Origin: Kangiella shandongensis
GTDB taxonomy: Bacteria > Pseudomonadota > Gammaproteobacteria > Enterobacterales > Kangiellaceae
Direction of reading: 5' to 3'
Assembly (NCBI RefSeq): GCF_020005365.1
Contig: NZ_JACNML010000003.1
Span: forward strand, 62,001-126,000
DNA length: 64,000 nucleotides
A program made the position numbers and the translations under genes. Below the pieces are notes generated by a model. The model had not been told where the DNA came from, did not search any database, and worked only from the letters and a program-made list of their open reading frames with translations. Position 1 is the stretch's first letter; each line of letters begins with the position of its first letter. Positions 1 through 64,000 of the stretch are shown here, piece after piece.

Positions 1-286
1 AGCTAGACACGCCCACGACAGGCAACCCAGCGCCAAAGGCCAGCCCTTGAACAATACTGATACAAATTCTAAGCCCCGTAAAGGCACCAGGACCCTGTCC
101 ATAGGCTATGGCATCAAGCTCCTTCAATTTGATTCCAGCTTCTTGCAGAACCTCATCAACCATCGGCAATACCAGCTCGCCATGCATTCTAGGAGCAACC
201 TCTGCTTGCTTATAGAGATTACCGTTGAATGTCAGTGCTACTGAGCAAGCCTCTGTAGCAGTATCTATAATCAATAAATTAGCCAT
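1..286 (-). CDS. tsaB: TsaB, tRNA threonylcarbamoyladenosine biosynthesis protein (3' part outside window)
   Basis: Partial gene: the ATG is at 286 and the reading frame stays open to base 1, giving about 95 N-terminal residues. The translation begins [18 protein letters not shown] and contains the TsaB/YeaZ hallmark [10 protein letters not shown]. TsaB is an inactive ASKHA-fold paralogue of TsaD. It forms the TsaBDE complex that transfers threonylcarbamoyl to A37 of ANN-decoding tRNAs in the cytoplasm. Its start overlaps the end of the upstream helicase gene by 8 bp (ATGGCTAA), so the two are translationally coupled. The yoaA-tsaB order is the one known in E. coli. The family call is firm; only the C-terminus is unseen. 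Confidence 0.93.
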
Positions 287-2270
287 TGTCAGCGTCTTTG
301 TTATCACTGTCTAAACTTAAACTCTGTAAAAATTCTAACACAACCGCCTTATCACGAGTTCTCTTCATTGGCGGCAAGCTCTTCAGAAACTTCTGTCCGT
401 AACGATTCGCGATTAAACGAGGATCACAGAGCACCAATACGCCTTTATCAGAATAATCCCGGATCAGGCGCCCCGCTCCCTGTTTCAATGCAATAATGGC
501 CTGTGGAATTTGAATATCGAAAAAAGGGTTTTTGCCTGCCTTTCTCGCCGCTTGTATTTTGGCTTCTATTAAAGGCTCATCAGGTGCTGAAAACGGTAGT
601 TTATCAATAATGACCAGGCTGAGAGCTTCGCCTTTAACGTCCACCCCCTCCCAGAAACTGGAAGTTGCCAACAACACAGCATCGCCGGCTTCACGAAAGC
701 GTTCAATCAGTTCATTTTTTGGTAAATCACCTTGTGCAAACAGCTCCTTGCCTGATAGTTGCTCCTGCCACAGTTCCTTAACCTTATTAAGGGCAGCATA
801 ACTGGTAAAAAGAACGAAAGTGCCACCAGGATTACTTTCTACCAACGGCAAGATTTCTTTTTGCCAAGTACTGATATAAGCCCTATCTCTTGGATCCGGT
901 AAACTTCGTGGGATATGCAAAATAGCCTGATGTTCATAATCAAAAGGACTCGGCAGGATCAGCTCTTTGGCCTGCTCTAGTCCCAGCTCCTGCTTGAACA
1001 GGCTAAAATCATCAGCCTGCGTCATGGTCGCTGAGGTAAAGATCCAGCTGGTTGCTGCATGTTCTTTACGACTCCGTGCAAAAGACTCGGAAACGTTCAG
1101 TGGTGTTTCTAAAATAGCGAAGCCATTACGATAGGTTTCAACCCAACGCACAGCCTCATAACTTTTGGTTTGCTCAGAATTATCAAAACTACTGTTAAAC
1201 AAAGACAGGCTTTGCAACGATTCTTCGCATCGACGATGACAACTATCCAAACCTTTAGAACGCGATGCATGCCGCTCCAGCCGCTCGCAAAGCGCCAACA
1301 ATTCCTTTTCTAACTCTTTAAGCTTTTGTTGTAGCTCCGGGGAAGCAATCAGCTGCCAATTAACTTTCTGCCCGGCCTCACCTAACGACAGACGAACTTC
1401 GTTAACAGCACCTTCGACTCGCCGCACTGACACACTCAGCTGTCGATCATCTTTTGCCGTTGTCAGCGCCTCCAGCTCAGTATCCCGACAAACTTCCATC
1501 AGCTGTCTGCTGGTCAGTCGCTGACCGTAAAAACTGTGTGCGATATCCGTTAACTGGTGAGCCTCATCCACCACCACCATATCGGCATCCGGTAATAACT
1601 CACCAAAGCCATCGTCTTTCAACACCATATCAGCAAGAAGTAAATGGTGGTTAACCACGACCACATCGGCTGAAGTCGCTTTTTGTCGTGCTTTGGCGAC
1701 ATAACAGTCGGCATAGTCAGGACATTCTACACCAAGGCAATTGTCATTGGTTGAGGTAACGTAAGGCCATAAGGCATCACCATCAGCCAAATCTGAACAT
1801 TGAGTTAGATCGCCACTTTGGGTCTGTCTGGACCAGCTTTTAACTTTAACCAGAGTATCAGCCATACTACGGCTCTGAAACTGCCCCGAGTCAAGACTTT
1901 GCTCCATTCTATAAAGGCATAAATAATTATTCCGCCCTTTCAACAAGGCAATTTTTGGTGAAACCCCTAATGCTTTGCGCATATTGGGTAAGTCTCGATA
2001 ATACAGTTGATCCTGCAGGTTTTTTGTACCAGTGGAAAGGATGACTTTCTTATCTTGCTGATGCCAGGCTTTAAGTGCAGGAACTAAATATCCGAAAGTT
2101 TTACCGGTACCGGTACCGGCTTCAATACAGATTGATTCTTCCGATTCAATAACGTCTTCAATGGCTTCAGCCATCGTCAACTGTTCTTCACGCTGTTTAA
2201 AGCCAGTAAAGACTTTTGACAAGGCTCCATCAGAAGAGAAAAGGGATTTAAGAGAAAGGGAGTCTGCCAT
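279..2270 (-). CDS. yoaA: YoaA/DinG-family ATP-dependent DNA helicase
   Basis: 663-aa superfamily 2, XPD-like helicase. Walker A is EAGTGTGKT at residues 50-58, the DEAH box is VVDEAHQL, and motif VI is QGAGRLIRD near residue 605. A cysteine cluster between the first two motifs (including [12 protein letters not shown]) fits the 4Fe-4S domain of XPD/DinG/YoaA. The length fits YoaA (E. coli about 636 aa). YoaA works with the Pol III chi subunit in repair of stalled replication forks. I prefer YoaA over DinG because it is directly followed by tsaB, as in E. coli. It lies 38 bp downstream of hemH on the same strand. Confidence 0.9.
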
Positions 2271-2308
2271 GCATTAATCCGTTCGCTCGGCTAAGAGACG
2301 CATGGAGC

Positions 2309-3301
2309 TTAATTTAACAGACGCTGCTCGACCAATTGCAGCATCAACTCGATATGAGCTCGGTCATCGTTAAGGGCTGGGATGTACTGATACTCAGAGC
2401 CACCATTTTCAATAAAAATATCTCGATTCTCAACGGCTAACTCTTCTAGCGTTTCCAGGCAGTCCGCACTAAACGCCGGGCTAATCACTTGAACCGACTC
2501 CACGCCATCTTTTGCCCACTCAATTAATAACTCATCAGTATACGGCTTGATCCACTCTTCCTTACCAAAACGGGATTGGAAAGAAATCGCATAGTCATCT
2601 TCGGTCAGTCCTAACTCTTTCACAACCAGTTCGGTCGTTTTACGGCACTGAGCTTCGTAAGGATCACCTTTAACACTGAAACGCTGTGGCACCCCATGAT
2701 AAGAAAATAAAAGCTTCTGACTATCGCCATGACGCTCTCTAAATTGACGAACGGACCTCGCTAATGAGTGGATATAGTGCGGATGGTCATGGTAGTCACC
2801 GACATAGCTAATTTCAGGTACGAAATATTTATTTTTATAATGCTTCGCCACCCGATCAAAAATAGATGCTGTCGTCGCTGATGAGTACTGCGGGTATAGC
2901 GGCAAGACAATGATACGCTCGCAACCCTGATTTTTCAGTGCCTGCAAACCATCGTCGATCGAAGGATTACCATAAGCCATCGCTATTTCAACGGGCACAT
3001 GTTTTCCGTAGCGCTGATCGACAAAACGTTCATTGATCTCGCTTTGTAATTTCTGACGCTGTTTTTGCGCGATAACCAACAGTGGCGAGCCATCTTTATA
3101 CCAAATCTTTTGATATAACTTGGCGACTTTTTGTGGGCGGATTCTTAATATAATGCCATGAAGGATCAGACACCAAACCCAGCGAGAAATAGAAACAACG
3201 CGCTTGTCATGCAGAAACTGAGATAAATACCGACGAACCGCCTTAGGCGTTGGTTCGTCCGGAGTTCCTAAATTACATAATAAAACACCCTGTTTTTTCA
3301 A
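2309..3301 (-). CDS. hemH: Ferrochelatase HemH
   Basis: 330-aa ferrochelatase that inserts Fe2+ into protoporphyrin IX, the last step of protoheme synthesis, at the inner face of the cytoplasmic membrane. The N-terminus GVLLCNLGTPDEPTP is typical. The metal-binding histidine is in LLFSYHGVPQRF, and the second conserved acidic region is AFSADCLETLEELAVENRD. The length matches the bacterial family (about 320 aa). It sits just downstream of adk on the same strand, the adk-hemH order seen in enterobacteria. Whether it has the C-terminal 2Fe-2S centre cannot be judged here; I see no cysteine cluster at the C-terminus. Confidence 0.95.
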   Translation of the reverse strand: MKKQGVLLCNLGTPDEPTPKAVRRYLSQFLHDKRVVSISRWVWCLILHGIILRIRPQKVAKLYQKIWYKDGSPLLVIAQKQRQKLQSEINERFVDQRYGKHVPVEIAMAYGNPSIDDGLQALKNQGCERIIVLPLYPQYSSATTASIFDRVAKHYKNKYFVPEISYVGDYHDHPHYIHSLARSVRQFRERHGDSQKLLFSYHGVPQRFSVKGDPYEAQCRKTTELVVKELGLTEDDYAISFQSRFGKEEWIKPYTDELLIEWAKDGVESVQVISPAFSADCLETLEELAVENRDIFIENGGSEYQYIPALNDDRAHIELMLQLVEQRLLN

Positions 3302-3331
3302 TCTACTTCTCGCCTACTGGTACTGGTTTAA

Positions 3332-3997
<666 letters not shown>

Positions 3998-4271
3998 CTA
4001 GCCTTATTTGTAAAGATTGACTGTGTAGGCGCTAAAGATACTTGGAATAGCCCCGTATCTCAAGTAAAAAATGGCTAAAATAACGGTGCTTAGCCATTAT
4101 TAAAAGGCTTAGATAACCGTTACTTCGTTCGTCCGTAGCCTGTACGGTCATTTCCCCAGACATTAACTTTTAATCTAATGCACTACATTTAAATCTGCTA
4201 ATGCCACTTTGTTAGGAAAGTGAAATTAGACTTAAAGCTGTCACCTGTAATCTCTCTGACAGTAAAGAGCG

Positions 4272-4634
4272 CTATTTAGTGTCCTTTATTAACAATGGTT
4301 TTAGAAGCACAGCAATCAACACACCAGACAAAACACCGAGTGAATTCGCTATAAGGTCTTCCCATTCAAAACCACGGTTTGGAATAAATTGCTGTATAAA
4401 CTCGATACCGAGTGAAAAGACAATACAGCCAATAATGATTTGCCAGCTGGGGTGTTTAACCGAGCCCATGCGCGCAAGAAATGCCAAGCCAGCATACCCG
4501 ATAAAGTGTAACGCCTTATCCCAGGGTAAATTACTCGGTAGCTGCTTGCCCGGCATCAAAGACACAGTAAAAATAGCCAGGCAGCAGACGATGAATAAGA
4601 GTTTAAAAAGCTTACTGTTCAAAATTTTCTGCAT
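4272..4634 (-). CDS. VanZ-like family membrane protein
   Basis: Small integral membrane protein of about 120 aa with the VanZ-like pattern: an N-terminal hydrophobic helix, the segment MPGKQLPSNLPWDKALHFIGYAG, two further helices, and IEFIQQFIPNRGFEWEDLIANSLG near the end, followed by a last helix. The D-K-x-x-H-F and E-W-x-D-x-x-A-N positions are typical of the family. Its biochemical role in proteobacteria is unknown; the name comes from teicoplanin resistance in enterococci and should not be taken as function. The start is uncertain: I chose the ATG at 4634. A TTG at 4688 would add 18 residues but neither has a good ribosome binding site. Confidence 0.75.
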   Translation of the reverse strand: MQKILNSKLFKLLFIVCCLAIFTVSLMPGKQLPSNLPWDKALHFIGYAGLAFLARMGSVKHPSWQIIIGCIVFSLGIEFIQQFIPNRGFEWEDLIANSLGVLSGVLIAVLLKPLLIKDTK

Positions 4635-4772
4635 GAAAAAACCGCAGCTGGCGGCAAATTTAAAGATAATTAAGCTGGATTTTAACAACCAATCTTAAAG
4701 GTGGCTATGAATATATTTCAGAAGCGTGTGATACTCCACTTAACAACACATACCCAGCGAGAAGCTCTATTG

Positions 4773-4991
4773 CTACTCTCGATTACAACATCCTGTCTGT
4801 TGCTGAATCGGTGGACAAGCAACCGAACCGTAAGAGCAAAAAACGCAACAATCTCCAGACTTGGGCTTGAGTAAAGCCTTACAGGACACACACTCATAAA
4901 AATACTGGCAAGCGTCAGCTGGCATAACCTCGGCTTTTTGATGACCACATTGTGGACACGTTATTGTGGACCGGTAAGTTAACTCTGCCAC
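4773..4991 (-). CDS. GDCCVxC domain-containing small cysteine-rich protein
   Basis: 72-aa protein with ten cysteines. CPQCGH near the N-terminus, CVSC in the middle and the family signature GDCCVFCSYG at about residues 46-55 are followed by CPP and a C-terminal GCC. This matches the small family named for the GDCCVxC motif, some members of which are selenoproteins; here the codons are ordinary Cys. It is probably a cytoplasmic metal- or thiol-handling protein, because homologues often sit near metal-resistance genes, but the function is unproven. The start is GTG at 4991 behind a strong AAGGAGGT. No metal transporter is adjacent in this window. Confidence 0.8.
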   Translation of the reverse strand: MAELTYRSTITCPQCGHQKAEVMPADACQYFYECVSCKALLKPKSGDCCVFCSYGSVACPPIQQQTGCCNRE

Positions 4992-5218
4992 TTTACCTCC
5001 TTTTGAACATTAAGGTTAATCAAAACAGTCCTCACCCTGGTAGTGCAGCTTTTGTACACAATAAACTAGCACAATAGTACCCAGCTTTTACTTTTTCAAT
5101 AAAACCACTGATAAATGACAGTCAGTTATAAAGATAGCACAACCCATAGCAAAACTGCTAAGCTGGTCATAAGCTTATGCTTGCAATGCCTGTTATAGTA
5201 TCGATATAAGGAGCGCTT

Positions 5219-5437
5219 ATGTATTTGAAGGAGAGCACCAATGGGCATCTGGTAGAGGTTCTGGAGTTAAGCGATTTATTTGATCCTTTCCAAACTACCA
5301 TCAAGGGCCGCCTTCATTATGGTGAAGAAATTCAAGAACCAGAAACTTTTGCTAAGTCTGATCTGGTATTTCTATCCAATGAGTCTTTGCCACGTTGTTG
5401 GCTGGATCCGCATTACCGAGATGCAGACAAAGGTTAA
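5219..5437 (+). CDS. Conserved small protein of unknown function
   Basis: 72-aa soluble protein starting with ATG at 5219 behind TAAGGAG. I recognise the sequence pattern (LVEVLELSDLFDP, LHYGEEIQEPETFAKSDLVFLSNESLPRCWLDPHYR) as that of a widely conserved small proteobacterial protein that is sometimes labelled acetyltransferase. It is far too short for a GNAT fold, so that label looks wrong. It contains one cysteine and no membrane segment. It is divergent from the GDCCVxC gene and convergent with the next gene. The real reading frame is supported by the ribosome binding site and the recognisable conservation; the role is unknown. Confidence 0.72.
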   Translation: MYLKESTNGHLVEVLELSDLFDPFQTTIKGRLHYGEEIQEPETFAKSDLVFLSNESLPRCWLDPHYRDADKG

Positions 5438-5458
5438 ACTGAACCTTGCCCTACGATT

Positions 5459-5488
5459 ATAAAAGGTCCAGTAAAATTACTGGACCTT
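5459..5488 (-). terminator. Intrinsic terminator of the 5511-5975 gene
   Basis: A 10-12 bp perfect stem with arms 5463-5474 and 5477-5488 is followed, reading the minus strand, by a T-rich run (TTTTATAAT). On the plus strand no T tract follows, so I assign it mainly to the minus-strand gene. Confidence 0.7.
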
Positions 5489-5510
5489 ACGCAGGACATT
5501 TCAGCTGTAC

Positions 5511-5975
5511 TCAGTCTACTCGGTCATTCAGGTCACTGAAGACTCCATCAGGATTGTGATACCAGATCCATGCATGTAGTGCCCACATGTTTATGTCTTG
5601 GTTGATGTGCCAGTGGTCTTCATCACCGGTAAACCCCTCTGGCGCAGAGGCCGATAATGCAGCAGGAATCAAATACTCGAGAGCAACCAGCCTCAACTTC
5701 CCACCTGCTTCTGAGTTGGCATAAACCAGCACTTCTGGCTTATCAACTTCAAATGCATCATCAACATAGGAGAAGTTAAGATAGTGATGCCCCATACCCG
5801 GAACATACACACCAATATCCACGTACCCATCGATAAGTGCGTTATCTAGATTATGATATAGAGCAGTTGCTTGGCGAGCTTGACTCAACTCGACTTCTAG
5901 CTTCCCTGCCTCGGCTTGTCCTGCGGCAAGGAAAAAAGCAAAGATAGACAAAACGACTTTAAATAAATGACTCAT
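5511..5975 (-). CDS. Secreted conserved protein of unknown function
   Basis: 154 aa counted from the ATG at 5975, chosen because AAGGAG lies about 9 nt upstream; an upstream in-frame ATG has no such site. A signal peptide is clear (hydrophobic core LFKVVLSIFAFFLAAGQ, then AEA and GK), so the mature protein should be periplasmic or extracellular. The conserved-looking pattern VPGMGHHYLN ... KPEVLVYAN ... LVALEYLIP ... DHWHINQDINMWALHAWIWYHNPDGVF recurs in an uncharacterised bacterial family that I recognise only by pattern. The several histidines could bind metal, but that is speculation. Confidence 0.72.
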   Translation of the reverse strand: MSHLFKVVLSIFAFFLAAGQAEAGKLEVELSQARQATALYHNLDNALIDGYVDIGVYVPGMGHHYLNFSYVDDAFEVDKPEVLVYANSEAGGKLRLVALEYLIPAALSASAPEGFTGDEDHWHINQDINMWALHAWIWYHNPDGVFSDLNDRVD

Positions 5976-6346
5976 AATTAAATACTCCTTCATCCAGTTT
6001 TAACTCCTGAACGTCATTGTCAAAGCTCAATAGCCTGCTAACTCACGTCCCATGACAAAATAGGTTTTGGATAACGGACACCCTAAAAAACTTGAATAAC
6101 AAGAACAATAAACACAAATCACACCCTCAATATTTTACAGTTATAACGAGGTTTTTTTGGGCTGTTTTGTAAAGTAAATAGACAGGTGTTAAGAAGTTCG
6201 ACGGAGGTTGCCGGTCGTAACCTAAACCTGAAGAGACTATCAGGTGACAAACAGGTTCTTTATAGAGAGGCGAACACCCGCGGCCTTGGTGAAGATATTA
6301 CCCTCACTCTAGCCACGGGCCAGTATAGGACTGATACAATGACGGC
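5976..6346. other. Intergenic stretch, no gene seen
   Basis: About 370 bp between the htpG stop and the start of the secreted-protein gene. The half next to the secreted-protein gene is AT-rich and probably holds its promoter. I find no convincing ORF, tRNA or terminator hairpin with a T tract here. Confidence 0.5.
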
Positions 6347-8242
6347 TTAGTCAGCCAGTTTTAATAGTAGCTTGTTAAGCTTGGTTGCGAAACTGGCTGG
6401 ATCGTCCAGCTGCCCTTGCTCCGCAAGCAGCGCCTGATCAAATAGCACGTCAACCCACTCATTAAACTGCTCATCATTCTGCTCTTTCTCAACCAGATTA
6501 ATCAAAGCATGCTCAGGGTTTATTTCAAAAACAGGCTTCACATCAGGCACCTGCTGACCGGCAGCTTGAAGCATTTTCACCATTTGTAGCGGCATATCGC
6601 CCTCACCTGCAACGATACAGGCTGGCGTATCCGTCAAACGCATAGTGACTTTCACCTCTGCAACTTTATCGCCAAGAACGGTTTTAACGCGCTCAATGAA
6701 GTCCTTATGTTCTTCACTGGCTTTTGCCTGGGCCTGCTTATCTTTCTCGTCTTCGAGACTACCAAGATCCAGATTGCCCTGAGTCACCGATACAAATTTC
6801 TTATCACTGTATTCGGTAAGGTGAGAAATAGTCCACTCATCAATACGATCCGACATTAACAGGACTTCAATGCCTTTCTTGCGGAAGATTTCCAGGTGAG
6901 GACTATTTTTAGCCGCCAGGAAACTGTCTGCTGCAATGTAGTAGATTTTGTCCTGACCCGGTTTCATACGCTCGATGTAATCATCCAGCGATACCGTTTG
7001 TGCCTTATCGTCAGTGTGCGTTGAGCTGAAACGGAACAGCTTCGCAATTTTTTCCTTATTGGCAAAGTCTTCTCCAGTTCCCTCTTTCAGTACCTGACCA
7101 AACTCATCCCAGAACTGCTGATATTTCTCTTTATCTTTCTTCGCCAGCTGATCCAGCATCTTAAGAATTCGAGATACTGCCGCATTACGTAATGACTGAG
7201 TTACTTTAGAGTCCTGAAGAATTTCCCGCGACACGTTTAAAGGCAGGTCATTCGAATCAATTAAACCACGGACAAAACGCAAATAGACTGGCAAGAACTG
7301 CTCGGCATCGTCCATGATGAATACGCGTTGGACGTAAAGCTTCACTCCACGAACGCGATCACGGTTCCACAGGTCAAACGGTGCCTTTGATGGGATATAC
7401 AATAAGCTCGTATATTCCTGTGTGCCTTCAACCTGATTATGGCTCCAGGTCAAAGCATCCTGAAAATCATGGGATATATGCTTATAAAATTCCTGATACT
7501 CTTCATCAGAGATATCAGACTTCGGACGAGTCCATAAAGCCGTCGCCTTATTGACCGCCTCAAACTCTTCCGCGCTGTCTTCTTCATCCTCACCAGTTTT
7601 CATCTTATGCATTTCCACTGGTAGTGAAATATGGTCAGAATATTTGCCGATAATATTGCGTAGGCGGAACTCTTCTAAAAACTCTTCTTCACCCTCTTTC
7701 AAGTGAAGAGTAATATCGGTACCACGAGTATCTTTTTCCGTTGGTTCAATAGTAAACTCACCGTCACCAGCAGATTCCCAGATCACCGCTTCGTCAGTCC
7801 CCGCAGCACGCGTAATCACGGTGACTTTGTCCGCCACAATAAATGCCGAGTAGAAACCCACACCGAACTGGCCAATCAGCTTGGAGTCTTTTTTCTGATC
7901 ACCAGTAAGCTGCTTTAAAAAGTCTGCCGTACCTGATTTTGCGATAGTTCCGAGGTTGTTAATCACTTCCTGCTCGGTCATACCGATACCATTATCGGAA
8001 ATGGTAACGGTTTTAGCGTCTTTGTCCGTAGTAATACGGATCTTAAGCTCGCTGTCGCCGCCGTAAAGGCTACTGTCTTTTAAAGCTTTAAAACGTAGCT
8101 TATCCGCCGCGTCGGCTGCATTAGAAATAAGTTCACGCAGGAAGATTTCTTTATTGGAATACAACGAATGCACCATCAAATGCAAAAGTTGTTTCACTTC
8201 AGTTTGAAAAGAATGTGTTTTTTTAGTCGCTGTCTCTGCCAT
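6347..8242 (-). CDS. htpG: Chaperone HtpG (Hsp90)
   Basis: 631-aa bacterial Hsp90, an ATP-dependent cytosolic chaperone dimer. The GHKL ATPase motifs are in place: [15 protein letters not shown] (Mg-binding Asn), DNGIGM, and [11 protein letters not shown]. The middle-domain arginine region is [11 protein letters not shown]. The C-terminal dimerisation domain ends [10 protein letters not shown], and the length equals E. coli HtpG (624 aa). Upstream is a sigma-32-type promoter, annotated separately. It lies between recR and adk, as in enterobacteria, but here with extra genes inserted on both sides. Confidence 0.98.
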
Positions 8243-8278
8243 AGTTCTTTTTCAATAAGTTAACTAACAGTACGGCAA

Positions 8279-8305
8279 AGATGGGGATTATTGAAATTTT
8301 TTCAA
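8279..8305 (-). promoter_or_regulatory. Sigma-32-type heat-shock promoter of htpG
   Basis: On the minus strand TTGAAA (8300-8305) is followed after 13 nt by CCCCATCT (8279-8286). This fits the sigma-32 -10 consensus CCCCATNT, and the spacing of 13 nt is within the known range. It lies about 37 bp upstream of the htpG ATG. Confidence 0.75.
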
Positions 8306-8320
8306 TAGTGATATACATCA

Positions 8321-8346
8321 AAAAAGCCAGCGATATGCTGGCTTTT
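8321..8346 (-). terminator. Intrinsic terminator after the S41 peptidase/lipoprotein pair
   Basis: Stem AGCCAGC/GCTGGCT (8325-8331 with 8337-8343) flanked by A and T runs. On the minus strand it is followed by TTTTTT. It separates the lipoprotein gene from the htpG promoter. Confidence 0.8.
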
Positions 8347-8357
8347 AATTCCTGAAG

Positions 8358-8735
8358 TTAATCCATTCTACGACACTGCACCTTATCCAGATAATAGCTG
8401 TCACCGACTTTATCATCGACTAAGAAACAATCGCCATTAGAGATAAATAACTCAAACTTCCTTGGCATCTCGGTAATTCGACCCTGAGCAGGATTGCCAT
8501 CGACCATCGTCGTCTTTCGCTGGATAAACAAGCGGTTATCCTTACTCAAGGTATCATCTGCCAGGCGCACATTGGCTCCTGGCATGACCTCATTAATGGT
8601 ATCGGCTATTTGTTGTTTAGCCGGCTCCGACAATTCGGTAACCACCGCGGGACTGGCGTTTGATCTATCCAAAGTTTTGCAAGACACTAACAACCCTCCT
8701 AGTACAACCGAAATTATAACAGCTTGAGCTCTCAT
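8358..8735 (-). CDS. Putative lipoprotein of unknown function
   Basis: 125 aa. The N-terminus MRAQAVIISVVLGGLLVSC is a lipoprotein signal peptide with lipobox LVSC (Cys19), followed by Lys rather than Asp, so outer-membrane sorting is expected. The mature part is short and mixed, with two further cysteines near the C-terminus (GDCF and VQCRRMD) that could form a disulfide. Its ATG overlaps the stop of the S41 peptidase gene by 4 bp (ATGA), so the two are co-translated and may work together. I do not recognise the family. Confidence 0.7.
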   Translation of the reverse strand: MRAQAVIISVVLGGLLVSCKTLDRSNASPAVVTELSEPAKQQIADTINEVMPGANVRLADDTLSKDNRLFIQRKTTMVDGNPAQGRITEMPRKFELFISNGDCFLVDDKVGDSYYLDKVQCRRMD

Positions 8736-10345
8736 TGCTTCAGCTCCTCTGGGGTTTCTAGATTACGGTTTTGCTCCAAGAAGAGCTGTTGCTGCACCCG
8801 CTGGGACTTAAGTAGCGAACCATCTTGCATATAACTTTTTGCAGCATGACGCTTGGTCGTCTTACTCGCCGTAGCAGGACAAGAGCCACTACTCTGATAT
8901 TCTAATGCAGCAGCCAGCATGGCTTCGTTTGGATCACCCAGCAGATGATCAAAATCATCTGCAACGACACAGCCCTGAACCAAGTCCTGTCCATTATCCG
9001 TCGATGAAGGGACAAAACCATCAGCATACTGACCGAAGCCTTTATCGTTCTCACCACGGAACTGGATTGTGAAATAGGTCGTGCCACAATTATCCGTTGG
9101 GAAGAAGCCGTAAGGCTTACCACAAGTGGTATCGCCGATTAAAATCACCTGTACGTCAATACCACGCAAGCCATTGATAAACGCCTCACTGGCCGAACAG
9201 GTACCGCCGGTTGATAGCACAAAGACTCGATTCAAATTGACACTCGGTAATGTATCACCCGGAGCAGTCGCCTCATCGGAAGTCGTTGAATAAAAAGGTG
9301 TCGGCTCTAACGCTTCACCAGTTACAGGGTTAATATCGGGGTGCTTATCATTGAATACAGTTTCTTCAAAGATACGACCACTGGTTTGAGCATCACCAGC
9401 AACCATATAAGCTAACTGGCTGGAAATAAATAAGAAACCGCCACCGTTATAGCGTAAATCGACCACGACGTCGTCAACACCCTGGTTGGAGAAGTCAACA
9501 AAAGCATCAATCACTTCCTGCTCGGCAATTCGGGTTCCGAAGGTGTTAAACTGCATGTAACCAACTTTACCTGATGCCGTATCGAAAACCTTTTCATTCT
9601 GTACCGGATCAGAAGTCACCGTTGTCGACGTCATTGTGATGGTACGCGTGTCGGTTGCGCCTAAATCGCGGATCACAAATTCGTGAGTCTCACCATCTTC
9701 AGCGGGAAACAGACCAGCATTAAGCCTATCGGTATCACTACCATTAACAACATCAACACCGTCAATCTCCAGGATTTCTGCACCTCGGGTTAAAGCGGCA
9801 TCAGTAGCCGGAGAGTTAGGCTCAGTGTAAGCAACAACCACTTCCCGCGGTGGTGCAGCACTAATCAAAAAGAATTCAGCTCCGTAGCCGAATGACGCAC
9901 CAGAAGAAACGCGTTGCTCATATTCATTGGTATCCTGGAAAAAATGGAAGTTATCTTTATTGGCACCCGAACTGGTAGTGTTAAACGTTTTTAATACGTC
10001 AAAGTACTCTGTTGGTAAGCCAAAATTAGCTGGGTTTTGATCCTGAATCTCGTCATACCATAGATAGGTATTGTTACTCCAGGAACGAAGCCAATGCTTT
10101 TCATGGAGATAACCGCCCTCTTGATCTGGCCATGGGTCTCCGTCTATATCCGTGCCCGAGCGAGGGTTTTCACACAGATCTTTGAACTTATCTTCATCTT
10201 CAAAAACCCCTTGTGTCCAGGTTGGAGCCTCACTGATAGGAGTGGGCTCTGGCGAATCACTATCGCTCCCTCCACCGCATGCGGCAAGCAATAAACTCAA
10301 AGAAGCAATAGTCGTTGTTTTAATATTAAAAGAAGTCAATTTCAT
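8732..10345 (-). CDS. S41-family (C-terminal processing type) peptidase, lipoprotein
   Basis: 537 aa. A lipoprotein signal ending LLLAACGGGSDSDS anchors it at the cell envelope. A PDZ-like region (about residues 150-220; YTEPNSPATDAALTRGAEILEIDGVDV) precedes the S41 core with VGYMQFNTF, VVDLRYNGGG, STGGTCSASEAF (nucleophile Ser in CSASE) and IGDTTCGKPYGF (general-base Lys). This is the Ser/Lys dyad of the tail-specific protease family. Several cysteines near the active site may be disulfide-bonded. The substrate is unknown. It is the first gene of a two-gene operon with a small lipoprotein. Confidence 0.87.
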   Translation of the reverse strand: MKLTSFNIKTTTIASLSLLLAACGGGSDSDSPEPTPISEAPTWTQGVFEDEDKFKDLCENPRSGTDIDGDPWPDQEGGYLHEKHWLRSWSNNTYLWYDEIQDQNPANFGLPTEYFDVLKTFNTTSSGANKDNFHFFQDTNEYEQRVSSGASFGYGAEFFLISAAPPREVVVAYTEPNSPATDAALTRGAEILEIDGVDVVNGSDTDRLNAGLFPAEDGETHEFVIRDLGATDTRTITMTSTTVTSDPVQNEKVFDTASGKVGYMQFNTFGTRIAEQEVIDAFVDFSNQGVDDVVVDLRYNGGGFLFISSQLAYMVAGDAQTSGRIFEETVFNDKHPDINPVTGEALEPTPFYSTTSDEATAPGDTLPSVNLNRVFVLSTGGTCSASEAFINGLRGIDVQVILIGDTTCGKPYGFFPTDNCGTTYFTIQFRGENDKGFGQYADGFVPSSTDNGQDLVQGCVVADDFDHLLGDPNEAMLAAALEYQSSGSCPATASKTTKRHAAKSYMQDGSLLKSQRVQQQLFLEQNRNLETPEELKQ

Positions 10346-10452
10346 AGCAATTCCTGCGCAAACAAATATCCTATCAATATACCATTTATTCCTAACGCCT
10401 GTAAAAAGTATCCATTTGTATCAATATCAAGGTGTTAGACAACAAAAAAGGT

Positions 10453-11052
10453 CTAAGAGGAGTATGGTTGACGCCCGGAAAAAGAATGCATTAAGGTGCC
10501 GCCATCGATATATTCCAGCTCACCACCAATAGGCACGCCGGAAGCAATCCGAGATAGGGTTATTCCCGTACCTTTAAGCATTTCGGCAATAAAGTGCGCG
10601 GTAGCCTCGCCTTCCACTGTAGAGTTGGTGGCCAAAATCACTTCTTGTGGCTTTTCAGAATCAATTAACATCTTTAACTGGTCGAGCCCAATATCTTCCG
10701 GACCAATGCCATCCAGCGGCGAGAGGTGGCCCATCAGCACAAAGTAGGTTCCTTTAAAGCCCCCGGTAGCCTCAATTGCCATTACATCAGCCGGGCTCTC
10801 GACGATACACAGAAGGCTTTTATCGCGACGCTCCGACTGACAAATTCCGCACAGTTCTGACTCGGTAAAGTCGCGACAACGTTTACAATGTTCTACGCCG
10901 CTCATCGCAGCCTCCAGCGCAGCCGATAAGTTATTACCACCATCCCGATTCCGCTCGAGCAGGTGATAAGTCATACGCTGCGCAGACTTAGGTCCAACTC
11001 CCGGCAGACAGGTAAAAGCATCAACTAACTTTTTAATCAACGGAGACTGCAT
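10453..11052 (-). CDS. recR: Recombination mediator RecR
   Basis: 199 aa, the normal RecR length. It contains the helix-hairpin-helix ([17 protein letters not shown]), the Cys4 zinc finger (CKRC ... CGIC) around residues 56-71, the Toprim core with VVE-type acidic residues ([18 protein letters not shown]), and the C-terminal [23 protein letters not shown]. RecR acts with RecF/RecO to load RecA at ssDNA gaps. It is the last gene of dnaX-ybaB-recR, separated from ybaB by about 160 bp that hold a large inverted repeat. Confidence 0.97.
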
Positions 11053-11115
11053 ACAAGCTTCTTATAAGGTACTTTGAACATTACGTATTGTTTTAGTTTT
11101 AACGCTGAATATTTG

Positions 11116-11205
11116 GGGTTTCTTCCAGGCGGTTTTGCGCACAGAGGCTGAGCGTATTAAGAAATACGTGATGACTCGAGCACAAAACCAACACCGAAGA
11201 AATCC
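11116..11205. repeat. Imperfect long inverted repeat between ybaB and recR
   Basis: A near-palindrome of about 90 bp. The outer arms are GGGTTTCTTC-like on the left against GAAGAAATCC on the right, then GGTTTTG (11131-11137) against CAAAACC (11183-11189), and the inner arms are GCGTATT/AATACG around 11152-11167. Transcribed as RNA it would make one long interrupted hairpin in the dnaX-ybaB-recR message. There is no T tract, so it is not a simple terminator. It may be a dispersed intergenic element. Confidence 0.6.
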
Positions 11206-11216
11206 AAATAGGCAAG

Positions 11217-11546
11217 TTAAAATGGGAGGTTCATACCTGGGGGAAGATTCAACCCATCAGTCGCCCCTTCCATCTTCTCTTTAGTCGTTTCTTCAACCTT
11301 ACGCACAGCCGCATTGGTCGCCGCTGCGATTAAATCTTCAAGAAATTCTTTATCTTCATCCAAAACGCTTGGATCGATTTCAACGCTTTTAACGTCGTGA
11401 CGACCAGTCATGATGACTTTAACCATGCCGCCACCGGCTTCGCCTGTCACTTCCATATTAGCAATCTCTTCCTGAGCCGCTTTCATCTTTTCCTGCATTT
11501 GCTGGGCCTGTTTCATCATGTTGCCCAATCCGCCTTTACCAAACAT
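11217..11546 (-). CDS. ybaB: YbaB/EbfC nucleoid-associated protein
   Basis: 109 aa, the standard YbaB length. The N-terminal [21 protein letters not shown] and coiled-coil helix are followed by the core [30 protein letters not shown] and [21 protein letters not shown]. The family forms homodimers that bind DNA and coat the nucleoid. It lies 47 bp downstream of dnaX on the same strand and upstream of recR, a conserved arrangement that points to co-expression with replication and repair genes. Confidence 0.96.
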
Positions 11547-11593
11547 TGCTTACCTCAACTTTATAATACTGAAAATCCGATCAGGACTATTAC

Positions 11594-13798
11594 TTAAGAG
11601 CCCTGATTATCTAAATAGGTTACTGACTGACGATCTATTTTAGCACCAAACTGCTGCTGTAGCTGCTGACTAAATGGGTGCTGATTCAAATCCTCACACG
11701 CTTTTTGCAGTCTAAGTTTGGCCTGATGCTGCCAAATTTCAACAGGCGTTATGATGGTTGGCGCTTTTAGCTGCCAATTAATCGTTACGCTTTTGCCTAA
11801 GCCAGACTCCAAAGACTGTTTAATGTTAGCCTTAGCACCGTCAGTTAATAAAATTTCTTGCTCCGGTGCTATTTCAAGCGTCAGTTGCTGCTCTGAATCC
11901 CAAATAGCACAGCTTGATTGTGCTATTTGGTGGTAGGTCCCCTCTAATTCAAGTCTTTTCACCATATTTGCCCAATCCAAGGCTTCCTGCGGCGCATCAA
12001 GCTCCCCGACAACATCAGGTTCCTGTTCTATAACGTCAGGCTCTACTGAAGCTTGCGGCTGAGACATTACAGGCTCTTCGGCAGCATCGCTTTGCACCTG
12101 CATTAAACGTTCTATGTCACTGTCATAAGCCTGCTCTTCTGCCGCTTCGGCTTCATCAGGAACTGATTCGCGATCAGGCCGACTTTCAACGTGAGTCTTC
12201 TGTTGCTCGGCGCTTTTTACCTCCGCCTCAAAAGATTCACTGTTATCCTTGGCAGGCTCTTCCGTCGACTGTCCAAAGTCTAAGCCTAGTGCTGAATGCA
12301 AACTGGCTAATGCATCCGTGTCGTCTTCAACCGCCTCAGACTTATTCGAAGCTTTAGGAGTACTTTCCTGAGTGGTGTTTTGGTCTCTTTTCTCTGGTTC
12401 GGCGGGCATGGAGAAGTTATCAAGCGCGGATTCTTTATCCGCTTCGTCCTGCTGAATAAACTGCTCATACCCGGCAAACTCATCCTGAGACACTTGTTGA
12501 GAGTTAACTTCAACACTTTCTATTTTAGATGAGGTTTCTACTCTATCTTCTTGTCTTAATTTGACTTTTTCAGGGCTTTGGGGTAAAGGCTCAGTTTTGG
12601 GCTGTTCGGAAGAGTTATCCTTTGAGCTTACCTTTGTAGGTTCTGTAGCTGGCTCTGAACAAGTAACTGACTTAGACTTTACGCTAACTTTTTTTTTTGC
12701 TTCTGGCTGGGCAGAAGAAGTGTCCAGCTGAAATGCCAACATTCGCAGCAGGGCCATTTCCAGCCCCTGCTTGGCGGTGGGAGCCCACTCCATATCACGT
12801 CTTGCATGCAGCCCTAGCTGGTAATACATCTGTAAGTCCGCTGACTCGAAAATCTCCGCAAACTGTGGGATGTAGGAAGCCGCATGATCCAACACCACTT
12901 GTGTCGCCTGGTAAACAGCTATCTGATGTAAGCGGCTCAACAACTCTTTCAGAGCATCGGCAAAGTCCACCGGATAATGGCTCATGTCATCAACCGCTTT
13001 TATCGCCATCACGCTGTCTTTACTGGCCAATGCCTCCAACAAACGCACCATAAATTTATGGTCTATCGTGCCCAGCATGGTACGGATATCTTCTTCAAGT
13101 ACCTTACCCTGCCCGTAAGCAATGGCTTGATCGAGTAAACTCAACGCATCACGCATACTGCCTTCCGCTGACTGTGCGATTAAATGCAGTGCAGGCTGTT
13201 CAAATTCAATGGATTCCTGTTCAAGAATAAACTGAAGGTGACTCGCAATAGTCTCTTCGTCCATGTGTTTTAAATGGAATTGAAGACAACGTGATAAGAC
13301 CGTCACCGGCAGCTTTTGCGGATCGGTTGTGGCCAATAGGAAAATAACGTGCTCAGGCGGCTCTTCCAAGGTTTTAAGCAAAGCATTAAAAGAGCTGTTC
13401 GACAACATGTGGACTTCATCAATCAGGTAAACTTTATAGCGACCACGAGTCGGTCGGTACTGCACGTTTTCTAACAGTTCACGGGTATCATCCACCTTGG
13501 TTCGAGACGCCGCATCGACTTCAATCAGGTCGACAAAACGCCCCTGATCAATCTCAGAGCAGCTACCGCATTCCCCGCACGGGGTTGCTGTCACCCCATT
13601 AGTCTCACAGTTCAGACACTTCGATAAAATCCGTGCAATCGTCGTTTTACCAACACCACGGGTTCCCGTGAATAAATAGGCATGGTGCAAACGACCACTA
13701 TCAATAGCATTAACTAGCGCGCGACTGACGTGTTCCTGTCCGCGTAATTCCTGAAAATTTTTAGGGCGCCATTTACGGGCGAGCACTTGGTAGCTCAT
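11594..13798 (-). CDS. dnaX: DNA polymerase III subunits tau (full length) and gamma (by slippage)
   Basis: 734-aa clamp-loader subunit. Walker A is GTRGVGKTT (about residues 44-52), the zinc cysteines lie in CLNCETNGVTATPCGECGSC, Walker B is LIDEVHMLS, and the sensor region is TTDPQKLPVTVLSRC. AAA+ domains I-III end near residue 365. Then comes a Glu/Lys/Ser/Pro-rich, low-complexity linker (about 370-610) and a C-terminal domain that in tau binds the alpha and DnaB subunits. An A10 run at residues 367-370 would let a short gamma form be made (annotated separately). The tau linker is much longer than in E. coli (643 aa in total). Confidence 0.97.
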   Translation of the reverse strand: MSYQVLARKWRPKNFQELRGQEHVSRALVNAIDSGRLHHAYLFTGTRGVGKTTIARILSKCLNCETNGVTATPCGECGSCSEIDQGRFVDLIEVDAASRTKVDDTRELLENVQYRPTRGRYKVYLIDEVHMLSNSSFNALLKTLEEPPEHVIFLLATTDPQKLPVTVLSRCLQFHLKHMDEETIASHLQFILEQESIEFEQPALHLIAQSAEGSMRDALSLLDQAIAYGQGKVLEEDIRTMLGTIDHKFMVRLLEALASKDSVMAIKAVDDMSHYPVDFADALKELLSRLHQIAVYQATQVVLDHAASYIPQFAEIFESADLQMYYQLGLHARRDMEWAPTAKQGLEMALLRMLAFQLDTSSAQPEAKKKVSVKSKSVTCSEPATEPTKVSSKDNSSEQPKTEPLPQSPEKVKLRQEDRVETSSKIESVEVNSQQVSQDEFAGYEQFIQQDEADKESALDNFSMPAEPEKRDQNTTQESTPKASNKSEAVEDDTDALASLHSALGLDFGQSTEEPAKDNSESFEAEVKSAEQQKTHVESRPDRESVPDEAEAAEEQAYDSDIERLMQVQSDAAEEPVMSQPQASVEPDVIEQEPDVVGELDAPQEALDWANMVKRLELEGTYHQIAQSSCAIWDSEQQLTLEIAPEQEILLTDGAKANIKQSLESGLGKSVTINWQLKAPTIITPVEIWQHQAKLRLQKACEDLNQHPFSQQLQQQFGAKIDRQSVTYLDNQGS
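12689..12698 (-). other. A10 slippery run in dnaX, probable tau/gamma programmed slippage site
   Basis: In the mRNA ten A residues follow GC: codons GCA AAA AAA AAA GTT (Ala367-Lys-Lys-Lys370-Val). Adding one base gives AGT TAG and stops after Ser371. Removing one base gives Lys-Leu-Ala then TAA. Both alternative frames end at once, just after domain III, so a product of about 371 aa with domains I-III results. This mirrors gamma in E. coli (ribosomal frameshift) and in Thermus (transcriptional slippage at an A run). No Shine-Dalgarno-like stimulator or downstream hairpin is evident, which favours slippage by RNA polymerase. Confidence 0.75.
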
Positions 13799-14057
13799 AA
13801 ATCAATCAACTATAGAAATGCTTATCGTTTTAGTGCAAAGACCATAGCACAAAAGCTTGCTACAGAAAATATTTATCTCTATGGGCAACAACGTGAAAAA
13901 CCAACAAAGCCATTGCTTTCAACAGGTTAACTGTATTTTTACCCAAGACTTCCCAGGTTTTCCCTCTTATGCCCACGATATCACTGTAACCGATACCGAG
14001 TTGCCAATACACTCAAAAACCACTACGTACTAAACATATAAACGAGAGGTCCAAACT

Positions 14058-14591
14058 ATGAAAATATTAAAAACTGCTCTGTTAACAGCTACCGCGCTAG
14101 GATTAACATCAGCCGCTATCCAGGCAACAGCTGGACAAGGCTGCGTTACCTGTGGCGGTTATTTTTATACAGCATACAGTTACAGTAATACTAACGGTAT
14201 GGCCGACTACACCTATGCAGACCGGGGTCCTTACAGCACAGAAGAAGAGTGTCAGCAAGCCGTTCAGGTTGATTATGGCAACAGTGATGGTTGGCTCCCA
14301 TATTCAGGCGCTCCTAAGTGTGTATGGCGCTATGAATCAGACTATGAGGTATACGAAGATATTATTGATGACTGGAATTCAGGCATTAACGGTGACGATA
14401 CCAATACCGGCGGCGCGATTGGTGATAAAGAAGTCATTGCTAAAATTAAGGATTTAAGAAAAACGTACAATGTGGACAAATTTGAGTTGGAAGTGCACCG
14501 GGTAATTGAGAGTACTATTACGGATCCAAACTATGACGAAGATGAGGATGGTGAAGTTGGCGTAGAAAAGGAGGTTGATGCAAGCCAGTAG
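14058..14591 (+). CDS. Secreted acidic protein of unknown function
   Basis: 177 aa. It has a signal peptide MKILKTALLTATALGLTSAAIQATA with cleavage near Ala-Gly. The mature N-terminus has a CxxC (GCVTCGG) and further cysteines in EEECQQ and PKCVW, so disulfides are likely. The region is rich in Tyr and Gly (YFYTAYSYSNTNGMADYTYADRGPY). The C-terminal third is helical and acidic, ending with DPNYDEDEDGEVGVEKEVDAS, which could bind calcium loosely. A GAGAGG ribosome binding site precedes the ATG and a strong terminator follows. I do not recognise the family. It interrupts the usual neighbourhood of ffs and dnaX, reading opposite to both. Confidence 0.68.
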   Translation: MKILKTALLTATALGLTSAAIQATAGQGCVTCGGYFYTAYSYSNTNGMADYTYADRGPYSTEEECQQAVQVDYGNSDGWLPYSGAPKCVWRYESDYEVYEDIIDDWNSGINGDDTNTGGAIGDKEVIAKIKDLRKTYNVDKFELEVHRVIESTITDPNYDEDEDGEVGVEKEVDASQ

Positions 14592-14610
14592 GCAACTAAC
14601 TCTATTGATA

Positions 14611-14645
14611 AAAAGCCGCTAAGTGTCTCCACTAGCGGCTTTTTG
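14611..14645. terminator. Bidirectional intrinsic terminator between the orphan gene and ffs
   Basis: Stem AGCCGCTA/TAGCGGCT with A-rich left flank and TTTTT right flank. It terminates the 14058-14591 gene on the plus strand. Read on the minus strand it also ends in TTTTT and lies just beyond the 3' end of the SRP RNA. Confidence 0.85.
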
Positions 14646-14654
14646 AATTTAGAC

Positions 14655-14760
<106 letters not shown>

Positions 14761-14903
14761 CATTATCCCCCAAACGTTAAAAATAATAAAGCCCTCTTTT
14801 ACGAAAAATGTCACATCAGGCTCATTCTTAACTGGCGACTATTTGTTTTGCTAACTTTTTTCCTGCTACACTGGTCGGAAGTGTTCATCAAGGTTAGCGA
14901 ACT

Positions 14904-16586
14904 ATGAGTGAAAACTATCATCAGGACGACAAAGTAACTTTTGCTAAAGCAGTTGCTGAAACCCACCAGGTGACCAATCAGCCACCAGCGCTTGAGAACT
15001 ATAATTTGTTCGAGAGCGACACCGCATTACAGGAGTGGGTAAAACAATCAGGCGGTGACTGGGGCCGCCAGGAAATAAGCCAGCTGGGAGCAATACTTGG
15101 TCAGGCGGAATGGATTCAAAAAGGTTTTCAAGCCAATGAAAACCCGCCCCAATTTCATTCCCACGATCGCTTTGGAAATCGACAGGATGTCGTAGAGTAT
15201 CACCCTGCTTATCATGACTTGATGGCGCTGGCCATAGAACACAAGCTTCCCTCTCAGCCCTGGAGTGAAAAGCAAAGCGGCTCCCATTTGGTGCGAATGG
15301 CCAAGAATTATCTCTACAACCAGATTGAAGCCGGTAGCGCCTGCCCGCTGACCATGACCTTCTCTGCGGTACCACCGTTAAGTAAGAATCCGCACATTGG
15401 TTCCGACTGGCTGGAGAAACTGCTGCATGGAACCTATGACCCAGCCAATAAGCCAGTCAGTGACAAAGCCGGTGTAACTATTGGCATGGCCATGACTGAA
15501 AAACAGGGCGGAACTGATGTTCGTGCTAACAAAAGTTATGCCGCAGCAGTAAGTACAGAAAACAAAACGTACGAAATCATCGGTCATAAGTGGTTCTGCT
15601 CCGCTCCAATGTGCGATGGCTTTTTAACACTGGCTCAAACCGAACAAGGCCTGTCCTGCTTTCTGGTTCCTCGATGGCGACCCGATGGCAGTAAAAACCA
15701 GCTCTATATTCAGCGCCTGAAAGACAAGATGGGTAACCGCTCCAACGCTTCTTCGGAAGTCGAGTTTCGCGGTGCTTTTGGTTGGTTATTAGGTGACGAA
15801 GGCAAAGGTGTAAAAACCATTATTGAAATGGTTGCCCTTACCCGCTACGACTGCATGATCGGCTCCAGCGCTTTAATGCACCAGGCTGTAGCCCAAATAA
15901 CTCACCATTGTCATTACCGACAGGTGTTCGGCAAGCCTTTAGTTCAACAACCTCTGATGCAAAATGTTCTGGCCGATTTATGTTTAGAATCAGAAGCAGC
16001 GCTAGCCATAACCGCTCGAATGGCTATGGCTCTGGATCAAGCCGACGATCCATTTGAACAGGGCTTACTGCGCTTAACTACTGCGATAGGTAAATACTGG
16101 ATCTGTAAACGCGCCAGTGGTCATATTGCGGAGGCTCAAGAGTGTTTGGGAGGCGTAGGTTATGTCGAAGAATCCATTCTCCCCCGACTTTATCGCGAAG
16201 CTCCTGTAAACTCGATTTGGGAAGGTAGCGGTAATGTACAATGTTTGGATGTGATCCGTGCGATTAATAAATCACCCGAGGCGCTTGATGTTTACTTTGA
16301 AGAACTGGAGAAAGCAAAGGGTAAAAACCAACACTATGATCACTATCTGGCAGAAACACGAGAGCAATTGAGTCAAAGTGAAAACTTTGAATATGAAAGT
16401 CGTTACTTAGTTGAGAGACTGGCTAAACTGATGCAAGCCTGTCAGCTGCTTCTTTATGGCGATAACACCGTTGCCGAAGCATTTTGTGAAGCCCGATTAA
16501 CAGCCATACGAGGACTCAATTACGGCAACTTGCCGTCCTCGATTGATTGCGAATACCTTATAGAAAGAGCCAGACCAAAGCTGTGA
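14904..16586 (+). CDS. aidB: AidB-like acyl-CoA dehydrogenase family flavoprotein
   Basis: 560-aa acyl-CoA dehydrogenase fold. The N-terminal segment THQVTNQPPALENYNLFESD parallels the start of E. coli AidB, and the FAD-site motif GMAMTEKQGGTDVRANKS matches AidB rather than ordinary fatty-acid enzymes. Later motifs include the HKWFCSAPMCDGFL, NRSNASSEVEF and EECLGGVGY-type (QECLGGVGYVEES) segments. AidB (541 aa in E. coli) binds DNA near UP elements and is part of the adaptive response to alkylation. Here there is no ada gene nearby, so regulation is unknown. It begins with ATG at 14904 with a weak ribosome binding site. Confidence 0.86.
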   Translation: MSENYHQDDKVTFAKAVAETHQVTNQPPALENYNLFESDTALQEWVKQSGGDWGRQEISQLGAILGQAEWIQKGFQANENPPQFHSHDRFGNRQDVVEYHPAYHDLMALAIEHKLPSQPWSEKQSGSHLVRMAKNYLYNQIEAGSACPLTMTFSAVPPLSKNPHIGSDWLEKLLHGTYDPANKPVSDKAGVTIGMAMTEKQGGTDVRANKSYAAAVSTENKTYEIIGHKWFCSAPMCDGFLTLAQTEQGLSCFLVPRWRPDGSKNQLYIQRLKDKMGNRSNASSEVEFRGAFGWLLGDEGKGVKTIIEMVALTRYDCMIGSSALMHQAVAQITHHCHYRQVFGKPLVQQPLMQNVLADLCLESEAALAITARMAMALDQADDPFEQGLLRLTTAIGKYWICKRASGHIAEAQECLGGVGYVEESILPRLYREAPVNSIWEGSGNVQCLDVIRAINKSPEALDVYFEELEKAKGKNQHYDHYLAETREQLSQSENFEYESRYLVERLAKLMQACQLLLYGDNTVAEAFCEARLTAIRGLNYGNLPSSIDCEYLIERARPKL

Positions 16587-16608
16587 TCAGGACAAGCGAG
16601 CGTGGCTA

Positions 16609-17154
16609 TTAAAAGCCACGCACGAAACCCTGCTGGATCAACCGACCAAGAACCGGGTCCGCTTCATTGTCACCAATATCGGCATAATCTAATGTCTTAA
16701 AGTCGTTCCATGACCTGATTTCATTCTGCGCCTGCTCCCCAGAATCCAGAGAGGACAAAGTTAACTCTTTATTACTAAACTCAGCATCATCCACCAAAGA
16801 CTCATCCTTAACCAATTGTTTTAGCTGCGCCAAAACTGACTGCATCTCATGACTGGTCAAACGATCAAACTCGATACGGTATTTAACGTTTGGGAAAATC
16901 TGATAAAACGTAGGATTATCCGTTTGCCACAAATGCCATGCAGCAATTTGATCCGTCCCCTGCGGTGAAAACGCAATAGTACCGTCACTGACCCAGACCG
17001 TGAGTAACGAATTCACGCCATCTTCAGATAGTACATACTCTGCTTTCTGAGCCGGGAAAGCCCCTCTATTCTGAGCCATTGCCAAGCTAACCAGGGCTAA
17101 ACTTAAAAAGCCCACAATAGCCATTAGTGTTAATAATTTATTGATTTGAAACAT
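16609..17154 (-). CDS. Exported protein of unknown function
   Basis: 181 aa. The N-terminus MFQINKLLTLMAIVGFLSLALVSLAMAQ is a signal peptide with probable cleavage after AMA. The mature region has alternating beta-type segments (KAEYVLSEDGVNSLLTVWVSDGTIAFSPQG) and ends in an acidic stretch. No cysteines and no catalytic motif were seen. It lies 56 bp downstream of the lipoprotein alkaline phosphatase gene on the same strand, but a terminator separates them, so it probably has its own promoter. A perfect 8-bp hairpin overlaps its stop codon without a T tract. The family is not recognised. Confidence 0.65.
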   Translation of the reverse strand: MFQINKLLTLMAIVGFLSLALVSLAMAQNRGAFPAQKAEYVLSEDGVNSLLTVWVSDGTIAFSPQGTDQIAAWHLWQTDNPTFYQIFPNVKYRIEFDRLTSHEMQSVLAQLKQLVKDESLVDDAEFSNKELTLSSLDSGEQAQNEIRSWNDFKTLDYADIGDNEADPVLGRLIQQGFVRGF

Positions 17155-17170
17155 AATACTTTTACACGCA

Positions 17171-17198
17171 ATAAAGGCGCTCCTGAAGTCAGAGCGCC
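17171..17198 (-). terminator. Intrinsic terminator of the alkaline phosphatase operon
   Basis: Stem GGCGCTC/GAGCGCC (17176-17182 with 17192-17198), 9-nt loop, followed on the minus strand by TTTATT. It lies directly after the stop of the second phosphatase gene. Confidence 0.72.
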
Positions 17199-17209
17199 AT
17201 AGTCATTAA

Positions 17210-18853
17210 TTACTGAGCAGCTTCCGCTTTACTCACAAGATCTGCAATATGGTTCATTGCATGGAAAATATCACTTTGCTCATGAGTACCACGAAGCAGT
17301 TGCGCTCCAGGTCCTACAGCGTAGATGCCGACGTCTTCACCGGAATGTGTCTCAGAACCTAATGGCACTAAGGCTTCCTGATGATAGCCAGACGTTTCAG
17401 TTTCAACAGCACCGATATCATGGCGGCCTACAGCTGCTGCATCGCCATAACGCTGGTCACCACCGGCACCTTGACCATAGTCGGCATAACCCAGGCCATT
17501 AGCATAACCAACCGTGGTATAAGGCATATCGTCCGCAGCCATCACGGCTTCAGATTCTGCATGACCAGCATCATCGTTGCCTTTCACTACGCCAAGAATT
17601 GGGTTGCCGCGAGTTGGATAACCTGCCAAAGTGAATACGTGACTGTGGTCAGCAGTTACAACGATCAGGGTCTCGCTCAGGTCAACCTTATCAACCGCCG
17701 CCTGAATCGCTTCCGAAAACTCGATTGCATCTTCCAGCGCACGATAAGCATTACCCGCATGGTGACCATGATCAATACGACCTGACTCAACCGTTAAGAA
17801 ATACCCCTTATCGTTTTTACTGAGGATATCAATCGACTTTTCCGTCATTTCAGTCAACGATGGTTCGCCCGCCGTATCGTTCGCACGATCTGCTTCATAC
17901 TCCATATGCGAAGAGTTAAATAAACCCAAAACCTTCGATGTCGTATCAGCACTCAAAGTGTCAAAGCCAGCCTGATCATACACATAAGAGCCCATACTGT
18001 ATTTGGCTTGCCATGAATCGATAAGATTAACCCCATCCGTGCGCTTACCGCTTTTTCCTTCTTCATCCGTTAAAGTGTTGGGAATAAAGTGACGACGACC
18101 ACCACCCATCACAACATCAATACCATCACCGTAAGCAAAATCGATTAATTGAGTCGCAATATCTTTACAACCATTCGCTTTGGCTTCATCCGTTAACCCA
18201 TCATCACTCTCCCAGTTACGTTCAGGAGACTTAGCGTAAGTTGCGGCTGGCGTAGCATGCGTAATGCGGGCGGTCGATACAACCCCCGTCGACATCCCAG
18301 ACATCTCAGCCAATTCCACAGCAGTCATTAACTCCTTACCCTGCGAAGAAGCACAATCCGCTCGCAATACATCCTCAGCAACCCCAATCACGCCCGCTTT
18401 GGTTTTAACACCGCTCATCATGGCCGTCATGGTACCTGCCGAATCAGGTGTTTGCTGATTAGTGTTATAAGTTTTGGCAAAACCCGCAACCGGGAAAGTT
18501 TCAAAACTCAGCTGATATTCTTCACCAGTATCACCCGCTTTTTGCCCCGCCAAAATACGCGCAGCCGTTACCGTTGAAACGCCCATGCCATCGCCAACAA
18601 ACAAGATAACGTTTTTAGCGGAACCTTTGGTTAACACTTCCTCTGTGTTCATGGCAGTAGCAACTCGTTGCTCACCTTTGGTAAACCAGTCATTGGTTTT
18701 AGTCCAGTCGACACTTGAAACAGGTGGTTCAGGATCGGGTTGTGGGTCATCGTCATCATCAAAACAGGCCGTCAGTAAGCTACTCGCCACCAACACGCTC
18801 AACAATTTATGAGCATGCCTTTTGGATTGCTGCTTTATTTGAAAAATAGTCAT
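17210..18853 (-). CDS. Alkaline phosphatase, predicted lipoprotein form
   Basis: 547-aa PhoA-family alkaline phosphatase (hydrolysis of phosphomonoesters at the cell envelope). The N-terminus has a signal peptide ending in lipobox LLTAC, then a run of Asp/Pro typical of a lipoprotein linker. Core motifs are VGDGMGVSTVTAARI (metal Asp), TPDSAGTMTAMMSG (phosphoryl-acceptor Ser), VESGRIDHGHHAGN, VVTADHSHVF, and EALVPLGSETHSGEDV, all of which look intact. It is a close paralogue of the upstream gene (38 bp gap), so it is almost certainly cotranscribed from the Pho-box promoter. The difference in anchoring suggests surface or outer-membrane retention of this copy. Confidence 0.92.
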   Translation of the reverse strand: MTIFQIKQQSKRHAHKLLSVLVASSLLTACFDDDDDPQPDPEPPVSSVDWTKTNDWFTKGEQRVATAMNTEEVLTKGSAKNVILFVGDGMGVSTVTAARILAGQKAGDTGEEYQLSFETFPVAGFAKTYNTNQQTPDSAGTMTAMMSGVKTKAGVIGVAEDVLRADCASSQGKELMTAVELAEMSGMSTGVVSTARITHATPAATYAKSPERNWESDDGLTDEAKANGCKDIATQLIDFAYGDGIDVVMGGGRRHFIPNTLTDEEGKSGKRTDGVNLIDSWQAKYSMGSYVYDQAGFDTLSADTTSKVLGLFNSSHMEYEADRANDTAGEPSLTEMTEKSIDILSKNDKGYFLTVESGRIDHGHHAGNAYRALEDAIEFSEAIQAAVDKVDLSETLIVVTADHSHVFTLAGYPTRGNPILGVVKGNDDAGHAESEAVMAADDMPYTTVGYANGLGYADYGQGAGGDQRYGDAAAVGRHDIGAVETETSGYHQEALVPLGSETHSGEDVGIYAVGPGAQLLRGTHEQSDIFHAMNHIADLVSKAEAAQ

Positions 18854-18891
18854 GTTGTTTTCCTCAATTTAAATTCTGTGCTGTTAATCAG

Positions 18892-20466
18892 TTACTGGTA
18901 AGTGTCGCCGCCAAGCTCAGCTGCCTGGTTAATGACGTGGAAGATAACGTTCTGCTCGATAACACCTTGGAGTAACTGAGCCCCAGGGCCAACAGCATGG
19001 ACCGTAATATCTTCACCAGCATGAGTTTCAGAACTTAGTGGAACGAGTGCTTCCTGATGGAAACCTGACTGAGTCGTATCGATAGCGGTTAAATCAACAC
19101 GTCCCCCCATATGAGAATCATCGCCATAGCGTTGATCGCCGCCATTGCCAGTACCGTAATCAGCGAAGCCTAAGCCATTGGTATAACTGACCGTTGTGTA
19201 CGGCATGCCGTCTGAGGCTACCGCCGGTTCGGCTAAAGGCTGGCCATTAGCGTCAGTTGATTTAACTAAGCCAAGGATAGGATTACCACGTTGCGGATAC
19301 CCAGCAATCGTGAACACATGACTGTGATCGGCTGTTACGATAATCAGAGTTTCTTCCGGGTTGGTATTATCCATTGCATATTGAACAGCGTTGGCGAATT
19401 CAATCGTGTCATCCAGAGCCCGGTAGGCGTTACCCGCGTGGTGCGCGTGATCGATTCGGCCTGACTCAACCATCAGTACATAACCGTTATCATTTTTCTT
19501 TAGAACATCGATAGCGCCCTGGGTCATTTCAGTTAATGTTGGTTCACCACCAATATCATTCAAACGGTCAGCGTTATATTCCATGTGCGACGAATTAAAA
19601 AGACCTAGCAATTTGTCGGTGTTAGCAAGGTCCAGGCCGGAAAAACTACTTTGATCTTCAACATAAAATGCAGCCTGGCCGCTGTATCGCTCTAACCACT
19701 CATTAGTCAAATCACGACCATCAGTGCGCTTACCGGTCTTACCTTCTGAGTCTGTCATTGTTTCTGGAATAAAGTGACGACGACCACCACCCAAAACAAC
19801 ATCAATACCATCGCCCACTTCCAGTTCAACGAGCTGGGTAGCAATATCTTTACAGCCTGCCTCTTTCGCTTCATCTGGCATACCATCGTCGCTTTCCCAG
19901 TTACGTTCAGAGACCTTGGCGTAAGTGGCGGCAGGAGTAGCATGAGTAACGCGAGCTGTTGAAACAACCCCTGTCGAGAGGCCTTGATCTTCTGCTAACT
20001 CAAGAGCCGTTTTCAGCTCATAACCGTTAGCCATATCACAGTTGGCGCGATCGCTATCGGGTGCGATATTGATGACACCAGCTTTCGTTTTCACCCCTGT
20101 CATCATGGCAGTCATGGTACCTGCTGAATCAGGTGTTTGCTGGTTGGTGTTATAGGTTTTAACCTGAGCACTATACGGCATCTGTTCAAACGACAGGAAA
20201 TTCTCTTCGCCCGAATTGCCCACGCGCTGACCGGCCAGGATACGAGCAGCCGTAACTGTCGAAACTCCCATGCCATCACCGACAAACACGATGACGTTTT
20301 TTGCGTTGGTAAGATGAGTTTGATTAAGTTGTTTATCAATCGCAGCTTGACCGTCAATAAACCACTGACTATTCGATTGAACGTCAGGAAGAATCGCAGA
20401 ATGAGCAACTGAAGTGACACCTGCTGCCACCGCTGCTGCCATTATCGATTGAGTTAGGCGACGCAT
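18892..20466 (-). CDS. Alkaline phosphatase, periplasmic or secreted form
   Basis: 524-aa PhoA-family phosphatase with an ordinary signal peptide (MRRLTQSIMAAAVAAGVTSVAHSA). It has the same catalytic set as its neighbour: VGDGMGVSTVTAARI, TPDSAGTMTAMMTG, VESGRIDHAHHAGN, VTADHSHVF and ALVPLSSETHAGED. It is larger than E. coli PhoA (471 aa), like the enzymes of many marine bacteria. The first gene of the operon, it lies 70 bp downstream of a five-half-site Pho box array, so expression under phosphate starvation via PhoB is expected. No pho regulator gene is in this window. Confidence 0.93.
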   Translation of the reverse strand: MRRLTQSIMAAAVAAGVTSVAHSAILPDVQSNSQWFIDGQAAIDKQLNQTHLTNAKNVIVFVGDGMGVSTVTAARILAGQRVGNSGEENFLSFEQMPYSAQVKTYNTNQQTPDSAGTMTAMMTGVKTKAGVINIAPDSDRANCDMANGYELKTALELAEDQGLSTGVVSTARVTHATPAATYAKVSERNWESDDGMPDEAKEAGCKDIATQLVELEVGDGIDVVLGGGRRHFIPETMTDSEGKTGKRTDGRDLTNEWLERYSGQAAFYVEDQSSFSGLDLANTDKLLGLFNSSHMEYNADRLNDIGGEPTLTEMTQGAIDVLKKNDNGYVLMVESGRIDHAHHAGNAYRALDDTIEFANAVQYAMDNTNPEETLIIVTADHSHVFTIAGYPQRGNPILGLVKSTDANGQPLAEPAVASDGMPYTTVSYTNGLGFADYGTGNGGDQRYGDDSHMGGRVDLTAIDTTQSGFHQEALVPLSSETHAGEDITVHAVGPGAQLLQGVIEQNVIFHVINQAAELGGDTYQ

Positions 20467-20535
20467 ATTTTATCCTCTGTTATAGATTGTAAATCATAAA
20501 TTTTTTGATAAGCGCCTATAGCCTATGCGGAAAAC

Positions 20536-20586
20536 GTGACGGTATGGTGACAGCTAATTGTCAGAATGGTTGCAGCTTTGTGACAA
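20536..20586 (-). promoter_or_regulatory. Pho box array (five PhoB half-sites) before the alkaline phosphatase operon
   Basis: Reading the minus strand, five 7-bp half-sites repeat every 11 bp: TTGTCAC, CTGCAAC, CTGACAA, CTGTCAC, CCGTCAC, with 4-bp spacers AAAG, CATT, TTAG, CATA. The PhoB consensus is CTGTCAT repeated with a 4-bp AT-rich spacer. The array ends about 70 bp from the first phosphatase start, the right place to replace a -35 element. Confidence 0.82.
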
Positions 20587-20718
20587 ACAGGTTGTGCTCT
20601 TTGAAACTGTGATCAAATCATTACTCTTTTATGCTCATTATTTGCTATATAGTTTTTAGAGCTATGTGCTATATTGAAACTAACTTCCTTCATATGCTCC
20701 ATCTTCCATAGGGTTTAC

Positions 20719-21633
20719 ATGAAAATCGGCATCCTTTCCCGCAACGCCAGACTATATTCGACCCGACGATTAGTCGAAGCAGCAAAACAACGTGGCCATA
20801 CTCCACAGGTCATTGATGTACTCAAATGCTTCATGAATATCACAGCTAACCGCCCTACCGTTCATAGCAAAGTTAAAGGTGAAGTAACCCAGCTAAATTT
20901 TGATGCCGTCATACCACGTATTGGTGCCTCCATTACGGCTTACGGCACCGCGGTATTACGTCAGTTCGAAGTGAGTGGCGTTTATTCGATAAACGAGTCC
21001 ATTGCCATCACCCGCTCACGGGATAAGTTGCGCGCTCACCAGCTGTTGGCGCGTAAAGGCGTTGGCATGCCGATCACCAGCTACGCCCATGCGGCCAACG
21101 CGACAGAAGAGTTAATCCAGTCGGTTGGCGGCGCACCTTTAATTGTCAAAGTGATAGAAAGTACGCACGGAAATGGCGTGGTATTAGCGGAAACCAATAA
21201 AGCTGCAGAAAGTTTGATTAATGCCTTTAGAAGCCTTAACGCCGACTTTTTGGTTCAGGAGTTCATTAAAGAAGCCGGCGGTTCCGATATCCGCTGCTTC
21301 GTGGTCGGTGAACGCGTCATTGCCGCTATGCAGCGTAGTGCCAAAGAAGGTGAGTTTCGCTCCAACCTCCACCGTGGTGGCAGTGCTGAAGTCATCAAGT
21401 TAAAGCCTGACGAGCGTGCTTTAGCTGTGCGCGCAGCCAAAGTCATGGGACTTGATGTTGCCGGCGTGGATTTAATTCGTTCAGCCCACGGCCCGCTGGT
21501 TATCGAAGTGAACTCATCGCCAGGTCTCGAAGGTATTGAAACGGCAACAGGCAAAGACGTTGCTGGCGCCATTATCAAGTATATTGAAAAAGATTCCTTA
21601 AAAGGTCCTAACAAACCGAAAGGCAAAGGTTAA
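20719..21633 (+). CDS. rimK: RimK-family alpha-L-glutamate ligase
   Basis: 304 aa from the ATG at 20719 ([18 protein letters not shown]), which matches the usual RimK start; an upstream start would add 15 unlikely residues. ATP-grasp features are present: [23 protein letters not shown], the nucleotide segment [19 protein letters not shown], and the metal site VAGVDLIR ... [15 protein letters not shown]. RimK adds glutamates to the C-terminus of ribosomal protein S6 in E. coli and can make poly-glutamate. The gene is followed 14 bp later by a RimB-type protease gene, so the pair probably adds and removes the tail. Confidence 0.93.
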
Positions 21634-21647
21634 ACGAGGATACTACT

Positions 21648-22070
21648 GTGAGTAAAATGACAGTTGGCTGGAAAGAAGAAGCTAAGCTAACAGAGCTCAA
21701 GATTGATGCCATAAAAGTTAAGGTCGATACCGGTGCAAAAACTTCCAGCCTGCACGCCTTTGATATTGAGTCCTTCGATAAAGAAGGCAGTACCTATGTA
21801 ACCTTCAAGACATGCCCCGATAAACGTCATCCCAAACACACGATCACCTGTGAAGCAAAAGTCATTGATTACCGAAAAATCACCAGCTCCAACGGACAAA
21901 CTCAATTACGTTATGTCATACGCAGCCCAATAACCATAGGCAACAGCACCTGGAACATAGACATCACGTTAGCCAACCGCCACAAGATGCGTTACAAAAT
22001 GCTTCTAGGCCGAGAAGCCATGAAAAACATCATCGTATCGCCCCAGAAGACCTACCTCCAGTCCGACTAA
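21648..22070 (+). CDS. rimB: RimB-type ATP-dependent zinc protease family protein
   Basis: 140 aa with GTG start at 21648. It has a retropepsin-like fold signature with the DTGAKTSSLHA motif at about residues 27-37 and LGREAM near the end (a second family landmark). In Pseudomonas a protein of this family (RimB) trims the glutamate tail added by RimK to ribosomal protein S6. Direct adjacency to rimK here supports the same job. The 'ATP-dependent zinc protease' label is a family name; the motif looks like an aspartic protease and no HExxH is present. Confidence 0.82.
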   Translation: MSKMTVGWKEEAKLTELKIDAIKVKVDTGAKTSSLHAFDIESFDKEGSTYVTFKTCPDKRHPKHTITCEAKVIDYRKITSSNGQTQLRYVIRSPITIGNSTWNIDITLANRHKMRYKMLLGREAMKNIIVSPQKTYLQSD

Positions 22071-22083
22071 GATCAAAACAGGC

Positions 22084-22112
22084 TTGCCATAACCGACACT
22101 TTCAGCTATCTT
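22084..22112 (+). promoter_or_regulatory. Sigma-70 promoter of the tRNA-Ser repeat locus
   Basis: TTGCCA (22084-22089) and TATCTT (22107-22112) are separated by exactly 17 bp and followed by the GC-rich stretch ACGCGGCC, the discriminator type seen at stable RNA promoters under stringent control. Transcription would start near 22119, about 13 nt before the first 167-bp repeat. I see no equally good promoter inside the repeats or directly before the tRNA. Confidence 0.65.
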
Positions 22113-22131
22113 ACGCGGCCTGAGAGCTTAC

Positions 22132-22298
22132 GGTGAAGTGGCCGAGTGGCTGACAAACCAAAGGTTTGAACGCTGGGGCTATGCACCAGCGGCCCGTCAG
22201 GGCGAGAAAGCGTCAGCTTTCGAGTAATGCGCACGCAATAGTGCGCCGTGGTGAGTTTAGTTTCGACACCACAATAAAACTTGAGACTAAAGAAATAC
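22132..22298 (+). repeat. 167-bp tandem repeat unit 1, begins with tRNA-Ser 5' end
   Basis: Its first 22 nt are identical to the first 22 nt of the tRNA-Ser gene at 22633 (acceptor 5' strand GGTGAAG plus the first part of the D arm). The rest is a string of six small perfect hairpins. It has no tRNA 3' half and no credible ORF. Confidence 0.93.
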
Positions 22299-22465
22299 GG
22301 TGAAGTGGCCGAGTGGCTGACAAACCAAAGGTTTGAACGCTGGGGCTATGCACCAGCGGCCCGTCAGGGCGAGAAAGCGTCAGCTTTCGAGTAATGCGCA
22401 CGCAATAGTGCGCCGTGGTGAGTTTAGTTTCGACACCACAATAAAACTTGAGACTAAAGAAATAC
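22299..22465 (+). repeat. 167-bp tandem repeat unit 2
   Basis: As far as I can read, identical to units 1 and 3 over the full 167 bp, including the tRNA-Ser 5' segment at its start. Confidence 0.93.
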
Positions 22466-22632
22466 GGTGAAGTGGCCGAGTGGCTGACAAACCAAAGGTT
22501 TGAACGCTGGGGCTATGCACCAGCGGCCCGTCAGGGCGAGAAAGCGTCAGCTTTCGAGTAATGCGCACGCAATAGTGCGCCGTGGTGAGTTTAGTTTCGA
22601 CACCACAATAAAACTTGAGACTAAAGAAATAC
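22466..22632 (+). repeat. 167-bp tandem repeat unit 3, abuts the real tRNA-Ser
   Basis: Identical to the two preceding units. It ends exactly where the intact tRNA-Ser begins, so the tRNA occupies the position of a fourth unit start. Confidence 0.93.
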
Positions 22633-22723
22633 GGTGAAGTGGCCGAGTGGCTGAAGGCGCACGCCTGGAAAGTGTGTATACGTTAACAGCGTATCGAGGG
22701 TTCGAATCCCTCCTTCACCGCCA
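22633..22723 (+). tRNA. serX: tRNA-Ser (anticodon GGA)
   Basis: 91-nt class II tRNA with encoded CCA. The acceptor stem is GGTGAAG (22633-22639) with CTTCACC (22713-22719), discriminator G, then CCA. The D arm is GCCGAGTGGCTGAAGGC, the anticodon arm is GCACGCCTGGAAAGTGTG with GGA at 22667-22669, there is a long variable arm (TATACG ... CGTATC), and the T arm is GAGGGTTCGAATCCCTC. It closely resembles E. coli tRNA-Ser(GGA) and would read UCC and UCU codons. It is flanked on both sides by repeats built from its own ends. The gene symbol is only by analogy with serW/serX. Confidence 0.97.
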
Positions 22724-22730
22724 TACAATA

Positions 22731-22757
22731 AATACCCGCCTAGTGCGGGTATTTTTG
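22731..22757 (+). terminator. Intrinsic terminator just after tRNA-Ser
   Basis: Hairpin with arms ATACCCGC/GCGGGTAT followed by TTTTTG, eight bases after the CCA end. It would release the tRNA precursor. Confidence 0.85.
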
Positions 22758-22886
22758 TATCTGCGTTAACGGGATGAGAACCTTGGTTCGACAAAATCGT
22801 CTGGAACGATTTTGAACAGCGAAGCTGCCCGAAGGGTAAAATACGAGGATGTATTTTATTAATCCCTCCTTCACCGCCAAATTAAG

Positions 22887-22911
22887 AAGCCTGCCTTGTG
22901 CAGGCTTTTTT
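22887..22911 (+). terminator. Intrinsic terminator in downstream repeat 1
   Basis: AGCCTGC/GCAGGCT stem followed by TTTTTTATTT, eight bases after the repeated tRNA 3' end CCA. Confidence 0.82.
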
Positions 22912-23065
22912 ATTTGCTGAGAGAGTTGATGAGAAGCCTCAAGGGTTCGAGCCGAGCAGCTTTGCTGCAAGACAACATCGGAGCTTTTCTTAAAAAGCGA
23001 CGATGGCCCGAAGGGTAAAATACGAGGATGTATTTTATTAATCCCTCCTTCACCGCCAAATTAAG

Positions 23066-23090
23066 AAGCCTGCCTTGTGCAGGCTTTTTT
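23066..23090 (+). terminator. Intrinsic terminator in downstream repeat 2
   Basis: Same hairpin and T run as at 22887. On the opposite strand it may also stop transcripts from egtD. Confidence 0.82.
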
Positions 23091-23130
23091 ATTTGCTGAA
23101 GGCGTTGATGAGAAGCCTCAAGGGGCAAAC

Positions 23131-24066
23131 CTAAACCGCCCTCAAATAATTCACGCTAAACAGCTGGTTATCATCCAACCAGCTATGCTCCAGATAAAAA
23201 CCAGCTGATTCGGCCATCTCTGCAATACCGTCTAAGGTGTATTTGTAGGAATGCTCGGTATGGATCAGTTCGCCTTCTGCAAAAGTGACCTTATGCCCCA
23301 AAATATTGTAATCCTGTTGAATCAGACTTCTCAGGTACATTTCGATACGCTGCTGCTTCTCATTGTATAGAGCATAGTGCTCAAACTTTGAGACGTCCAT
23401 CTGTGCCTCAAGAATTTGGTTAATATGATATAAGGTATTGAGGTTAAATTCGGCGGTAATACCTTTCTTGTCATTATAAGCTGCATGTAAAACTTCATTT
23501 TCCTTATGCAAATCAACGCCAAGCAACATCCCGCCCTGCTTTCCAACCAATTCCCGCATTTGCTGCAAAAACTGACGAGCATCGCCCGGTTCAAAATTGC
23601 CAATGGTCGACCCCGGGTAAAACACATACTTCCTATAATTCTGGTACTTGTCTGGAATAATGATCGGCTGTGAAAAATCACTGGCGATAGGTGACACATC
23701 TAACCAGGGATAAGTATTAGACAACCTGCTTGCCGACTGAGCTAGAAACTCAGCAGAAACATCCTGCGGCACATAGACGCTCGGATGTAGCTCATTTAAA
23801 AGATACTCAATTTTTTTACAGCTGCCTGCTCCCGGTTCAATAATTAAGGCTTCGCTGTCAATATGACGTGCTATATCCTTGGCATAGGTAAGTAAAATAG
23901 ATCGCTCGGTACGCGTCGGATAATACTCAACAAGCTCCGTGATTTGCTCAAATAGTTTCGAGCCCCGATGATTATAAAAGTACTTAGGGTTGATAAATTT
24001 TTGCTGCGATAAAAGTCCTTCCATGATCGCCTGCTGTTCTTCTTCGAGTAACAGTTCAGTGGTCAC
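23131..24066 (-). CDS. egtD: EgtD, L-histidine N-alpha-methyltransferase
   Basis: 311 aa, the usual EgtD length. The SAM-binding motif is LIIEPGAGSCKKIEYLL (about residues 75-91), preceded by QKFINPKYFYNHRGSKLFEQITELVEYYPTRTE-type sequence that is diagnostic of the EgtD/DUF2260 family, and VFYPGSTIGNF follows. EgtD trimethylates histidine to hercynine, the first step of ergothioneine synthesis. GTG start at 24066 with AAGGAG 6 nt upstream. It follows egtB by 9 bp in the same operon, and its 3' end stops six bases before the tRNA-Ser repeat array. Confidence 0.92.
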   Translation of the reverse strand: MTTELLLEEEQQAIMEGLLSQQKFINPKYFYNHRGSKLFEQITELVEYYPTRTERSILLTYAKDIARHIDSEALIIEPGAGSCKKIEYLLNELHPSVYVPQDVSAEFLAQSASRLSNTYPWLDVSPIASDFSQPIIIPDKYQNYRKYVFYPGSTIGNFEPGDARQFLQQMRELVGKQGGMLLGVDLHKENEVLHAAYNDKKGITAEFNLNTLYHINQILEAQMDVSKFEHYALYNEKQQRIEMYLRSLIQQDYNILGHKVTFAEGELIHTEHSYKYTLDGIAEMAESAGFYLEHSWLDDNQLFSVNYLRAV

Positions 24067-24075
24067 AATAGCTCC

Positions 24076-25374
24076 TTATAGATCTCTCGCTAAACGTATT
24101 CCTGAAAACTGCCACCTGGCTTCAGGATAGAAAAAATTACGATAAGTGCTTCTGATATGGTCTTTTGAGGTAGCACATGAACCTCCCTTGAGCACAAACT
24201 GATTCGCCATAAACTTCCCGTTATACTCACCCACAGCACCGGCCAACGGCTTATAGCCTGGGTATGGGCTATAACTGCTTGACGTCCATTGCCACAGCTC
24301 ACCATATAATTGGAGCAGTTTATCATCAGCCTCGGTAGCTTGAACTGGCTTCAAATAATACGCATCGACAAAACGGCCTTTCACCGGCTGATTCCTAGCG
24401 GCTACCTCCCACTCCTGCTCCGTAGGTAGTCGCGCCCCTTTCCAACTGGCAAACGCATCCGCTTCATAATAACTGACATGAGCAAGTGGGTCATCGTCAT
24501 TAACGGGCTTAACACCTGCCAGGGTGTAGTGATACCAGAGTCCACCATCTTTAAACCAGTACAAAGGTGCATGCCACTGTTTTTGTTGCCTTACATCCCA
24601 GCCGTCACTAAGCCAGAACTCCGAACACTCATAACCGCCATGCTCAATAAATTCCATGTATTCAGCATTAGTCACCAGACGGTTGCCTAGCTCAAAACCA
24701 TTCAGGTAGTGTTGATGTTGTGGAGATTCATTATCAAAACCAAACTCGGAGTTCACATCCGCTTCCACGTCTTTGCCAATAACAGCGAGTCCTGGCTGAA
24801 ACCTAAGCCAGTCATGCTCAACCGGTTTCCTGTAAAGGCTGACGTTATCGTCATTGGTCTTACGATAATGCGGCATCAGTGGGTTTTGATATAAGTTATA
24901 TTTTAGATCGGTCAGCAATAATTCCTGATGCTGTTGTTCATGATTGATGCCTAGCACTACCAGCGACAGAGCCTCATCATATTGTTCCGAAGTTAAACTT
25001 TTAAGTAAGTTTACTATTTTGCTTGTAATGAACTGGCGATATTCAAAGACTTCGCTAACTGTGGGACGAGACAATAAATGCCGCTGCGGTCGTGGAAACT
25101 GTTGACCAACAGCGTTGTAATAAGAATTGAAAAGATACTCGTACTGTGGATTATAAGGCTTAAACCCTCGTTCATAACGCTTTAAAATAAAGGTTTCAAA
25201 AAACCAGGAGGTGTGAGCTAAATGCCATTTAACCGGACTGGTTTCTGCCATTGCCTGTAATCCAAAATCATCTACTTCTAATGGCTCACAAAGCGACTCG
25301 GTAAAAGCTCTTACTGTTTCAAACTGTGTTTGAACCGATTCAAGATGCGATGCTGTTGTCGTTTGATCCAGCAT
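24076..25374 (-). CDS. egtB: EgtB, hercynine oxygenase (sulfoxide synthase)
   Basis: 432 aa from ATG 25374 (GAGGA ribosome binding site). The N-terminal DinB-like domain holds the iron ligands: WHLAH at residues 50-54 and HEQQHQE around residue 140. The C-terminal FGE-sulfatase domain starts near residue 230 and has the typical ARLPTEQEWEVAAR, LYGELWQWTSSSYSPYPGY and FVLKGGSCATSKDHIRSTYRNFFYP segments. EgtB joins hercynine to a thiol donor (gamma-glutamylcysteine or cysteine) with O2. No egtA, egtC or egtE gene is nearby, so the donor and the final lyase are unknown. It is not fused to a methyltransferase as in OvoA. Confidence 0.9.
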   Translation of the reverse strand: MLDQTTTASHLESVQTQFETVRAFTESLCEPLEVDDFGLQAMAETSPVKWHLAHTSWFFETFILKRYERGFKPYNPQYEYLFNSYYNAVGQQFPRPQRHLLSRPTVSEVFEYRQFITSKIVNLLKSLTSEQYDEALSLVVLGINHEQQHQELLLTDLKYNLYQNPLMPHYRKTNDDNVSLYRKPVEHDWLRFQPGLAVIGKDVEADVNSEFGFDNESPQHQHYLNGFELGNRLVTNAEYMEFIEHGGYECSEFWLSDGWDVRQQKQWHAPLYWFKDGGLWYHYTLAGVKPVNDDDPLAHVSYYEADAFASWKGARLPTEQEWEVAARNQPVKGRFVDAYYLKPVQATEADDKLLQLYGELWQWTSSSYSPYPGYKPLAGAVGEYNGKFMANQFVLKGGSCATSKDHIRSTYRNFFYPEARWQFSGIRLARDL

Positions 25375-25409
25375 AAAATCCTCGAATATCAATACCCTAT
25401 TACTCTATC

Positions 25410-26183
25410 TTACCGTCGAATTGTGACATTACCAGAAATCCAGACGGCTCCATGGACAAACTTACCGTTGAGTTCAGCGCCTTCTTTAGACAGTTGTCGC
25501 GCAGTTACCTTACTCTGCCCTAGCTTGTGATACCAATAACTGATTAACACTCTATGGGCGGAGCCCGTGGCTTTATCCTCGGTAACACCATGCTGAGGCG
25601 CAAAGTAGCGAAAACAATAATCGTAGTCTCTGTTGGTACTTTTTTGAGTTGCAATTAACGCTCGATTGGTGGAACGCTTTAAGGCACCGCCATCAACTTG
25701 CAGCTTTGACAGTTGAAAGTCCTCTGGCCATTCCATAATCCAATAGCCATCGCTAGCGCCAGCTTTATATGCTGTGAGTGGCTGAGAACTTAAACAATCG
25801 TCAGCCCAGCTCGGTATCTTAGCTGGCTCGGCTTTCAGTTCATGGAACTCAAGCCAGACAGAACCATCGCCTTCTACTTTTGCCATCACCTGGGTGTGTA
25901 TGGTTCTAAACTGGAATACTTTAAAACCCTTTTCAGCCAATACCCAGGCACTTGCCAACAAGCCATGCCCGCACAGTTGAATTTCATGGGTACTGTTAAA
26001 GAAGTGAATGTTAAAGACGTCGTTATTAATTTGTTGTACAAAGCAGGTTGCAGGTACGTTTTCTTCTAAAGCAATTTCCTGCATCTGCTCTTTTGACAGA
26101 GACTCATTCAAACAAAAAACGACAGCGGTCGTTCCTTCTAAACGGTCAGTTGCGAAAACAGAAACACAGTATCGATCAGCCAC
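25410..26183 (-). CDS. PhzF-family isomerase-like protein
   Basis: 257 aa with the PhzF/diaminopimelate-epimerase-like fold. ALEENVPATCFV contains the conserved Glu region, EIQLCGHGLLASAWVL is the CGH signature, and FRYFAPQHGVTEDKATGSAHRVLI is the second hallmark, with DKATGSAH. The family catalyses isomerisations (PhzF in phenazine synthesis), but most members have unknown substrates. There is no phenazine cluster here, so that function should not be assumed. GTG start at 26183. It lies upstream of egtB on the same strand with a 35-bp gap from its stop to the egtB start, so the three may be cotranscribed. Confidence 0.85.
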   Translation of the reverse strand: MADRYCVSVFATDRLEGTTAVVFCLNESLSKEQMQEIALEENVPATCFVQQINNDVFNIHFFNSTHEIQLCGHGLLASAWVLAEKGFKVFQFRTIHTQVMAKVEGDGSVWLEFHELKAEPAKIPSWADDCLSSQPLTAYKAGASDGYWIMEWPEDFQLSKLQVDGGALKRSTNRALIATQKSTNRDYDYCFRYFAPQHGVTEDKATGSAHRVLISYWYHKLGQSKVTARQLSKEGAELNGKFVHGAVWISGNVTIRR

Positions 26184-26254
26184 AAGTAATTATTAGTCAT
26201 TATCCGTGCATTGATTATGCCCATGGTTGCTTCCAAACATCAAACGGCCAGGCA

Positions 26255-26283
26255 TAAAAAAGCCCGCATTAACGCGGGCTTTA
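26255..26283 (-). terminator. Intrinsic terminator of cysG-cysK
   Basis: AGCCCGC/GCGGGCT stem; on the minus strand it is followed by TTTTTT. It lies 19 bp after the cysK stop and ahead of the PhzF gene. Confidence 0.87.
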
Positions 26284-26302
26284 TACAGCAGAATATATTT
26301 TA

Positions 26303-27265
26303 CTAATTTAAGGTTGCGACTATGTCTTCGTCAGAACCTTCATCAATGTCATCGAACAGGAAGGTACTGAGATAACGTTCACCAGTATCAGGCAACATGG
26401 CCAGGATATTAGAGCCTTCAGGAGCCTTTTGTGCTACTTCCAGCGCTGCCGCAAACGTTGCACCAGACGACACACCACAGAAAATACCTTCGTTACGCGC
26501 AAGTGCCAGTGACGTATCACGTGCAACCTCATCTGAAATGGATACGACTTCGTCATAAATTTCTTTATTCATAACGTCGGCAACAAAATCAGGAGTCCAA
26601 CCCTGAATCTTGTGCGGCTGCCACTCCTGGCCCTGCAGTAGAGCTGCGACTTTCGGCTCGGTGGCAATGATCTTAATATCAGGACGAGCGACCTTTAAGA
26701 CTTCACCCACACCAGTGATAGTACCGCCAGTACCATAGCCGCTGACAAAATAATCAAGATTTTCATTGGCAAAAGCACGCAGGATCTCCGGTGCCGTTGT
26801 GTTACGGTGATATTCAGGGTTAGCCAAGTTTTCAAACTGACGAGCCAGGAACCAACCATTCTTCTCTGCCAATTGTTCAGCCACTTTTACCATACCAGTA
26901 CCACGTTCTGCCGCTGGCGTTAGCACCACTTTTGCGCCCAGAGCTCGCATAATCTTGCGACGCTCAACCGAGAAAGTCTCGGTCATTACAGCCACAAAAG
27001 GATACCCCTTAGCGGCACAGACCATGGCCAAAGCAATACCAGTATTTCCTGAGGTCGCTTCCACTACCGTCTGGCCTGGTTTTAACAAGCCTTTACGCTC
27101 AGCATCATTAATAATGGCAAAAGCTAAACGGTCTTTAACGGAAGCCAGCGGGTTAAAATATTCCGCCTTAACGAACATATTAACGTGCTTAGGCCCTAAG
27201 CGGTTAATTCTAACGATAGGTGTATTACCAATCGTATCCAATATTGAATCGTAAATTTTACTCAT
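26303..27265 (-). CDS. cysK: Cysteine synthase A (O-acetylserine sulfhydrylase)
   Basis: 320-aa PLP enzyme making cysteine from O-acetylserine and sulfide. The PLP lysine is Lys44 in NPLASVKDRLA. The substrate loop is EATSGNTGIALA, TETFSVERRKIMRALGA follows, and the phosphate-binding loop is VSGYGTGGTITGVG. It ends FDDIDEGSDEDIVATLN. It lies 2 bp after cysG, with an AGAGG ribosome binding site inside the cysG end, so the two form an operon: siroheme for sulfite reductase plus sulfide capture. The motif 'MTETFS' instead of 'MPETMS' is a modest deviation that does not affect catalytic residues. Confidence 0.95.
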   Translation of the reverse strand: MSKIYDSILDTIGNTPIVRINRLGPKHVNMFVKAEYFNPLASVKDRLAFAIINDAERKGLLKPGQTVVEATSGNTGIALAMVCAAKGYPFVAVMTETFSVERRKIMRALGAKVVLTPAAERGTGMVKVAEQLAEKNGWFLARQFENLANPEYHRNTTAPEILRAFANENLDYFVSGYGTGGTITGVGEVLKVARPDIKIIATEPKVAALLQGQEWQPHKIQGWTPDFVADVMNKEIYDEVVSISDEVARDTSLALARNEGIFCGVSSGATFAAALEVAQKAPEGSNILAMLPDTGERYLSTFLFDDIDEGSDEDIVATLN

Positions 27266-27267
27266 CG

Positions 27268-28713
27268 TTATACAGCCTCTTTAATGGGTTGATGCTGACC
27301 ATCTCGGTAGTCATCGTTTAAATGTGAATTCTGTGTAATCAACTGACTATATTTAAACCAGCCTAACTGATTGGCTAATGCCGCCACTTCACCTATCACA
27401 ATCAGCGACGGCGACACTATGTCATGCTCACTGACTAAGCCCGGTAGCTGTTGCAGGGTGCCGGTGATTACTCGCTGCCGAGGTAGCGTGCCATTTTCGA
27501 TAACAGCGATTGGTGTCGCACCATCTCGCCCATGCTTAATTAATTGTTCAACCAATACCTCATTACGCAACAGCCCCATGTATACTGCGACGGTTTGCCG
27601 CTCCCTGGCCAGACTCTGCCAGTTCAACTTATCTTCAGAGTTTTTACAGTGTGCCGTTATAAACATGACTGTTTGCGAATACTCACGGTGAGTCAATGGA
27701 ATTCCTGCATAGCTGGAGCAACCTGAAGCGGCAGTAATGCCAGGTACGACTTCGTAATCAATACCTGCTGTTACCAGCTCCTGAAGCTCTTCTCCACCAC
27801 GGCCAAAAATAAAAGGATCGCCACCTTTTAGACGGACCACGCTGAGCCCTTTTCGCGCATACTCAATCAACAGTCGATTGGTTTCTTCCTGCACCACACT
27901 GTGCTTCTTCGCTCGCTTCCCAATATTAACTAAGGTCGCATCACGACGCACCTGCTCTAAAATATCCTGGGAAACCAATGCATCATGTAAAACAATATCT
28001 GCTTTCTGTAAGACCTTCAACGCCTTGACCGTTAACAACTCCGCATCACCAGGACCAGCACCAACCAGAAACACTTTCCCTGCTGGCTGAACTTGTTTCT
28101 GATATAGCTCAGTTACTCGCTCAAAGTCATGGTTCAAAATGTCACTATCCTCAGTAGCATGCTCAATATACCACTCTGAAAAGTCACGCTTACTTTTTAA
28201 GCTCTGAAACTTTTTTTTTACAAATGGACGGTAATCTTTAAGCTTACTAAGCAAGCTACCTAAGTTTTTCGGAAGCAACCACTCAATTTTTTCACGAATC
28301 TTTCGGGCTAACACGGGGGATACGCCACCCGTTGAAACCGCCACCAGTAGAGGCGAACGATCAATAATCGCCGGCATGATGAAAGTGCTCAACTCCAGAT
28401 CATCGACCACATTAACCCATATATTACGCTCTCTGGCAGCTTCACTCACTTGTTCGTTAAGTGTTTTATTATCAGTTGCTGCGACGACCAGATACTTATC
28501 ATCAAGCAAGTCAGCTCGAAACGTTTCCTGATACAACCTTAAACCGTGCTTGTTCGCCAGCTCTATCACTTCTGGAGAGAATTCCAGGGCGACCAGACTG
28601 ACTCTGGCATCAGCCTTAAGCAAACTCTTCAATTTTCGACAGGCAATCTCTCCCCCACCTACGATAAGGCATTGCTGTTGTTGCAATTTAACTGTAATGG
28701 GAAAATACTCCAT
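27268..28713 (-). CDS. cysG: Siroheme synthase CysG (trifunctional)
   Basis: 481 aa, slightly longer than E. coli CysG (457). The N-terminal half is precorrin-2 dehydrogenase/ferrochelatase: CLIVGGGEIACRKLKSLL (NAD site), VVAATDN, and STGGVSPVLARKIREKIE with the regulatory Ser region. The C-terminal half is uroporphyrinogen-III C-methyltransferase: VFLVGAGPGDAELLTVKAL (SAM site), VRLKGGDPFIFGRGGEE, and VVPGITAASGCSSYAGIPLTHR. It supplies siroheme to the CysI sulfite reductase encoded a few genes away. Divergent from the CysB-type regulator; the shared intergenic region has MetJ-like boxes. Confidence 0.95.
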   Translation of the reverse strand: MEYFPITVKLQQQQCLIVGGGEIACRKLKSLLKADARVSLVALEFSPEVIELANKHGLRLYQETFRADLLDDKYLVVAATDNKTLNEQVSEAARERNIWVNVVDDLELSTFIMPAIIDRSPLLVAVSTGGVSPVLARKIREKIEWLLPKNLGSLLSKLKDYRPFVKKKFQSLKSKRDFSEWYIEHATEDSDILNHDFERVTELYQKQVQPAGKVFLVGAGPGDAELLTVKALKVLQKADIVLHDALVSQDILEQVRRDATLVNIGKRAKKHSVVQEETNRLLIEYARKGLSVVRLKGGDPFIFGRGGEELQELVTAGIDYEVVPGITAASGCSSYAGIPLTHREYSQTVMFITAHCKNSEDKLNWQSLARERQTVAVYMGLLRNEVLVEQLIKHGRDGATPIAVIENGTLPRQRVITGTLQQLPGLVSEHDIVSPSLIVIGEVAALANQLGWFKYSQLITQNSHLNDDYRDGQHQPIKEAV

Positions 28714-28830
28714 AGCCTGACCTGTTTACGCTGACCGTTTAGATGGCCATATCTAAACATTGATTGTCAAAATTGATAAATAATCTTTAGCCAATCCCTT
28801 ATAACCAAAAAGAATATAAAGCTTGCCTTT

Positions 28831-28859
28831 GGCCGTCTATACGTATACTATCGACGTCA
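28831..28859. promoter_or_regulatory. MetJ-box-like operator between cysG and the CysB-type gene
   Basis: Two abutting octamers GGCCGTCT (28831-28838) and ATACGTAT (28839-28846) each match the met box AGACGTCT at 6 of 8 positions. A third, CGACGTCA (28852-28859), matches at 6 of 8 but is out of register. A separate perfect inverted repeat GTTTAGAT/ATCTAAAC lies at 28737-28758, nearer cysG. Confidence 0.5.
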
Positions 28860-28886
28860 TTATAGGGTATTTAAGAAGTAAATGTT

Positions 28887-29894
28887 ATGAAGTTACAGCA
28901 ATTGAACTATCTTGTAGCTATTGCTGACAATAACCTGAGCATCACAAAAGCAGCTGAAAAGCTTTATACATCTCAGCCCGGAATCAGTAAGCAGCTAAGG
29001 TTATTAGAAAGTGAATTAGAGACGAAGATCTTCGAAAGAAACGGCAAACAACTGGTGGGTATTACCGAACTCGGTGAGGAAGTTCTTAACCGAGCACGCA
29101 AGGTATTACATGAAATCAACCATATTAAGAACATCACAAACCTGGCGAATGACAGTGACTCGGGCAGTTTTTCCATTGCAACGACCCAGACGCAGGCCCA
29201 GTATGTGCTGCCCAAAGTTTTTAGTAACTTCCATAAACGTTACCCAAATTTGACTATTGATTTGCAGCAAGGCACTTCCGATCAGATTTTAACGCAGCTG
29301 CAAAAGCAGGAAGTCGATTTTGCCATTGCTTCTGGTAATATTGACCTTGGTGCCAATATCATCAAGATCCCATGCTTCCAATGGGATAGAACCTTGTTGT
29401 TCCCACATGATCATCCTCTTGGTGATTTGAAAAAAATCGAGCTCAAAGATCTTGCCAAGTACCCTATCGTGACTTACCCATTCATGGGTGGGGCAAAACA
29501 TTCCAGCCTGACCAATGCGTTTAAAAAAGAAAAGCTGGAACCCAATATCGTCTTCACCGCTCGAGACGCTGATGTCATCAAAACCTATGTCCGTAATGGT
29601 TTCGGCATCGGAATCGTTGCCAGTATGGCTTTTTCACCACAGCAGGATCGGGACCTGCTCGGCTACTCGACAAAAGATATTCTTCCTCGCTGCACAACCT
29701 GGTTAGCATTTAATAAAAATATCTTTTTGAAAAAGTACATGAAAGACTTTATTAATGACTTTGCTCCGCATATTTCAAGCGAACAGCTAAGCCGTTATAT
29801 TCATAAAGATTACACCTCATCGCTACAATTAATGAACGAAGCAGAAAAGGAAGAAGAAAAACCACTGCCGATGCACCAGATGTGGCATATTTAA
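28887..29894 (+). CDS. cysB: CysB-type LysR-family transcriptional regulator
   Basis: 335 aa. The N-terminal winged helix MKLQQLNYLVAIADNNLSITKAAEKLYTSQPGISKQLRLLESELETKIFERNGKQL is characteristic of CysB/Cbl. The effector domain begins with SIATTQTQAQYVLPKVFSNFHKRYPN and includes LQQGTSDQI, both typical of CysB, which senses O- or N-acetylserine. CysB activates sulfate assimilation genes, and it is placed between cysG-cysK and cysJIH. The C-terminus is about 10 residues longer than E. coli CysB (324 aa). Cbl remains possible, but as the only copy seen and next to cysG it is best called CysB. Confidence 0.87.
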   Translation: MKLQQLNYLVAIADNNLSITKAAEKLYTSQPGISKQLRLLESELETKIFERNGKQLVGITELGEEVLNRARKVLHEINHIKNITNLANDSDSGSFSIATTQTQAQYVLPKVFSNFHKRYPNLTIDLQQGTSDQILTQLQKQEVDFAIASGNIDLGANIIKIPCFQWDRTLLFPHDHPLGDLKKIELKDLAKYPIVTYPFMGGAKHSSLTNAFKKEKLEPNIVFTARDADVIKTYVRNGFGIGIVASMAFSPQQDRDLLGYSTKDILPRCTTWLAFNKNIFLKKYMKDFINDFAPHISSEQLSRYIHKDYTSSLQLMNEAEKEEEKPLPMHQMWHI

Positions 29895-30319
29895 TTTGCT
29901 TTTGTAGAGTATGGCCCGGCCCACCTTGTGTCATCCCGCGGTACCACAGGCACTTCCTACGCTCGCTCACCGCGGGGTGCAGTGACTTTGGAAACAGTCT
30001 CTCCTTAGGTATATTTTATCCAGTAAAACCTTTTTTTATGGATGTTCATTTTCTTTGCTTCTCCAAAGAAAACGAACCAAAAGAAAAGACACCCGATATT
30101 GAAGTCATGCAAGCATGACTAAACTGTAGCCAAATAAAAATTCTTAACGCACCTCAAACAACAGGCCGTCCATGGCCTGATATTTGTTATTTGAATCGTC
30201 CAAGATTCAAATTGCTAAATTTTTATATTGCTCCAGCTCAATATTAGGGAAAATTGGTGCTAGTTGTCTTGCTTTCGTCACTCTGTCACTTGATGACAAA
30301 ACTTCAAACTTAATAAGGT
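29895..30319. repeat. Intergenic repeat region between cysB and cysH
   Basis: No credible gene. It contains CCGCGG-flanked palindromic sequence around 29937-29976 with the 19-mer ACCACAGGCACTTCCTACG, which recurs inverted at 35653-35671. A second element at about 30030-30190 includes TTTTCTTTGCTTCTCC, AAACGAACCAAAAG and the hairpins GTCATGC/GCATGAC and CAGGCC/GGCCTG, followed by GAATC/GATTC arms at 30194-30208. This is the kind of sequence that occurs in many copies in proteobacterial genomes. Confidence 0.65.
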
Positions 30320-31033
30320 CTAAAGCCCCGATAAAGTATCCACATGTAAACCACACTCACGAACCACTCCGCCAAAGCGAGTTTCTTCTTCCGTCATATC
30401 AGCGGTTAAAGGCACCGTACTGTGGGTGTCACCAATCGACACATAACCTTTATGCCAAAGAGGATGGTAAGGTAAATCATGCTTTTTAAGGTAGTCATGA
30501 ACAGTTTTATTACTCCAGTCAATAATAGGATGTACTTTTAACCGATCTTTAAACGACTGCACCACAGGAAGGTCCTGCCGAGAGCTCGCCTGCTGCCTTC
30601 TTAAACCTGAAAACCAGGTCTCAGCTTTCAACTCATCCAACGCGCGATCCATGGGCGCCACTTTATTGCGCTCATTGTATTCCTGGATGCCATCCTTACC
30701 CTGCTCCCACTGCTTACCGTATCGAGCTTCCTGCCACGCAGCGCTCAATTCACTGCGACAAACTTTTAAATTAAGATTCAATCGCTCGGTTAATTGATCT
30801 ACAAACTGATAGGTTTCAGGAAACAGGTAGCCAGTGTCGACCAGGATCACCGGTATGTCAGGCATAAATCGCGTTAGCAAATGCAGGCTAACGGCAGACT
30901 GAGCACCGAAACTGGAGGACAGCACGATGTTCCTTGGCATATTCTCCAGTGCAAACTGCACTCGCTCTTCGGCCGATGCCTGCTCCAGTTTTTGATTGAC
31001 CTGCACGAGCCACGATGGGCTTGCTAAACTCAT
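30320..31033 (-). CDS. cysH: Phosphoadenylyl-sulfate (PAPS) reductase CysH
   Basis: 237 aa. PP-loop motif [15 protein letters not shown] (about residues 39-53), [29 protein letters not shown], and the C-terminal catalytic ECGLH at about residues 228-232. The thioredoxin-dependent enzyme reduces PAPS to sulfite. It lacks the extra cysteine pairs (CC ... CxxC) of the 4Fe-4S APS reductases, so PAPS is the likely substrate. It follows cysI by 20 bp. The genes for making PAPS (cysDNC) are not in this window. Confidence 0.95.
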
Positions 31034-31053
31034 GATAACCTCAATGTTTTAGT

Positions 31054-32760
31054 TTAACTGTGGAAGTCGCTGCCGTTATGGACGGCATTAACGTAGCCCT
31101 GCCGAACCACATAATCACCAAAAAACTCACCGTCTTTACGGTTTGCAGCGAAACTTTCAAATATAGGCGATAACTCTTCTAGAATTTGCGCTTCATTGAT
31201 ATTCTCTCGGTATAGCTTATTAACTCTATCCCCTTGGTGGCTGGCACCAAGGTACAAGTTATATTTTCCAGGCGCTTTACCGACAAAACCAATTTCGCCC
31301 AGGTAAGGACGTGCACAACCATTTGGACAGCCGGTCATGCGAATATTAATCGGCACTTCAGAAATACCATGCTGTTCTAGCTGATCTTCAATCTTATCGA
31401 TCAATGTCGGCAAATAACGTTCGGCTTCAGCCATCGCTAAAGCACAAGTTGGAAAAGCAACACAAGCCAATGAATTAAGGCGCGTTGGTGTTTCTGCTTC
31501 ACCGATACTGATGTTGTGCTCAGAAAGTATTCCTTCAATGGCGGCTTTGTTTTCCTCGGTCACATTGCTGATAATCAGGTTCTGATTGGGAGAACACCTG
31601 AACTCCCCATCATGAATATCGGCAATAGCCAGCAACCCACTAAATACTTTTGACTGTTCACTATCTTTGATCCGCCCACTATGGATATACAGAGTTAAAT
31701 GCCAGTTGCCGTCATCGGTTTGAATCCAGCCATAACGATCACCGTTATGCTCAAATTCAAAGGGTTTTGCTTCGTCCAACTGCCACCCCAGATAGTCGGC
31801 TAAAATATCTTTAAAACCATCAACGGTTAAGCGATCAACCGTATATTTCAAACGTGCCAGTTTACGCACTTCTCGATTACCGTAGTCACGCTGTACTTTT
31901 AGAATAGCCTCAACTGTAGCCAAAGTGTCTTGCGGACGGCAAAAGCCCAAAACACTGGCTACCCGAGGGTAAGTTTCAGGATCACCATGAGAGCTTCCCA
32001 TACCGCCACCAGCAAGAATGTTAAAGCCAATTAATTTATCGCCCTCAGCAATAGCTACTAAGCCTATATCATTGGCATAAACATCAACGTCGTTATACGG
32101 AGGAACCGCAATGGCAATTTTGAACTTTCGAGGCAGGTAGGTTTTTCCATAAATAGGCTCTTCTGTGGTTTCTACCTTTTCACCGTCAAGCCAAATCTCA
32201 TGATAAGCATTGGTATTCGGTAACAGATGCTCACTGATTTTTTTTGACCATTCATAGACCTCCTGGTGAAGCTTTGAGGTTTCATACAGAGGGTTGGCCA
32301 TCACATTGCGGTTAACGTCACCACAGGCGGCGATCGAATCGACTAAGGCTGTATTGATACCGGCAATCGTCTTCTTCAAATCACGCTTAAACACGCCATG
32401 CCATTGGTACGTCTGGCGAGTTGTTAAACGCAGGCTGCTGCCACCATACTTTTGTGCAATATCAGCCAGTACTTTATATTGCTCTGAAGTCGCCACACCA
32501 CCAGGCAGGCGAGCTCGAATCATAAATGAATACAAAGGCTCTAATTTCTGTTTACGACGCTCGTTACGTAAGTCACGATCATCCTGCTGGTAGGAGCCAT
32601 GAAACTTAATCAGCATCTGATCATCATCGGCTACTGCACCGGTTACTTCACGCTGTAAACTTTCTTCTAAAGTACCGCGCAAATAGTTGCTATTAACCTT
32701 TATCGTTTCGACATCAGTGTGACGCTTGGGATCATATTCTGTCGGTTTTACTTTGCTCAT
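31054..32760 (-). CDS. cysI: Sulfite reductase hemoprotein beta-component CysI
   Basis: 568 aa (E. coli 570). The 4Fe-4S/siroheme ligands lie in CVAFPTCALAMAEAERYLP and TGCPNGCARPYLGEIGFVG. Substrate-binding arginines lie in RLTTRQTYQWHG and the R-K-L-A-R-L-K segment. It catalyses six-electron reduction of sulfite to sulfide with CysJ as NADPH-dependent electron donor. Its ATG overlaps the cysJ stop by one base (TAATG), so the two are translationally coupled. Confidence 0.97.
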   Translation of the reverse strand: MSKVKPTEYDPKRHTDVETIKVNSNYLRGTLEESLQREVTGAVADDDQMLIKFHGSYQQDDRDLRNERRKQKLEPLYSFMIRARLPGGVATSEQYKVLADIAQKYGGSSLRLTTRQTYQWHGVFKRDLKKTIAGINTALVDSIAACGDVNRNVMANPLYETSKLHQEVYEWSKKISEHLLPNTNAYHEIWLDGEKVETTEEPIYGKTYLPRKFKIAIAVPPYNDVDVYANDIGLVAIAEGDKLIGFNILAGGGMGSSHGDPETYPRVASVLGFCRPQDTLATVEAILKVQRDYGNREVRKLARLKYTVDRLTVDGFKDILADYLGWQLDEAKPFEFEHNGDRYGWIQTDDGNWHLTLYIHSGRIKDSEQSKVFSGLLAIADIHDGEFRCSPNQNLIISNVTEENKAAIEGILSEHNISIGEAETPTRLNSLACVAFPTCALAMAEAERYLPTLIDKIEDQLEQHGISEVPINIRMTGCPNGCARPYLGEIGFVGKAPGKYNLYLGASHQGDRVNKLYRENINEAQILEELSPIFESFAANRKDGEFFGDYVVRQGYVNAVHNGSDFHS

Positions 32761-34574
32761 TAATAAATATCTCTCTGGTAACGATTATCAAGTTTCAATT
32801 GCTTCAGGTACTGTTTTGCACCGTCTTCATCAAGCCCGCCCTGCTCTTGTGCTATCCGCAATAAGGCTTCTTCAACATCCTTTGCCATGCGATGCATATC
32901 GCCGCAGACATAAAAGTAAGCGCCTTGCTCCAGCCACTGCCAAACCTCGGCGGCCTGTTCAAGCAACTTATGCTGCACATAAACCTTTTCTTCGCCATCA
33001 CGAGAAAACGCCAGATCAACGTTAGTTAATACACCCGCTTTGAGGAAGTTCTGAATTTCTACCTGATATAAGAAATCGGTATTAAAGTGAGGGTTGCCAA
33101 AGAATAACCAGTTATCACCCGAATTCTCCATCGCGTCGCGATGCTGGAGGAAGGCCCTGAATGGTGCAACGCCTGTTCCCGGGCCAACCATAATGACCGG
33201 CGCGTCAGATTCAGGAAGCTTAAACTTCTGGTTGGTCTCAATGAAGATACTGATCTCATCACCCTCTTCCAGATTTTGAGTCAGGTAATGACTGGCCAGT
33301 CCATAACGCTGACCAAACTGGTTGCTGACTGAAACATGATTAAGCGTTAAGTGAACTTCATCTGGAGACTCTTCCTGGCTGGAGGATATAGAATATAATC
33401 TTGGTTTAATTGGCTTTAAAATATCCACCAACTGCTGTGCAGTTAGTTTTGGCTTTGCAATTTTTAATACATCAATAAACTGGTGTTGCTCTATAAACTC
33501 GGAGAAACTGTTGTCCACGATAGTTTGTAATTCATCGCTCGGGGATAATCTAAGCAGACTTTGTAGACTGCCCTTATTGACCAAAGTCAGCTCCGCTTTT
33601 TCTATCAGAAAAGTCTGTAATGAAATAGTCTGGTCTTTAAATACTACCTTCTCATTTGCTTCCAGTGATAGAGCAGCAAGAACCTCTTGAACCAATGATT
33701 CTTTATTATGAGCCACAATACCCAGCGAATCCCCCGGCTCATAAGAAATACCCGAGTCAGTGATATCGATTTCAACATGATAAGTTTCTTTCGGGGAGCC
33801 GGTTCCAGTAATACGCTGAATTGTTTCTACTGAAGCTACATATGGAGTATTTTTATCATAAGACGTAGCGCTGGAAGCTTGTGGCGCTAACGAATTACTG
33901 CTGGAAATAACTGCTGAGTCATGGCTTGCAACTACATGCTGCTGAATCGAACTGACCACTTGACTGACCCACTGCTCTGCCTGTTCCTCATAATCAACAT
34001 CACACAGAACTGGCTCAATCAATGCAGAAGCACCGCCTTCGCTTAACGCTTTGTCAAAGTCCTTGGCTGTTTGGCAGAAAAATTCATAACTGGAATCTCC
34101 CAGCCCTAAAACAGCATGTCGAACACCATCAAGCTTTGGTCGTTTTTTGCTGAAAACTGCTTCGTGGAATTCAATCGCATCATCTGGCGGTTCGCCCTCG
34201 CCATGGGTTGAAGCGGTAAGCAGAATTGCTGAATAATTCTTCAGATCTTTGAGTTTAATATCCAGCGTCGATTTAATAACGACATCAATGCCGCTCTGTT
34301 GCAAAGCTTTAAACAAGCCTTCCGCAACCGTTTGCGCATTACCGGTTTGCGATGCATACAGCACAAGAACGGGGTTAACTGGCTCCGGTACTGGAACTGA
34401 AACGCTGGCTGACTGAGGCTGTAAAGCCTGGGGTGCTTGATTCTCGAGCAATCCAGCACAATAGCCGCTTAACCAACTCAACTCTTGAGGGTTAAGGGAT
34501 TTGATTTTGTTAACTAACTCATCGCCGATGAGCTTGCTGGCTAACCAGCTGGGTTGTTGTTCTTTGGCTGTCAC
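32760..34574 (-). CDS. cysJ: Sulfite reductase flavoprotein alpha-component CysJ
   Basis: 604 aa. A flavodoxin-like FMN domain (about 68-215; LYASQTGNAQTVAEGL, TASTHGEGEPPDDA) is followed by an FAD domain (PRLYSISSSQEESPDEVHLT) and an NADPH domain (VGPGTGVAPFRAFLQHRDA, YVCGDMHRMAKDVEEALL, ending LKLDNRYQRDIY, which is typical). It passes electrons from NADPH to CysI. The GTG start at 34574 has no clear Shine-Dalgarno sequence, but upstream in-frame codons soon hit a stop. First gene of cysJIH; MetJ-like boxes overlap its start and lie upstream. Confidence 0.96.
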   Translation of the reverse strand: MTAKEQQPSWLASKLIGDELVNKIKSLNPQELSWLSGYCAGLLENQAPQALQPQSASVSVPVPEPVNPVLVLYASQTGNAQTVAEGLFKALQQSGIDVVIKSTLDIKLKDLKNYSAILLTASTHGEGEPPDDAIEFHEAVFSKKRPKLDGVRHAVLGLGDSSYEFFCQTAKDFDKALSEGGASALIEPVLCDVDYEEQAEQWVSQVVSSIQQHVVASHDSAVISSSNSLAPQASSATSYDKNTPYVASVETIQRITGTGSPKETYHVEIDITDSGISYEPGDSLGIVAHNKESLVQEVLAALSLEANEKVVFKDQTISLQTFLIEKAELTLVNKGSLQSLLRLSPSDELQTIVDNSFSEFIEQHQFIDVLKIAKPKLTAQQLVDILKPIKPRLYSISSSQEESPDEVHLTLNHVSVSNQFGQRYGLASHYLTQNLEEGDEISIFIETNQKFKLPESDAPVIMVGPGTGVAPFRAFLQHRDAMENSGDNWLFFGNPHFNTDFLYQVEIQNFLKAGVLTNVDLAFSRDGEEKVYVQHKLLEQAAEVWQWLEQGAYFYVCGDMHRMAKDVEEALLRIAQEQGGLDEDGAKQYLKQLKLDNRYQRDIY

Positions 34575-34633
34575 GTCTATACATCAATTATTCACGATAG
34601 TGCTATTATTGGTGTATAGACGTCTACTCTCTA
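34571..34633 (-). promoter_or_regulatory. MetJ-box-like sites in the cysJIH promoter
   Basis: A perfect met box AGACGTCT lies at 34618-34625, preceded in register by TGGTGTAT (4 of 8). A second cluster, TCACGTCT (6 of 8) and ATACATCA (5 of 8), lies at 34571-34586 over the translation start. Two flanking operators 47 bp apart could repress by MetJ binding. Confidence 0.6.
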
Positions 34634-34688
34634 CAAATTAACAACTATAAATTTATGCCATTCAGTTATATGGTCTTTAGTTATATAG

Positions 34689-35465
34689 CTATTCGACAAA
34701 AGCTCGCTCAATCACATAGTCTCCCTGAATACCCATTTTAGGGCTGATCTCAAAGCCTTTGGCATCAAGCATTTTGGACAAATCTTCAAGCATTGCGGGA
34801 CTACCACAAATCATTGCTCTGTCATGCTCTGGATCCAACTTATCAATGCCTAAGGTCGACTCGACCTGACCTTCTTCCAGGGCATGGGTTAAACGTCCTT
34901 GATTTTGATAAGGTTCGCGTGTCACCGTTGGGTAGTACAGGAGTTTCTCCCTGATAACTTCACCGAGATATTCGTGCTGCGGCAGCTCCTGCATGATTTT
35001 CTCCTGATAACAGAGCTCGCTGACATAACGAACACCGTGGCACAGAATAACCTTATCAAACTTCTCGTAAGTCTCAGGACACTGAATAATACTCATGAAC
35101 GGCGCCAGACCGGTACCCGTCGCCAATAAATAAAGGTTACGCCCCGGTTTTACATCATCAACCACCAAAGTTCCCGTTGGCTTTTTGCTGATCATAATCT
35201 CATCACCCGGCTTTAAGTGCTGCAGGCGAGAAGTCAAAGTACCGTCTGGGACTTTGATACTGAAGAACTCAAGTTGCTCTTCATAATTTGGGCTGGCGAT
35301 ACTGTAGGCGCGCATGACTTTCTTACCCCCTTCAAGAGGTAAACCAATCATAATAAACTCGCCATTTCTAAAGCGTAAGCTTTGATCGCGTGTGGTCTGG
35401 AAGCTGAATAGTGTATCGTTCCAGTGTTTTACAGACAGTACTTTTGCGGTATTTAGGTTACTCAT
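34689..35465 (-). CDS. fpr: Ferredoxin/flavodoxin-NADP+ reductase Fpr
   Basis: 258 aa from ATG 35465; MSNLNTAKVLSVKHWNDTLFSFQTTRD matches the start and length of the Azotobacter/Pseudomonas-type Fpr. FAD site RAYSIASPNY, then SIKVPDGTLTSRLQHLKPGD, NADP site LYLLATGTGLAPFMSII, and a C-terminal end MGIQGDYVIERAFVE. It exchanges electrons between NADPH and ferredoxin or flavodoxin, and in related bacteria is induced by oxidative stress or iron limitation. It sits upstream of cysJ with 114 bp between them. A Fur-like sequence lies upstream of its start. Confidence 0.95.
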   Translation of the reverse strand: MSNLNTAKVLSVKHWNDTLFSFQTTRDQSLRFRNGEFIMIGLPLEGGKKVMRAYSIASPNYEEQLEFFSIKVPDGTLTSRLQHLKPGDEIMISKKPTGTLVVDDVKPGRNLYLLATGTGLAPFMSIIQCPETYEKFDKVILCHGVRYVSELCYQEKIMQELPQHEYLGEVIREKLLYYPTVTREPYQNQGRLTHALEEGQVESTLGIDKLDPEHDRAMICGSPAMLEDLSKMLDAKGFEISPKMGIQGDYVIERAFVE

Positions 35466-35514
35466 GAGTTCCACCGTGCGGAGGATTTAGCCGAATTATA
35501 TAAGAATAAATTCT

Positions 35515-35534
35515 ATTTGCAAACGATTCTCAAT
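35515..35534 (-). promoter_or_regulatory. Possible Fur box upstream of fpr
   Basis: On the minus strand the sequence reads ATTGAGAATCGTTTGCAAAT, similar to the GAGAATCATTTGCATT form of Fur site known in pseudomonads. It lies about 50 bp before the fpr start. This is based on resemblance only. Confidence 0.45.
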
Positions 35535-35582
35535 AGGGAGATGTAGACTTTGGGATTAGATAAAGTAATGGAGCAGAACTGC

Positions 35583-35685
35583 CGTCATTCCCACGAAGGT
35601 GGGAATCTTTTAAATAGGCATCCTTAGCAGATTCCCGCCTTCGCGGGCGACCGTAGGAAGTGCCTGTGGTGAATGACGTAGAAAA
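35583..35685. repeat. Composite palindromic intergenic repeat
   Basis: CGTCATTC at the left and GAATGACG at the right form outer arms. Inside are two hairpins, GATTCCCACC-type (TTCCCACGAAGGTGGGAA) and CCCGCCTTCGCGGG. Next to the right arm is CGTAGGAAGTGCCTGTGGT, the reverse complement of a 19-mer at 29940. It resembles small mobile palindromic repeats (MITE or REP-like). Confidence 0.72.
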
Positions 35686-35690
35686 TAACT

Positions 35691-36608
35691 TCAAGCCACC
35701 GATGACAAGCAGCGTTTACCCAAGCTGTGGCAAATAGCGTAGGTCAAATCAGCGCGGTTTAAGGTGTAAAAGTGGAAGTCGCTAATACCCTCTTTAACCA
35801 GTAATTTTACCTGCTCAATCGCGATATGCGATGCTATCAGGCGACTGGTTTCAGGGTCGTCCTGTAAGCCTTCGTACACCTTAAACATCCAGTCTGGAAT
35901 ATCGACCTGGGTAAATTTGGCGAACTTTAAAAGCTGCGGGAAATTGGTTACCGGCAAGATCCCGGGCGTTAGATCAATCCCCAGCCCTTCGGCTTCGCAG
36001 TTGTCGCGGAAGTGTAAAAACTTCTCTGCGCTAAAGAAAAACTGACTGATAGCACGGGAAGCCCCTGCATCCACTTTACGCTTGAGGTTAAGCAAATCAC
36101 TTCGAGCACTGTCTGCTTCAGGATGAACTTCTGGATAGGCTGCCACACTGATTTCAAAATCGTGTAAAGACTTAAGCTTCTCTACCAAATCAGTGGCGTA
36201 TTCAAAATCTCCTGTGTCAGCGCCTTCACCTAAGTCGCCACGCAGCGCGACGATATGCCGCACACCTTTATCCCAGTAATCTTCGGCAATAGCTTCGATT
36301 TCTGCTTCAGTGGAACCAATACAAGTTAAATGTGGTACCGCAGTTAACCCTGTTTCTCGAATGATTTTAGTAATAACATCATGCGTTCGTGAACGCGTGC
36401 TGGCTGCTGCGCCATAGGTCACTGAGACAAACTCAGGACTTAGCGGTTCCAGTTTTTTAATACTGCTCCACAGCGTCTTTCGCATGTCCGGTGTTTTTGG
36501 CGGGAAAAACTCAAAGGAGACATTCACCTTACCGTCTAAATCAGCAATTTGTTGATTTAGAAACTCGGCAATGCGAGCCTCTTCATAACTGGGATCGGAA
36601 CGTGCCAT
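35691..36608 (-). CDS. metF: 5,10-methylenetetrahydrofolate reductase MetF
   Basis: 305 aa. It has the MetF start FEFFPPKTPDMRKTLWSSIKKLEPLSPEFVSVTYGAAASTRSRTHDVI, then HLTCIGSTEAEIEAIAEDYWDKGVRHIVALRGDL and the FAD/substrate region AISQFFFSAEKFLHFRD and TPGILPVTNF. It makes 5-methyl-THF, the methyl donor for homocysteine methylation. The ATG follows the metL stop directly (TAAATG). It is the last gene of metX-metB-metL-metF. Confidence 0.96.
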   Translation of the reverse strand: MARSDPSYEEARIAEFLNQQIADLDGKVNVSFEFFPPKTPDMRKTLWSSIKKLEPLSPEFVSVTYGAAASTRSRTHDVITKIIRETGLTAVPHLTCIGSTEAEIEAIAEDYWDKGVRHIVALRGDLGEGADTGDFEYATDLVEKLKSLHDFEISVAAYPEVHPEADSARSDLLNLKRKVDAGASRAISQFFFSAEKFLHFRDNCEAEGLGIDLTPGILPVTNFPQLLKFAKFTQVDIPDWMFKVYEGLQDDPETSRLIASHIAIEQVKLLVKEGISDFHFYTLNRADLTYAICHSLGKRCLSSVA

Positions 36609-38999
36609 TTAGTACCCCCTTAGCAGGTCGCACAAGTCATTGAGCACACCGCCCGCCGTTACTTCACGTCCAGCGCCCGGCCCCTGAATAATCAGCGGAT
36701 TGGCCTTATACCAGGCGCTTTCGACCTGAAACACGTTATCGCATGGATTTAACGAAGCAAACGGATGTGACTTATCGATAAACTCCAGTTTTAGCGATAA
36801 TTTTTCAGGTGTCAGCGTAGCAATGTAACGCAATAGAGTGTCATCGGCTTTCGCTTTTTCTTGCAAGCTTTGATAATAGTCATTAATGGCGTTTTCTTTC
36901 TGCCAGAAGTCATCCAGATTACCTTGCAAAAGTTCGTCGGAAATAGCCGGTTCAAAATCTTCCGGTGCATCTTCAAAACCAAGTTGCTGTGCCAGAATAC
37001 GGATCTTGCGGATTACGTCGTTGCCCGATAAATCTTCACGCGGATCAGGCTCGGTATAAGCATTGTCCTGCGCCACTTTTAGTAGCTCAGTAAAAGGCTG
37101 TGAGCCATCAAACTCGCTGAATAACCACGACAAAGAGCCAGAAAAAATACCACTCACCTGTTCAATATGATCACCCGATTCATGCAGGTTTTTGATCACT
37201 GCCTGAATGGGTAACCCAGCTCCTGCCGTCGTGTTTTTTTTCCATACACGGTGATGAGCATCGAGTTCTTTCTCAACCGCTTTAGCATACGCTTTATCTG
37301 AGGCAGAAATTTTATTTGCCGAGATAATATGCCATTTATTTTGAGCGAACCTTTTATAGCGCTCAGAAACGCTTTGGCTCGCCGTGGCATCGACAACAAT
37401 CAACTCCCGCCCAGCGTATTGTTCTAACCAGGCAAAAATTTGATCGGTACGGTTATCCTCTCCGTGACTCAAAGCCGACTCCACTTTATTCAGCTCCAGG
37501 CCGTTATGATCGAACACAAAGCGTTTGCTGTTAGCCACAGCCAATATCTGAATTGAACGATTCAAACCATTCGATAGACGCTCATAACCTTGCTCGATTA
37601 ACTCAACAAACTTCTTGCCAATATTACCGTAGCCTAAAACTACCACAGGTACCGTAGGCTCACGATAAAAGAAGCTGGTATGCAAGTCGCGCAGTAAGGC
37701 TTCTGCATGCTGGTCGTCAATCACCACCGACAAGCTGTGACTGTTGTTTGGGTAGTGAATTTCCTGCGTATCAAAGCTGCTTAAGCGTCGAATAAAGCGT
37801 TCAATAATACGCTTATCCTGACGTATGTTCTGCCCTACCAGCGAAATCAACGTCATATTAGAAAGCAATACCGAAGGATAATGCTGTAATGCTTTGATGG
37901 TTGAAGTAACAGCAAAGACATCACTTTTTTCTATATAGAATGTCAGTTTGTGTTGAGTAATATCATAACCATTGACGTAGCTGGCAATGCTCTTTTCAGC
38001 CAACTTCTTTTGGATTCGGCGCGCCTGCAATTCATCAATAGAATGTACACAAACTTTATGCAGCTTTGGTTTAAAGGTTATGGTCTTAACCTGGTTCGTC
38101 GGCGTAATGTCCTGTGATACCACAGTGCCGGGGGCTTCCGGCTGTTCAAAACTTTTAATGTTCACGCGGCCCTTATAGGACAATAACGGTAACACCGTTT
38201 TTTCATGCAACACATTCGCGCCCAGCTCCGACAGAGCTTGCGCTTCACAAAGCGTCAAACTATCTACTAAAAGTGGGTTTCGAATAATTTTGGGATCGGC
38301 CGTATAGATACCATTAACATCCGTCCAAATGGTAATGCTTGGTGCATTGACCAGATAGCCCAATGCCGTAGCGGAAAAATCACTGCCGTTACGTCCCAGA
38401 GTGGTTTTCTTCAACTCGCGATCCAGCGCAATAAAGCCGGTGACAACAAAAGTAGTATCACTTTCAGACTGATACAGATCAGCCAGTGCGTTATCGGCAA
38501 AGGCCTGGTCAAACGGATATTGATAGGTTGCTGTGTTTAATTTTAAACATCGACAACTATCCACTGGTAATGCCTTATGCCCCTTCTGATTTAAAATATC
38601 GGATAAAATCAGTGATGACCACACTTCACCATAGGCCAAAACGTCACTCTGAGAAAAATAGGTGTCTTCTATGCTGCGACAGATACTGATGACATCAGCT
38701 CTGATGCTGTCCAGAATGGCTCGACTGAACTGCGCCTCCTGTTGCAACTTTTCAAAGTAATCCAGGACCACTTGACCATCGGGAATACCACCTTCAATCA
38801 GCGCTAACAGCCAGTTAGTGACATTGCCATTAGCCGATACAACAACCAGATCGCCTTTATCGACTTCATTAATTACAATGTCAGCTACCGCTGCAATAGA
38901 CGCTGCGGTAGCCAGGCAGGTACCCCCAAACTTATGAACCTTGTGCTGACCATTTTTATGAACCAGCTCAGCACCAACAGCAAAAAGATTATCAGCCAT
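36609..38999 (-). CDS. metL: Bifunctional aspartokinase II / homoserine dehydrogenase II
   Basis: 796 aa (E. coli MetL 810). The aspartokinase domain has KFGGTCLATAASIAAV near residue 23, FSATALGYLVNAPSITIWTDVNGIYTADP, and regulatory ACT-like repeats at about 310-450. The homoserine dehydrogenase domain starts near 465 with VVVLGYGNIGKKFVEL (NAD(P) site) and has HIISANKISASDKAYAKAV and GIFSGSLSWLFSEFDG. It catalyses the first and third steps from aspartate to homoserine. I call metL rather than thrA because it is in a met operon. Its ATG overlaps the metB stop by 8 bp. Confidence 0.94.
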   Translation of the reverse strand: MADNLFAVGAELVHKNGQHKVHKFGGTCLATAASIAAVADIVINEVDKGDLVVVSANGNVTNWLLALIEGGIPDGQVVLDYFEKLQQEAQFSRAILDSIRADVISICRSIEDTYFSQSDVLAYGEVWSSLILSDILNQKGHKALPVDSCRCLKLNTATYQYPFDQAFADNALADLYQSESDTTFVVTGFIALDRELKKTTLGRNGSDFSATALGYLVNAPSITIWTDVNGIYTADPKIIRNPLLVDSLTLCEAQALSELGANVLHEKTVLPLLSYKGRVNIKSFEQPEAPGTVVSQDITPTNQVKTITFKPKLHKVCVHSIDELQARRIQKKLAEKSIASYVNGYDITQHKLTFYIEKSDVFAVTSTIKALQHYPSVLLSNMTLISLVGQNIRQDKRIIERFIRRLSSFDTQEIHYPNNSHSLSVVIDDQHAEALLRDLHTSFFYREPTVPVVVLGYGNIGKKFVELIEQGYERLSNGLNRSIQILAVANSKRFVFDHNGLELNKVESALSHGEDNRTDQIFAWLEQYAGRELIVVDATASQSVSERYKRFAQNKWHIISANKISASDKAYAKAVEKELDAHHRVWKKNTTAGAGLPIQAVIKNLHESGDHIEQVSGIFSGSLSWLFSEFDGSQPFTELLKVAQDNAYTEPDPREDLSGNDVIRKIRILAQQLGFEDAPEDFEPAISDELLQGNLDDFWQKENAINDYYQSLQEKAKADDTLLRYIATLTPEKLSLKLEFIDKSHPFASLNPCDNVFQVESAWYKANPLIIQGPGAGREVTAGGVLNDLCDLLRGY

Positions 39000-40182
39000 T
39001 GCTCACCTCCTTCTGATGCTTATCAATATCAAGCTGAATTCGCTCAAAAGCCTGCGTCAGATCTGCCAATAAGTCGTCAACTTCTTCAATACCTACTGAT
39101 ACTCTCAATAGTTGAGAGGTGATACCAGCTTCCAGCTGAGCAGCTTCATCCATTGCTGCATGAGTCATGGTTGCAGGATGACAGATCAAACTTTCCACGC
39201 CACCTAATGACTCAGCCAGTGAGAACAGCTTCAGCTCCCTGATAAACTTGGCAAGCGTGTCTTGATTGAACCTGGTAGTAAACGACAACATGGCGCCGAA
39301 ACCTTGCTGCTGTTTTCGTGCCACCAGATGCCCTGGATGATGCTCAAGCCCTGGGTAATAAACGTTATTTACCAGTGGGTGGTTATCTAAAAACTCTGCA
39401 ATCGCATGAGCATTTTCTTCGTGTTTTTTAATACGAATACCAAGCGTCCGAATACCTCGAGTAGTAATAAAACTATCGAACGGTGATGCGGTAATACCAA
39501 TACAGTTTGCCCACCAGGCAACCTGTTCATGTAACTCTGGTGCTTTAGCAATTACAGCACCGCCGACCACATCGCTATGCCCATTGATGTACTTAGTCGT
39601 TGAGTGAATAACGAGATCAGCACCTAGCTCCAGTGGTTTTTGCTGGATTGGTGATAAAAAGGTGTTATCGACTACTTTAATAACATCATCGCCTGCTTGC
39701 TGACATAATTGTTCAACGTCGACAATTCTTAATAAGGGATTACTCGGTGTTTCTATCCATAAAATACGAGGTTTTTCCTGCAATGTAGCCTGGAAAGCTT
39801 TTGCATCCCCCTGATCGACAAACTTTACCCGACAACCACCTTTTTTAGCTAAAGAAGTAAACAGTCGGTAAGTCCCGCCATAACAATCATGTGGAACAAT
39901 GACCAGATCACCCGGCTCTAATAACTGAGTAACCAGGTGAACAGCTGACATGCCGCTGGAAGTAACCACAGCGCCAACCCCACCTTCGAGTTCAGCCAGG
40001 CATTCAGCCAGAACATCGCGAGTAGGATTGCCAGAACGACTATAGTCGTACTTTCTTGGGCTGCCTAAATCTTCAAACGTATAATTACTCGATAAATATA
40101 GTGGTGGCGTTACCGCACCGTATTGCTGATCGCTTTCGATGCCTGCTCTAACAGCTTGCGTAGCTCGTTGCTGGTTCATCAT
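38992..40182 (-). CDS. metB: Cystathionine gamma-synthase MetB
   Basis: 396-aa PLP enzyme of the Cys/Met metabolism family. It has YDYSRSGNPTRDVLAECLAELEGG, SSGMSAVHLVTQLLEPGD, WIETPSNPLLRIVD, VVDNTFLSPIQQKPLELGADLVIHSTTKYINGHSDVVGG (PLP lysine in STTKY), and ESLGGVESLICHPATMTHA. This matches enterobacterial MetB, which condenses O-succinylhomoserine with cysteine. Its start overlaps the end of metX by 35 bp, and its end overlaps metL by 8 bp. Confidence 0.93.
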   Translation of the reverse strand: MMNQQRATQAVRAGIESDQQYGAVTPPLYLSSNYTFEDLGSPRKYDYSRSGNPTRDVLAECLAELEGGVGAVVTSSGMSAVHLVTQLLEPGDLVIVPHDCYGGTYRLFTSLAKKGGCRVKFVDQGDAKAFQATLQEKPRILWIETPSNPLLRIVDVEQLCQQAGDDVIKVVDNTFLSPIQQKPLELGADLVIHSTTKYINGHSDVVGGAVIAKAPELHEQVAWWANCIGITASPFDSFITTRGIRTLGIRIKKHEENAHAIAEFLDNHPLVNNVYYPGLEHHPGHLVARKQQQGFGAMLSFTTRFNQDTLAKFIRELKLFSLAESLGGVESLICHPATMTHAAMDEAAQLEAGITSQLLRVSVGIEEVDDLLADLTQAFERIQLDIDKHQKEVSNG

Positions 40183-41236
40183 ATTCTCCTAAAATCTTTT
40201 TCAATAATTCTGTTAATTTCTGAAATTCTTTTAAAAAAGCGTCATGACCATAAATGGATTCAAGACGATAAAATTGAGATTGACCATTGACCTTATGCGC
40301 AAGCTTGCGCATCGACTCATAACTGACTAGTCGGTCACTAGGTACGGCTATAAAACTGCAATCACACTCAATTTTTGATGCGTTAACAGCATGAGTATCA
40401 ATTGAATCCAACAATGCAGCATAAGTTTCTATAGTGTTCGAGTTGGCAAATTTCTGACCTTGATGCGCAAGGTAGCTATAAACCGTTTGCTCATAACCCA
40501 CAACTTTTCCTTGGGGAAGCTCAAGCAGTGGGTCTATAAACTGAGCATCAAACACATCATCGGTACGATAAAATAAAATCGCTAATTGGCGGGCCAGAGA
40601 TAACGCTTGGTGTTTTTGTTCAGGCAAGTCGGCCAATTCAAAAATACCTTTCTGTATCGCTCGTATCGCCCTGGCCGTATGGGTGCTTCGATCGCTCGCA
40701 GAAATACAAATCAATTGCTTAATGGCTTCCGGATATAATTCAGCAAAGCTTAAGCCCACCATGCCGCCATAAGAACTGCCAACAAAAGTAATCCTCCCGT
40801 TGAGCTTTAATGTTTTTAACAGGACATTGAGCAACTTAGCTTGATCAGCTGGCGTTAAACTTAGCTCTCGAACTTCGCTCACTGAAGTTTTGACTCTATG
40901 CTGCGCTACATAATTAAAAGACAAGACACAGGTCCTGGTGCAATCTACAGCTTTGCCAGGTCCTACTAAGGGTTGCCACCACCCTTGAGTGTAAGTTGCT
41001 CGGGAATGAGCATTATCCTGACCTGACTTCATCACCTGACAACTGGCCGAAATACCACCCAGCACAACCGTTACTGGTAGGTTTAGATCACCGTACAGGG
41101 CGTATTCAACTTCAACAGGTCGAGCGGGAATACCGACACTTAACTCAGGAGTCGGCTCGAGAGTTACCACGCCCAAACGGCTAGATACCGGCGTTGTTAC
41201 CTCCTCTCTTTTTTCTTGGCTTTTTATTGTCAGCAT
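40148..41236 (-). CDS. metX: MetX-family homoserine O-acyltransferase
   Basis: 362-aa alpha/beta-hydrolase fold. GGISASCQVM near residue 60 is the oxyanion region, the nucleophile elbow is FVGSSYGGMVGLSFAELYPE, and the acid/His part includes VPSDRLVSYESMRKLAHKV and ESIYGHDAFLKEF. The family activates homoserine; in several gammaproteobacteria MetX-like enzymes use succinyl-CoA, and pairing with MetB (an O-succinylhomoserine enzyme) makes that likely here. It is shorter than typical MetX at the N-terminus. First gene of the met operon, directly behind three adjacent met boxes. Confidence 0.87.
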   Translation of the reverse strand: MLTIKSQEKREEVTTPVSSRLGVVTLEPTPELSVGIPARPVEVEYALYGDLNLPVTVVLGGISASCQVMKSGQDNAHSRATYTQGWWQPLVGPGKAVDCTRTCVLSFNYVAQHRVKTSVSEVRELSLTPADQAKLLNVLLKTLKLNGRITFVGSSYGGMVGLSFAELYPEAIKQLICISASDRSTHTARAIRAIQKGIFELADLPEQKHQALSLARQLAILFYRTDDVFDAQFIDPLLELPQGKVVGYEQTVYSYLAHQGQKFANSNTIETYAALLDSIDTHAVNASKIECDCSFIAVPSDRLVSYESMRKLAHKVNGQSQFYRLESIYGHDAFLKEFQKLTELLKKILGEYDEPATSYASC

Positions 41237-41325
41237 ATCGTTAACTCACACCCTCCCATCTCGAGGGATAACTATCTTTCGAAATTCGCCCTAAATGATA
41301 TTGCTGGAATTCAAACAAACCATTT

Positions 41326-41349
41326 ATACATTTAGACGTCTAAACGTAT
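41326..41349. promoter_or_regulatory. MetJ operator (three contiguous met boxes) between metX and metJ
   Basis: Contiguous octamers ATACATTT (5 of 8), AGACGTCT (perfect) and AAACGTAT (6 of 8) sit between the divergent metX and metJ genes, 90 bp before each start. This is the expected position for repression and autoregulation by MetJ with S-adenosylmethionine. Confidence 0.85.
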
Positions 41350-41440
41350 AGAAATCATAACTTGATAATTGTAAAAGTCAAGATGTTTAGGCGGCTGAAT
41401 ATGTGTATAATCCGACTGATCAACAAACTATGAGGTGAAA

Positions 41441-41737
41441 ATGAGCAAAAAGTGGAACGGGGAATTCATTAATCCCTATGTAGAACATGGTGAAAAAAAG
41501 GATAAAGTAAAGAAAATTACCGTTTCTATACCCTTTTCGGTGCTGAAAGTTTTAACCGATGAGCGAACTCGTCGCCAGGTTAATAATTTGAGACACGCCA
41601 CCAATAGTGAACTTCTATGTGAGGCATTTCTTCATGCCTACACAGGCCAGCCTTTACCCACTGACGAGGATTTACAAAAAGATAAGGACGATTACGTCAA
41701 CGATATGATAGAGAAAGGAAAGTCAACTACCGACTAA
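41441..41737 (+). CDS. metJ: Met regulon transcriptional repressor MetJ
   Basis: 98 aa from the ATG at 41441 (GAGGTG upstream), matching E. coli MetJ closely: W-N-G-E-F-I-N-P-Y at the start, [24 protein letters not shown] (ribbon-helix-helix strand and helix), and [26 protein letters not shown]. The MetJ dimer binds tandem AGACGTCT boxes with SAM as corepressor. The C-terminus is a few residues shorter than E. coli (105 aa). Divergent from metX with shared operator boxes. Confidence 0.97.
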
Positions 41738-41797
41738 ATAGTCGGTAAAGATATGTAAACGGCTTGGCTTGCGAAAAATCAAAGTGTTAGAATCAGA

Positions 41798-41823
41798 AAG
41801 GTGTGGTTGGTTTGCCACACCTT
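41798..41823 (+). promoter_or_regulatory. Perfect hairpin upstream of the copper operon
   Basis: Arms AAGGTGTGG and CCACACCTT with the 8-nt loop TTGGTTTG, no T tract after it. It may be the operator of a copper-responsive regulator or an mRNA leader structure. It lies 22 bp before the first copper gene start. Confidence 0.5.
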
Positions 41824-41844
41824 AACTTTAAGACATTCAAAGAC

Positions 41845-42219
41845 ATGGCTCGTTTTCTGAAATTAACATACCTGATAATCAGCATACTGATGCTGAACAT
41901 CAGTAGTGCCTCGCTCGGTTCCCTTCAGGACTGCGGCGGCATCATGCAACAGAAAGACATGTCACAGCAGCACGTCATGAATATGGATCATGATGCTATG
42001 AAAAGTCGAATGCAGCATGATACACAGTCAGTAAAAACTGATGATTGCTGCGGTGAATCACATTGTCCTATGACAAGCTGTAGTACACCATCCCTTGTGG
42101 CACCGCCGATGCTGGCAAAAACGAACGAGCCAACATCTCAACAGGTACTGGATCGTTATAAAGACCTGCCTTTACTCTCTGTCCACAGTATTCTCTATAG
42201 ACCCCCTATCCAACTCTAA
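41845..42219 (+). CDS. Small secreted Met/His/Cys-rich protein of the copper operon
   Basis: 124 aa from the ATG at 41845. N-terminal hydrophobic signal (FLKLTYLIISILMLNISSASLG), then a metal-binding-looking middle with DCGGIMQQKDMSQQHVMNMDHDAMKSRMQHD and DDCCGESHCPMTSC. It ends SVHSILYRPPIQL, a tail pattern seen in small proteins found beside copper genes. It probably binds Cu(I) in the periplasm. This is the first gene of the copper cluster, 47 bp from the DUF411 start-site region. The exact family was not recognised with certainty. Confidence 0.72.
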   Translation: MARFLKLTYLIISILMLNISSASLGSLQDCGGIMQQKDMSQQHVMNMDHDAMKSRMQHDTQSVKTDDCCGESHCPMTSCSTPSLVAPPMLAKTNEPTSQQVLDRYKDLPLLSVHSILYRPPIQL

Positions 42220-42278
42220 AGCAATCAATATGTCTCGCACACCACCGTGCTACTTATTAACAGACTTTGGAGTTCAAC

Positions 42279-42788
42279 ATGAAATTAAATGCAATTGTAA
42301 AGCTATCGCTGGCTTTGGTGATGACGTTCAGCTTTGCTGAGGTGCCAGCCTCAGAAACAACAAATACTAGCAACCTAAATGAACTGCATTTAGCGGTTTA
42401 TAAAAATAAAGGCTGTAGCTGCTGTGATAAGTGGGCTAAGCATCTGAATCAAAATGATATTGGTACCACTATCGAAATTAGCTCTAACTTGAGCCAACTT
42501 AAGCAAGAGCTTGGTATCAACTCTCGCCTGGCATCATGTCATACAGCGGTCATCGAACAGGATGAACAACAGTTTGTTTTCGAAGGACATATCCCCGCAA
42601 AGTACATTAAACAGTTTTTATCCAACCCGCCAAAAGGTGCTTTAGGATTATCCGTCCCTGCGATGCCGGTGGGTAGTCCGGGAATGGAGTATCAGGATAA
42701 GTTTATGCCCTACAAGGTTTTCCTTCTACATGACAATGGCCAGGTATCGATCTTTGCTGAAGTCAACGGTTTAGAGGAACAGTTCTGA
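42279..42788 (+). CDS. DUF411 copper-associated metal-binding protein
   Basis: 169 aa from the ATG at 42279, with GGAG 6 nt upstream. Signal peptide MKLNAIVKLSLALVMTFSFAEVPA. The DUF411 core is VYKNKGCSCCDKWAKHL (CxCC motif), then LASCHTAVI, FEGHIPAKYIKQFL, ALGLSVPAMPVGSPGME, and PYKVFLL. Family members sit beside copper-resistance genes and are thought to bind copper in the periplasm. The stop overlaps the next start by one base (TGATG). Confidence 0.9.
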   Translation: MKLNAIVKLSLALVMTFSFAEVPASETTNTSNLNELHLAVYKNKGCSCCDKWAKHLNQNDIGTTIEISSNLSQLKQELGINSRLASCHTAVIEQDEQQFVFEGHIPAKYIKQFLSNPPKGALGLSVPAMPVGSPGMEYQDKFMPYKVFLLHDNGQVSIFAEVNGLEEQF

Positions 42789-44653
42789 TGTCAGTATTCG
42801 ATAAACTACTGAATAAAAGTTTTAATCGCCGTAAATTTGTAACCGGCGCAGCAGCTACAAGCGCTGCCGTCGGCCTGGGCATGAGTGGAAGACTCTTTGC
42901 ACAAGCTGCTGATTATAAGCTGCCACTGGTTCTGAGCGGTGATGAAGTAAACCTCTCCATTGGTTATCAGACGGTGAATCTGACAGGCTCAGAGCGCACA
43001 GCGACTACCGTTAACGGCTCTCTACCAGGACCAACCCTACACTTTAAAGAAGGACAACGGATTAAACTCAATGTTAAAAACAACCTTGCCCACGATGCTT
43101 CCATCCACTGGCACGGCATTATCCTACCCACCGAAATGGATGGCGTTCCTGGCTTAAGTTTTGATGGCATCAAACCGGGCGAAACCTACGAATACGAATT
43201 CGATCTCAACCAAAGTGGAACCTACTGGTATCACAGCCATTCGGGGTTCCAGGAGCAAACCGGGGTTTACGGTGCCCTGATCATTGATGCTAAGGACTCA
43301 GATCCGGTTCAAGCTGATCGCGATTATGTGGTACTACTGTCCGACTGGAGTGATGATGATCCGAATGATATTTACGCCAACCTGAAAAAGATGAGTCACT
43401 TCTACAACCGCCAGGAGCGCACTATGAGCGACCTCTGGTCTGAAGTTAAGAAAAAAGGCGTTGAACAAACCTGGGAAGATCGCGCCATGTGGAATAACAT
43501 GCGTATGAGTGATCGTGATATCTCTGACGTCACTGGATACACTTACACCTTCCTCATGAACGGCGCTACACCAGCCCAAAACTGGATGGGACTATTTGGT
43601 AAAGACGAAAAAATTCGTTTACGGTTTATTAATGCAGCCGCTATGAGTATCTTCGATATTCGTATTCCAGGCCTGAGTATGAAAGTTGTTGCGACCGACG
43701 GTCAGAACATTGAACCAGTTACTGTTGATGAGTTCCGTATTGGCGTTGCCGAAACCTATGACGTCATTGTTGAACCAAGCGCCGACAGCGCTTATACGCT
43801 GTTTGCACAAACGATTGATCGCTCTGGCTATGCCTGCGGTACTTTGACGCCAAATCCTGAGTGGCGGGCCGAGATTCCAGAGATGGACAGGGCACCAATC
43901 TTAGGCCATCGTGATATGGGCATGTCCCATCACGGCAGTATGGATCACAGCTCAATGCAAAATGACTCCATGAATGGCGGTAGTATGAACCACTCGAATA
44001 TGGATCATAACAGCATGGATCATTCGATGCATAAAGGGCTTGGTAAAGCCGGCATGGGTAGCAATAATGAAATCAAGCATGCACCAACCGAGTTCGGTCC
44101 TCACGTTGATATGCGTGCGGAAATGCCACAAAGCGGTCTGCACGACCCCGGGGTTGGTTTACGCAATCATAAAAAGGCCTTAGGACGAAAAGTACTGACC
44201 TACGGTGATATCTACAATTTGACACCAACCATAGACCGGCGCGAACCTGAGCGTGAGATCCAGCTACATTTAACCGGCAATATGAGCCGCTACATGTGGT
44301 CCATGGATGGTATAAAATTTGCCGACGCGGAGCCCTTAATCCTGACGTATGGTGAGCGGGTTCGCATTACTTTGGTTAACGACACCATGATGACCCATCC
44401 CATCCACCTGCACGGTATGTGGAGTGAACTGGAAACCGGGGAACCTGATTATATTCCGCGTAAACATACGATACTGGTGCAACCCGGGTCGAAAATCAGC
44501 TACCTTGTCTCTGCCGATGCGTTGGGACGCTGGGCTTACCATTGCCACCTGCTATATCACATGCCAGGCATGATGCGCGAAGTCCGGGTCGTCAAAGGCA
44601 AAAAGAAACAGCCGATGATGAACCATCATAATCACCACGACAACCACGATTAA
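42788..44653 (+). CDS. copA: Multicopper oxidase CopA (Tat-exported copper resistance protein)
   Basis: 621 aa of the CopA/PcoA type. A Tat signal NRRKFVTGAAATSAAVGLG is at residues 13-31. Copper ligand motifs are HWHGI and HSHSGFQ (N-terminal) and HPIHLHGMW and HCHLLYHMPGMMREVRV (C-terminal). Between domains is a Met/His/Ser-rich segment (about 377-415; repeats of MDHS-like units), the putative Cu(I) sink. The enzyme oxidises Cu(I) in the periplasm. It precedes copB in the conventional copAB order. Confidence 0.95.
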   Translation: MSVFDKLLNKSFNRRKFVTGAAATSAAVGLGMSGRLFAQAADYKLPLVLSGDEVNLSIGYQTVNLTGSERTATTVNGSLPGPTLHFKEGQRIKLNVKNNLAHDASIHWHGIILPTEMDGVPGLSFDGIKPGETYEYEFDLNQSGTYWYHSHSGFQEQTGVYGALIIDAKDSDPVQADRDYVVLLSDWSDDDPNDIYANLKKMSHFYNRQERTMSDLWSEVKKKGVEQTWEDRAMWNNMRMSDRDISDVTGYTYTFLMNGATPAQNWMGLFGKDEKIRLRFINAAAMSIFDIRIPGLSMKVVATDGQNIEPVTVDEFRIGVAETYDVIVEPSADSAYTLFAQTIDRSGYACGTLTPNPEWRAEIPEMDRAPILGHRDMGMSHHGSMDHSSMQNDSMNGGSMNHSNMDHNSMDHSMHKGLGKAGMGSNNEIKHAPTEFGPHVDMRAEMPQSGLHDPGVGLRNHKKALGRKVLTYGDIYNLTPTIDRREPEREIQLHLTGNMSRYMWSMDGIKFADAEPLILTYGERVRITLVNDTMMTHPIHLHGMWSELETGEPDYIPRKHTILVQPGSKISYLVSADALGRWAYHCHLLYHMPGMMREVRVVKGKKKQPMMNHHNHHDNHD

Positions 44654-44664
44654 GGAGAGTCATC

Positions 44665-45366
44665 ATGACACTTAAACATAGCCTGACAGCTATTACTCTA
44701 TGCGGTATGCCTCTAATGGCCAATGCTGGAGCTAAAGATGATCCTCTATTAAGTATGGTTATGGTCGACGAATTTTCGTGGGTGGAAAATGAAGATGATA
44801 CCTATATTTTCGAAGGGGAAGCCTGGTTTGGCTATGATCTCAACAAATTATGGCTAAAAGCCAACATTGAACGTCATCATGGGGATACTGAGGAGATCGA
44901 GTTACAGGCTTTATACAGTAAAGCAGTAGCACCTTACTGGGATTTTCAGATGGGCGTTCGAAAAGATTTATTACCGAACCCAGATCAGCACTGGGCTGTA
45001 ATTGGCTTTAAAGGCTTAGCCCCCTATTTCTTTGAAATCGACTCAGCCCTCTTTATTGGCGAGTCCGGTCAGACAGGACTCCGCTTTTCAGCGGAATACG
45101 AAATGATGCTAACTCAGCAATGGGTGTTATCGCCTGAGATTGAAGCAAACTTTTATGGCAAAGATGATGCAGAGCGAAGTATCGGTTCAGGCTTGTCTGA
45201 TACCGAAATAAGCCTACAATTAAGGTATGAGGTGACGCCGAAGTTTGCACCCTTTATCGCTATCAGCAGAAATAACAGCTATGGCGATACCGTAAACTTT
45301 TTAAGGGCCGAAGGCGAGTCTGCCAATAGCACTGAATATAAAATAGGTTTTAGAGCCTGGTTCTAA
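44665..45366 (+). CDS. copB: Copper resistance outer-membrane protein CopB
   Basis: 233 aa. Short signal peptide (LTAITLCGMPLMANAGA), then the CopB pattern MVMVDEFSWVENEDDTYIFEGEAWFGYDLNKLWLKANIERHHG, LQALYSKAVAPYWDFQMGVRKDL, and alternating beta strands ending in an aromatic residue (KIGFRAWF), as expected of an outer-membrane barrel. The usual Met-rich N-terminal stretch of Pseudomonas CopB is missing, so this is a short form. Start at 44665 with AAGGAGAG. Confidence 0.92.
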   Translation: MTLKHSLTAITLCGMPLMANAGAKDDPLLSMVMVDEFSWVENEDDTYIFEGEAWFGYDLNKLWLKANIERHHGDTEEIELQALYSKAVAPYWDFQMGVRKDLLPNPDQHWAVIGFKGLAPYFFEIDSALFIGESGQTGLRFSAEYEMMLTQQWVLSPEIEANFYGKDDAERSIGSGLSDTEISLQLRYEVTPKFAPFIAISRNNSYGDTVNFLRAEGESANSTEYKIGFRAWF

Positions 45367-45405
45367 TCTGATACTGGAACCATTGGCTTCCTTTAAGGAG
45401 GGGTG

Positions 45406-47970
45406 ATGATCCGAGCATATAAAATTGATGGCATGAGTTGCGATGGCTGCCGTAAAAAAGTTCAAAAAGCGTTAGAACCTATAGATGGTGTGCATAATGT
45501 TTTCGTCGAACTTCCGAAAACGGCACTGATTGATTCAGAGAATGAGGTGCCATTGGAAAGGCTACAAAAGGCATTAACAGAAAAAGGTAATTACAAAATA
45601 GAGGCCATCATGCTCGAAGCTATCGGACTCGACCAGAGCCAGGCTCAAGACAAGCTTACGCACGCTCAAAGTGCTTCCAGCTGTCATCATGAGCACTCCA
45701 ACGAGGACAAGCCTGAGCATGAATTTGGGCAAGAAGCTATTGGTAAGTATTACTGCCCCATGTTTTGTGAAGGTGATAAGCTCTACGATCAACCAGGAGC
45801 CTGCCCTGTTTGTGGCATGAATCTTGAGAAGGTCCATGCCAGTGCAGTCAGTCATATTATTTATACCTGTAGCGAACATCCAGAAGTTGAACAGGAAGCA
45901 CACGGCCTCTGCCCCAAGTGTGGTAAGGAACTGGTTCCCAAAGAAGTTGAGCATGAAGAGGAAGCTGACGAAACCTATGTAACTTTACTTAAAAAGTTTA
46001 AATGGTCAGTCGGGTTCACACTGCCAATTTTTATGATTGCCATGTCAGAAATGATTCCCGGTAACCCATTATATCAATGGCTACCACAAAGTTACTGGAA
46101 TTGGATACAGCTTGGACTGTCACTGCCCGTTGTCTTTTATAGCTGCTGGATGTTTTTCGAGAGAGCCTGGACATCGATTAAAACTCTGAACTTGAACATG
46201 TTCACCTTAATTGGTATTGGTGCGGGCATTGCCTGGCTCTTCAGTTTAAGTGGCCTACTGGCACCCAATATTTTTCCCGCACAATTTAAGACAGAGTCAG
46301 GAACGGTCTTTGTCTATTTTGAAGCCGCAACAGTCATTCTGACTCTAGTACTTCTTGGCCAATTATTGGAAGCTCGAGCACACGGTAAAACCAACAGGGC
46401 CATCAAGGAACTGCTTAAGTTATCTCCCTCCGTCGCCACCCTTGTCACAGATGGTGAAGAAAAGCAGGTAACCGTTGACCAAGTTTCCGTCGGCGATACA
46501 CTCCGCGTCAAACCCGGCGGTAAAATCCCAGTCGATGGCAAAGTGATCGATGGTTCATCCGATATTGATGAATCGATGATTACAGGAGAACCAATTCCCA
46601 TCACTAAACGCAAAGATGACGCCGTCAGCGCAGGCACCATCAACGGTAGCGGCTCTATCTTGATGGAAGCAACCAAGGTCGGCAAAGATACCCTGTTATC
46701 CAAGGTCATTCAAATGGTCAACGATGCAAGCCGCTCGAAAGCCCCTATTCAGAAATTAGCGGATAAAGTTGCAAAATACTTCGTACCAATGGTCATTGTT
46801 GCCGCAATCATCACCTTTATCATCTGGGCTATTTGGGGGCCACAGCCAGCGTATACCTATGGCCTGGTCAATGCTATCGCGGTATTAATTATCGCCTGCC
46901 CTTGTGCGCTTGGATTAGCTACGCCTATGTCCGTCATGGTTGGGGTCGGCCGTGGAGCCCAGTCGGGTGTACTGATAAAAAATGCTGAAGCACTGGAGCG
47001 GACAAACCAGGTCGATATACTAATAATCGACAAAACTGGAACCTTGACCGAAGGCAAACCTTCCGTTGAAGAAGTTGTGTCAACTCATTCAGACTATACA
47101 ACGAATAAGGTTGCAGCTTTAGCAGGTTCAGTCAATCAACCGAGTGAGCATTCGTTAGCAACAGCAACTGTCAAGTATGCAAAAGCACAGAACGTTAGGC
47201 TCAGCGAAGTAGGAAACTTCAAGGCGCACAGTGGCCATGGCGTTAGCGGTCAAATCAATGACCAGCAGATCATGCTTGGCAATGCAGCGCTCTTAAAGCA
47301 CAACTCGATTGAACTGGTGCAAAACATTACCCAACAGGCTGAAAAGTATCAGTCAAAAGGCAAAACCATCTCTTACTTAGCTGTCGATGGGACAGCGGTA
47401 GGCTTTATTGTTATTGGCGATAAACTCAAAGCTTCATCAGCGGAAGCTGTCAGGGTGCTAAAAAGTTCCGGTATAAAAGTACTGATGATGACTGGTGACA
47501 ACCCAGTGACCGCGAAATCCGTTGCCGAGGGACTTGATATTGATTTCGAAGCCGAGTGTCTGCCAGAGGACAAACTGAACAAAATTAAGGAGTTTCAATC
47601 TCAGGGTAAAATTGTTGCCATGGCTGGCGACGGTATTAACGACGCTCCGGCACTGGCACAGGCAGATATCGGTATCGCCATGGGTACCGGTACGGATGTT
47701 GCCATCGAAAGTGCCGAAATCACGTTAGTTAAAGGCGATCTTTCAGGTATTGAGAAAGCCTATCAACTAAGCCATAAGACCATGATAAACATCAAACAGA
47801 ATCTGTTCTTTGCTTTTTTCTATAATGTACTGGGAATACCACTGGCAGCTGGCGTGCTGTACCCGGTATTTGGCCTGCTGCTATCGCCAATGATAGCGGC
47901 AGCGGCGATGAGCTTTAGCTCAGTTTCAGTAATCACGAATTCCCTGCGATTAAGAAAGGCTAAAATTTAA
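45406..47970 (+). CDS. P1B-type copper-translocating ATPase
   Basis: 854 aa from the ATG at 45406 (AAGGAG 5 nt upstream). The N-terminal HMA domain has DGMSCDGCRKKV. It is followed by two short cysteine-rich heavy-metal-binding segments: YYCPMFCEGDKLYDQPGACPVCGMNLEKV and TCSEHPEVEQEAHGLCPKCGKEL. The transport core has CPC in IIACPCALGLATP, the phosphorylation site DKTGTLTEG, TGE in ITGEPIPI, and GDGINDAPAL. It would export Cu(I) from the cytoplasm. In E. coli nomenclature this would be copA, a name used here for the oxidase. Last gene of the cluster. Confidence 0.95.
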   Translation: MIRAYKIDGMSCDGCRKKVQKALEPIDGVHNVFVELPKTALIDSENEVPLERLQKALTEKGNYKIEAIMLEAIGLDQSQAQDKLTHAQSASSCHHEHSNEDKPEHEFGQEAIGKYYCPMFCEGDKLYDQPGACPVCGMNLEKVHASAVSHIIYTCSEHPEVEQEAHGLCPKCGKELVPKEVEHEEEADETYVTLLKKFKWSVGFTLPIFMIAMSEMIPGNPLYQWLPQSYWNWIQLGLSLPVVFYSCWMFFERAWTSIKTLNLNMFTLIGIGAGIAWLFSLSGLLAPNIFPAQFKTESGTVFVYFEAATVILTLVLLGQLLEARAHGKTNRAIKELLKLSPSVATLVTDGEEKQVTVDQVSVGDTLRVKPGGKIPVDGKVIDGSSDIDESMITGEPIPITKRKDDAVSAGTINGSGSILMEATKVGKDTLLSKVIQMVNDASRSKAPIQKLADKVAKYFVPMVIVAAIITFIIWAIWGPQPAYTYGLVNAIAVLIIACPCALGLATPMSVMVGVGRGAQSGVLIKNAEALERTNQVDILIIDKTGTLTEGKPSVEEVVSTHSDYTTNKVAALAGSVNQPSEHSLATATVKYAKAQNVRLSEVGNFKAHSGHGVSGQINDQQIMLGNAALLKHNSIELVQNITQQAEKYQSKGKTISYLAVDGTAVGFIVIGDKLKASSAEAVRVLKSSGIKVLMMTGDNPVTAKSVAEGLDIDFEAECLPEDKLNKIKEFQSQGKIVAMAGDGINDAPALAQADIGIAMGTGTDVAIESAEITLVKGDLSGIEKAYQLSHKTMINIKQNLFFAFFYNVLGIPLAAGVLYPVFGLLLSPMIAAAAMSFSSVSVITNSLRLRKAKI

Positions 47971-47980
47971 CACTAGATCT

Positions 47981-48010
47981 AAAAAGGCTCCCGCAGGAGC
48001 CTTTTTTTTT
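47981..48010. terminator. Bidirectional terminator after the copper operon
   Basis: AAGGCTCC/GGAGCCTT stem with CGCA loop and a run of ten T on the plus strand and five T on the minus strand. It serves the ATPase gene and the convergent methyltransferase gene. Confidence 0.9.
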
Positions 48011-48030
48011 CAAGCGTATTTTACCAAAGC

Positions 48031-48921
48031 TTATTTAGTTGCAGGTTTCACAAACTTCAGCGTCATACGGTCACTTTCACCAATCGACATGTATTTTTCT
48101 TTGTCCTTGTCGCCTAAGCGCAAACTGGGCGGCAAAGTCCAAACACCTTTAGAGTGATCCGCCGTGTCTTTAGGGTTCGCATTAATTTCCGACGTTGCAA
48201 CCAGTTTAAAACCAGCCTCTTGTGCCATGCTAATCACGAAGTCCTGATGCATGTAACCAGAAGATGCTTTTTCGTCTTGCTTCATAGACTTAGGTAAGCG
48301 ATGTTCAACTACCCCCAAAACACCACCTGGTTTTAACGCTTTATACATCGCCTTAAAGCTGTCTACTGTAGCTCCACGGCCATTACGTAGCCAATTATGC
48401 ACATTACGGAAAGTCACTACTGCATCCGCTGAGCCTTCTGGAGCAATATCGAACATTTCAGGCGGCTGGAAAGTTGTAATTTCAACATTCTCATAAACCT
48501 CGGCATTAGCCTTAACTTTCTCACCAAACCCCTTACGGCTTTTACGGAAATACTCAACCTCACTTTCTGGATCGAAGTGTGCTGCGTATAACTTTCCATT
48601 GGGGCCAAGCAGTGGCGCCAAAATCTCAGTGTACCAACCACCACCAGGAGCAATTTCAACCACCGTCATACCGGACTTAATTCCAAAGAACTCTAGAGTT
48701 TCTTTTGGATGACGGAATTGATCACGCTGCTTATTTTTGTCGGAACGGTGACCTGAAATGAGAAGTTCCTCCCATAAGCCCACGCCCTTCTCAGCCATAA
48801 CTTCATTTTTTACTGACATTTTGGCTTTAGCCTTTGCATCCAGCTTTTTATCTTCAGTTGCATCTGCACAACCGATTGCTGACATTGCTAATACTAATGC
48901 ACTGATTGTAAATGCTCGCAT
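48031..48921 (-). CDS. Exported class I SAM-dependent methyltransferase-like protein (predicted lipoprotein)
   Basis: 296 aa. N-terminal MRAFTISALVLAMSAIGC looks like a lipoprotein signal with lipobox SAIGC. The rest has the Rossmann methyltransferase core: GMTVVEIAPGGGWYTEILAPLLGPNGKLYAAHFDPE (SAM site), DAVVTFRNVHNW, and ALKPGGVLGVVEHRLP. This is the predicted exported methyltransferase family (COG4798). SAM is cytoplasmic, so the activity of an exported form is unclear. Single gene, convergent with the copper operon. Confidence 0.82.
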   Translation of the reverse strand: MRAFTISALVLAMSAIGCADATEDKKLDAKAKAKMSVKNEVMAEKGVGLWEELLISGHRSDKNKQRDQFRHPKETLEFFGIKSGMTVVEIAPGGGWYTEILAPLLGPNGKLYAAHFDPESEVEYFRKSRKGFGEKVKANAEVYENVEITTFQPPEMFDIAPEGSADAVVTFRNVHNWLRNGRGATVDSFKAMYKALKPGGVLGVVEHRLPKSMKQDEKASSGYMHQDFVISMAQEAGFKLVATSEINANPKDTADHSKGVWTLPPSLRLGDKDKEKYMSIGESDRMTLKFVKPATK

Positions 48922-48957
48922 TCTGACTCCTAGCTATTTGATTCTAAAGTTAACTTT

Positions 48958-50013
48958 CTAGATATTACTTTTCACTTCCGACTGTATAGTCTTAGCGAAG
49001 TTCACCATCTTTTCAAGTGGAATCAGTGCTTTTTCTGCTAAAGCTTCATCGACAAAAATTTCTTTACCCTGCCCTTCAAACACTTCTGACAGTACGTGTA
49101 GAGCATTCATTTTCATCCAGGGACAGTGGGCACAACTACGACAGGTCGCTCCCTCACCGGCAGTTGGTGCGATAATTAATTCCTTGTGTGGTGCCTTTTG
49201 CTGCATCTTATAAAAAATGCCTTTATCGGTGGCCACAATCATTTTTTTATTCGGCAGCTCATTCGCGGCCTTAATGATTTGTGACGTCGAGCCAACAAAG
49301 TCAGCTAAATCAACCACACTTTGTGGAGACTCTGGATGGACCAGCACCGCAGCATCAGGGTGTAGTGCCATCGTTTGCTGCAAGGCTTTCGTCTTAAACT
49401 CATCATGGACAATACAGGCCCCCTGCCATAACAACATATCAGCGTCTGTTTTCTGTTGAATATAACGGCCTAAATGCTTATCCGGCCCCCAGATAATCTT
49501 CTTATCTTGTTCTGCCAGGTACTCTAAGACTTCAACAGCTATACTTGAGGTTACCACCCAGTCTGCACGAGCCTTAACGGCAGCAGATGTGTTGGCATAC
49601 ACCACAACCTCTCTATCCGGATGTTGGTCACAGAATTTGCTGAACTCTTCGATCGGACATCCTAAATCCAGAGAGCAGGTAGCTTCCAGTGTCGGCATTA
49701 AGATGCGTTTTTCCGGGCTTAAGATTTTTGCAGTCTCACCCATAAACTTAACGCCAGCAATAATTAAGGTGTCAGCATCATGACGTGCACCAAACTTAGC
49801 CATCTCGAGTGAATCGCCCACGAAACCACCAGTTTCCTCGGCTAATGCCTGAATATCAGGATCGGTATAATAGTGTGCGATCAGCACAGCATTATGTCGC
49901 TCCAGCAAATCTTTTATCTTCGATTTGTGAAGGCTTTTTTCTTCAGGTGATAACTCTAAAGGCGGCTTTGGAAATGGAACGTCAATGTCCACAGAAGTCA
50001 TTACATCGGTCAT
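48958..50013 (-). CDS. nadA: Quinolinate synthase NadA
   Basis: 351 aa (E. coli 347). [46 protein letters not shown], the 4Fe-4S ligands in [26 protein letters not shown] and [16 protein letters not shown], and HPESP are all present. It condenses iminoaspartate with dihydroxyacetone phosphate to quinolinate in NAD synthesis. Single-gene unit. A second in-frame ATG four codons later is an alternative start. Confidence 0.97.
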
Positions 50014-50176
50014 TACTTTACAGGATGTCTTAGATCGTTAGAGTATTATATAACACTTCCTGCTCAACTGATAACCAATTCTTATACCTTTGATTTATAT
50101 ATATTTTCCATGTTGATAGCCCGCTCACTATACTCTAGACTGGAGCTAGTCATGGATTAAAGCCTGCTCAGCAACT

Positions 50177-52285
50177 ATGTTGATACTTAAGATACAGAAA
50201 ACTCTATTATTTTTGGCCTGGATCACCTTGCTTTCCTCTTGCTCAGAAGATGATGGTCCGACAGGCAGGGAAATCTCAACTGTATCACCAAATCAAACCC
50301 GAGACTTTAGTTATAAGCTGCATGATGTGGAGATTCACGATCCATATCGTTGGTTAGAAGAAAAAAACAGCCAGGAAAGACGCGACTGGTTATCCCAGCA
50401 ACAGCAAGTCACTCAGCAATATTTCTCCCAATTTCTACCGGAAGAGAAAGAGCGGCAAACAACCAGCGCTTATCATATCCTCTTTCCTAAAAAACTTAGG
50501 GATAGACTGTATTATTTAAAGCAAAGTACTCAAAATAAAAAGCTTAGCGTTCAGCGTTGGAATCTAGAGTCGAATAAAGTTGAACTTGAATTTGAGTTAA
50601 GTCTTACCGAAAAAAAGCCGATCGCCAGCTCATTATCACCAGGCGCCCGTTACTTTGCCATTTTGTGGCAGCTGCCAGATAACAGCTCGGAGCTTAACGA
50701 TAACAATCAATATCAGTGGCAACTGTTTGATTTAGCAAACCGACAGTTTATCGAGCACGAACTCCCTATAACGCAAATAAAAACACATCTCGAATGGTTG
50801 GAGCATAATCGTGCGCTATTACTGAGTACTGGCAAACAAGTCGTTCTGCAAAAGCTACTACCGAAGGGCAAAGAGCCTCAACTAATTTTTGACCCGGCGC
50901 GTCTGGTTGATAAGCCGTCAGATTGGGAAATTGATGTCGAACTGGCTACCGATCATACCGCGTTAATTATCAAAGGAGTGAACCCACAGGCTAATCATTT
51001 AAAATTCTGGGTTAAAGACTTACAACTCAAACGGCCTTACGACGCAAAAGAACTCATCCACTCAACGGAGCCACAATATCAATACGTTGGCAGTCATGGC
51101 AACACTTTCTACTTTCAAACTACCCTGGCCGCTTCACGAGGACGTATTATTTCAGTGGATAAATCGCAACCCTCAAGACAATACTGGAAAGAGGTTATTG
51201 GCCAGCGAGATGATGTACTTCTGAATGCCGAATTGATGAATAATGAATGGTTATTGCATTATGTCAATAACACACGTCACCAATGGTTCATCAGCAGGCT
51301 CAATGGAACGACTCAAACTCAGCTGGATATTCCTGAGCATGCCCAGACCCGTATCGAGCAATTACTGACACATCCTTACCAAGTATTACTATCCAGCTCG
51401 ACGCTGTCGACCCCTCATGAATTATACCAGCTGGATTTCGTAGAAAGAAACATAACTGCTCTTCACTCCGGCCGCCAACAACTAGGCCAGCTAAAGACAA
51501 AAGTCCTATTTTTCCGCTCCAATGACGGAAGCCGAATCCCGATCACCTTATACTCAAAACACGCCATTAATAAGAGCGATGCCAATAAGATCTTAATCAC
51601 CACTCATCAGGGGTTAGGACAGCATTTCGTTGACAGATATCACTTTATTTTTGAACAGTGGTTGGAACATAACGGTATTATCGCAGTCCCGCATATCAGA
51701 GGCGGCGGCACCTACGGATTCGCCTGGCAAAAAGCGACATCGTCCAGCAGCCAACTAAAAGCAGCAGAAGATATCAACTCAGCGGTTCGTTGGTTGGTTG
51801 ATAAAAACTATAGCTCAGCTCAGGGTATTCTTGGCTATGGACGAGATAACAGTGCTACCTTCTTATTACAGGCAGCTATCTTATCGCCAGAAAACTGGTC
51901 GGCCCTGGTTTTACAGAATCCAACAGCTGACTTTATCAACTACTACCAAAACGATGACAAAGCTTGGCTAAGACACTTAGCCATAGCCCCCGATACAGAA
52001 GGCATCACTAAACTCCTGGGAATGAGTCCCTATCACAACTTTCCACAGGGGAGCTATCCGACGACGCTATTGATTGGTTCGAACCAATCTGATGAGCTGT
52101 TAAAGCTAGCAGCCCTATGGCAGAATCAACAGCTGGCTAAGAACCCCATCCTATTAATGAAGGCGGACCATACAAAAGTAAGGCTCAATGACTCAGACTG
52201 GTCGCTTAACGAACTGATTTATCAGTTCCTCCTAAAAAATTCCGGCTTAAGTACAGTCAAACCTTTGAATAAAAAAGCGCTCTAA
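50177..52285 (+). CDS. Prolyl-oligopeptidase (S9A) family lipoprotein with divergent active-site motif
   Basis: 702 aa. N-terminal hydrophobic signal LFLAWITLLSSC gives a lipobox. The N-terminal hallmark HDPYRWLEEKNSQERRDWL and the catalytic-domain landmark HIRGGGTYGFAWQKA identify the prolyl oligopeptidase/oligopeptidase B family. The nucleophile motif GGSNGG of the family is replaced by DNSATF around Ser559, though a serine is kept and LLQAA follows as in the family. His665 in KADHTK is in the expected place, and an acidic residue near SDELL could serve as the Asp. It may be inactive or altered in specificity. Confidence 0.8.
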   Translation: MLILKIQKTLLFLAWITLLSSCSEDDGPTGREISTVSPNQTRDFSYKLHDVEIHDPYRWLEEKNSQERRDWLSQQQQVTQQYFSQFLPEEKERQTTSAYHILFPKKLRDRLYYLKQSTQNKKLSVQRWNLESNKVELEFELSLTEKKPIASSLSPGARYFAILWQLPDNSSELNDNNQYQWQLFDLANRQFIEHELPITQIKTHLEWLEHNRALLLSTGKQVVLQKLLPKGKEPQLIFDPARLVDKPSDWEIDVELATDHTALIIKGVNPQANHLKFWVKDLQLKRPYDAKELIHSTEPQYQYVGSHGNTFYFQTTLAASRGRIISVDKSQPSRQYWKEVIGQRDDVLLNAELMNNEWLLHYVNNTRHQWFISRLNGTTQTQLDIPEHAQTRIEQLLTHPYQVLLSSSTLSTPHELYQLDFVERNITALHSGRQQLGQLKTKVLFFRSNDGSRIPITLYSKHAINKSDANKILITTHQGLGQHFVDRYHFIFEQWLEHNGIIAVPHIRGGGTYGFAWQKATSSSSQLKAAEDINSAVRWLVDKNYSSAQGILGYGRDNSATFLLQAAILSPENWSALVLQNPTADFINYYQNDDKAWLRHLAIAPDTEGITKLLGMSPYHNFPQGSYPTTLLIGSNQSDELLKLAALWQNQQLAKNPILLMKADHTKVRLNDSDWSLNELIYQFLLKNSGLSTVKPLNKKAL

Positions 52286-52299
52286 AAGAGCGCTTTTTT
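52271..52299 (+). terminator. Intrinsic terminator overlapping the S9-family gene stop
   Basis: AAAAAAGCGCTC/GAGCGCTTTTTT perfect stem with the TAA stop inside the hairpin. The T run ends the plus-strand transcript. The A run makes it bidirectional. Confidence 0.88.
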
Positions 52300-52381
52300 G
52301 ACGATCAGATAATAAGTTAATTCTTAACTAAACAGCGGCTCCATTCAAAGCCGCTCCAAGAACTAAAATCAATCGCATAAA

Positions 52382-53512
52382 TTACGGCCTTAACTTATCA
52401 ACCAGCTGATACAGTGGATTTAATAATGTTTGCCCTAACAAAAAGCTTCGCTCAGATGACCAACCGGTTTCTTCATTAGGCAAATTATCATTATCCTTAA
52501 AAGGCATTTCCAGGGTAAAAGACAGGCACTTAAACTCTTCCGCAACCCATGCATTGGCTACCGTCAAGTTAGCTTTTCCCGGCTCATCTTTGTCATAACC
52601 ATATTTGTCCTGAAAGTCAGGGTTTGCCGACATCAGGATAGTTTTAAATTCATCTTCCAAAGACTTTATGGTGTCAGAATAACTTGGTACACCTTCAGAA
52701 CCAGCGACGAAAACGTAAGGTAAAGCCTCATCACCGTGCAAGTCTAAAAAGGCATCAACGCCCGTCTCTTTCATCATTTGACGTACGTGATATACCTCAG
52801 GGCTTTTCTCCAACGTTGGTTCCTGCCACTCTCGGTTAAGGTTTGCACCCGCGGCATTAGAACGCAGGTTGCCGCGGTAGCTACCGTCAACATTCATGTT
52901 AGGGACGATATAGAAAACGGCTTTGTCTAATAAGCTACGAGCTAAAGCATCGTTCGGATCGAGCAGGCGCTCAATCAAGCCTTCTGCGCACCACTCAGCC
53001 ATTGTTTCTCCAGGGTGTTGGCGGGCTGTGATCCAGATTTTATTACCTTTAGACTCATTACCAATGACCAATAAATCCAGGTCTCGCCCATCAACTGTAT
53101 GGCCAATAACACGATGCTGACAGATCTCCGATAACTGAGATGCCTGAATTAAATTCTGGTGGCGTTCATATGAATATGGTTCAAAGTAAGCAAAATAAAT
53201 CGAAGCCTGTTCTAATTCATGAGAAAAGGTTAACGTCTTCTCAGCAGTAAACTCAGAGTCAACACGGAACCAGTACTGACGATCATAGGATGCCACGACA
53301 TTATAATTTTCCCAACCCTCAACGTAAGAGCAGTCTTTAGCGTTAACCAGCTCAAAATTATAGGCTTGGCCTACATTACCGCTAAATTTGTAGTGAAACC
53401 ACTGCTTAAACTCACTATTAGAGTCTGTGCGAATTTGTAGCTTAATATTATCCGGACTATCTGCAGAAACAACCTCAATATTACCGCTATCAAATGAACT
53501 ATTAATATTCAT
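52382..53512 (-). CDS. M14-family zinc carboxypeptidase (cytosolic carboxypeptidase-like)
   Basis: 376 aa without a signal peptide. The zinc ligands are HPGE in ITARQHPGETMAEW, with the third His in DAFLDLHGDEALPYV. Substrate arginine and asparagine lie in GNLRSNAAGANLNREWQEP, and the catalytic Glu is in LTFTLEMPFKD-like (LSFTLEMPFKDN). An N-terminal beta domain (about 1-120) is followed by the peptidase domain, the layout of bacterial M14D carboxypeptidases related to eukaryotic deglutamylases. The substrate is unknown. AGGTCC-type ribosome binding site before ATG 53512. Confidence 0.87.
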   Translation of the reverse strand: MNINSSFDSGNIEVVSADSPDNIKLQIRTDSNSEFKQWFHYKFSGNVGQAYNFELVNAKDCSYVEGWENYNVVASYDRQYWFRVDSEFTAEKTLTFSHELEQASIYFAYFEPYSYERHQNLIQASQLSEICQHRVIGHTVDGRDLDLLVIGNESKGNKIWITARQHPGETMAEWCAEGLIERLLDPNDALARSLLDKAVFYIVPNMNVDGSYRGNLRSNAAGANLNREWQEPTLEKSPEVYHVRQMMKETGVDAFLDLHGDEALPYVFVAGSEGVPSYSDTIKSLEDEFKTILMSANPDFQDKYGYDKDEPGKANLTVANAWVAEEFKCLSFTLEMPFKDNDNLPNEETGWSSERSFLLGQTLLNPLYQLVDKLRP

Positions 53513-53554
53513 AGGACCTCAAGAAATCTATCAAAAGAATAAATTCTACAATAA

Positions 53555-53582
53555 ATAAAAGGGGCCATATAGGCCCCTTTAG
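53555..53582 (-). terminator. Intrinsic terminator of the TonB-like gene
   Basis: AAAGGGGCC with GGCCCCTTT stem (loop TATA), followed on the minus strand by TTTTATTTAT. It lies 16 bp past the stop. Confidence 0.85.
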
Positions 53583-53597
53583 ACGTATGCACAGATT

Positions 53598-54863
53598 CTA
53601 CATTTCTGGTGCAGGAATTGAAATACTCACCGTGGTTTTAAACGTCTCTTCTGGCAACTCTTCTGGCATGGATGGGAAAGGCACCGAGTCAAACAAGGCT
53701 GCCATCACCGCATCATCAAGAATTTTCTCGCCTGAACTGCTCACCAGACTACCACCAACAAGCTGACCCTCTCTATCAACTTCAATGCTGATAGAAACGT
53801 CACCGTGGGTCTTCCCTTTGCGTGGTCGCATTAAAACGGACTTACCATGACGGCGGAATATCTCCTGTAATGGGTATTCGAAATAAGGAATGTAATGGGC
53901 CCCTAGCTGACTTGAGTACTTTTTCCTCATCGCTTCAATTTGGGCGGGCGTTGGTCCTTGTGGCTGCTGCACCTTATCCTTCTCCGCTAACTTACGCTTC
54001 GCTTCTTCCAGTTCTTTGCGTAACTTTTCAGCTTCAGCTTCTGCAGCAAGTTGCTCCTCTTCCTTCTGTGCTTCAGCTGCTTTTTCTTGCTCCAGCTTCT
54101 TCTGCTCTTCCAGCTTGCGCTTTTCCTCTTCCAGGCGCTTACGCTCTTCTTCGGCCGCTTCCCTTTTCTTTCTGGCTTCTTCTTCACGTTTTTTTCGCTC
54201 GGCTTCTTCTTTCGCCGCGACGGCCGCCTGATCGAAAGCTGCTATACGTGCTGGAGAAGGCTGAACGGAACTAAACCGACTAAGCAGCTCTGAACGCTGA
54301 ACATCAGATGTTTCACCCAAAATAGCTTCTTTAAATTCTGAACTAGGCGGCCGATCGCCAACCCAGGTTCTTAGGACGAGAGGAAAGGCTTCTTCGCCAA
54401 TACGCCCTACTTCTGAGCCATTGACGCCGATCACGGTGGCAACACCGGGCAACAGGTCAATCGTCACAATGTCGCCACTCACTAAATCTTGATCCATTAG
54501 CTTTGCAAAATCACGAACGGCTTTCGCGTTTGCCAAAACATTACTGGCCTCGTTGTTATTCTTAATCCGCTCGATCCAAAAGCGCTTTAAACGGCGTCCC
54601 GATAAATTATCCGCCAAAACCCGCAGCTCCATGCGCTTTGCGCCAGGGCTTGATACGGCTTCCTCGCCGTCATCCGTGGTGCTCGCTAAATATAAAGCAT
54701 CCAGAAACCATTCGTTTCGTAATTCGCTATGAACTCCCAGACCATTTAACTTTAAAGGAGCACCAGCGACATCAACCTGCTCTGCAGCTGAAGCATAGTT
54801 GATAAAGGCAATAGATACATACGCAACAAAGGGTAGAATTAGTACTTGTGTAATTTTTTTCAT
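53598..54863 (-). CDS. Chalcone-isomerase-like / TonB C-terminal domain fusion protein
   Basis: 421 aa from ATG 54863. A signal or N-terminal anchor (MKKITQVLILPFVAYVSIAFINYASA) is followed by a chalcone-isomerase-like domain (about 30-200; LKLNGLGVHSELRNEWFLDALYLAS, LVSGDIVTIDLLPGVATVIGVNG, FPLVLRTWVGDRPPSSEFKEAILG). Next is a highly charged Glu/Lys/Ala coiled coil (about 215-310) like TolA. The C-terminal TonB/TolA-type domain has DVSISIEVDREGQLVGGSLVSSSGEKILDDAVMAALFDSVPFPSMP. TonB domains transmit energy or span the periplasm. No exbB/exbD is adjacent. This fusion order is unusual to me. Confidence 0.82.
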   Translation of the reverse strand: MKKITQVLILPFVAYVSIAFINYASAAEQVDVAGAPLKLNGLGVHSELRNEWFLDALYLASTTDDGEEAVSSPGAKRMELRVLADNLSGRRLKRFWIERIKNNNEASNVLANAKAVRDFAKLMDQDLVSGDIVTIDLLPGVATVIGVNGSEVGRIGEEAFPLVLRTWVGDRPPSSEFKEAILGETSDVQRSELLSRFSSVQPSPARIAAFDQAAVAAKEEAERKKREEEARKKREAAEEERKRLEEEKRKLEEQKKLEQEKAAEAQKEEEQLAAEAEAEKLRKELEEAKRKLAEKDKVQQPQGPTPAQIEAMRKKYSSQLGAHYIPYFEYPLQEIFRRHGKSVLMRPRKGKTHGDVSISIEVDREGQLVGGSLVSSSGEKILDDAVMAALFDSVPFPSMPEELPEETFKTTVSISIPAPEM

Positions 54864-55138
54864 TAGAGTGCAGCCATTATTAATCAAAACGCGGAATTAA
54901 TGTCAAAATTTATGACACAGTTCATATTGTAAGAGTTTAGCAGTTAATTGCAAGCTTAGGCTAACACCTATAACCTTTTGATTTTTAATTGTTTTATTTT
55001 TTAATAAGAAAAAATAAGGCATGTTATTTTGCAAAAACCTCAAAGTTTTCTGCGAATAAAATGGTTAAAATATTGACCTTAGCGCCGAAATAAGGCAATT
55101 TATCTCACCTTTGTAAGATTCGCCAATAAGTTTTGCTT

Positions 55139-55828
55139 ATGAATGATACTATTTTTCTCGTTGAAGATGATGAGAAACTTTCCAGCCTGATTGCAGACTT
55201 CCTAAGAAGTCATGACTTCAATGTTACCGTTGAGAACCATGGGAGCCAGGCTATTGACTTCATTACGCAAAATCAACCACGAGCGGTTATTCTGGATGTT
55301 ATGCTTCCAGGAACGGATGGCTTTACTATCTGTCGCACCGTACGCCCCAAATACCAGGGGCCAATATTAATGCTGACATCGCTTAGTGATGAGATCGATG
55401 AAATTGCCGGCCTTGAAAATGGTGCAGATGATTATTTAAGCAAGCCGGTAAAATCACACGTTTTACTAGCTCACCTGCGTGCTCTGTTACGCCGAATTGA
55501 ATCTGATGAATCCAGCCAGCCTCAGGATAAAATTATTAATGCTGGCAGCATCGCTATTAACCCTCAAAATCGCAGTGTCCTCTGCCATGGGAAAGAAATC
55601 CATTTAACCACCGCAGAATACAACCTTTTATGGTTGCTGGCTGAACGTTCAGGAGAGGTGGTCAGCCGCGAAGAACTGCACCGCAAAACCTTTAAATTAG
55701 AATATGATGGCACAGATCGAAGTATTGACTTAAGAATATCCAGACTTCGCCGAAAGTTGGGAGACGACCCAAAGCTGCCCTATATAATAAAAACGATTCG
55801 TGGCGAAGGATACCTTCTGGCGGTCTAA
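55139..55828 (+). CDS. OmpR-family response regulator
   Basis: 229 aa from ATG 55139. The receiver domain has the acidic pair EDD (9-11), phospho-acceptor Asp53 in ILDVMLPGTDGF, Thr in MLTS, and Lys in YLSKPV. The winged-helix effector domain (about 130-229) ends RISRLRRKLGDDPKLPYIIKTIRGEGYLL. It probably acts with the overlapping sensor kinase. Sequence features such as LLRRIESDES and RSIDLRISRLRRKLGDDP resemble RstA. No target can be read from the neighbourhood. Confidence 0.93.
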   Translation: MNDTIFLVEDDEKLSSLIADFLRSHDFNVTVENHGSQAIDFITQNQPRAVILDVMLPGTDGFTICRTVRPKYQGPILMLTSLSDEIDEIAGLENGADDYLSKPVKSHVLLAHLRALLRRIESDESSQPQDKIINAGSIAINPQNRSVLCHGKEIHLTTAEYNLLWLLAERSGEVVSREELHRKTFKLEYDGTDRSIDLRISRLRRKLGDDPKLPYIIKTIRGEGYLLAV

Positions 55829-57231
55829 TGAAACGTAGCTTAGCTCTCCTCGCTATCTTGGTTGGGATCAATCTGTGTAGTTTTATTGCCATGTATTATG
55901 TCTATTTTCCCTGGATGCATAAAATAGACAGTCAGGAACTCCAGGAGTCCATACTCGCAGACGTTCGCTTTTTAAACTTTCGTTTATCCCTTCTTGATTA
56001 CAGCTATTCACCACAAACCATCGCCAAAGCAGAGCATGAGTTAAATATAAAAATCAAAGCGCGTTCCCGAGAGCAACTTGGTATGGAACCGTCTTACTTT
56101 AACCAGTTAAAAGAAAATCGCTATGGTATTGATATGGGTCGCCCAGAAGGTCCCTCTGCTTACCTGTTACTTAACGATAACCAAACTATCCTGACCGTTG
56201 GTCCCTACCCCAAAGTTAATAGTGACATCCAATTAAGGGACTGGCTGTTTTACGTCATTATACTAATTGTATTTAATGCTGTAGCAGTACTCATTGTATA
56301 TAGGCACGTTAACGAGGCTTTAAATGTCGCTATTCGGGCGATTGGACAGCTGGATTTAAGTGGGCTCAAACTCAAAAAAACCCGCTCTCCCCTGACCAAT
56401 ATATCGGCAAACACACCAAGAGTGGTTAACCATATCAAGGGCTTGCACAAACAACATCAGCAAAGCCTGTACAACCAACGCGACCTCATGCATGCAGTTG
56501 CCCATGAGTTTAGAGGGCCGATGGCAAGATTAAGCTTTGCGCTGGATCTTTTTTCTCAAACCCGATCAGAGGAGCGCCGACAGGAACTAACAGAAGACAT
56601 GGATGACGCACTTTCAGAGTTAGACGATCTGGTTAAAGAAGTGCTGGGTTACTCCAGGTTAAAGGATGGACGCTTTCCTCTTGAGTTGGAGCACTTTGAC
56701 CTGAGAAAGATAACCGAAAGTGTGATTGAAAAAGTAAAAACTCTATACCCAGAAAAGAACTTCATCTTATACTCGGAACCAGCCAAAGCCATTCCTCTTT
56801 ATGCTGACTGTAACCTGATTGATCGAGTCATGATCAACCTGATTCGTAATGCAGCTCGTTTCTCTAACTCTAAGGTGAAAGTCGCTTTAATTTGCTTTAA
56901 AGACAGCATCGAAATTCGGGTCGAGGATGATGGACCAGGCATTCCACCGGGGAAACGCAACCGCATCTTTGAGCCCTTTACTCGTCTGGACTATAGTCGG
57001 AGCCGGGATTCTGGCGGTGCAGGTCTTGGCCTCGCTATTGCGAAGGGAATCATCAACCGCCACCAAGGCACAATCTGGGCTGAAGACAGCCGGGAGCTCG
57101 GTGGGGCAGTGCTCACCATTCATATGCCGCTGGAACAAAAATCAGCAGTCATTGAAGCAGAAGAGGCCTTAAAAAAATCCTCGAGCACAGACACAGACGA
57201 CAAAACAGAACAGCGCCATCGCCGGAGATAG
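55828..57231 (+). CDS. Sensor histidine kinase (RstB-like)
   Basis: 467 aa. Two transmembrane helices (about 4-26 and 140-158) bracket a periplasmic domain of about 110 residues. HAMP region follows, then the H box LMHAVAHEFRGPMARLSFALDLF with His226, the N box DRVMINLIRNAARFSNSKV, and G boxes VEDDGPGIP and GAGLGLAIAKGII. It starts one base inside the response regulator stop (TAATG), so the pair is translationally coupled. RstB is the closest named relative I would propose; the signal is unknown. Confidence 0.92.
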   Translation: MKRSLALLAILVGINLCSFIAMYYVYFPWMHKIDSQELQESILADVRFLNFRLSLLDYSYSPQTIAKAEHELNIKIKARSREQLGMEPSYFNQLKENRYGIDMGRPEGPSAYLLLNDNQTILTVGPYPKVNSDIQLRDWLFYVIILIVFNAVAVLIVYRHVNEALNVAIRAIGQLDLSGLKLKKTRSPLTNISANTPRVVNHIKGLHKQHQQSLYNQRDLMHAVAHEFRGPMARLSFALDLFSQTRSEERRQELTEDMDDALSELDDLVKEVLGYSRLKDGRFPLELEHFDLRKITESVIEKVKTLYPEKNFILYSEPAKAIPLYADCNLIDRVMINLIRNAARFSNSKVKVALICFKDSIEIRVEDDGPGIPPGKRNRIFEPFTRLDYSRSRDSGGAGLGLAIAKGIINRHQGTIWAEDSRELGGAVLTIHMPLEQKSAVIEAEEALKKSSSTDTDDKTEQRHRRR

Positions 57232-57248
57232 CTTGAAAGGTACTGATA

Positions 57249-58013
57249 TTACGCCAGATTAACCCAGTCAAATCCGTGATTTTGCTCAGCGATAACGACT
57301 TTATCTAAAGGCCATTGAATCGACTCTGCAACACTCTCTTGAACCAGTTTAGGGCAGTTATTTTGCTCACTGATATGACTGGCTATCAGCAACTCTAAAT
57401 CATCACTGAACACCTTTTGCAACAGCTCAATGGCCTGTCGATTGCTCATATGCCCTAAAGGACCTGCTACCCTTTGTTTCAATGACCTTGGGTAAGGCCC
57501 GTTCCAAAGCATATCCTCATCATGATTACACTCGAGTAACAGACCATGACACGACTGTAATGCCTTTATAATTTCTGATGTATACGAACCCAGATCGGTA
57601 AGAATGGCCAGCTGCTTACCATAAGCCTGGAATAGATACTGACAAGGCTCTCGGGCATCGTGAGGAACCGATAGAGGAATAACCGATAAATCACCGATTG
57701 CAAACTGTTGAAAGCCCTCGATAATAGAATATGCGTTCAACTTGCCGCACTTCCCGGATAACAAACTACCTCGGGTAGACCATACAGGAATATCATACTT
57801 ACGACTTAACGGCCCAACACCGCTGATATGATCCTGGTGCTCATGTGTCACCAAAATAGCATCAATACAGGATGGCTCGACCTCCAGTCGCTGCAGCCGC
57901 TTAACCGTTTCTTTTAAAGTAAAGCCACAGTCAACCATAACCGTGGCTTCTTTAGTTGCGATAAGTGTTGAATTGCCTTTGCTCCCAGAACCCAGCGAAG
58001 CGACCTTTAACAC
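57249..58013 (-). CDS. Metallo-beta-lactamase-fold protein (YycJ/WalJ-like)
   Basis: 254 aa from GTG 58013, chosen because VLKVASLGSGSKGNSTLI matches the usual start of the family and it avoids overlap with bamC; a TTG at 58046 would extend it. Motifs: VDCGFTLKE, THEHQDHISG (HxHxDH metal site), SVPHDAREP, LTDLGSYTSE, LLECNHDEDML, and GHMSNRQAIELL. It is probably a cytoplasmic hydrolase, perhaps a nuclease or phosphodiesterase. It follows bamC at once and likely forms an operon dapA-bamC-this gene. Confidence 0.85.
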   Translation of the reverse strand: MLKVASLGSGSKGNSTLIATKEATVMVDCGFTLKETVKRLQRLEVEPSCIDAILVTHEHQDHISGVGPLSRKYDIPVWSTRGSLLSGKCGKLNAYSIIEGFQQFAIGDLSVIPLSVPHDAREPCQYLFQAYGKQLAILTDLGSYTSEIIKALQSCHGLLLECNHDEDMLWNGPYPRSLKQRVAGPLGHMSNRQAIELLQKVFSDDLELLIASHISEQNNCPKLVQESVAESIQWPLDKVVIAEQNHGFDWVNLA

Positions 58014-58014
58014 G

Positions 58015-59094
58015 CTATTCTTTGCCTCGCTTAAACTCAGCCGCAAACTCAGGATAGATTCGAGTCACAACATTGTCCTCGAGCTTATCGCCCTCAGCAC
58101 CATAAAAGCTCATGCTGATACCACCGGAAGCGAGTTCGGATAGTTTAACTTGATAATCACCCGGCTCTAAATCCACTTTTACTTTTTCGTTATCGCTAGA
58201 AAATAGCGACCAGAAACCAGTATCAGGCTCCTTAACATTAAAGTAATACGTCTGTTCCGAACGGTCTCTATCAGTTATCGACAGATTTAATGCTGTTAAT
58301 ACACGAGGCATCTGCTCCCAAACGGCCAAAAATTTTCGCTCTGTGATAAGTGCCAAGGACCCCTGATCGTCGTAGCCTAACTCAAAGTCGACTTTAGCCT
58401 GTTGCAAGATTCTCTGACGAGCTTCGCGCGTTCTTGCAGAGTCATAATAACCAATGAAATAATTTAAAAACTGTTTCGCTACGCGCTGTGAAGTCGCAAC
58501 ACTGTTCCACTGTTCGTCTTGATAGCGTTGGTTAGCGATATGCTTCGCCTGCAGAGCGACCTCATTTGGCTTTTTATCAACGATGCTCAGCCTAAATTTA
58601 TGACGCTGACCATCAACATAATAAGAACCTAGGCGCTCTGCGACCTGGTTATCTTCCGTGTCGGTGATCCAGTCGGTCTCCACTAAGCTGTTAGCTGGCT
58701 CGTTATAGGATAAGTTCTGGGACTGCATGAAACGCTCAATATAGCTGATCAACTGTTCAGCATCCCCTCTGATCCAGACCGTAGGCTCGGCACGTTCCGT
58801 GTCTTCCCAAACACCATCGCCAGCGACCAATAACAATTGCGGTGGCTCAAGGCTCATCGCTTTACCTTGCGGCTCGCGCTCAGTAATAACAGCGCCTTCA
58901 GGTACACGGTACCCGTCCTGAACATTGATTTCGCTAGTTCCAGGCGGCAACTGCAGATCAGGCCCCTTTTGACTTTGCATATAGCGGTCATCAATGTCTT
59001 CAGAACCATCGCCTGAAGTTGCGCAGGCCGATACTAATACCGCGGCACTAACGGAAAGGGCTAAAACTTTAATATTCTTATGATAATTCAACAT
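58015..59094 (-). CDS. bamC: Outer membrane assembly lipoprotein BamC
   Basis: 359 aa (E. coli 344). Lipoprotein signal ending LVSAC. The N-terminal unstructured segment has the BamD-binding pattern DDRYMQSQKGPDLQLPPGTSEINVQDGYRVPEG. Two helix-grip domains follow. BamC is a component of the beta-barrel assembly machine. Its start lies inside the last 17 bp of dapA, the order known in E. coli. Confidence 0.92.
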   Translation of the reverse strand: MLNYHKNIKVLALSVSAAVLVSACATSGDGSEDIDDRYMQSQKGPDLQLPPGTSEINVQDGYRVPEGAVITEREPQGKAMSLEPPQLLLVAGDGVWEDTERAEPTVWIRGDAEQLISYIERFMQSQNLSYNEPANSLVETDWITDTEDNQVAERLGSYYVDGQRHKFRLSIVDKKPNEVALQAKHIANQRYQDEQWNSVATSQRVAKQFLNYFIGYYDSARTREARQRILQQAKVDFELGYDDQGSLALITERKFLAVWEQMPRVLTALNLSITDRDRSEQTYYFNVKEPDTGFWSLFSSDNEKVKVDLEPGDYQVKLSELASGGISMSFYGAEGDKLEDNVVTRIYPEFAAEFKRGKE

Positions 59095-59962
59095 TCGCTT
59101 GTTCCAGTGCTGTTACAACTTGTGAGTGGAAACGACTATCCAACTCGGTCAAAGGCAGTCGGATACCACACCCTATTTTATTCATTCGATAAAGCGCCCA
59201 TTTTACGGGAATCGGGTTAGCTTCTAAAAATAGCTTATCATTCAAACCCGAAAGTTTATCGTTAATCAATGCGGCCTGTTTCCAGTTTTCGGCTTGGGCT
59301 AACTGGCACATTTTGCTCATTAATCCTGGCGCAACGTTGGCTGTTACCGAGATAACACCATGTCCGCCCAGCTTCATGAAGTCATATGCCGTAGCGTCAT
59401 CACCACTTAATATGCTGATTGGAGTTTCGATAAGGCGATTTAGTTCCGTAACTCGACTAACATCGCCAGTGGCCTCCTTAATGCCCACGATATTCTCCAG
59501 CTCAGTCAGCTTGGCTACGGTCTCTGGTAATAAGTCAACCGCCGTTCTGCCTGGTACATTGTATAGAATAATCGGTAACTCACAATGACTCGCCACAGCT
59601 TTAAAGTGCTCATAGAGACCTTGTTGCGACGGCTTACAATAATAAGGGGTTACTACAAGCGCACCATCAACGCCTAACTCTTTAGCCTGGTTGGTTAACG
59701 TAATGGTTTTGTTAGTGCTCATAGCACCACTCCCAGCAATGACCTGGATACGCCCTGCAGCTTGTTTAACCACTGCATCAATCGCCGCGAAATATTCTTT
59801 TTCCGTGACAGTACCCGATTCACCCGTCGTTCCCATCACAACAATCCCTGAAGTACCTTCCTCAACATGCCAATCGACAAGCTGACGTAATGCCTCTAGA
59901 TCTAACTGACCCGAGTCAGTCATTGGCGTCACTATTGCTACAATACTGCCTGAAAACATCAT
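59078..59962 (-). CDS. dapA: 4-hydroxy-tetrahydrodipicolinate synthase
   Basis: 294 aa (E. coli 292). It has the typical start MFSGSIVAIVTPM, GTTGESGTVTEKEY, GSGAMSTNKTITLTNQAKELGVDGALVVTPYYCKP, NVPGRTAVDLL, the Schiff-base lysine in IVGIKEATGDVSR, and LSGDDATAYDFMKLGGHGVISVTAN. It condenses pyruvate with aspartate semialdehyde in lysine and diaminopimelate synthesis. The gcvR gene that separates dapA from bcp in E. coli is missing here. AGAGGATT precedes the double ATG. Confidence 0.97.
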   Translation of the reverse strand: MMFSGSIVAIVTPMTDSGQLDLEALRQLVDWHVEEGTSGIVVMGTTGESGTVTEKEYFAAIDAVVKQAAGRIQVIAGSGAMSTNKTITLTNQAKELGVDGALVVTPYYCKPSQQGLYEHFKAVASHCELPIILYNVPGRTAVDLLPETVAKLTELENIVGIKEATGDVSRVTELNRLIETPISILSGDDATAYDFMKLGGHGVISVTANVAPGLMSKMCQLAQAENWKQAALINDKLSGLNDKLFLEANPIPVKWALYRMNKIGCGIRLPLTELDSRFHSQVVTALEQANVELS

Positions 59963-60201
59963 AATAATCCTCTATCTGCGCGCCGCTATGTTAGCCAGCC
60001 ACAGCACTAAAAACAACCTAAAAGCGAAAAATCGCTGTGCATAACTTGCGACAATAAAAATTCTAACGTAAAGTGATATTAACGTTCATTTTTATTCAAT
60101 AAAAGAGCGTTACAGTGACTTATATTGATAAAACAAAGCTTTAGTGATTAGAGCTGGTTAATTAACCAACAAACAGTATAAAAAGCGTACAGGAGGCTGA
60201 T

Positions 60202-60669
60202 TTGAGCCAACCAGAGCTGAATAAGAAAGCACCTAATTTCGATCTCCCAGCCACCGGAGAACAAAACCTCTCTCTAAAAGACTTTAAAGATAAAAACCTC
60301 GTTATCTATTTCTATCCTAAAGACAACACCCCCGGTTGTACCACCGAAGGGCAAAACTTTAGAGACTTATACAAAGAATTCCAAAGCCACGACACAGAAA
60401 TCGTTGGCGTGTCGCGTGATAGTGTTCGAGTCCATGAAAACTTCAGAAAAAAACATGATTTCCCTTTTGACCTACTAAGCGATAAAGAAGAAGAAATGTG
60501 TAATGCCTATGATGTGATTAAACTTAAAAAGATGTATGGCAAAGAGTACATGGGAATCGAACGCAGTACCTTCCTGATCGATAAGCAGGGGAAGTTACGT
60601 CAAGAGTGGCGCAAAGTAAAAGTTAAAGGTCACGTCGACGAAGTTCTGGAAGCTGTTAAGTCACTGTAA
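60202..60669 (+). CDS. bcp: Thioredoxin-dependent peroxiredoxin Bcp (PrxQ)
   Basis: 155 aa with TTG start at 60202 behind AGGAGG. The peroxidatic cysteine is Cys46 in FYPKDNTPGCTTEG. The +5 resolving cysteine of E. coli Bcp is replaced (GCTTEGQNF). Another cysteine at position 100 (EEEMCNAYD) could take that role, as in some PrxQ enzymes. Other family features, GVSRDSVRVHENFRKKHDFPFDLLSD and GIERSTFLID, are intact. It reduces peroxides with thioredoxin. Divergent from dapA, as dapA and bcp are close in E. coli. Confidence 0.94.
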   Translation: MSQPELNKKAPNFDLPATGEQNLSLKDFKDKNLVIYFYPKDNTPGCTTEGQNFRDLYKEFQSHDTEIVGVSRDSVRVHENFRKKHDFPFDLLSDKEEEMCNAYDVIKLKKMYGKEYMGIERSTFLIDKQGKLRQEWRKVKVKGHVDEVLEAVKSL

Positions 60670-60682
60670 TTGTTACAGTGAC
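60660..60682 (+). other. Perfect 10-bp hairpin over the bcp stop codon
   Basis: Arms GTCACTGTAA and TTACAGTGAC with loop TTG, containing the TAA stop of bcp. There is no T tract, so it is not a standard terminator. It could be an RNase-processing or stability element between bcp and the PhoH-like gene. Confidence 0.6.
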
Positions 60683-60715
60683 ACTACTCCCTTAGGAGCT
60701 GATAAAGGAGTCCCA

Positions 60716-62140
60716 ATGGTAAAACCCCAAATAGATGGTAAACGCCTTTTTGTTCTTGATACCAACGTGCTGATGCACGACCCTACCGCCCTCTTCCGAT
60801 TTGAAGAACATGATATATTAATTCCGATGGTCGTTCTCGAAGAATTGGATGCTGGTAAAAAGGGCCTCTCGGAGGTGGCCCGAAATGTGCGGCAAGTCAG
60901 CCGCTATCTTGATGACCTTCTTTCAATTGCCGAAGATGATAAAGACCCCATGAAAGAAGGTATTCCCATCGGTATGCTGCCCCAGATTCAAGACGCAGAC
61001 AAACACGGGAAAATCTACTTTCAAACCAAAGATCACATTGACCGACTACCCGATTCACTGCCCAGTAGCAAAGCCGATAACACCATTCTTAACGTCGCCC
61101 TGGCGCTCCAAGCAAAAAACAAAGATAAAACCGTAACCATAGTCTCGAAAGATATTAACCTTAGAATAAAAGCCAATATTGTCGGCGTCCACTCAGAGGA
61201 CTACTATAACGACAAGGTGCTGGATGATGTAGAGCAGCTACATACAGGTTATTTTGAACTCCCTGGTGATTTCTGGGACACTCATAGTCGTGATATAGAC
61301 TCCTGGCAGGAGGAAGGCCACACCTACTACCGTATCAAAGGCCCGCTGGTTAAAGAGTGGTTCGTTAATCAGTGCCTGTTCCAGCCCGAAGATAATTTCG
61401 AAGCTATTGTGCGAGAAATTGACGATACTGACGCTGATAATCCGACGGCCATTATCGAGTTATTAGTCGACTACCGAAACGACAGTCATAATATCTGGGG
61501 CATCACGGCTCGAAACCGTGAACAAAGCTTCGCTTTAAATGTGCTAATGGACCCTGAAATTGACTTCGTCACTCTGCAAGGCCCAGCAGGTACCGGTAAA
61601 ACCCTGCTGGCTCTCGCCGCCGCTCTAGAGCAAGCGATAGAGATGAAACGCTATAAGGAAGTCATTGTCACCCGCGTCACGGTATCGGTCGGTGAAGATA
61701 TTGGTTTCCTCCCTGGCACAGAAGAAGAAAAGATGACTCCCTGGATGGGAGCTTTGATGGACAACCTCGAAGTTCTGTCACCCAGTGAAGACGATGAGTG
61801 GGGAGTAGCAGCGACCCACGATCTGTTACGTAAATGGATTAAAGTACGCTCATTGAACTTTATGCGCGGCCGAACCTTCCTCAATAAATTCATCATTATT
61901 GATGAGGCTCAGAACTTGACCTCGAAGCAGATGAAAACACTGATCACCCGTGCCGGCCCAGGTACCAAGGTGGTTTGTATGGGAAATGTCGGCCAAATTG
62001 ATACCCCCTACCTTACCGAAACCACTTCCGGCATTACCTTCGTCGTGGATCGGTTCAAGAACTGGGATCATTCAGGACACATTACACTCAAACGCGGTGA
62101 ACGCTCGAGACTGGCCGATTACGCCACTGAGCTACTTTAA
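60716..62140 (+). CDS. phoH2: PIN-PhoH protein (PhoH2-type RNA helicase/ribonuclease family)
   Basis: 474 aa. The N-terminal PIN domain has FVLDTNVLMHDPTALFRFEEHDILIPMVVLEELDAGKKG and further acidic residues (SKADNTILNVAL, IVSKDINLRIKA). The C-terminal PhoH ATPase has Walker A GPAGTGKTLLALAAALEQ, RVTVSVGEDIGFLPGTEEEKM, and Walker B FIIIDEAQNLT. PhoH2 proteins unwind and cut RNA in other bacteria. AAAGGAG precedes the ATG; it is likely cotranscribed with bcp (46-bp gap). A separate antitoxin-like gene is not seen. Confidence 0.92.
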   Translation: MVKPQIDGKRLFVLDTNVLMHDPTALFRFEEHDILIPMVVLEELDAGKKGLSEVARNVRQVSRYLDDLLSIAEDDKDPMKEGIPIGMLPQIQDADKHGKIYFQTKDHIDRLPDSLPSSKADNTILNVALALQAKNKDKTVTIVSKDINLRIKANIVGVHSEDYYNDKVLDDVEQLHTGYFELPGDFWDTHSRDIDSWQEEGHTYYRIKGPLVKEWFVNQCLFQPEDNFEAIVREIDDTDADNPTAIIELLVDYRNDSHNIWGITARNREQSFALNVLMDPEIDFVTLQGPAGTGKTLLALAAALEQAIEMKRYKEVIVTRVTVSVGEDIGFLPGTEEEKMTPWMGALMDNLEVLSPSEDDEWGVAATHDLLRKWIKVRSLNFMRGRTFLNKFIIIDEAQNLTSKQMKTLITRAGPGTKVVCMGNVGQIDTPYLTETTSGITFVVDRFKNWDHSGHITLKRGERSRLADYATELL

Positions 62141-62146
62141 TAACGT

Positions 62147-62187
62147 CCCCTTGGCCTAAAAAGCAGATCTCTGTGCCAAGGGGTTTT
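62147..62187 (+). terminator. Probable terminator of bcp-phoH2
   Basis: Stem CCCCTTGGC/GCCAAGGGG with a 19-nt loop followed by TTTT, directly after the phoH2 stop. The T run is short. Confidence 0.6.
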
Positions 62188-62192
62188 CAGTT

Positions 62193-63287
62193 TTACTCAA
62201 CCTCAGCTTGCTGCTCCAGAGCGAGACTCTCCTCTTCAGCTTTATGTTCTTTCACAGCATCCAGCGTTGCGTTGACAAGAACGGCTAATGGAATGGCGAA
62301 AAATACGCCCCAGAAGCCCCACAAGCCACCAAACAGGAGAATGGCGCCAATAATGGCAACCGGGTGCAAATTGACCGCCTCGGAGAAAATTAGTGGTACC
62401 AGTACATTACCATCGAGAATTTGAATAATGAGGTACACACTCAACAAAATATAAAAATCCGAGGTTAGGCCCCATTGGAAAAATGCAATCAACGCCACAG
62501 GAATGGTTACCAGAGCAGCGCCGACATAAGGTATTAGTACGGACAAACCGACACAAACACCCAGCAATAAAGCGTAATTAAGCCCCATTAAAACAAAAGT
62601 AATATAGGATACGACACCAACAATAATAATCTCGACAACTTTACCCCGAATATAGTTGCCAATCTGTCGGTTCACTTCGCTCCAGACTCGCTCTGCAAGG
62701 TGACGCTCCTGAGGCAACCACTGGCTACACCAGCCAAAGATTTTCTGTCGATCTTTAAGAAAGAAAAAGACTAGCAGTGGGACCAGCACAATATAGACCA
62801 ATAAGCTGGCGATACTAATAAGAGAACTGAAAGAAGCGCTCAATATGGCTTCACCAATGTTACCTAGTTCAGAATTTAAACTGTTAATAAAACCATCAAC
62901 CTGCTCTGCTGATACAAAGTTTGGGTACTTGGTCGGCAGCTCTAATACCTGCTCTTTCAACTTCAACATAATGCTGGGTAACTCAGCGATCAATTTTGAA
63001 CCCTGCTTCCAAATTAATGGCACCAGCCCCAAGAAGATAACAATCGACAAACCGACAAATGCAACAAAAACAATAAGCACAGAAACGAACCGTCCAAGCC
63101 CCCGTTTTTGTAGTGCCGTAACTCCCCATTCTAATAAATAAGCAATGACCAAAGCCCATAAGATCGGCGCTAAAATATCACCCACTGTCAGGATGATAAA
63201 AAAGCCCACAATAATCAGCATCGTTAGTACGATAGTTGCAGGGCTGGAAAAGTTACGCTGAAACCAGCGAGTAAAGATAGAATTCAT
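62193..63287 (-). CDS. perM: PerM/AI-2E-type transporter family membrane protein
   Basis: 364 aa from ATG 63287; an ATG at 63317 would add 10 residues, but MNSIFTRWFQRNFSSPATIVL aligns with the E. coli PerM start. Several transmembrane helices: LTMLIIVGFFIILTVGDILAPIL, FVSVLIVFVAFVGLSIVIFLGLVPL, SLISIASLLVYIVLVPLLVFFFL, IGNYIRGKVVEIIIVGVVSYITFVLMGL, then LLGVCVGLSVLIPYVGAALVTIPV. This is the AI-2E/PerM topology. Substrate unknown. Adjacent and divergent to bepA, as E. coli perM and bepA are. Confidence 0.88.
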   Translation of the reverse strand: MNSIFTRWFQRNFSSPATIVLTMLIIVGFFIILTVGDILAPILWALVIAYLLEWGVTALQKRGLGRFVSVLIVFVAFVGLSIVIFLGLVPLIWKQGSKLIAELPSIMLKLKEQVLELPTKYPNFVSAEQVDGFINSLNSELGNIGEAILSASFSSLISIASLLVYIVLVPLLVFFFLKDRQKIFGWCSQWLPQERHLAERVWSEVNRQIGNYIRGKVVEIIIVGVVSYITFVLMGLNYALLLGVCVGLSVLIPYVGAALVTIPVALIAFFQWGLTSDFYILLSVYLIIQILDGNVLVPLIFSEAVNLHPVAIIGAILLFGGLWGFWGVFFAIPLAVLVNATLDAVKEHKAEEESLALEQQAEVE

Positions 63288-63431
63288 TGTTTTACACTTT
63301 TTTCTGTCACGAGCCATATTATTGACTCAGCGGAAGATTATTTAAACTAAGAGGTATATCGGTACCTGATGATTGAACTTTTACCACACAAGCCCCATCA
63401 TATACAGTAACTTCACTGCTATTTTATCAGA

Positions 63432-64000
63432 ATGAGTAATATATTCCTGCATTCAAAAGCCTCCAAAGCCTTACGTGTACTGAGCTTAAGCTCTACGCTA
63501 CTCGCTCATTCTGCAGCAGGTGCGGCAAGCCTTGATCTACCTAAGATAGGGGAAACCGCAGGCTCAACCTTATCCGTTGCTAAAGAGCAGCAAATCGGTG
63601 ATCAAATTATGCGTCAAATTAGACGCAGTGAATATTTGATGAAAGATCCTATCGTCACAGACTATATCCAGCAACTGGGCTATCGTTTAGTTGCGGCAAA
63701 TCCTGACGCCCTGGGCAGACAATTCCAGTTTTTCGTTATTCAAGAGAACTCCATTAACGCATTTGCCCTGCCTGGTGGTTATATAGGTCTTCACTCAGGT
63801 CTTATTACGGCATCCCAAAGTGAGAGCGAGCTCGCGTCCGTTGTCGGTCATGAGGTTGCCCACGTCACCCAGAGACATTTAGCACGACGCCTGGAAGCCC
63901 AGAACGAATTATCAATCCCCAGTATTCTGGGGTTGATCGGTTCGGTTCTCGCTGCAACACAAGATCCAGAGGCAGGCATGGCGGGAATAGCAGCAACTCA
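63432..64000 (+). CDS. bepA: M48 metalloprotease BepA, 5' part only
   Basis: The frame opens at ATG 63432 and runs to the window end (about 189 residues). Signal peptide followed by AASLDLPKIGETAGSTLSVAKEQQIGDQIMRQIRRS, LGYRLVAANPDALG, FFVIQENSINAFALPGGYIGLHSGLI, and the zinc site VVGHEVAHVTQRHL (HExxH). BepA (YfgC) is a periplasmic chaperone-protease that works on outer-membrane LptD and the BAM complex; bamC is also in this window. It starts 144 bp from perM on the opposite strand. The C-terminal TPR domain is beyond the window. Confidence 0.92.
   Translation, partial: MSNIFLHSKASKALRVLSLSSTLLAHSAAGAASLDLPKIGETAGSTLSVAKEQQIGDQIMRQIRRSEYLMKDPIVTDYIQQLGYRLVAANPDALGRQFQFFVIQENSINAFALPGGYIGLHSGLITASQSESELASVVGHEVAHVTQRHLARRLEAQNELSIPSILGLIGSVLAATQDPEAGMAGIAAT

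Follow-up and report, generated by a model that had tools for sequence, protein, structure and literature searches.

Three tandem units of 167 bp precede the tRNA-Ser(GGA) gene of Kangiella shandongensis, and each of them is probably a partial copy of the leader and 5' part of that gene, with a structured module of the rtT kind set into its D-loop; this judgement applies jointly to the anatomy of the units and to the model, set out below, in which they serve as a precursor leader of the tRNA. The array is real and its anatomy and kinship are explained; its function is a proposal and unproven. The window, i.e. the whole stretch of DNA that was analysed, comprises 64,000 nucleotides, and the following elements were located in it around tRNA-Ser(GGA).

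22084..22112, + strand: predicted sigma-70-type promoter (TTGCCA-17-TATCTT) of the tRNA-Ser gene, upstream of every repeat
22132..22298, + strand: head unit 1, with tRNA nucleotides 1-22, the module at 22154-22228, tRNA nucleotides 25-32 at 22229-22236, then a hairpin and a linker
22299..22465, + strand: head unit 2, identical to unit 1; module at 22321-22395
22466..22632, + strand: head unit 3, identical; module at 22488-22562; RF02902 score of 31 bits, below the gathering score of 39.8
22633..22723, + strand: intact tRNA-Ser(GGA)
22730..22754, + strand: predicted terminator-like hairpin 3' of the tRNA
22786..22866, + strand: module of tail (rtT-type) unit 1, a T-loop insertion; GGA in the P1 and P4 loops; 56.2 bits with covariance model R1, E = 2.7e-15
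22861..22879, + strand: last 19 nt of the tRNA, copy 1
22884..22910, + strand: predicted terminator-like hairpin after tail unit 1
22905..23058, + strand: tail unit 2, RF00391-like (34.7 bits, E = 2.9e-4, below the gathering score of 45)
23040..23058, + strand: last 19 nt of the tRNA, copy 2, which ends tail unit 2
23063..23089, + strand: predicted terminator-like hairpin after tail unit 2

The initial annotation described three identical 167-bp repeats followed, at the next 167-bp step (22633), by the start of tRNA-Ser(GGA), and this description was borne out: the three head units are 100% identical, their start-to-start step is exactly 167 and the identity extends into the tRNA as far as 22654. 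All three units open, as was also stated, with tRNA nucleotides 1-22; they do not simply depart from the tRNA afterwards, since nucleotides 25-32 (GCGCACGC) return after an insert of 75 nt. This insert is a four-hairpin module placed in the D-loop of the partial tRNA 5' copy, and the linker end of the unit resembles, in a comparison by eye, the leaders of tRNA genes without units. We call them head-class units and regard them as a variant of the rtT kind with the module in the D-loop. A head unit is predicted to fold with an energy of -62.8 kcal/mol (z = -3.89). The genome search that had been suggested confirmed that the array is local, with no other full-length match to the unit found in the 2.8-Mb assembly of 26 contigs, and a search of plasmid and phage collections with 22133-22632 returned zero matches at E 0.01.

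The annotation overlooked two tail units of the rtT type, each with its own terminator-like hairpin behind it, that lie downstream of the same tRNA in 22774-23124. Both end in the tRNA 3' end (19 nt), which recurs in each of the downstream repeats 22827-22945 and 23006-23124 (97% identical, 179 bp apart). A part of tail unit 1 (22774-22884) has a fold z-score of -2.09, and tail unit 2 gave no separate R1 match at E 0.01. The tail arrangement is like that of rtT/RttR at tyrT-tyrV of E. coli (RF00391), where the module interrupts a T-arm copy between GGTTCGA and AATCC, the unit ends in the tRNA 3' end and the tandem step is 178 bp (MG1655), close to the 179 bp of the window tail repeat. The head units differ from rtT in lying upstream, in copying the tRNA 5' end (nucleotides 1-22 and 25-32) and in carrying the module in the D-loop, and even tail unit 2 misses the RF00391 gathering score. 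The comparison with E. coli rtT made at the outset was therefore the right lead, but the 5'/3' mirror contrast drawn from it does not hold: the same module occupies the D-loop of a 5' copy in one case and the T-loop of a 3' copy in the other.

The kinship of the module was established with covariance models. The head-unit insert matches the full model of AaHKsRNA22 (RF02902), which it resembles in the order of hairpins and in the CAAA..TTTGAACG, CGGCCC and GAG linkers, although its 31 bits fall below the gathering score; RF00391 left the head units unmatched at E 1 and at E 10. When 369 gammaproteobacterial genomes were scanned with RF02902, 17 matched at E 0.01 and a single one (G291) exceeded the cut-off, and a tRNA or tmRNA gene was present in 17 of the 29 RF02902 loci examined, with a 5S-like sequence in one (L083). 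In G291, the five copies fetched out of ten RF02902 matches carry no tRNA ends by eye, and one of them lies near a tRNA cluster on the opposite strand. These five copies (L067, L084, L092, L094 and L096) begin with GTGCGGT, a sequence similar to the DNA uptake signal of Pasteurellaceae. A new model, R1, was built from 12 RF02902-matched loci, with neither E. coli nor window sequences in the seed; its structure was set by hand, and the initial MAFFT alignment of 22 modules had given a poor RNAalifold consensus of 12 pairs. R1 recovers all three window head units (E = 1.3e-5 each) and, in a searched stretch of 1.8 kb, four of the four rtT units of E. coli MG1655 (E = 3e-8 to 2.5e-6). Counting the window genome, 18 of 20 Kangiella genomes have an R1 match at E 0.01, as do 175 of the 369 gammaproteobacterial genomes at E 1e-4. 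In the proposed covariance searches both Rfam families stayed below their gathering scores (31 bits for RF02902 and 34.7 for RF00391), and R1 linked the units to rtT. By the R1 matches, the window head units and E. coli rtT share the same core module. In an Rfam scan of 20 class loci at E 0.01 nothing over a module attained its gathering score (one module scored 34.7 bits with rsmX, below the gathering score of 56), and the rtT-kind family is far wider than the Rfam entries capture at their cut-offs.

Placement of the module was surveyed in 59 genomes among the matches listed, taking the best copy of each and leaving out the window genome, a sample biased towards RNA genes, since a tRNA or tmRNA gene lies close to most of the R1 seeds and one top hit per genome was taken. 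Of these copies, 46 are near tRNA or tmRNA genes or bear tRNA ends, 38 have a same-strand tRNA or tmRNA within 600 bp, and 13 have neither a tRNA flank nor a same-strand RNA gene within 600 bp. Tail-class copies, in which the module is followed directly by 12 nt or more of a tRNA 3' end, number 33; the flank measures 19 nt in 23 of them, and in eight the fetched stretch holds no RNA gene. In a control that used the smaller set of best-matching RNAs, such flanks turned up in 3 of 656 windows placed at random in the same loci. Head-class copies, in which a tRNA 5' part precedes the module and an intact tRNA follows, account for 5 of the 59, one locus being also of the tail class; together with further head units at L074 and L093 they show the class in families other than that of Kangiella. 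The bases just before the module are GA in 59 of 59 copies, YGA in 55 and TTCGA in 42. The head-class copies break off after TTCGA in the T-loop (four cases, one extending 1 base more) or CTCGA in the anticodon loop (one case), the window head units and L074 break in the D-loop after GCTGA, and at L083 and L101 the module lies after GTGA in an apparent partial copy of the 5S rRNA 3' region (5S judged by eye). Our tentative and rather doubtful generalization is a class-wide gammaproteobacterial element whose target is a GA, in most cases YGA, within a hairpin loop (T, D, anticodon or 5S) of a stable RNA gene that has been duplicated, and which spares the functional gene on one side; classical rtT would be one branch of it, and many branches would double as tRNA-coupled, possibly CsrA-binding RNAs.

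The same target-like contexts and break points would suit a functionless repeat, a small mobile or mutational DNA element that enters hairpin loops of stable RNA genes or their copies and is multiplied by slippage and crossing-over, an explanation that we take seriously while considering it somewhat improbable. Its presence and copy number are patchy in Kangiella, and dispersed copies, partly in adjacent inverted pairs, are numerous in some genomes (37 module matches in G025 and 26 in G027). Dispersed, adjacent and inverted copies are also a likeness to BIME/REP elements, and a link between rtT-like elements and BIMEs has been reported (PMC2965389). The repeat reading is opposed by the lack of any transposase found: the Y1 (RAYT) transposase, PF01797, occurs in 6 of 20 Kangiella genomes and was rejected as the mobilizing agent, as the 10 fetched loci around Y1 transposase genes contain 0 modules, which is also the difference from BIME/REP, and a Y1_Tnp search of the window genome found nothing at E 1e-5. 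It is opposed as well by six dispersed Kangiella copies (L109, L110, L114 and L122-L124) that begin after CC or TC, unlike the usual GA. An empty-site test at L122 yielded no clean borders because its module pair sits inside a larger repeat of about 400 bp. No tRNA is present in the stretches fetched around the dispersed modules L109, L110 and L122-L124, and in the window's own genome two tandem modules lie 3' of tRNA-Asp (G000:C26:43491-43786; L035, L102, L119).

Covariation over many families also speaks against a functionless repeat. Among 107 distinct modules, in an alignment fitted to R1 and hence favourable to the pairing figures, 93.7% of cells are paired, as against 73.0% in shuffles and no more than 47.4% after the 3' partners had been shifted by 1-3 columns; every one of the 22 pairs has changed on both sides. 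The stems are kept in head units too: over seven Kangiella species 171 of 178 stem cells are paired and 6 of 26 pairs are compensated, so that the units are not degenerate tRNA fragments devoid of conservation, the case named in the initial annotation as a refutation; conservation has its limits, however, with 10 of 20 Kangiella genomes lacking a unit and three carrying degenerate or partial ones. The character of the pairs favours the functionless repeat, G-T being no commoner than A-C in P1 and P4 combined (13 versus 20), unlike the usual outcome of RNA-level selection, and this figure may reflect upkeep of palindromes at the DNA level. The corresponding counts are 33 versus 6 in P3 (30 of the 33 in its closing pair) and, for 88 tRNAs encoded in the fetched loci, 29 versus 2 in their acceptor and T stems. 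The innermost pair of P4 contributes 40 of the 75 unpaired P4 cells. A linker hairpin before the tRNA is predicted in 9 of 9 Kangiella linkers but is not claimed here because its z-scores are only -0.45 to -3.17.

At the tRNA-Ser(GGA) locus itself, head units or their remnants occur in 10 of 20 Kangiella genomes and are absent from the other 10, which makes the unit dispensable. The suggested count of copies per strain gave from one to at least three: three in the window, at least three in G025, at least two in G033 (unit matches at two contig ends) and one each in G017, G020, G032 and G034, with degenerate or partial units in G019, G024 and G026. Upstream of the tRNA, the -10 stretch TATCTTAC is present at 19 of 20 loci, the twentieth (G033) being cut by a contig end; it stands 17-64 nt from the tRNA in the 10 unit-free genomes and 160-547 nt from it in 9 others. 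The leader of G021, an empty site, differs from the window leader before unit 1 at 2 of 17 bases. The second tRNA-derived segment exists in two versions, GCGCACGC and GAGCACGC, which match the two versions of the tRNA, and few events are indicated because there are just these two. At the distinguishing base the unit agrees with its own tRNA in 10 of 10 unit-bearing genomes; therefore unit and tRNA change together. Units diverge between species and arrays stay uniform (G025, where copies are 168/168 and 166/168 identical to the last one, G033 and the window), which fits recombination. The repeats are tRNA-derived and locally amplified, as was first read, but their perfect identity is no evidence for selection on the RNA. 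These data also bear on whether the array is an assembly artefact or the att-site relic of an integrated island, which we consider highly improbable. Fragments of tRNA genes commonly flank integrated islands, in keeping with a relic, but the 167-bp units are too short for an integrase gene, and same-site head units exist in other genomes, including the single-contig G017 and G020 and, in degenerate form, G026. The three copies in G025, the single ones elsewhere and the contig-end matches in G033 speak against an artefact of a single assembly.

Expression signals are consistent with a leader. Four promoter-like sites were found in 21950-23200 (0.9 in shuffles) and six terminator-like sites on both strands (1.9 in shuffles), none of the latter on the plus strand within 22113-22729. 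With a promoter-like site ahead of the whole array and nothing terminator-like from there to the tRNA, the head units should form a pre-tRNA leader. RNA polymerase would transcribe the three units and the tRNA as a single precursor, RNase P would cleave at 22633, the sole place with a complete acceptor stem, and the cleavage would free a structured leader of about 510 nt, i.e. three modules per tRNA made. Unequal crossing-over would alter the copy number, and gene conversion would hold the copies identical and matched to the tRNA. By analogy with what is reported for E. coli rtT, the module is likely to act as an RNA whose release keeps pace with tRNA synthesis. We favour this leader model as a whole, in which rtT-kind D-loop units are co-transcribed with tRNA-Ser and released, with reasonable confidence; against it count the unit-free half of Kangiella, the two missed Rfam gathering scores, the G-T figure of P1 and P4 and the 13 modules standing apart from tRNA ends and same-strand RNA genes. 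The units might instead be folding decoys, whose additional acceptor strands, 5' ones upstream and 3' ones downstream, compete for pairing within the pre-tRNA and tune the maturation of tRNA-Ser. The exact acceptor strands are indeed kept in the window (GGTGAAG upstream, CTTCACC-GCCA downstream), but in the predicted fold of the head unit the linker of the same unit pairs with part of the acceptor strand and the D-arm forms a separate hairpin, and the 5' segments are altered in the head units of G019, G025, G026 and G033; we regard a decoy as very unlikely.

The hairpin loops of the module raise a further alternative, titration of CsrA/RsmA, in which the P1 and P4 GGA loops bind a CsrA dimer and transcription of the tRNA releases a CsrA sponge. 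GGA occurs in the P1 loop of 92 and the P4 loop of 93 of the 107 modules, as against 17 for P2 and 12 for P3 (Fisher p < 1e-25, a value overstated by the relatedness of the sequences), and ANGGA, the core motif of CsrA, in the P4 loop of 60. Together with the rsmX score below gathering and both GGA loops in window tail unit 1, these GGA loops would make CsrA binding by the tail class attractive. The three window head units contain no GGA motif, however, and so lack the GGA-bearing hairpin loops of the CsrB/RsmY kind; E. coli rtT modules have no GGA in the P1 and P4 loops either (by eye), and csrA was unmatched in 18 of the 175 module-bearing genomes, some of them incomplete assemblies. For these reasons the CsrA reading is not adopted for the head array, and overall it seems unlikely. 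Across the 369 genomes, module and csrA co-occur in 157, the module alone is found in 18, csrA alone in 155 and neither in 39 (odds 2.2, p = 0.0096, uncorrected for kinship and completeness); an exclusive dependence of the module on csrA was rejected on these counts. Two csrA matches of the window's genome (G000:C26:77955-78110 and 79180-79335) lie a short distance from each other near tRNA-Ser(GCT).

Among the closest described RNAs are also Arrc20 and Arrc21 of Actinobacillus pleuropneumoniae, reported as RtT-family sRNAs upstream of tRNA-Asn and tRNA-Lys genes, for which the portion of the report consulted describes no tRNA 5' copies, D-loop placement or arrays (PMC4986893). That paper also refers to an involvement of E. 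coli rtT RNA in the stringent response (PMC4986893). Full-text literature, mostly outside subscription journals, yielded no account of tRNA 5' copies that carry the module in the D-loop.

Elsewhere in the window, two adjacent alkaline phosphatase paralogues (PF00245) occupy 17210-20466, and at 23131-25392 a histidine-specific methyltransferase (PF10017) adjoins an FGE-sulfatase/DinB_2 protein, neighbours that we take to be an ergothioneine-type pair.

To our knowledge, no role has been settled for rtT since it was discovered around 1980. A covarying rtT core in 175 of 369 sampled genomes, placed both upstream and downstream and in the loops of several RNAs, makes rtT, once an E. coli curiosity, a family that can be tested, and it supplies a rule that any mechanism has to explain: a loop, a GA and a partial copy that spares the gene.
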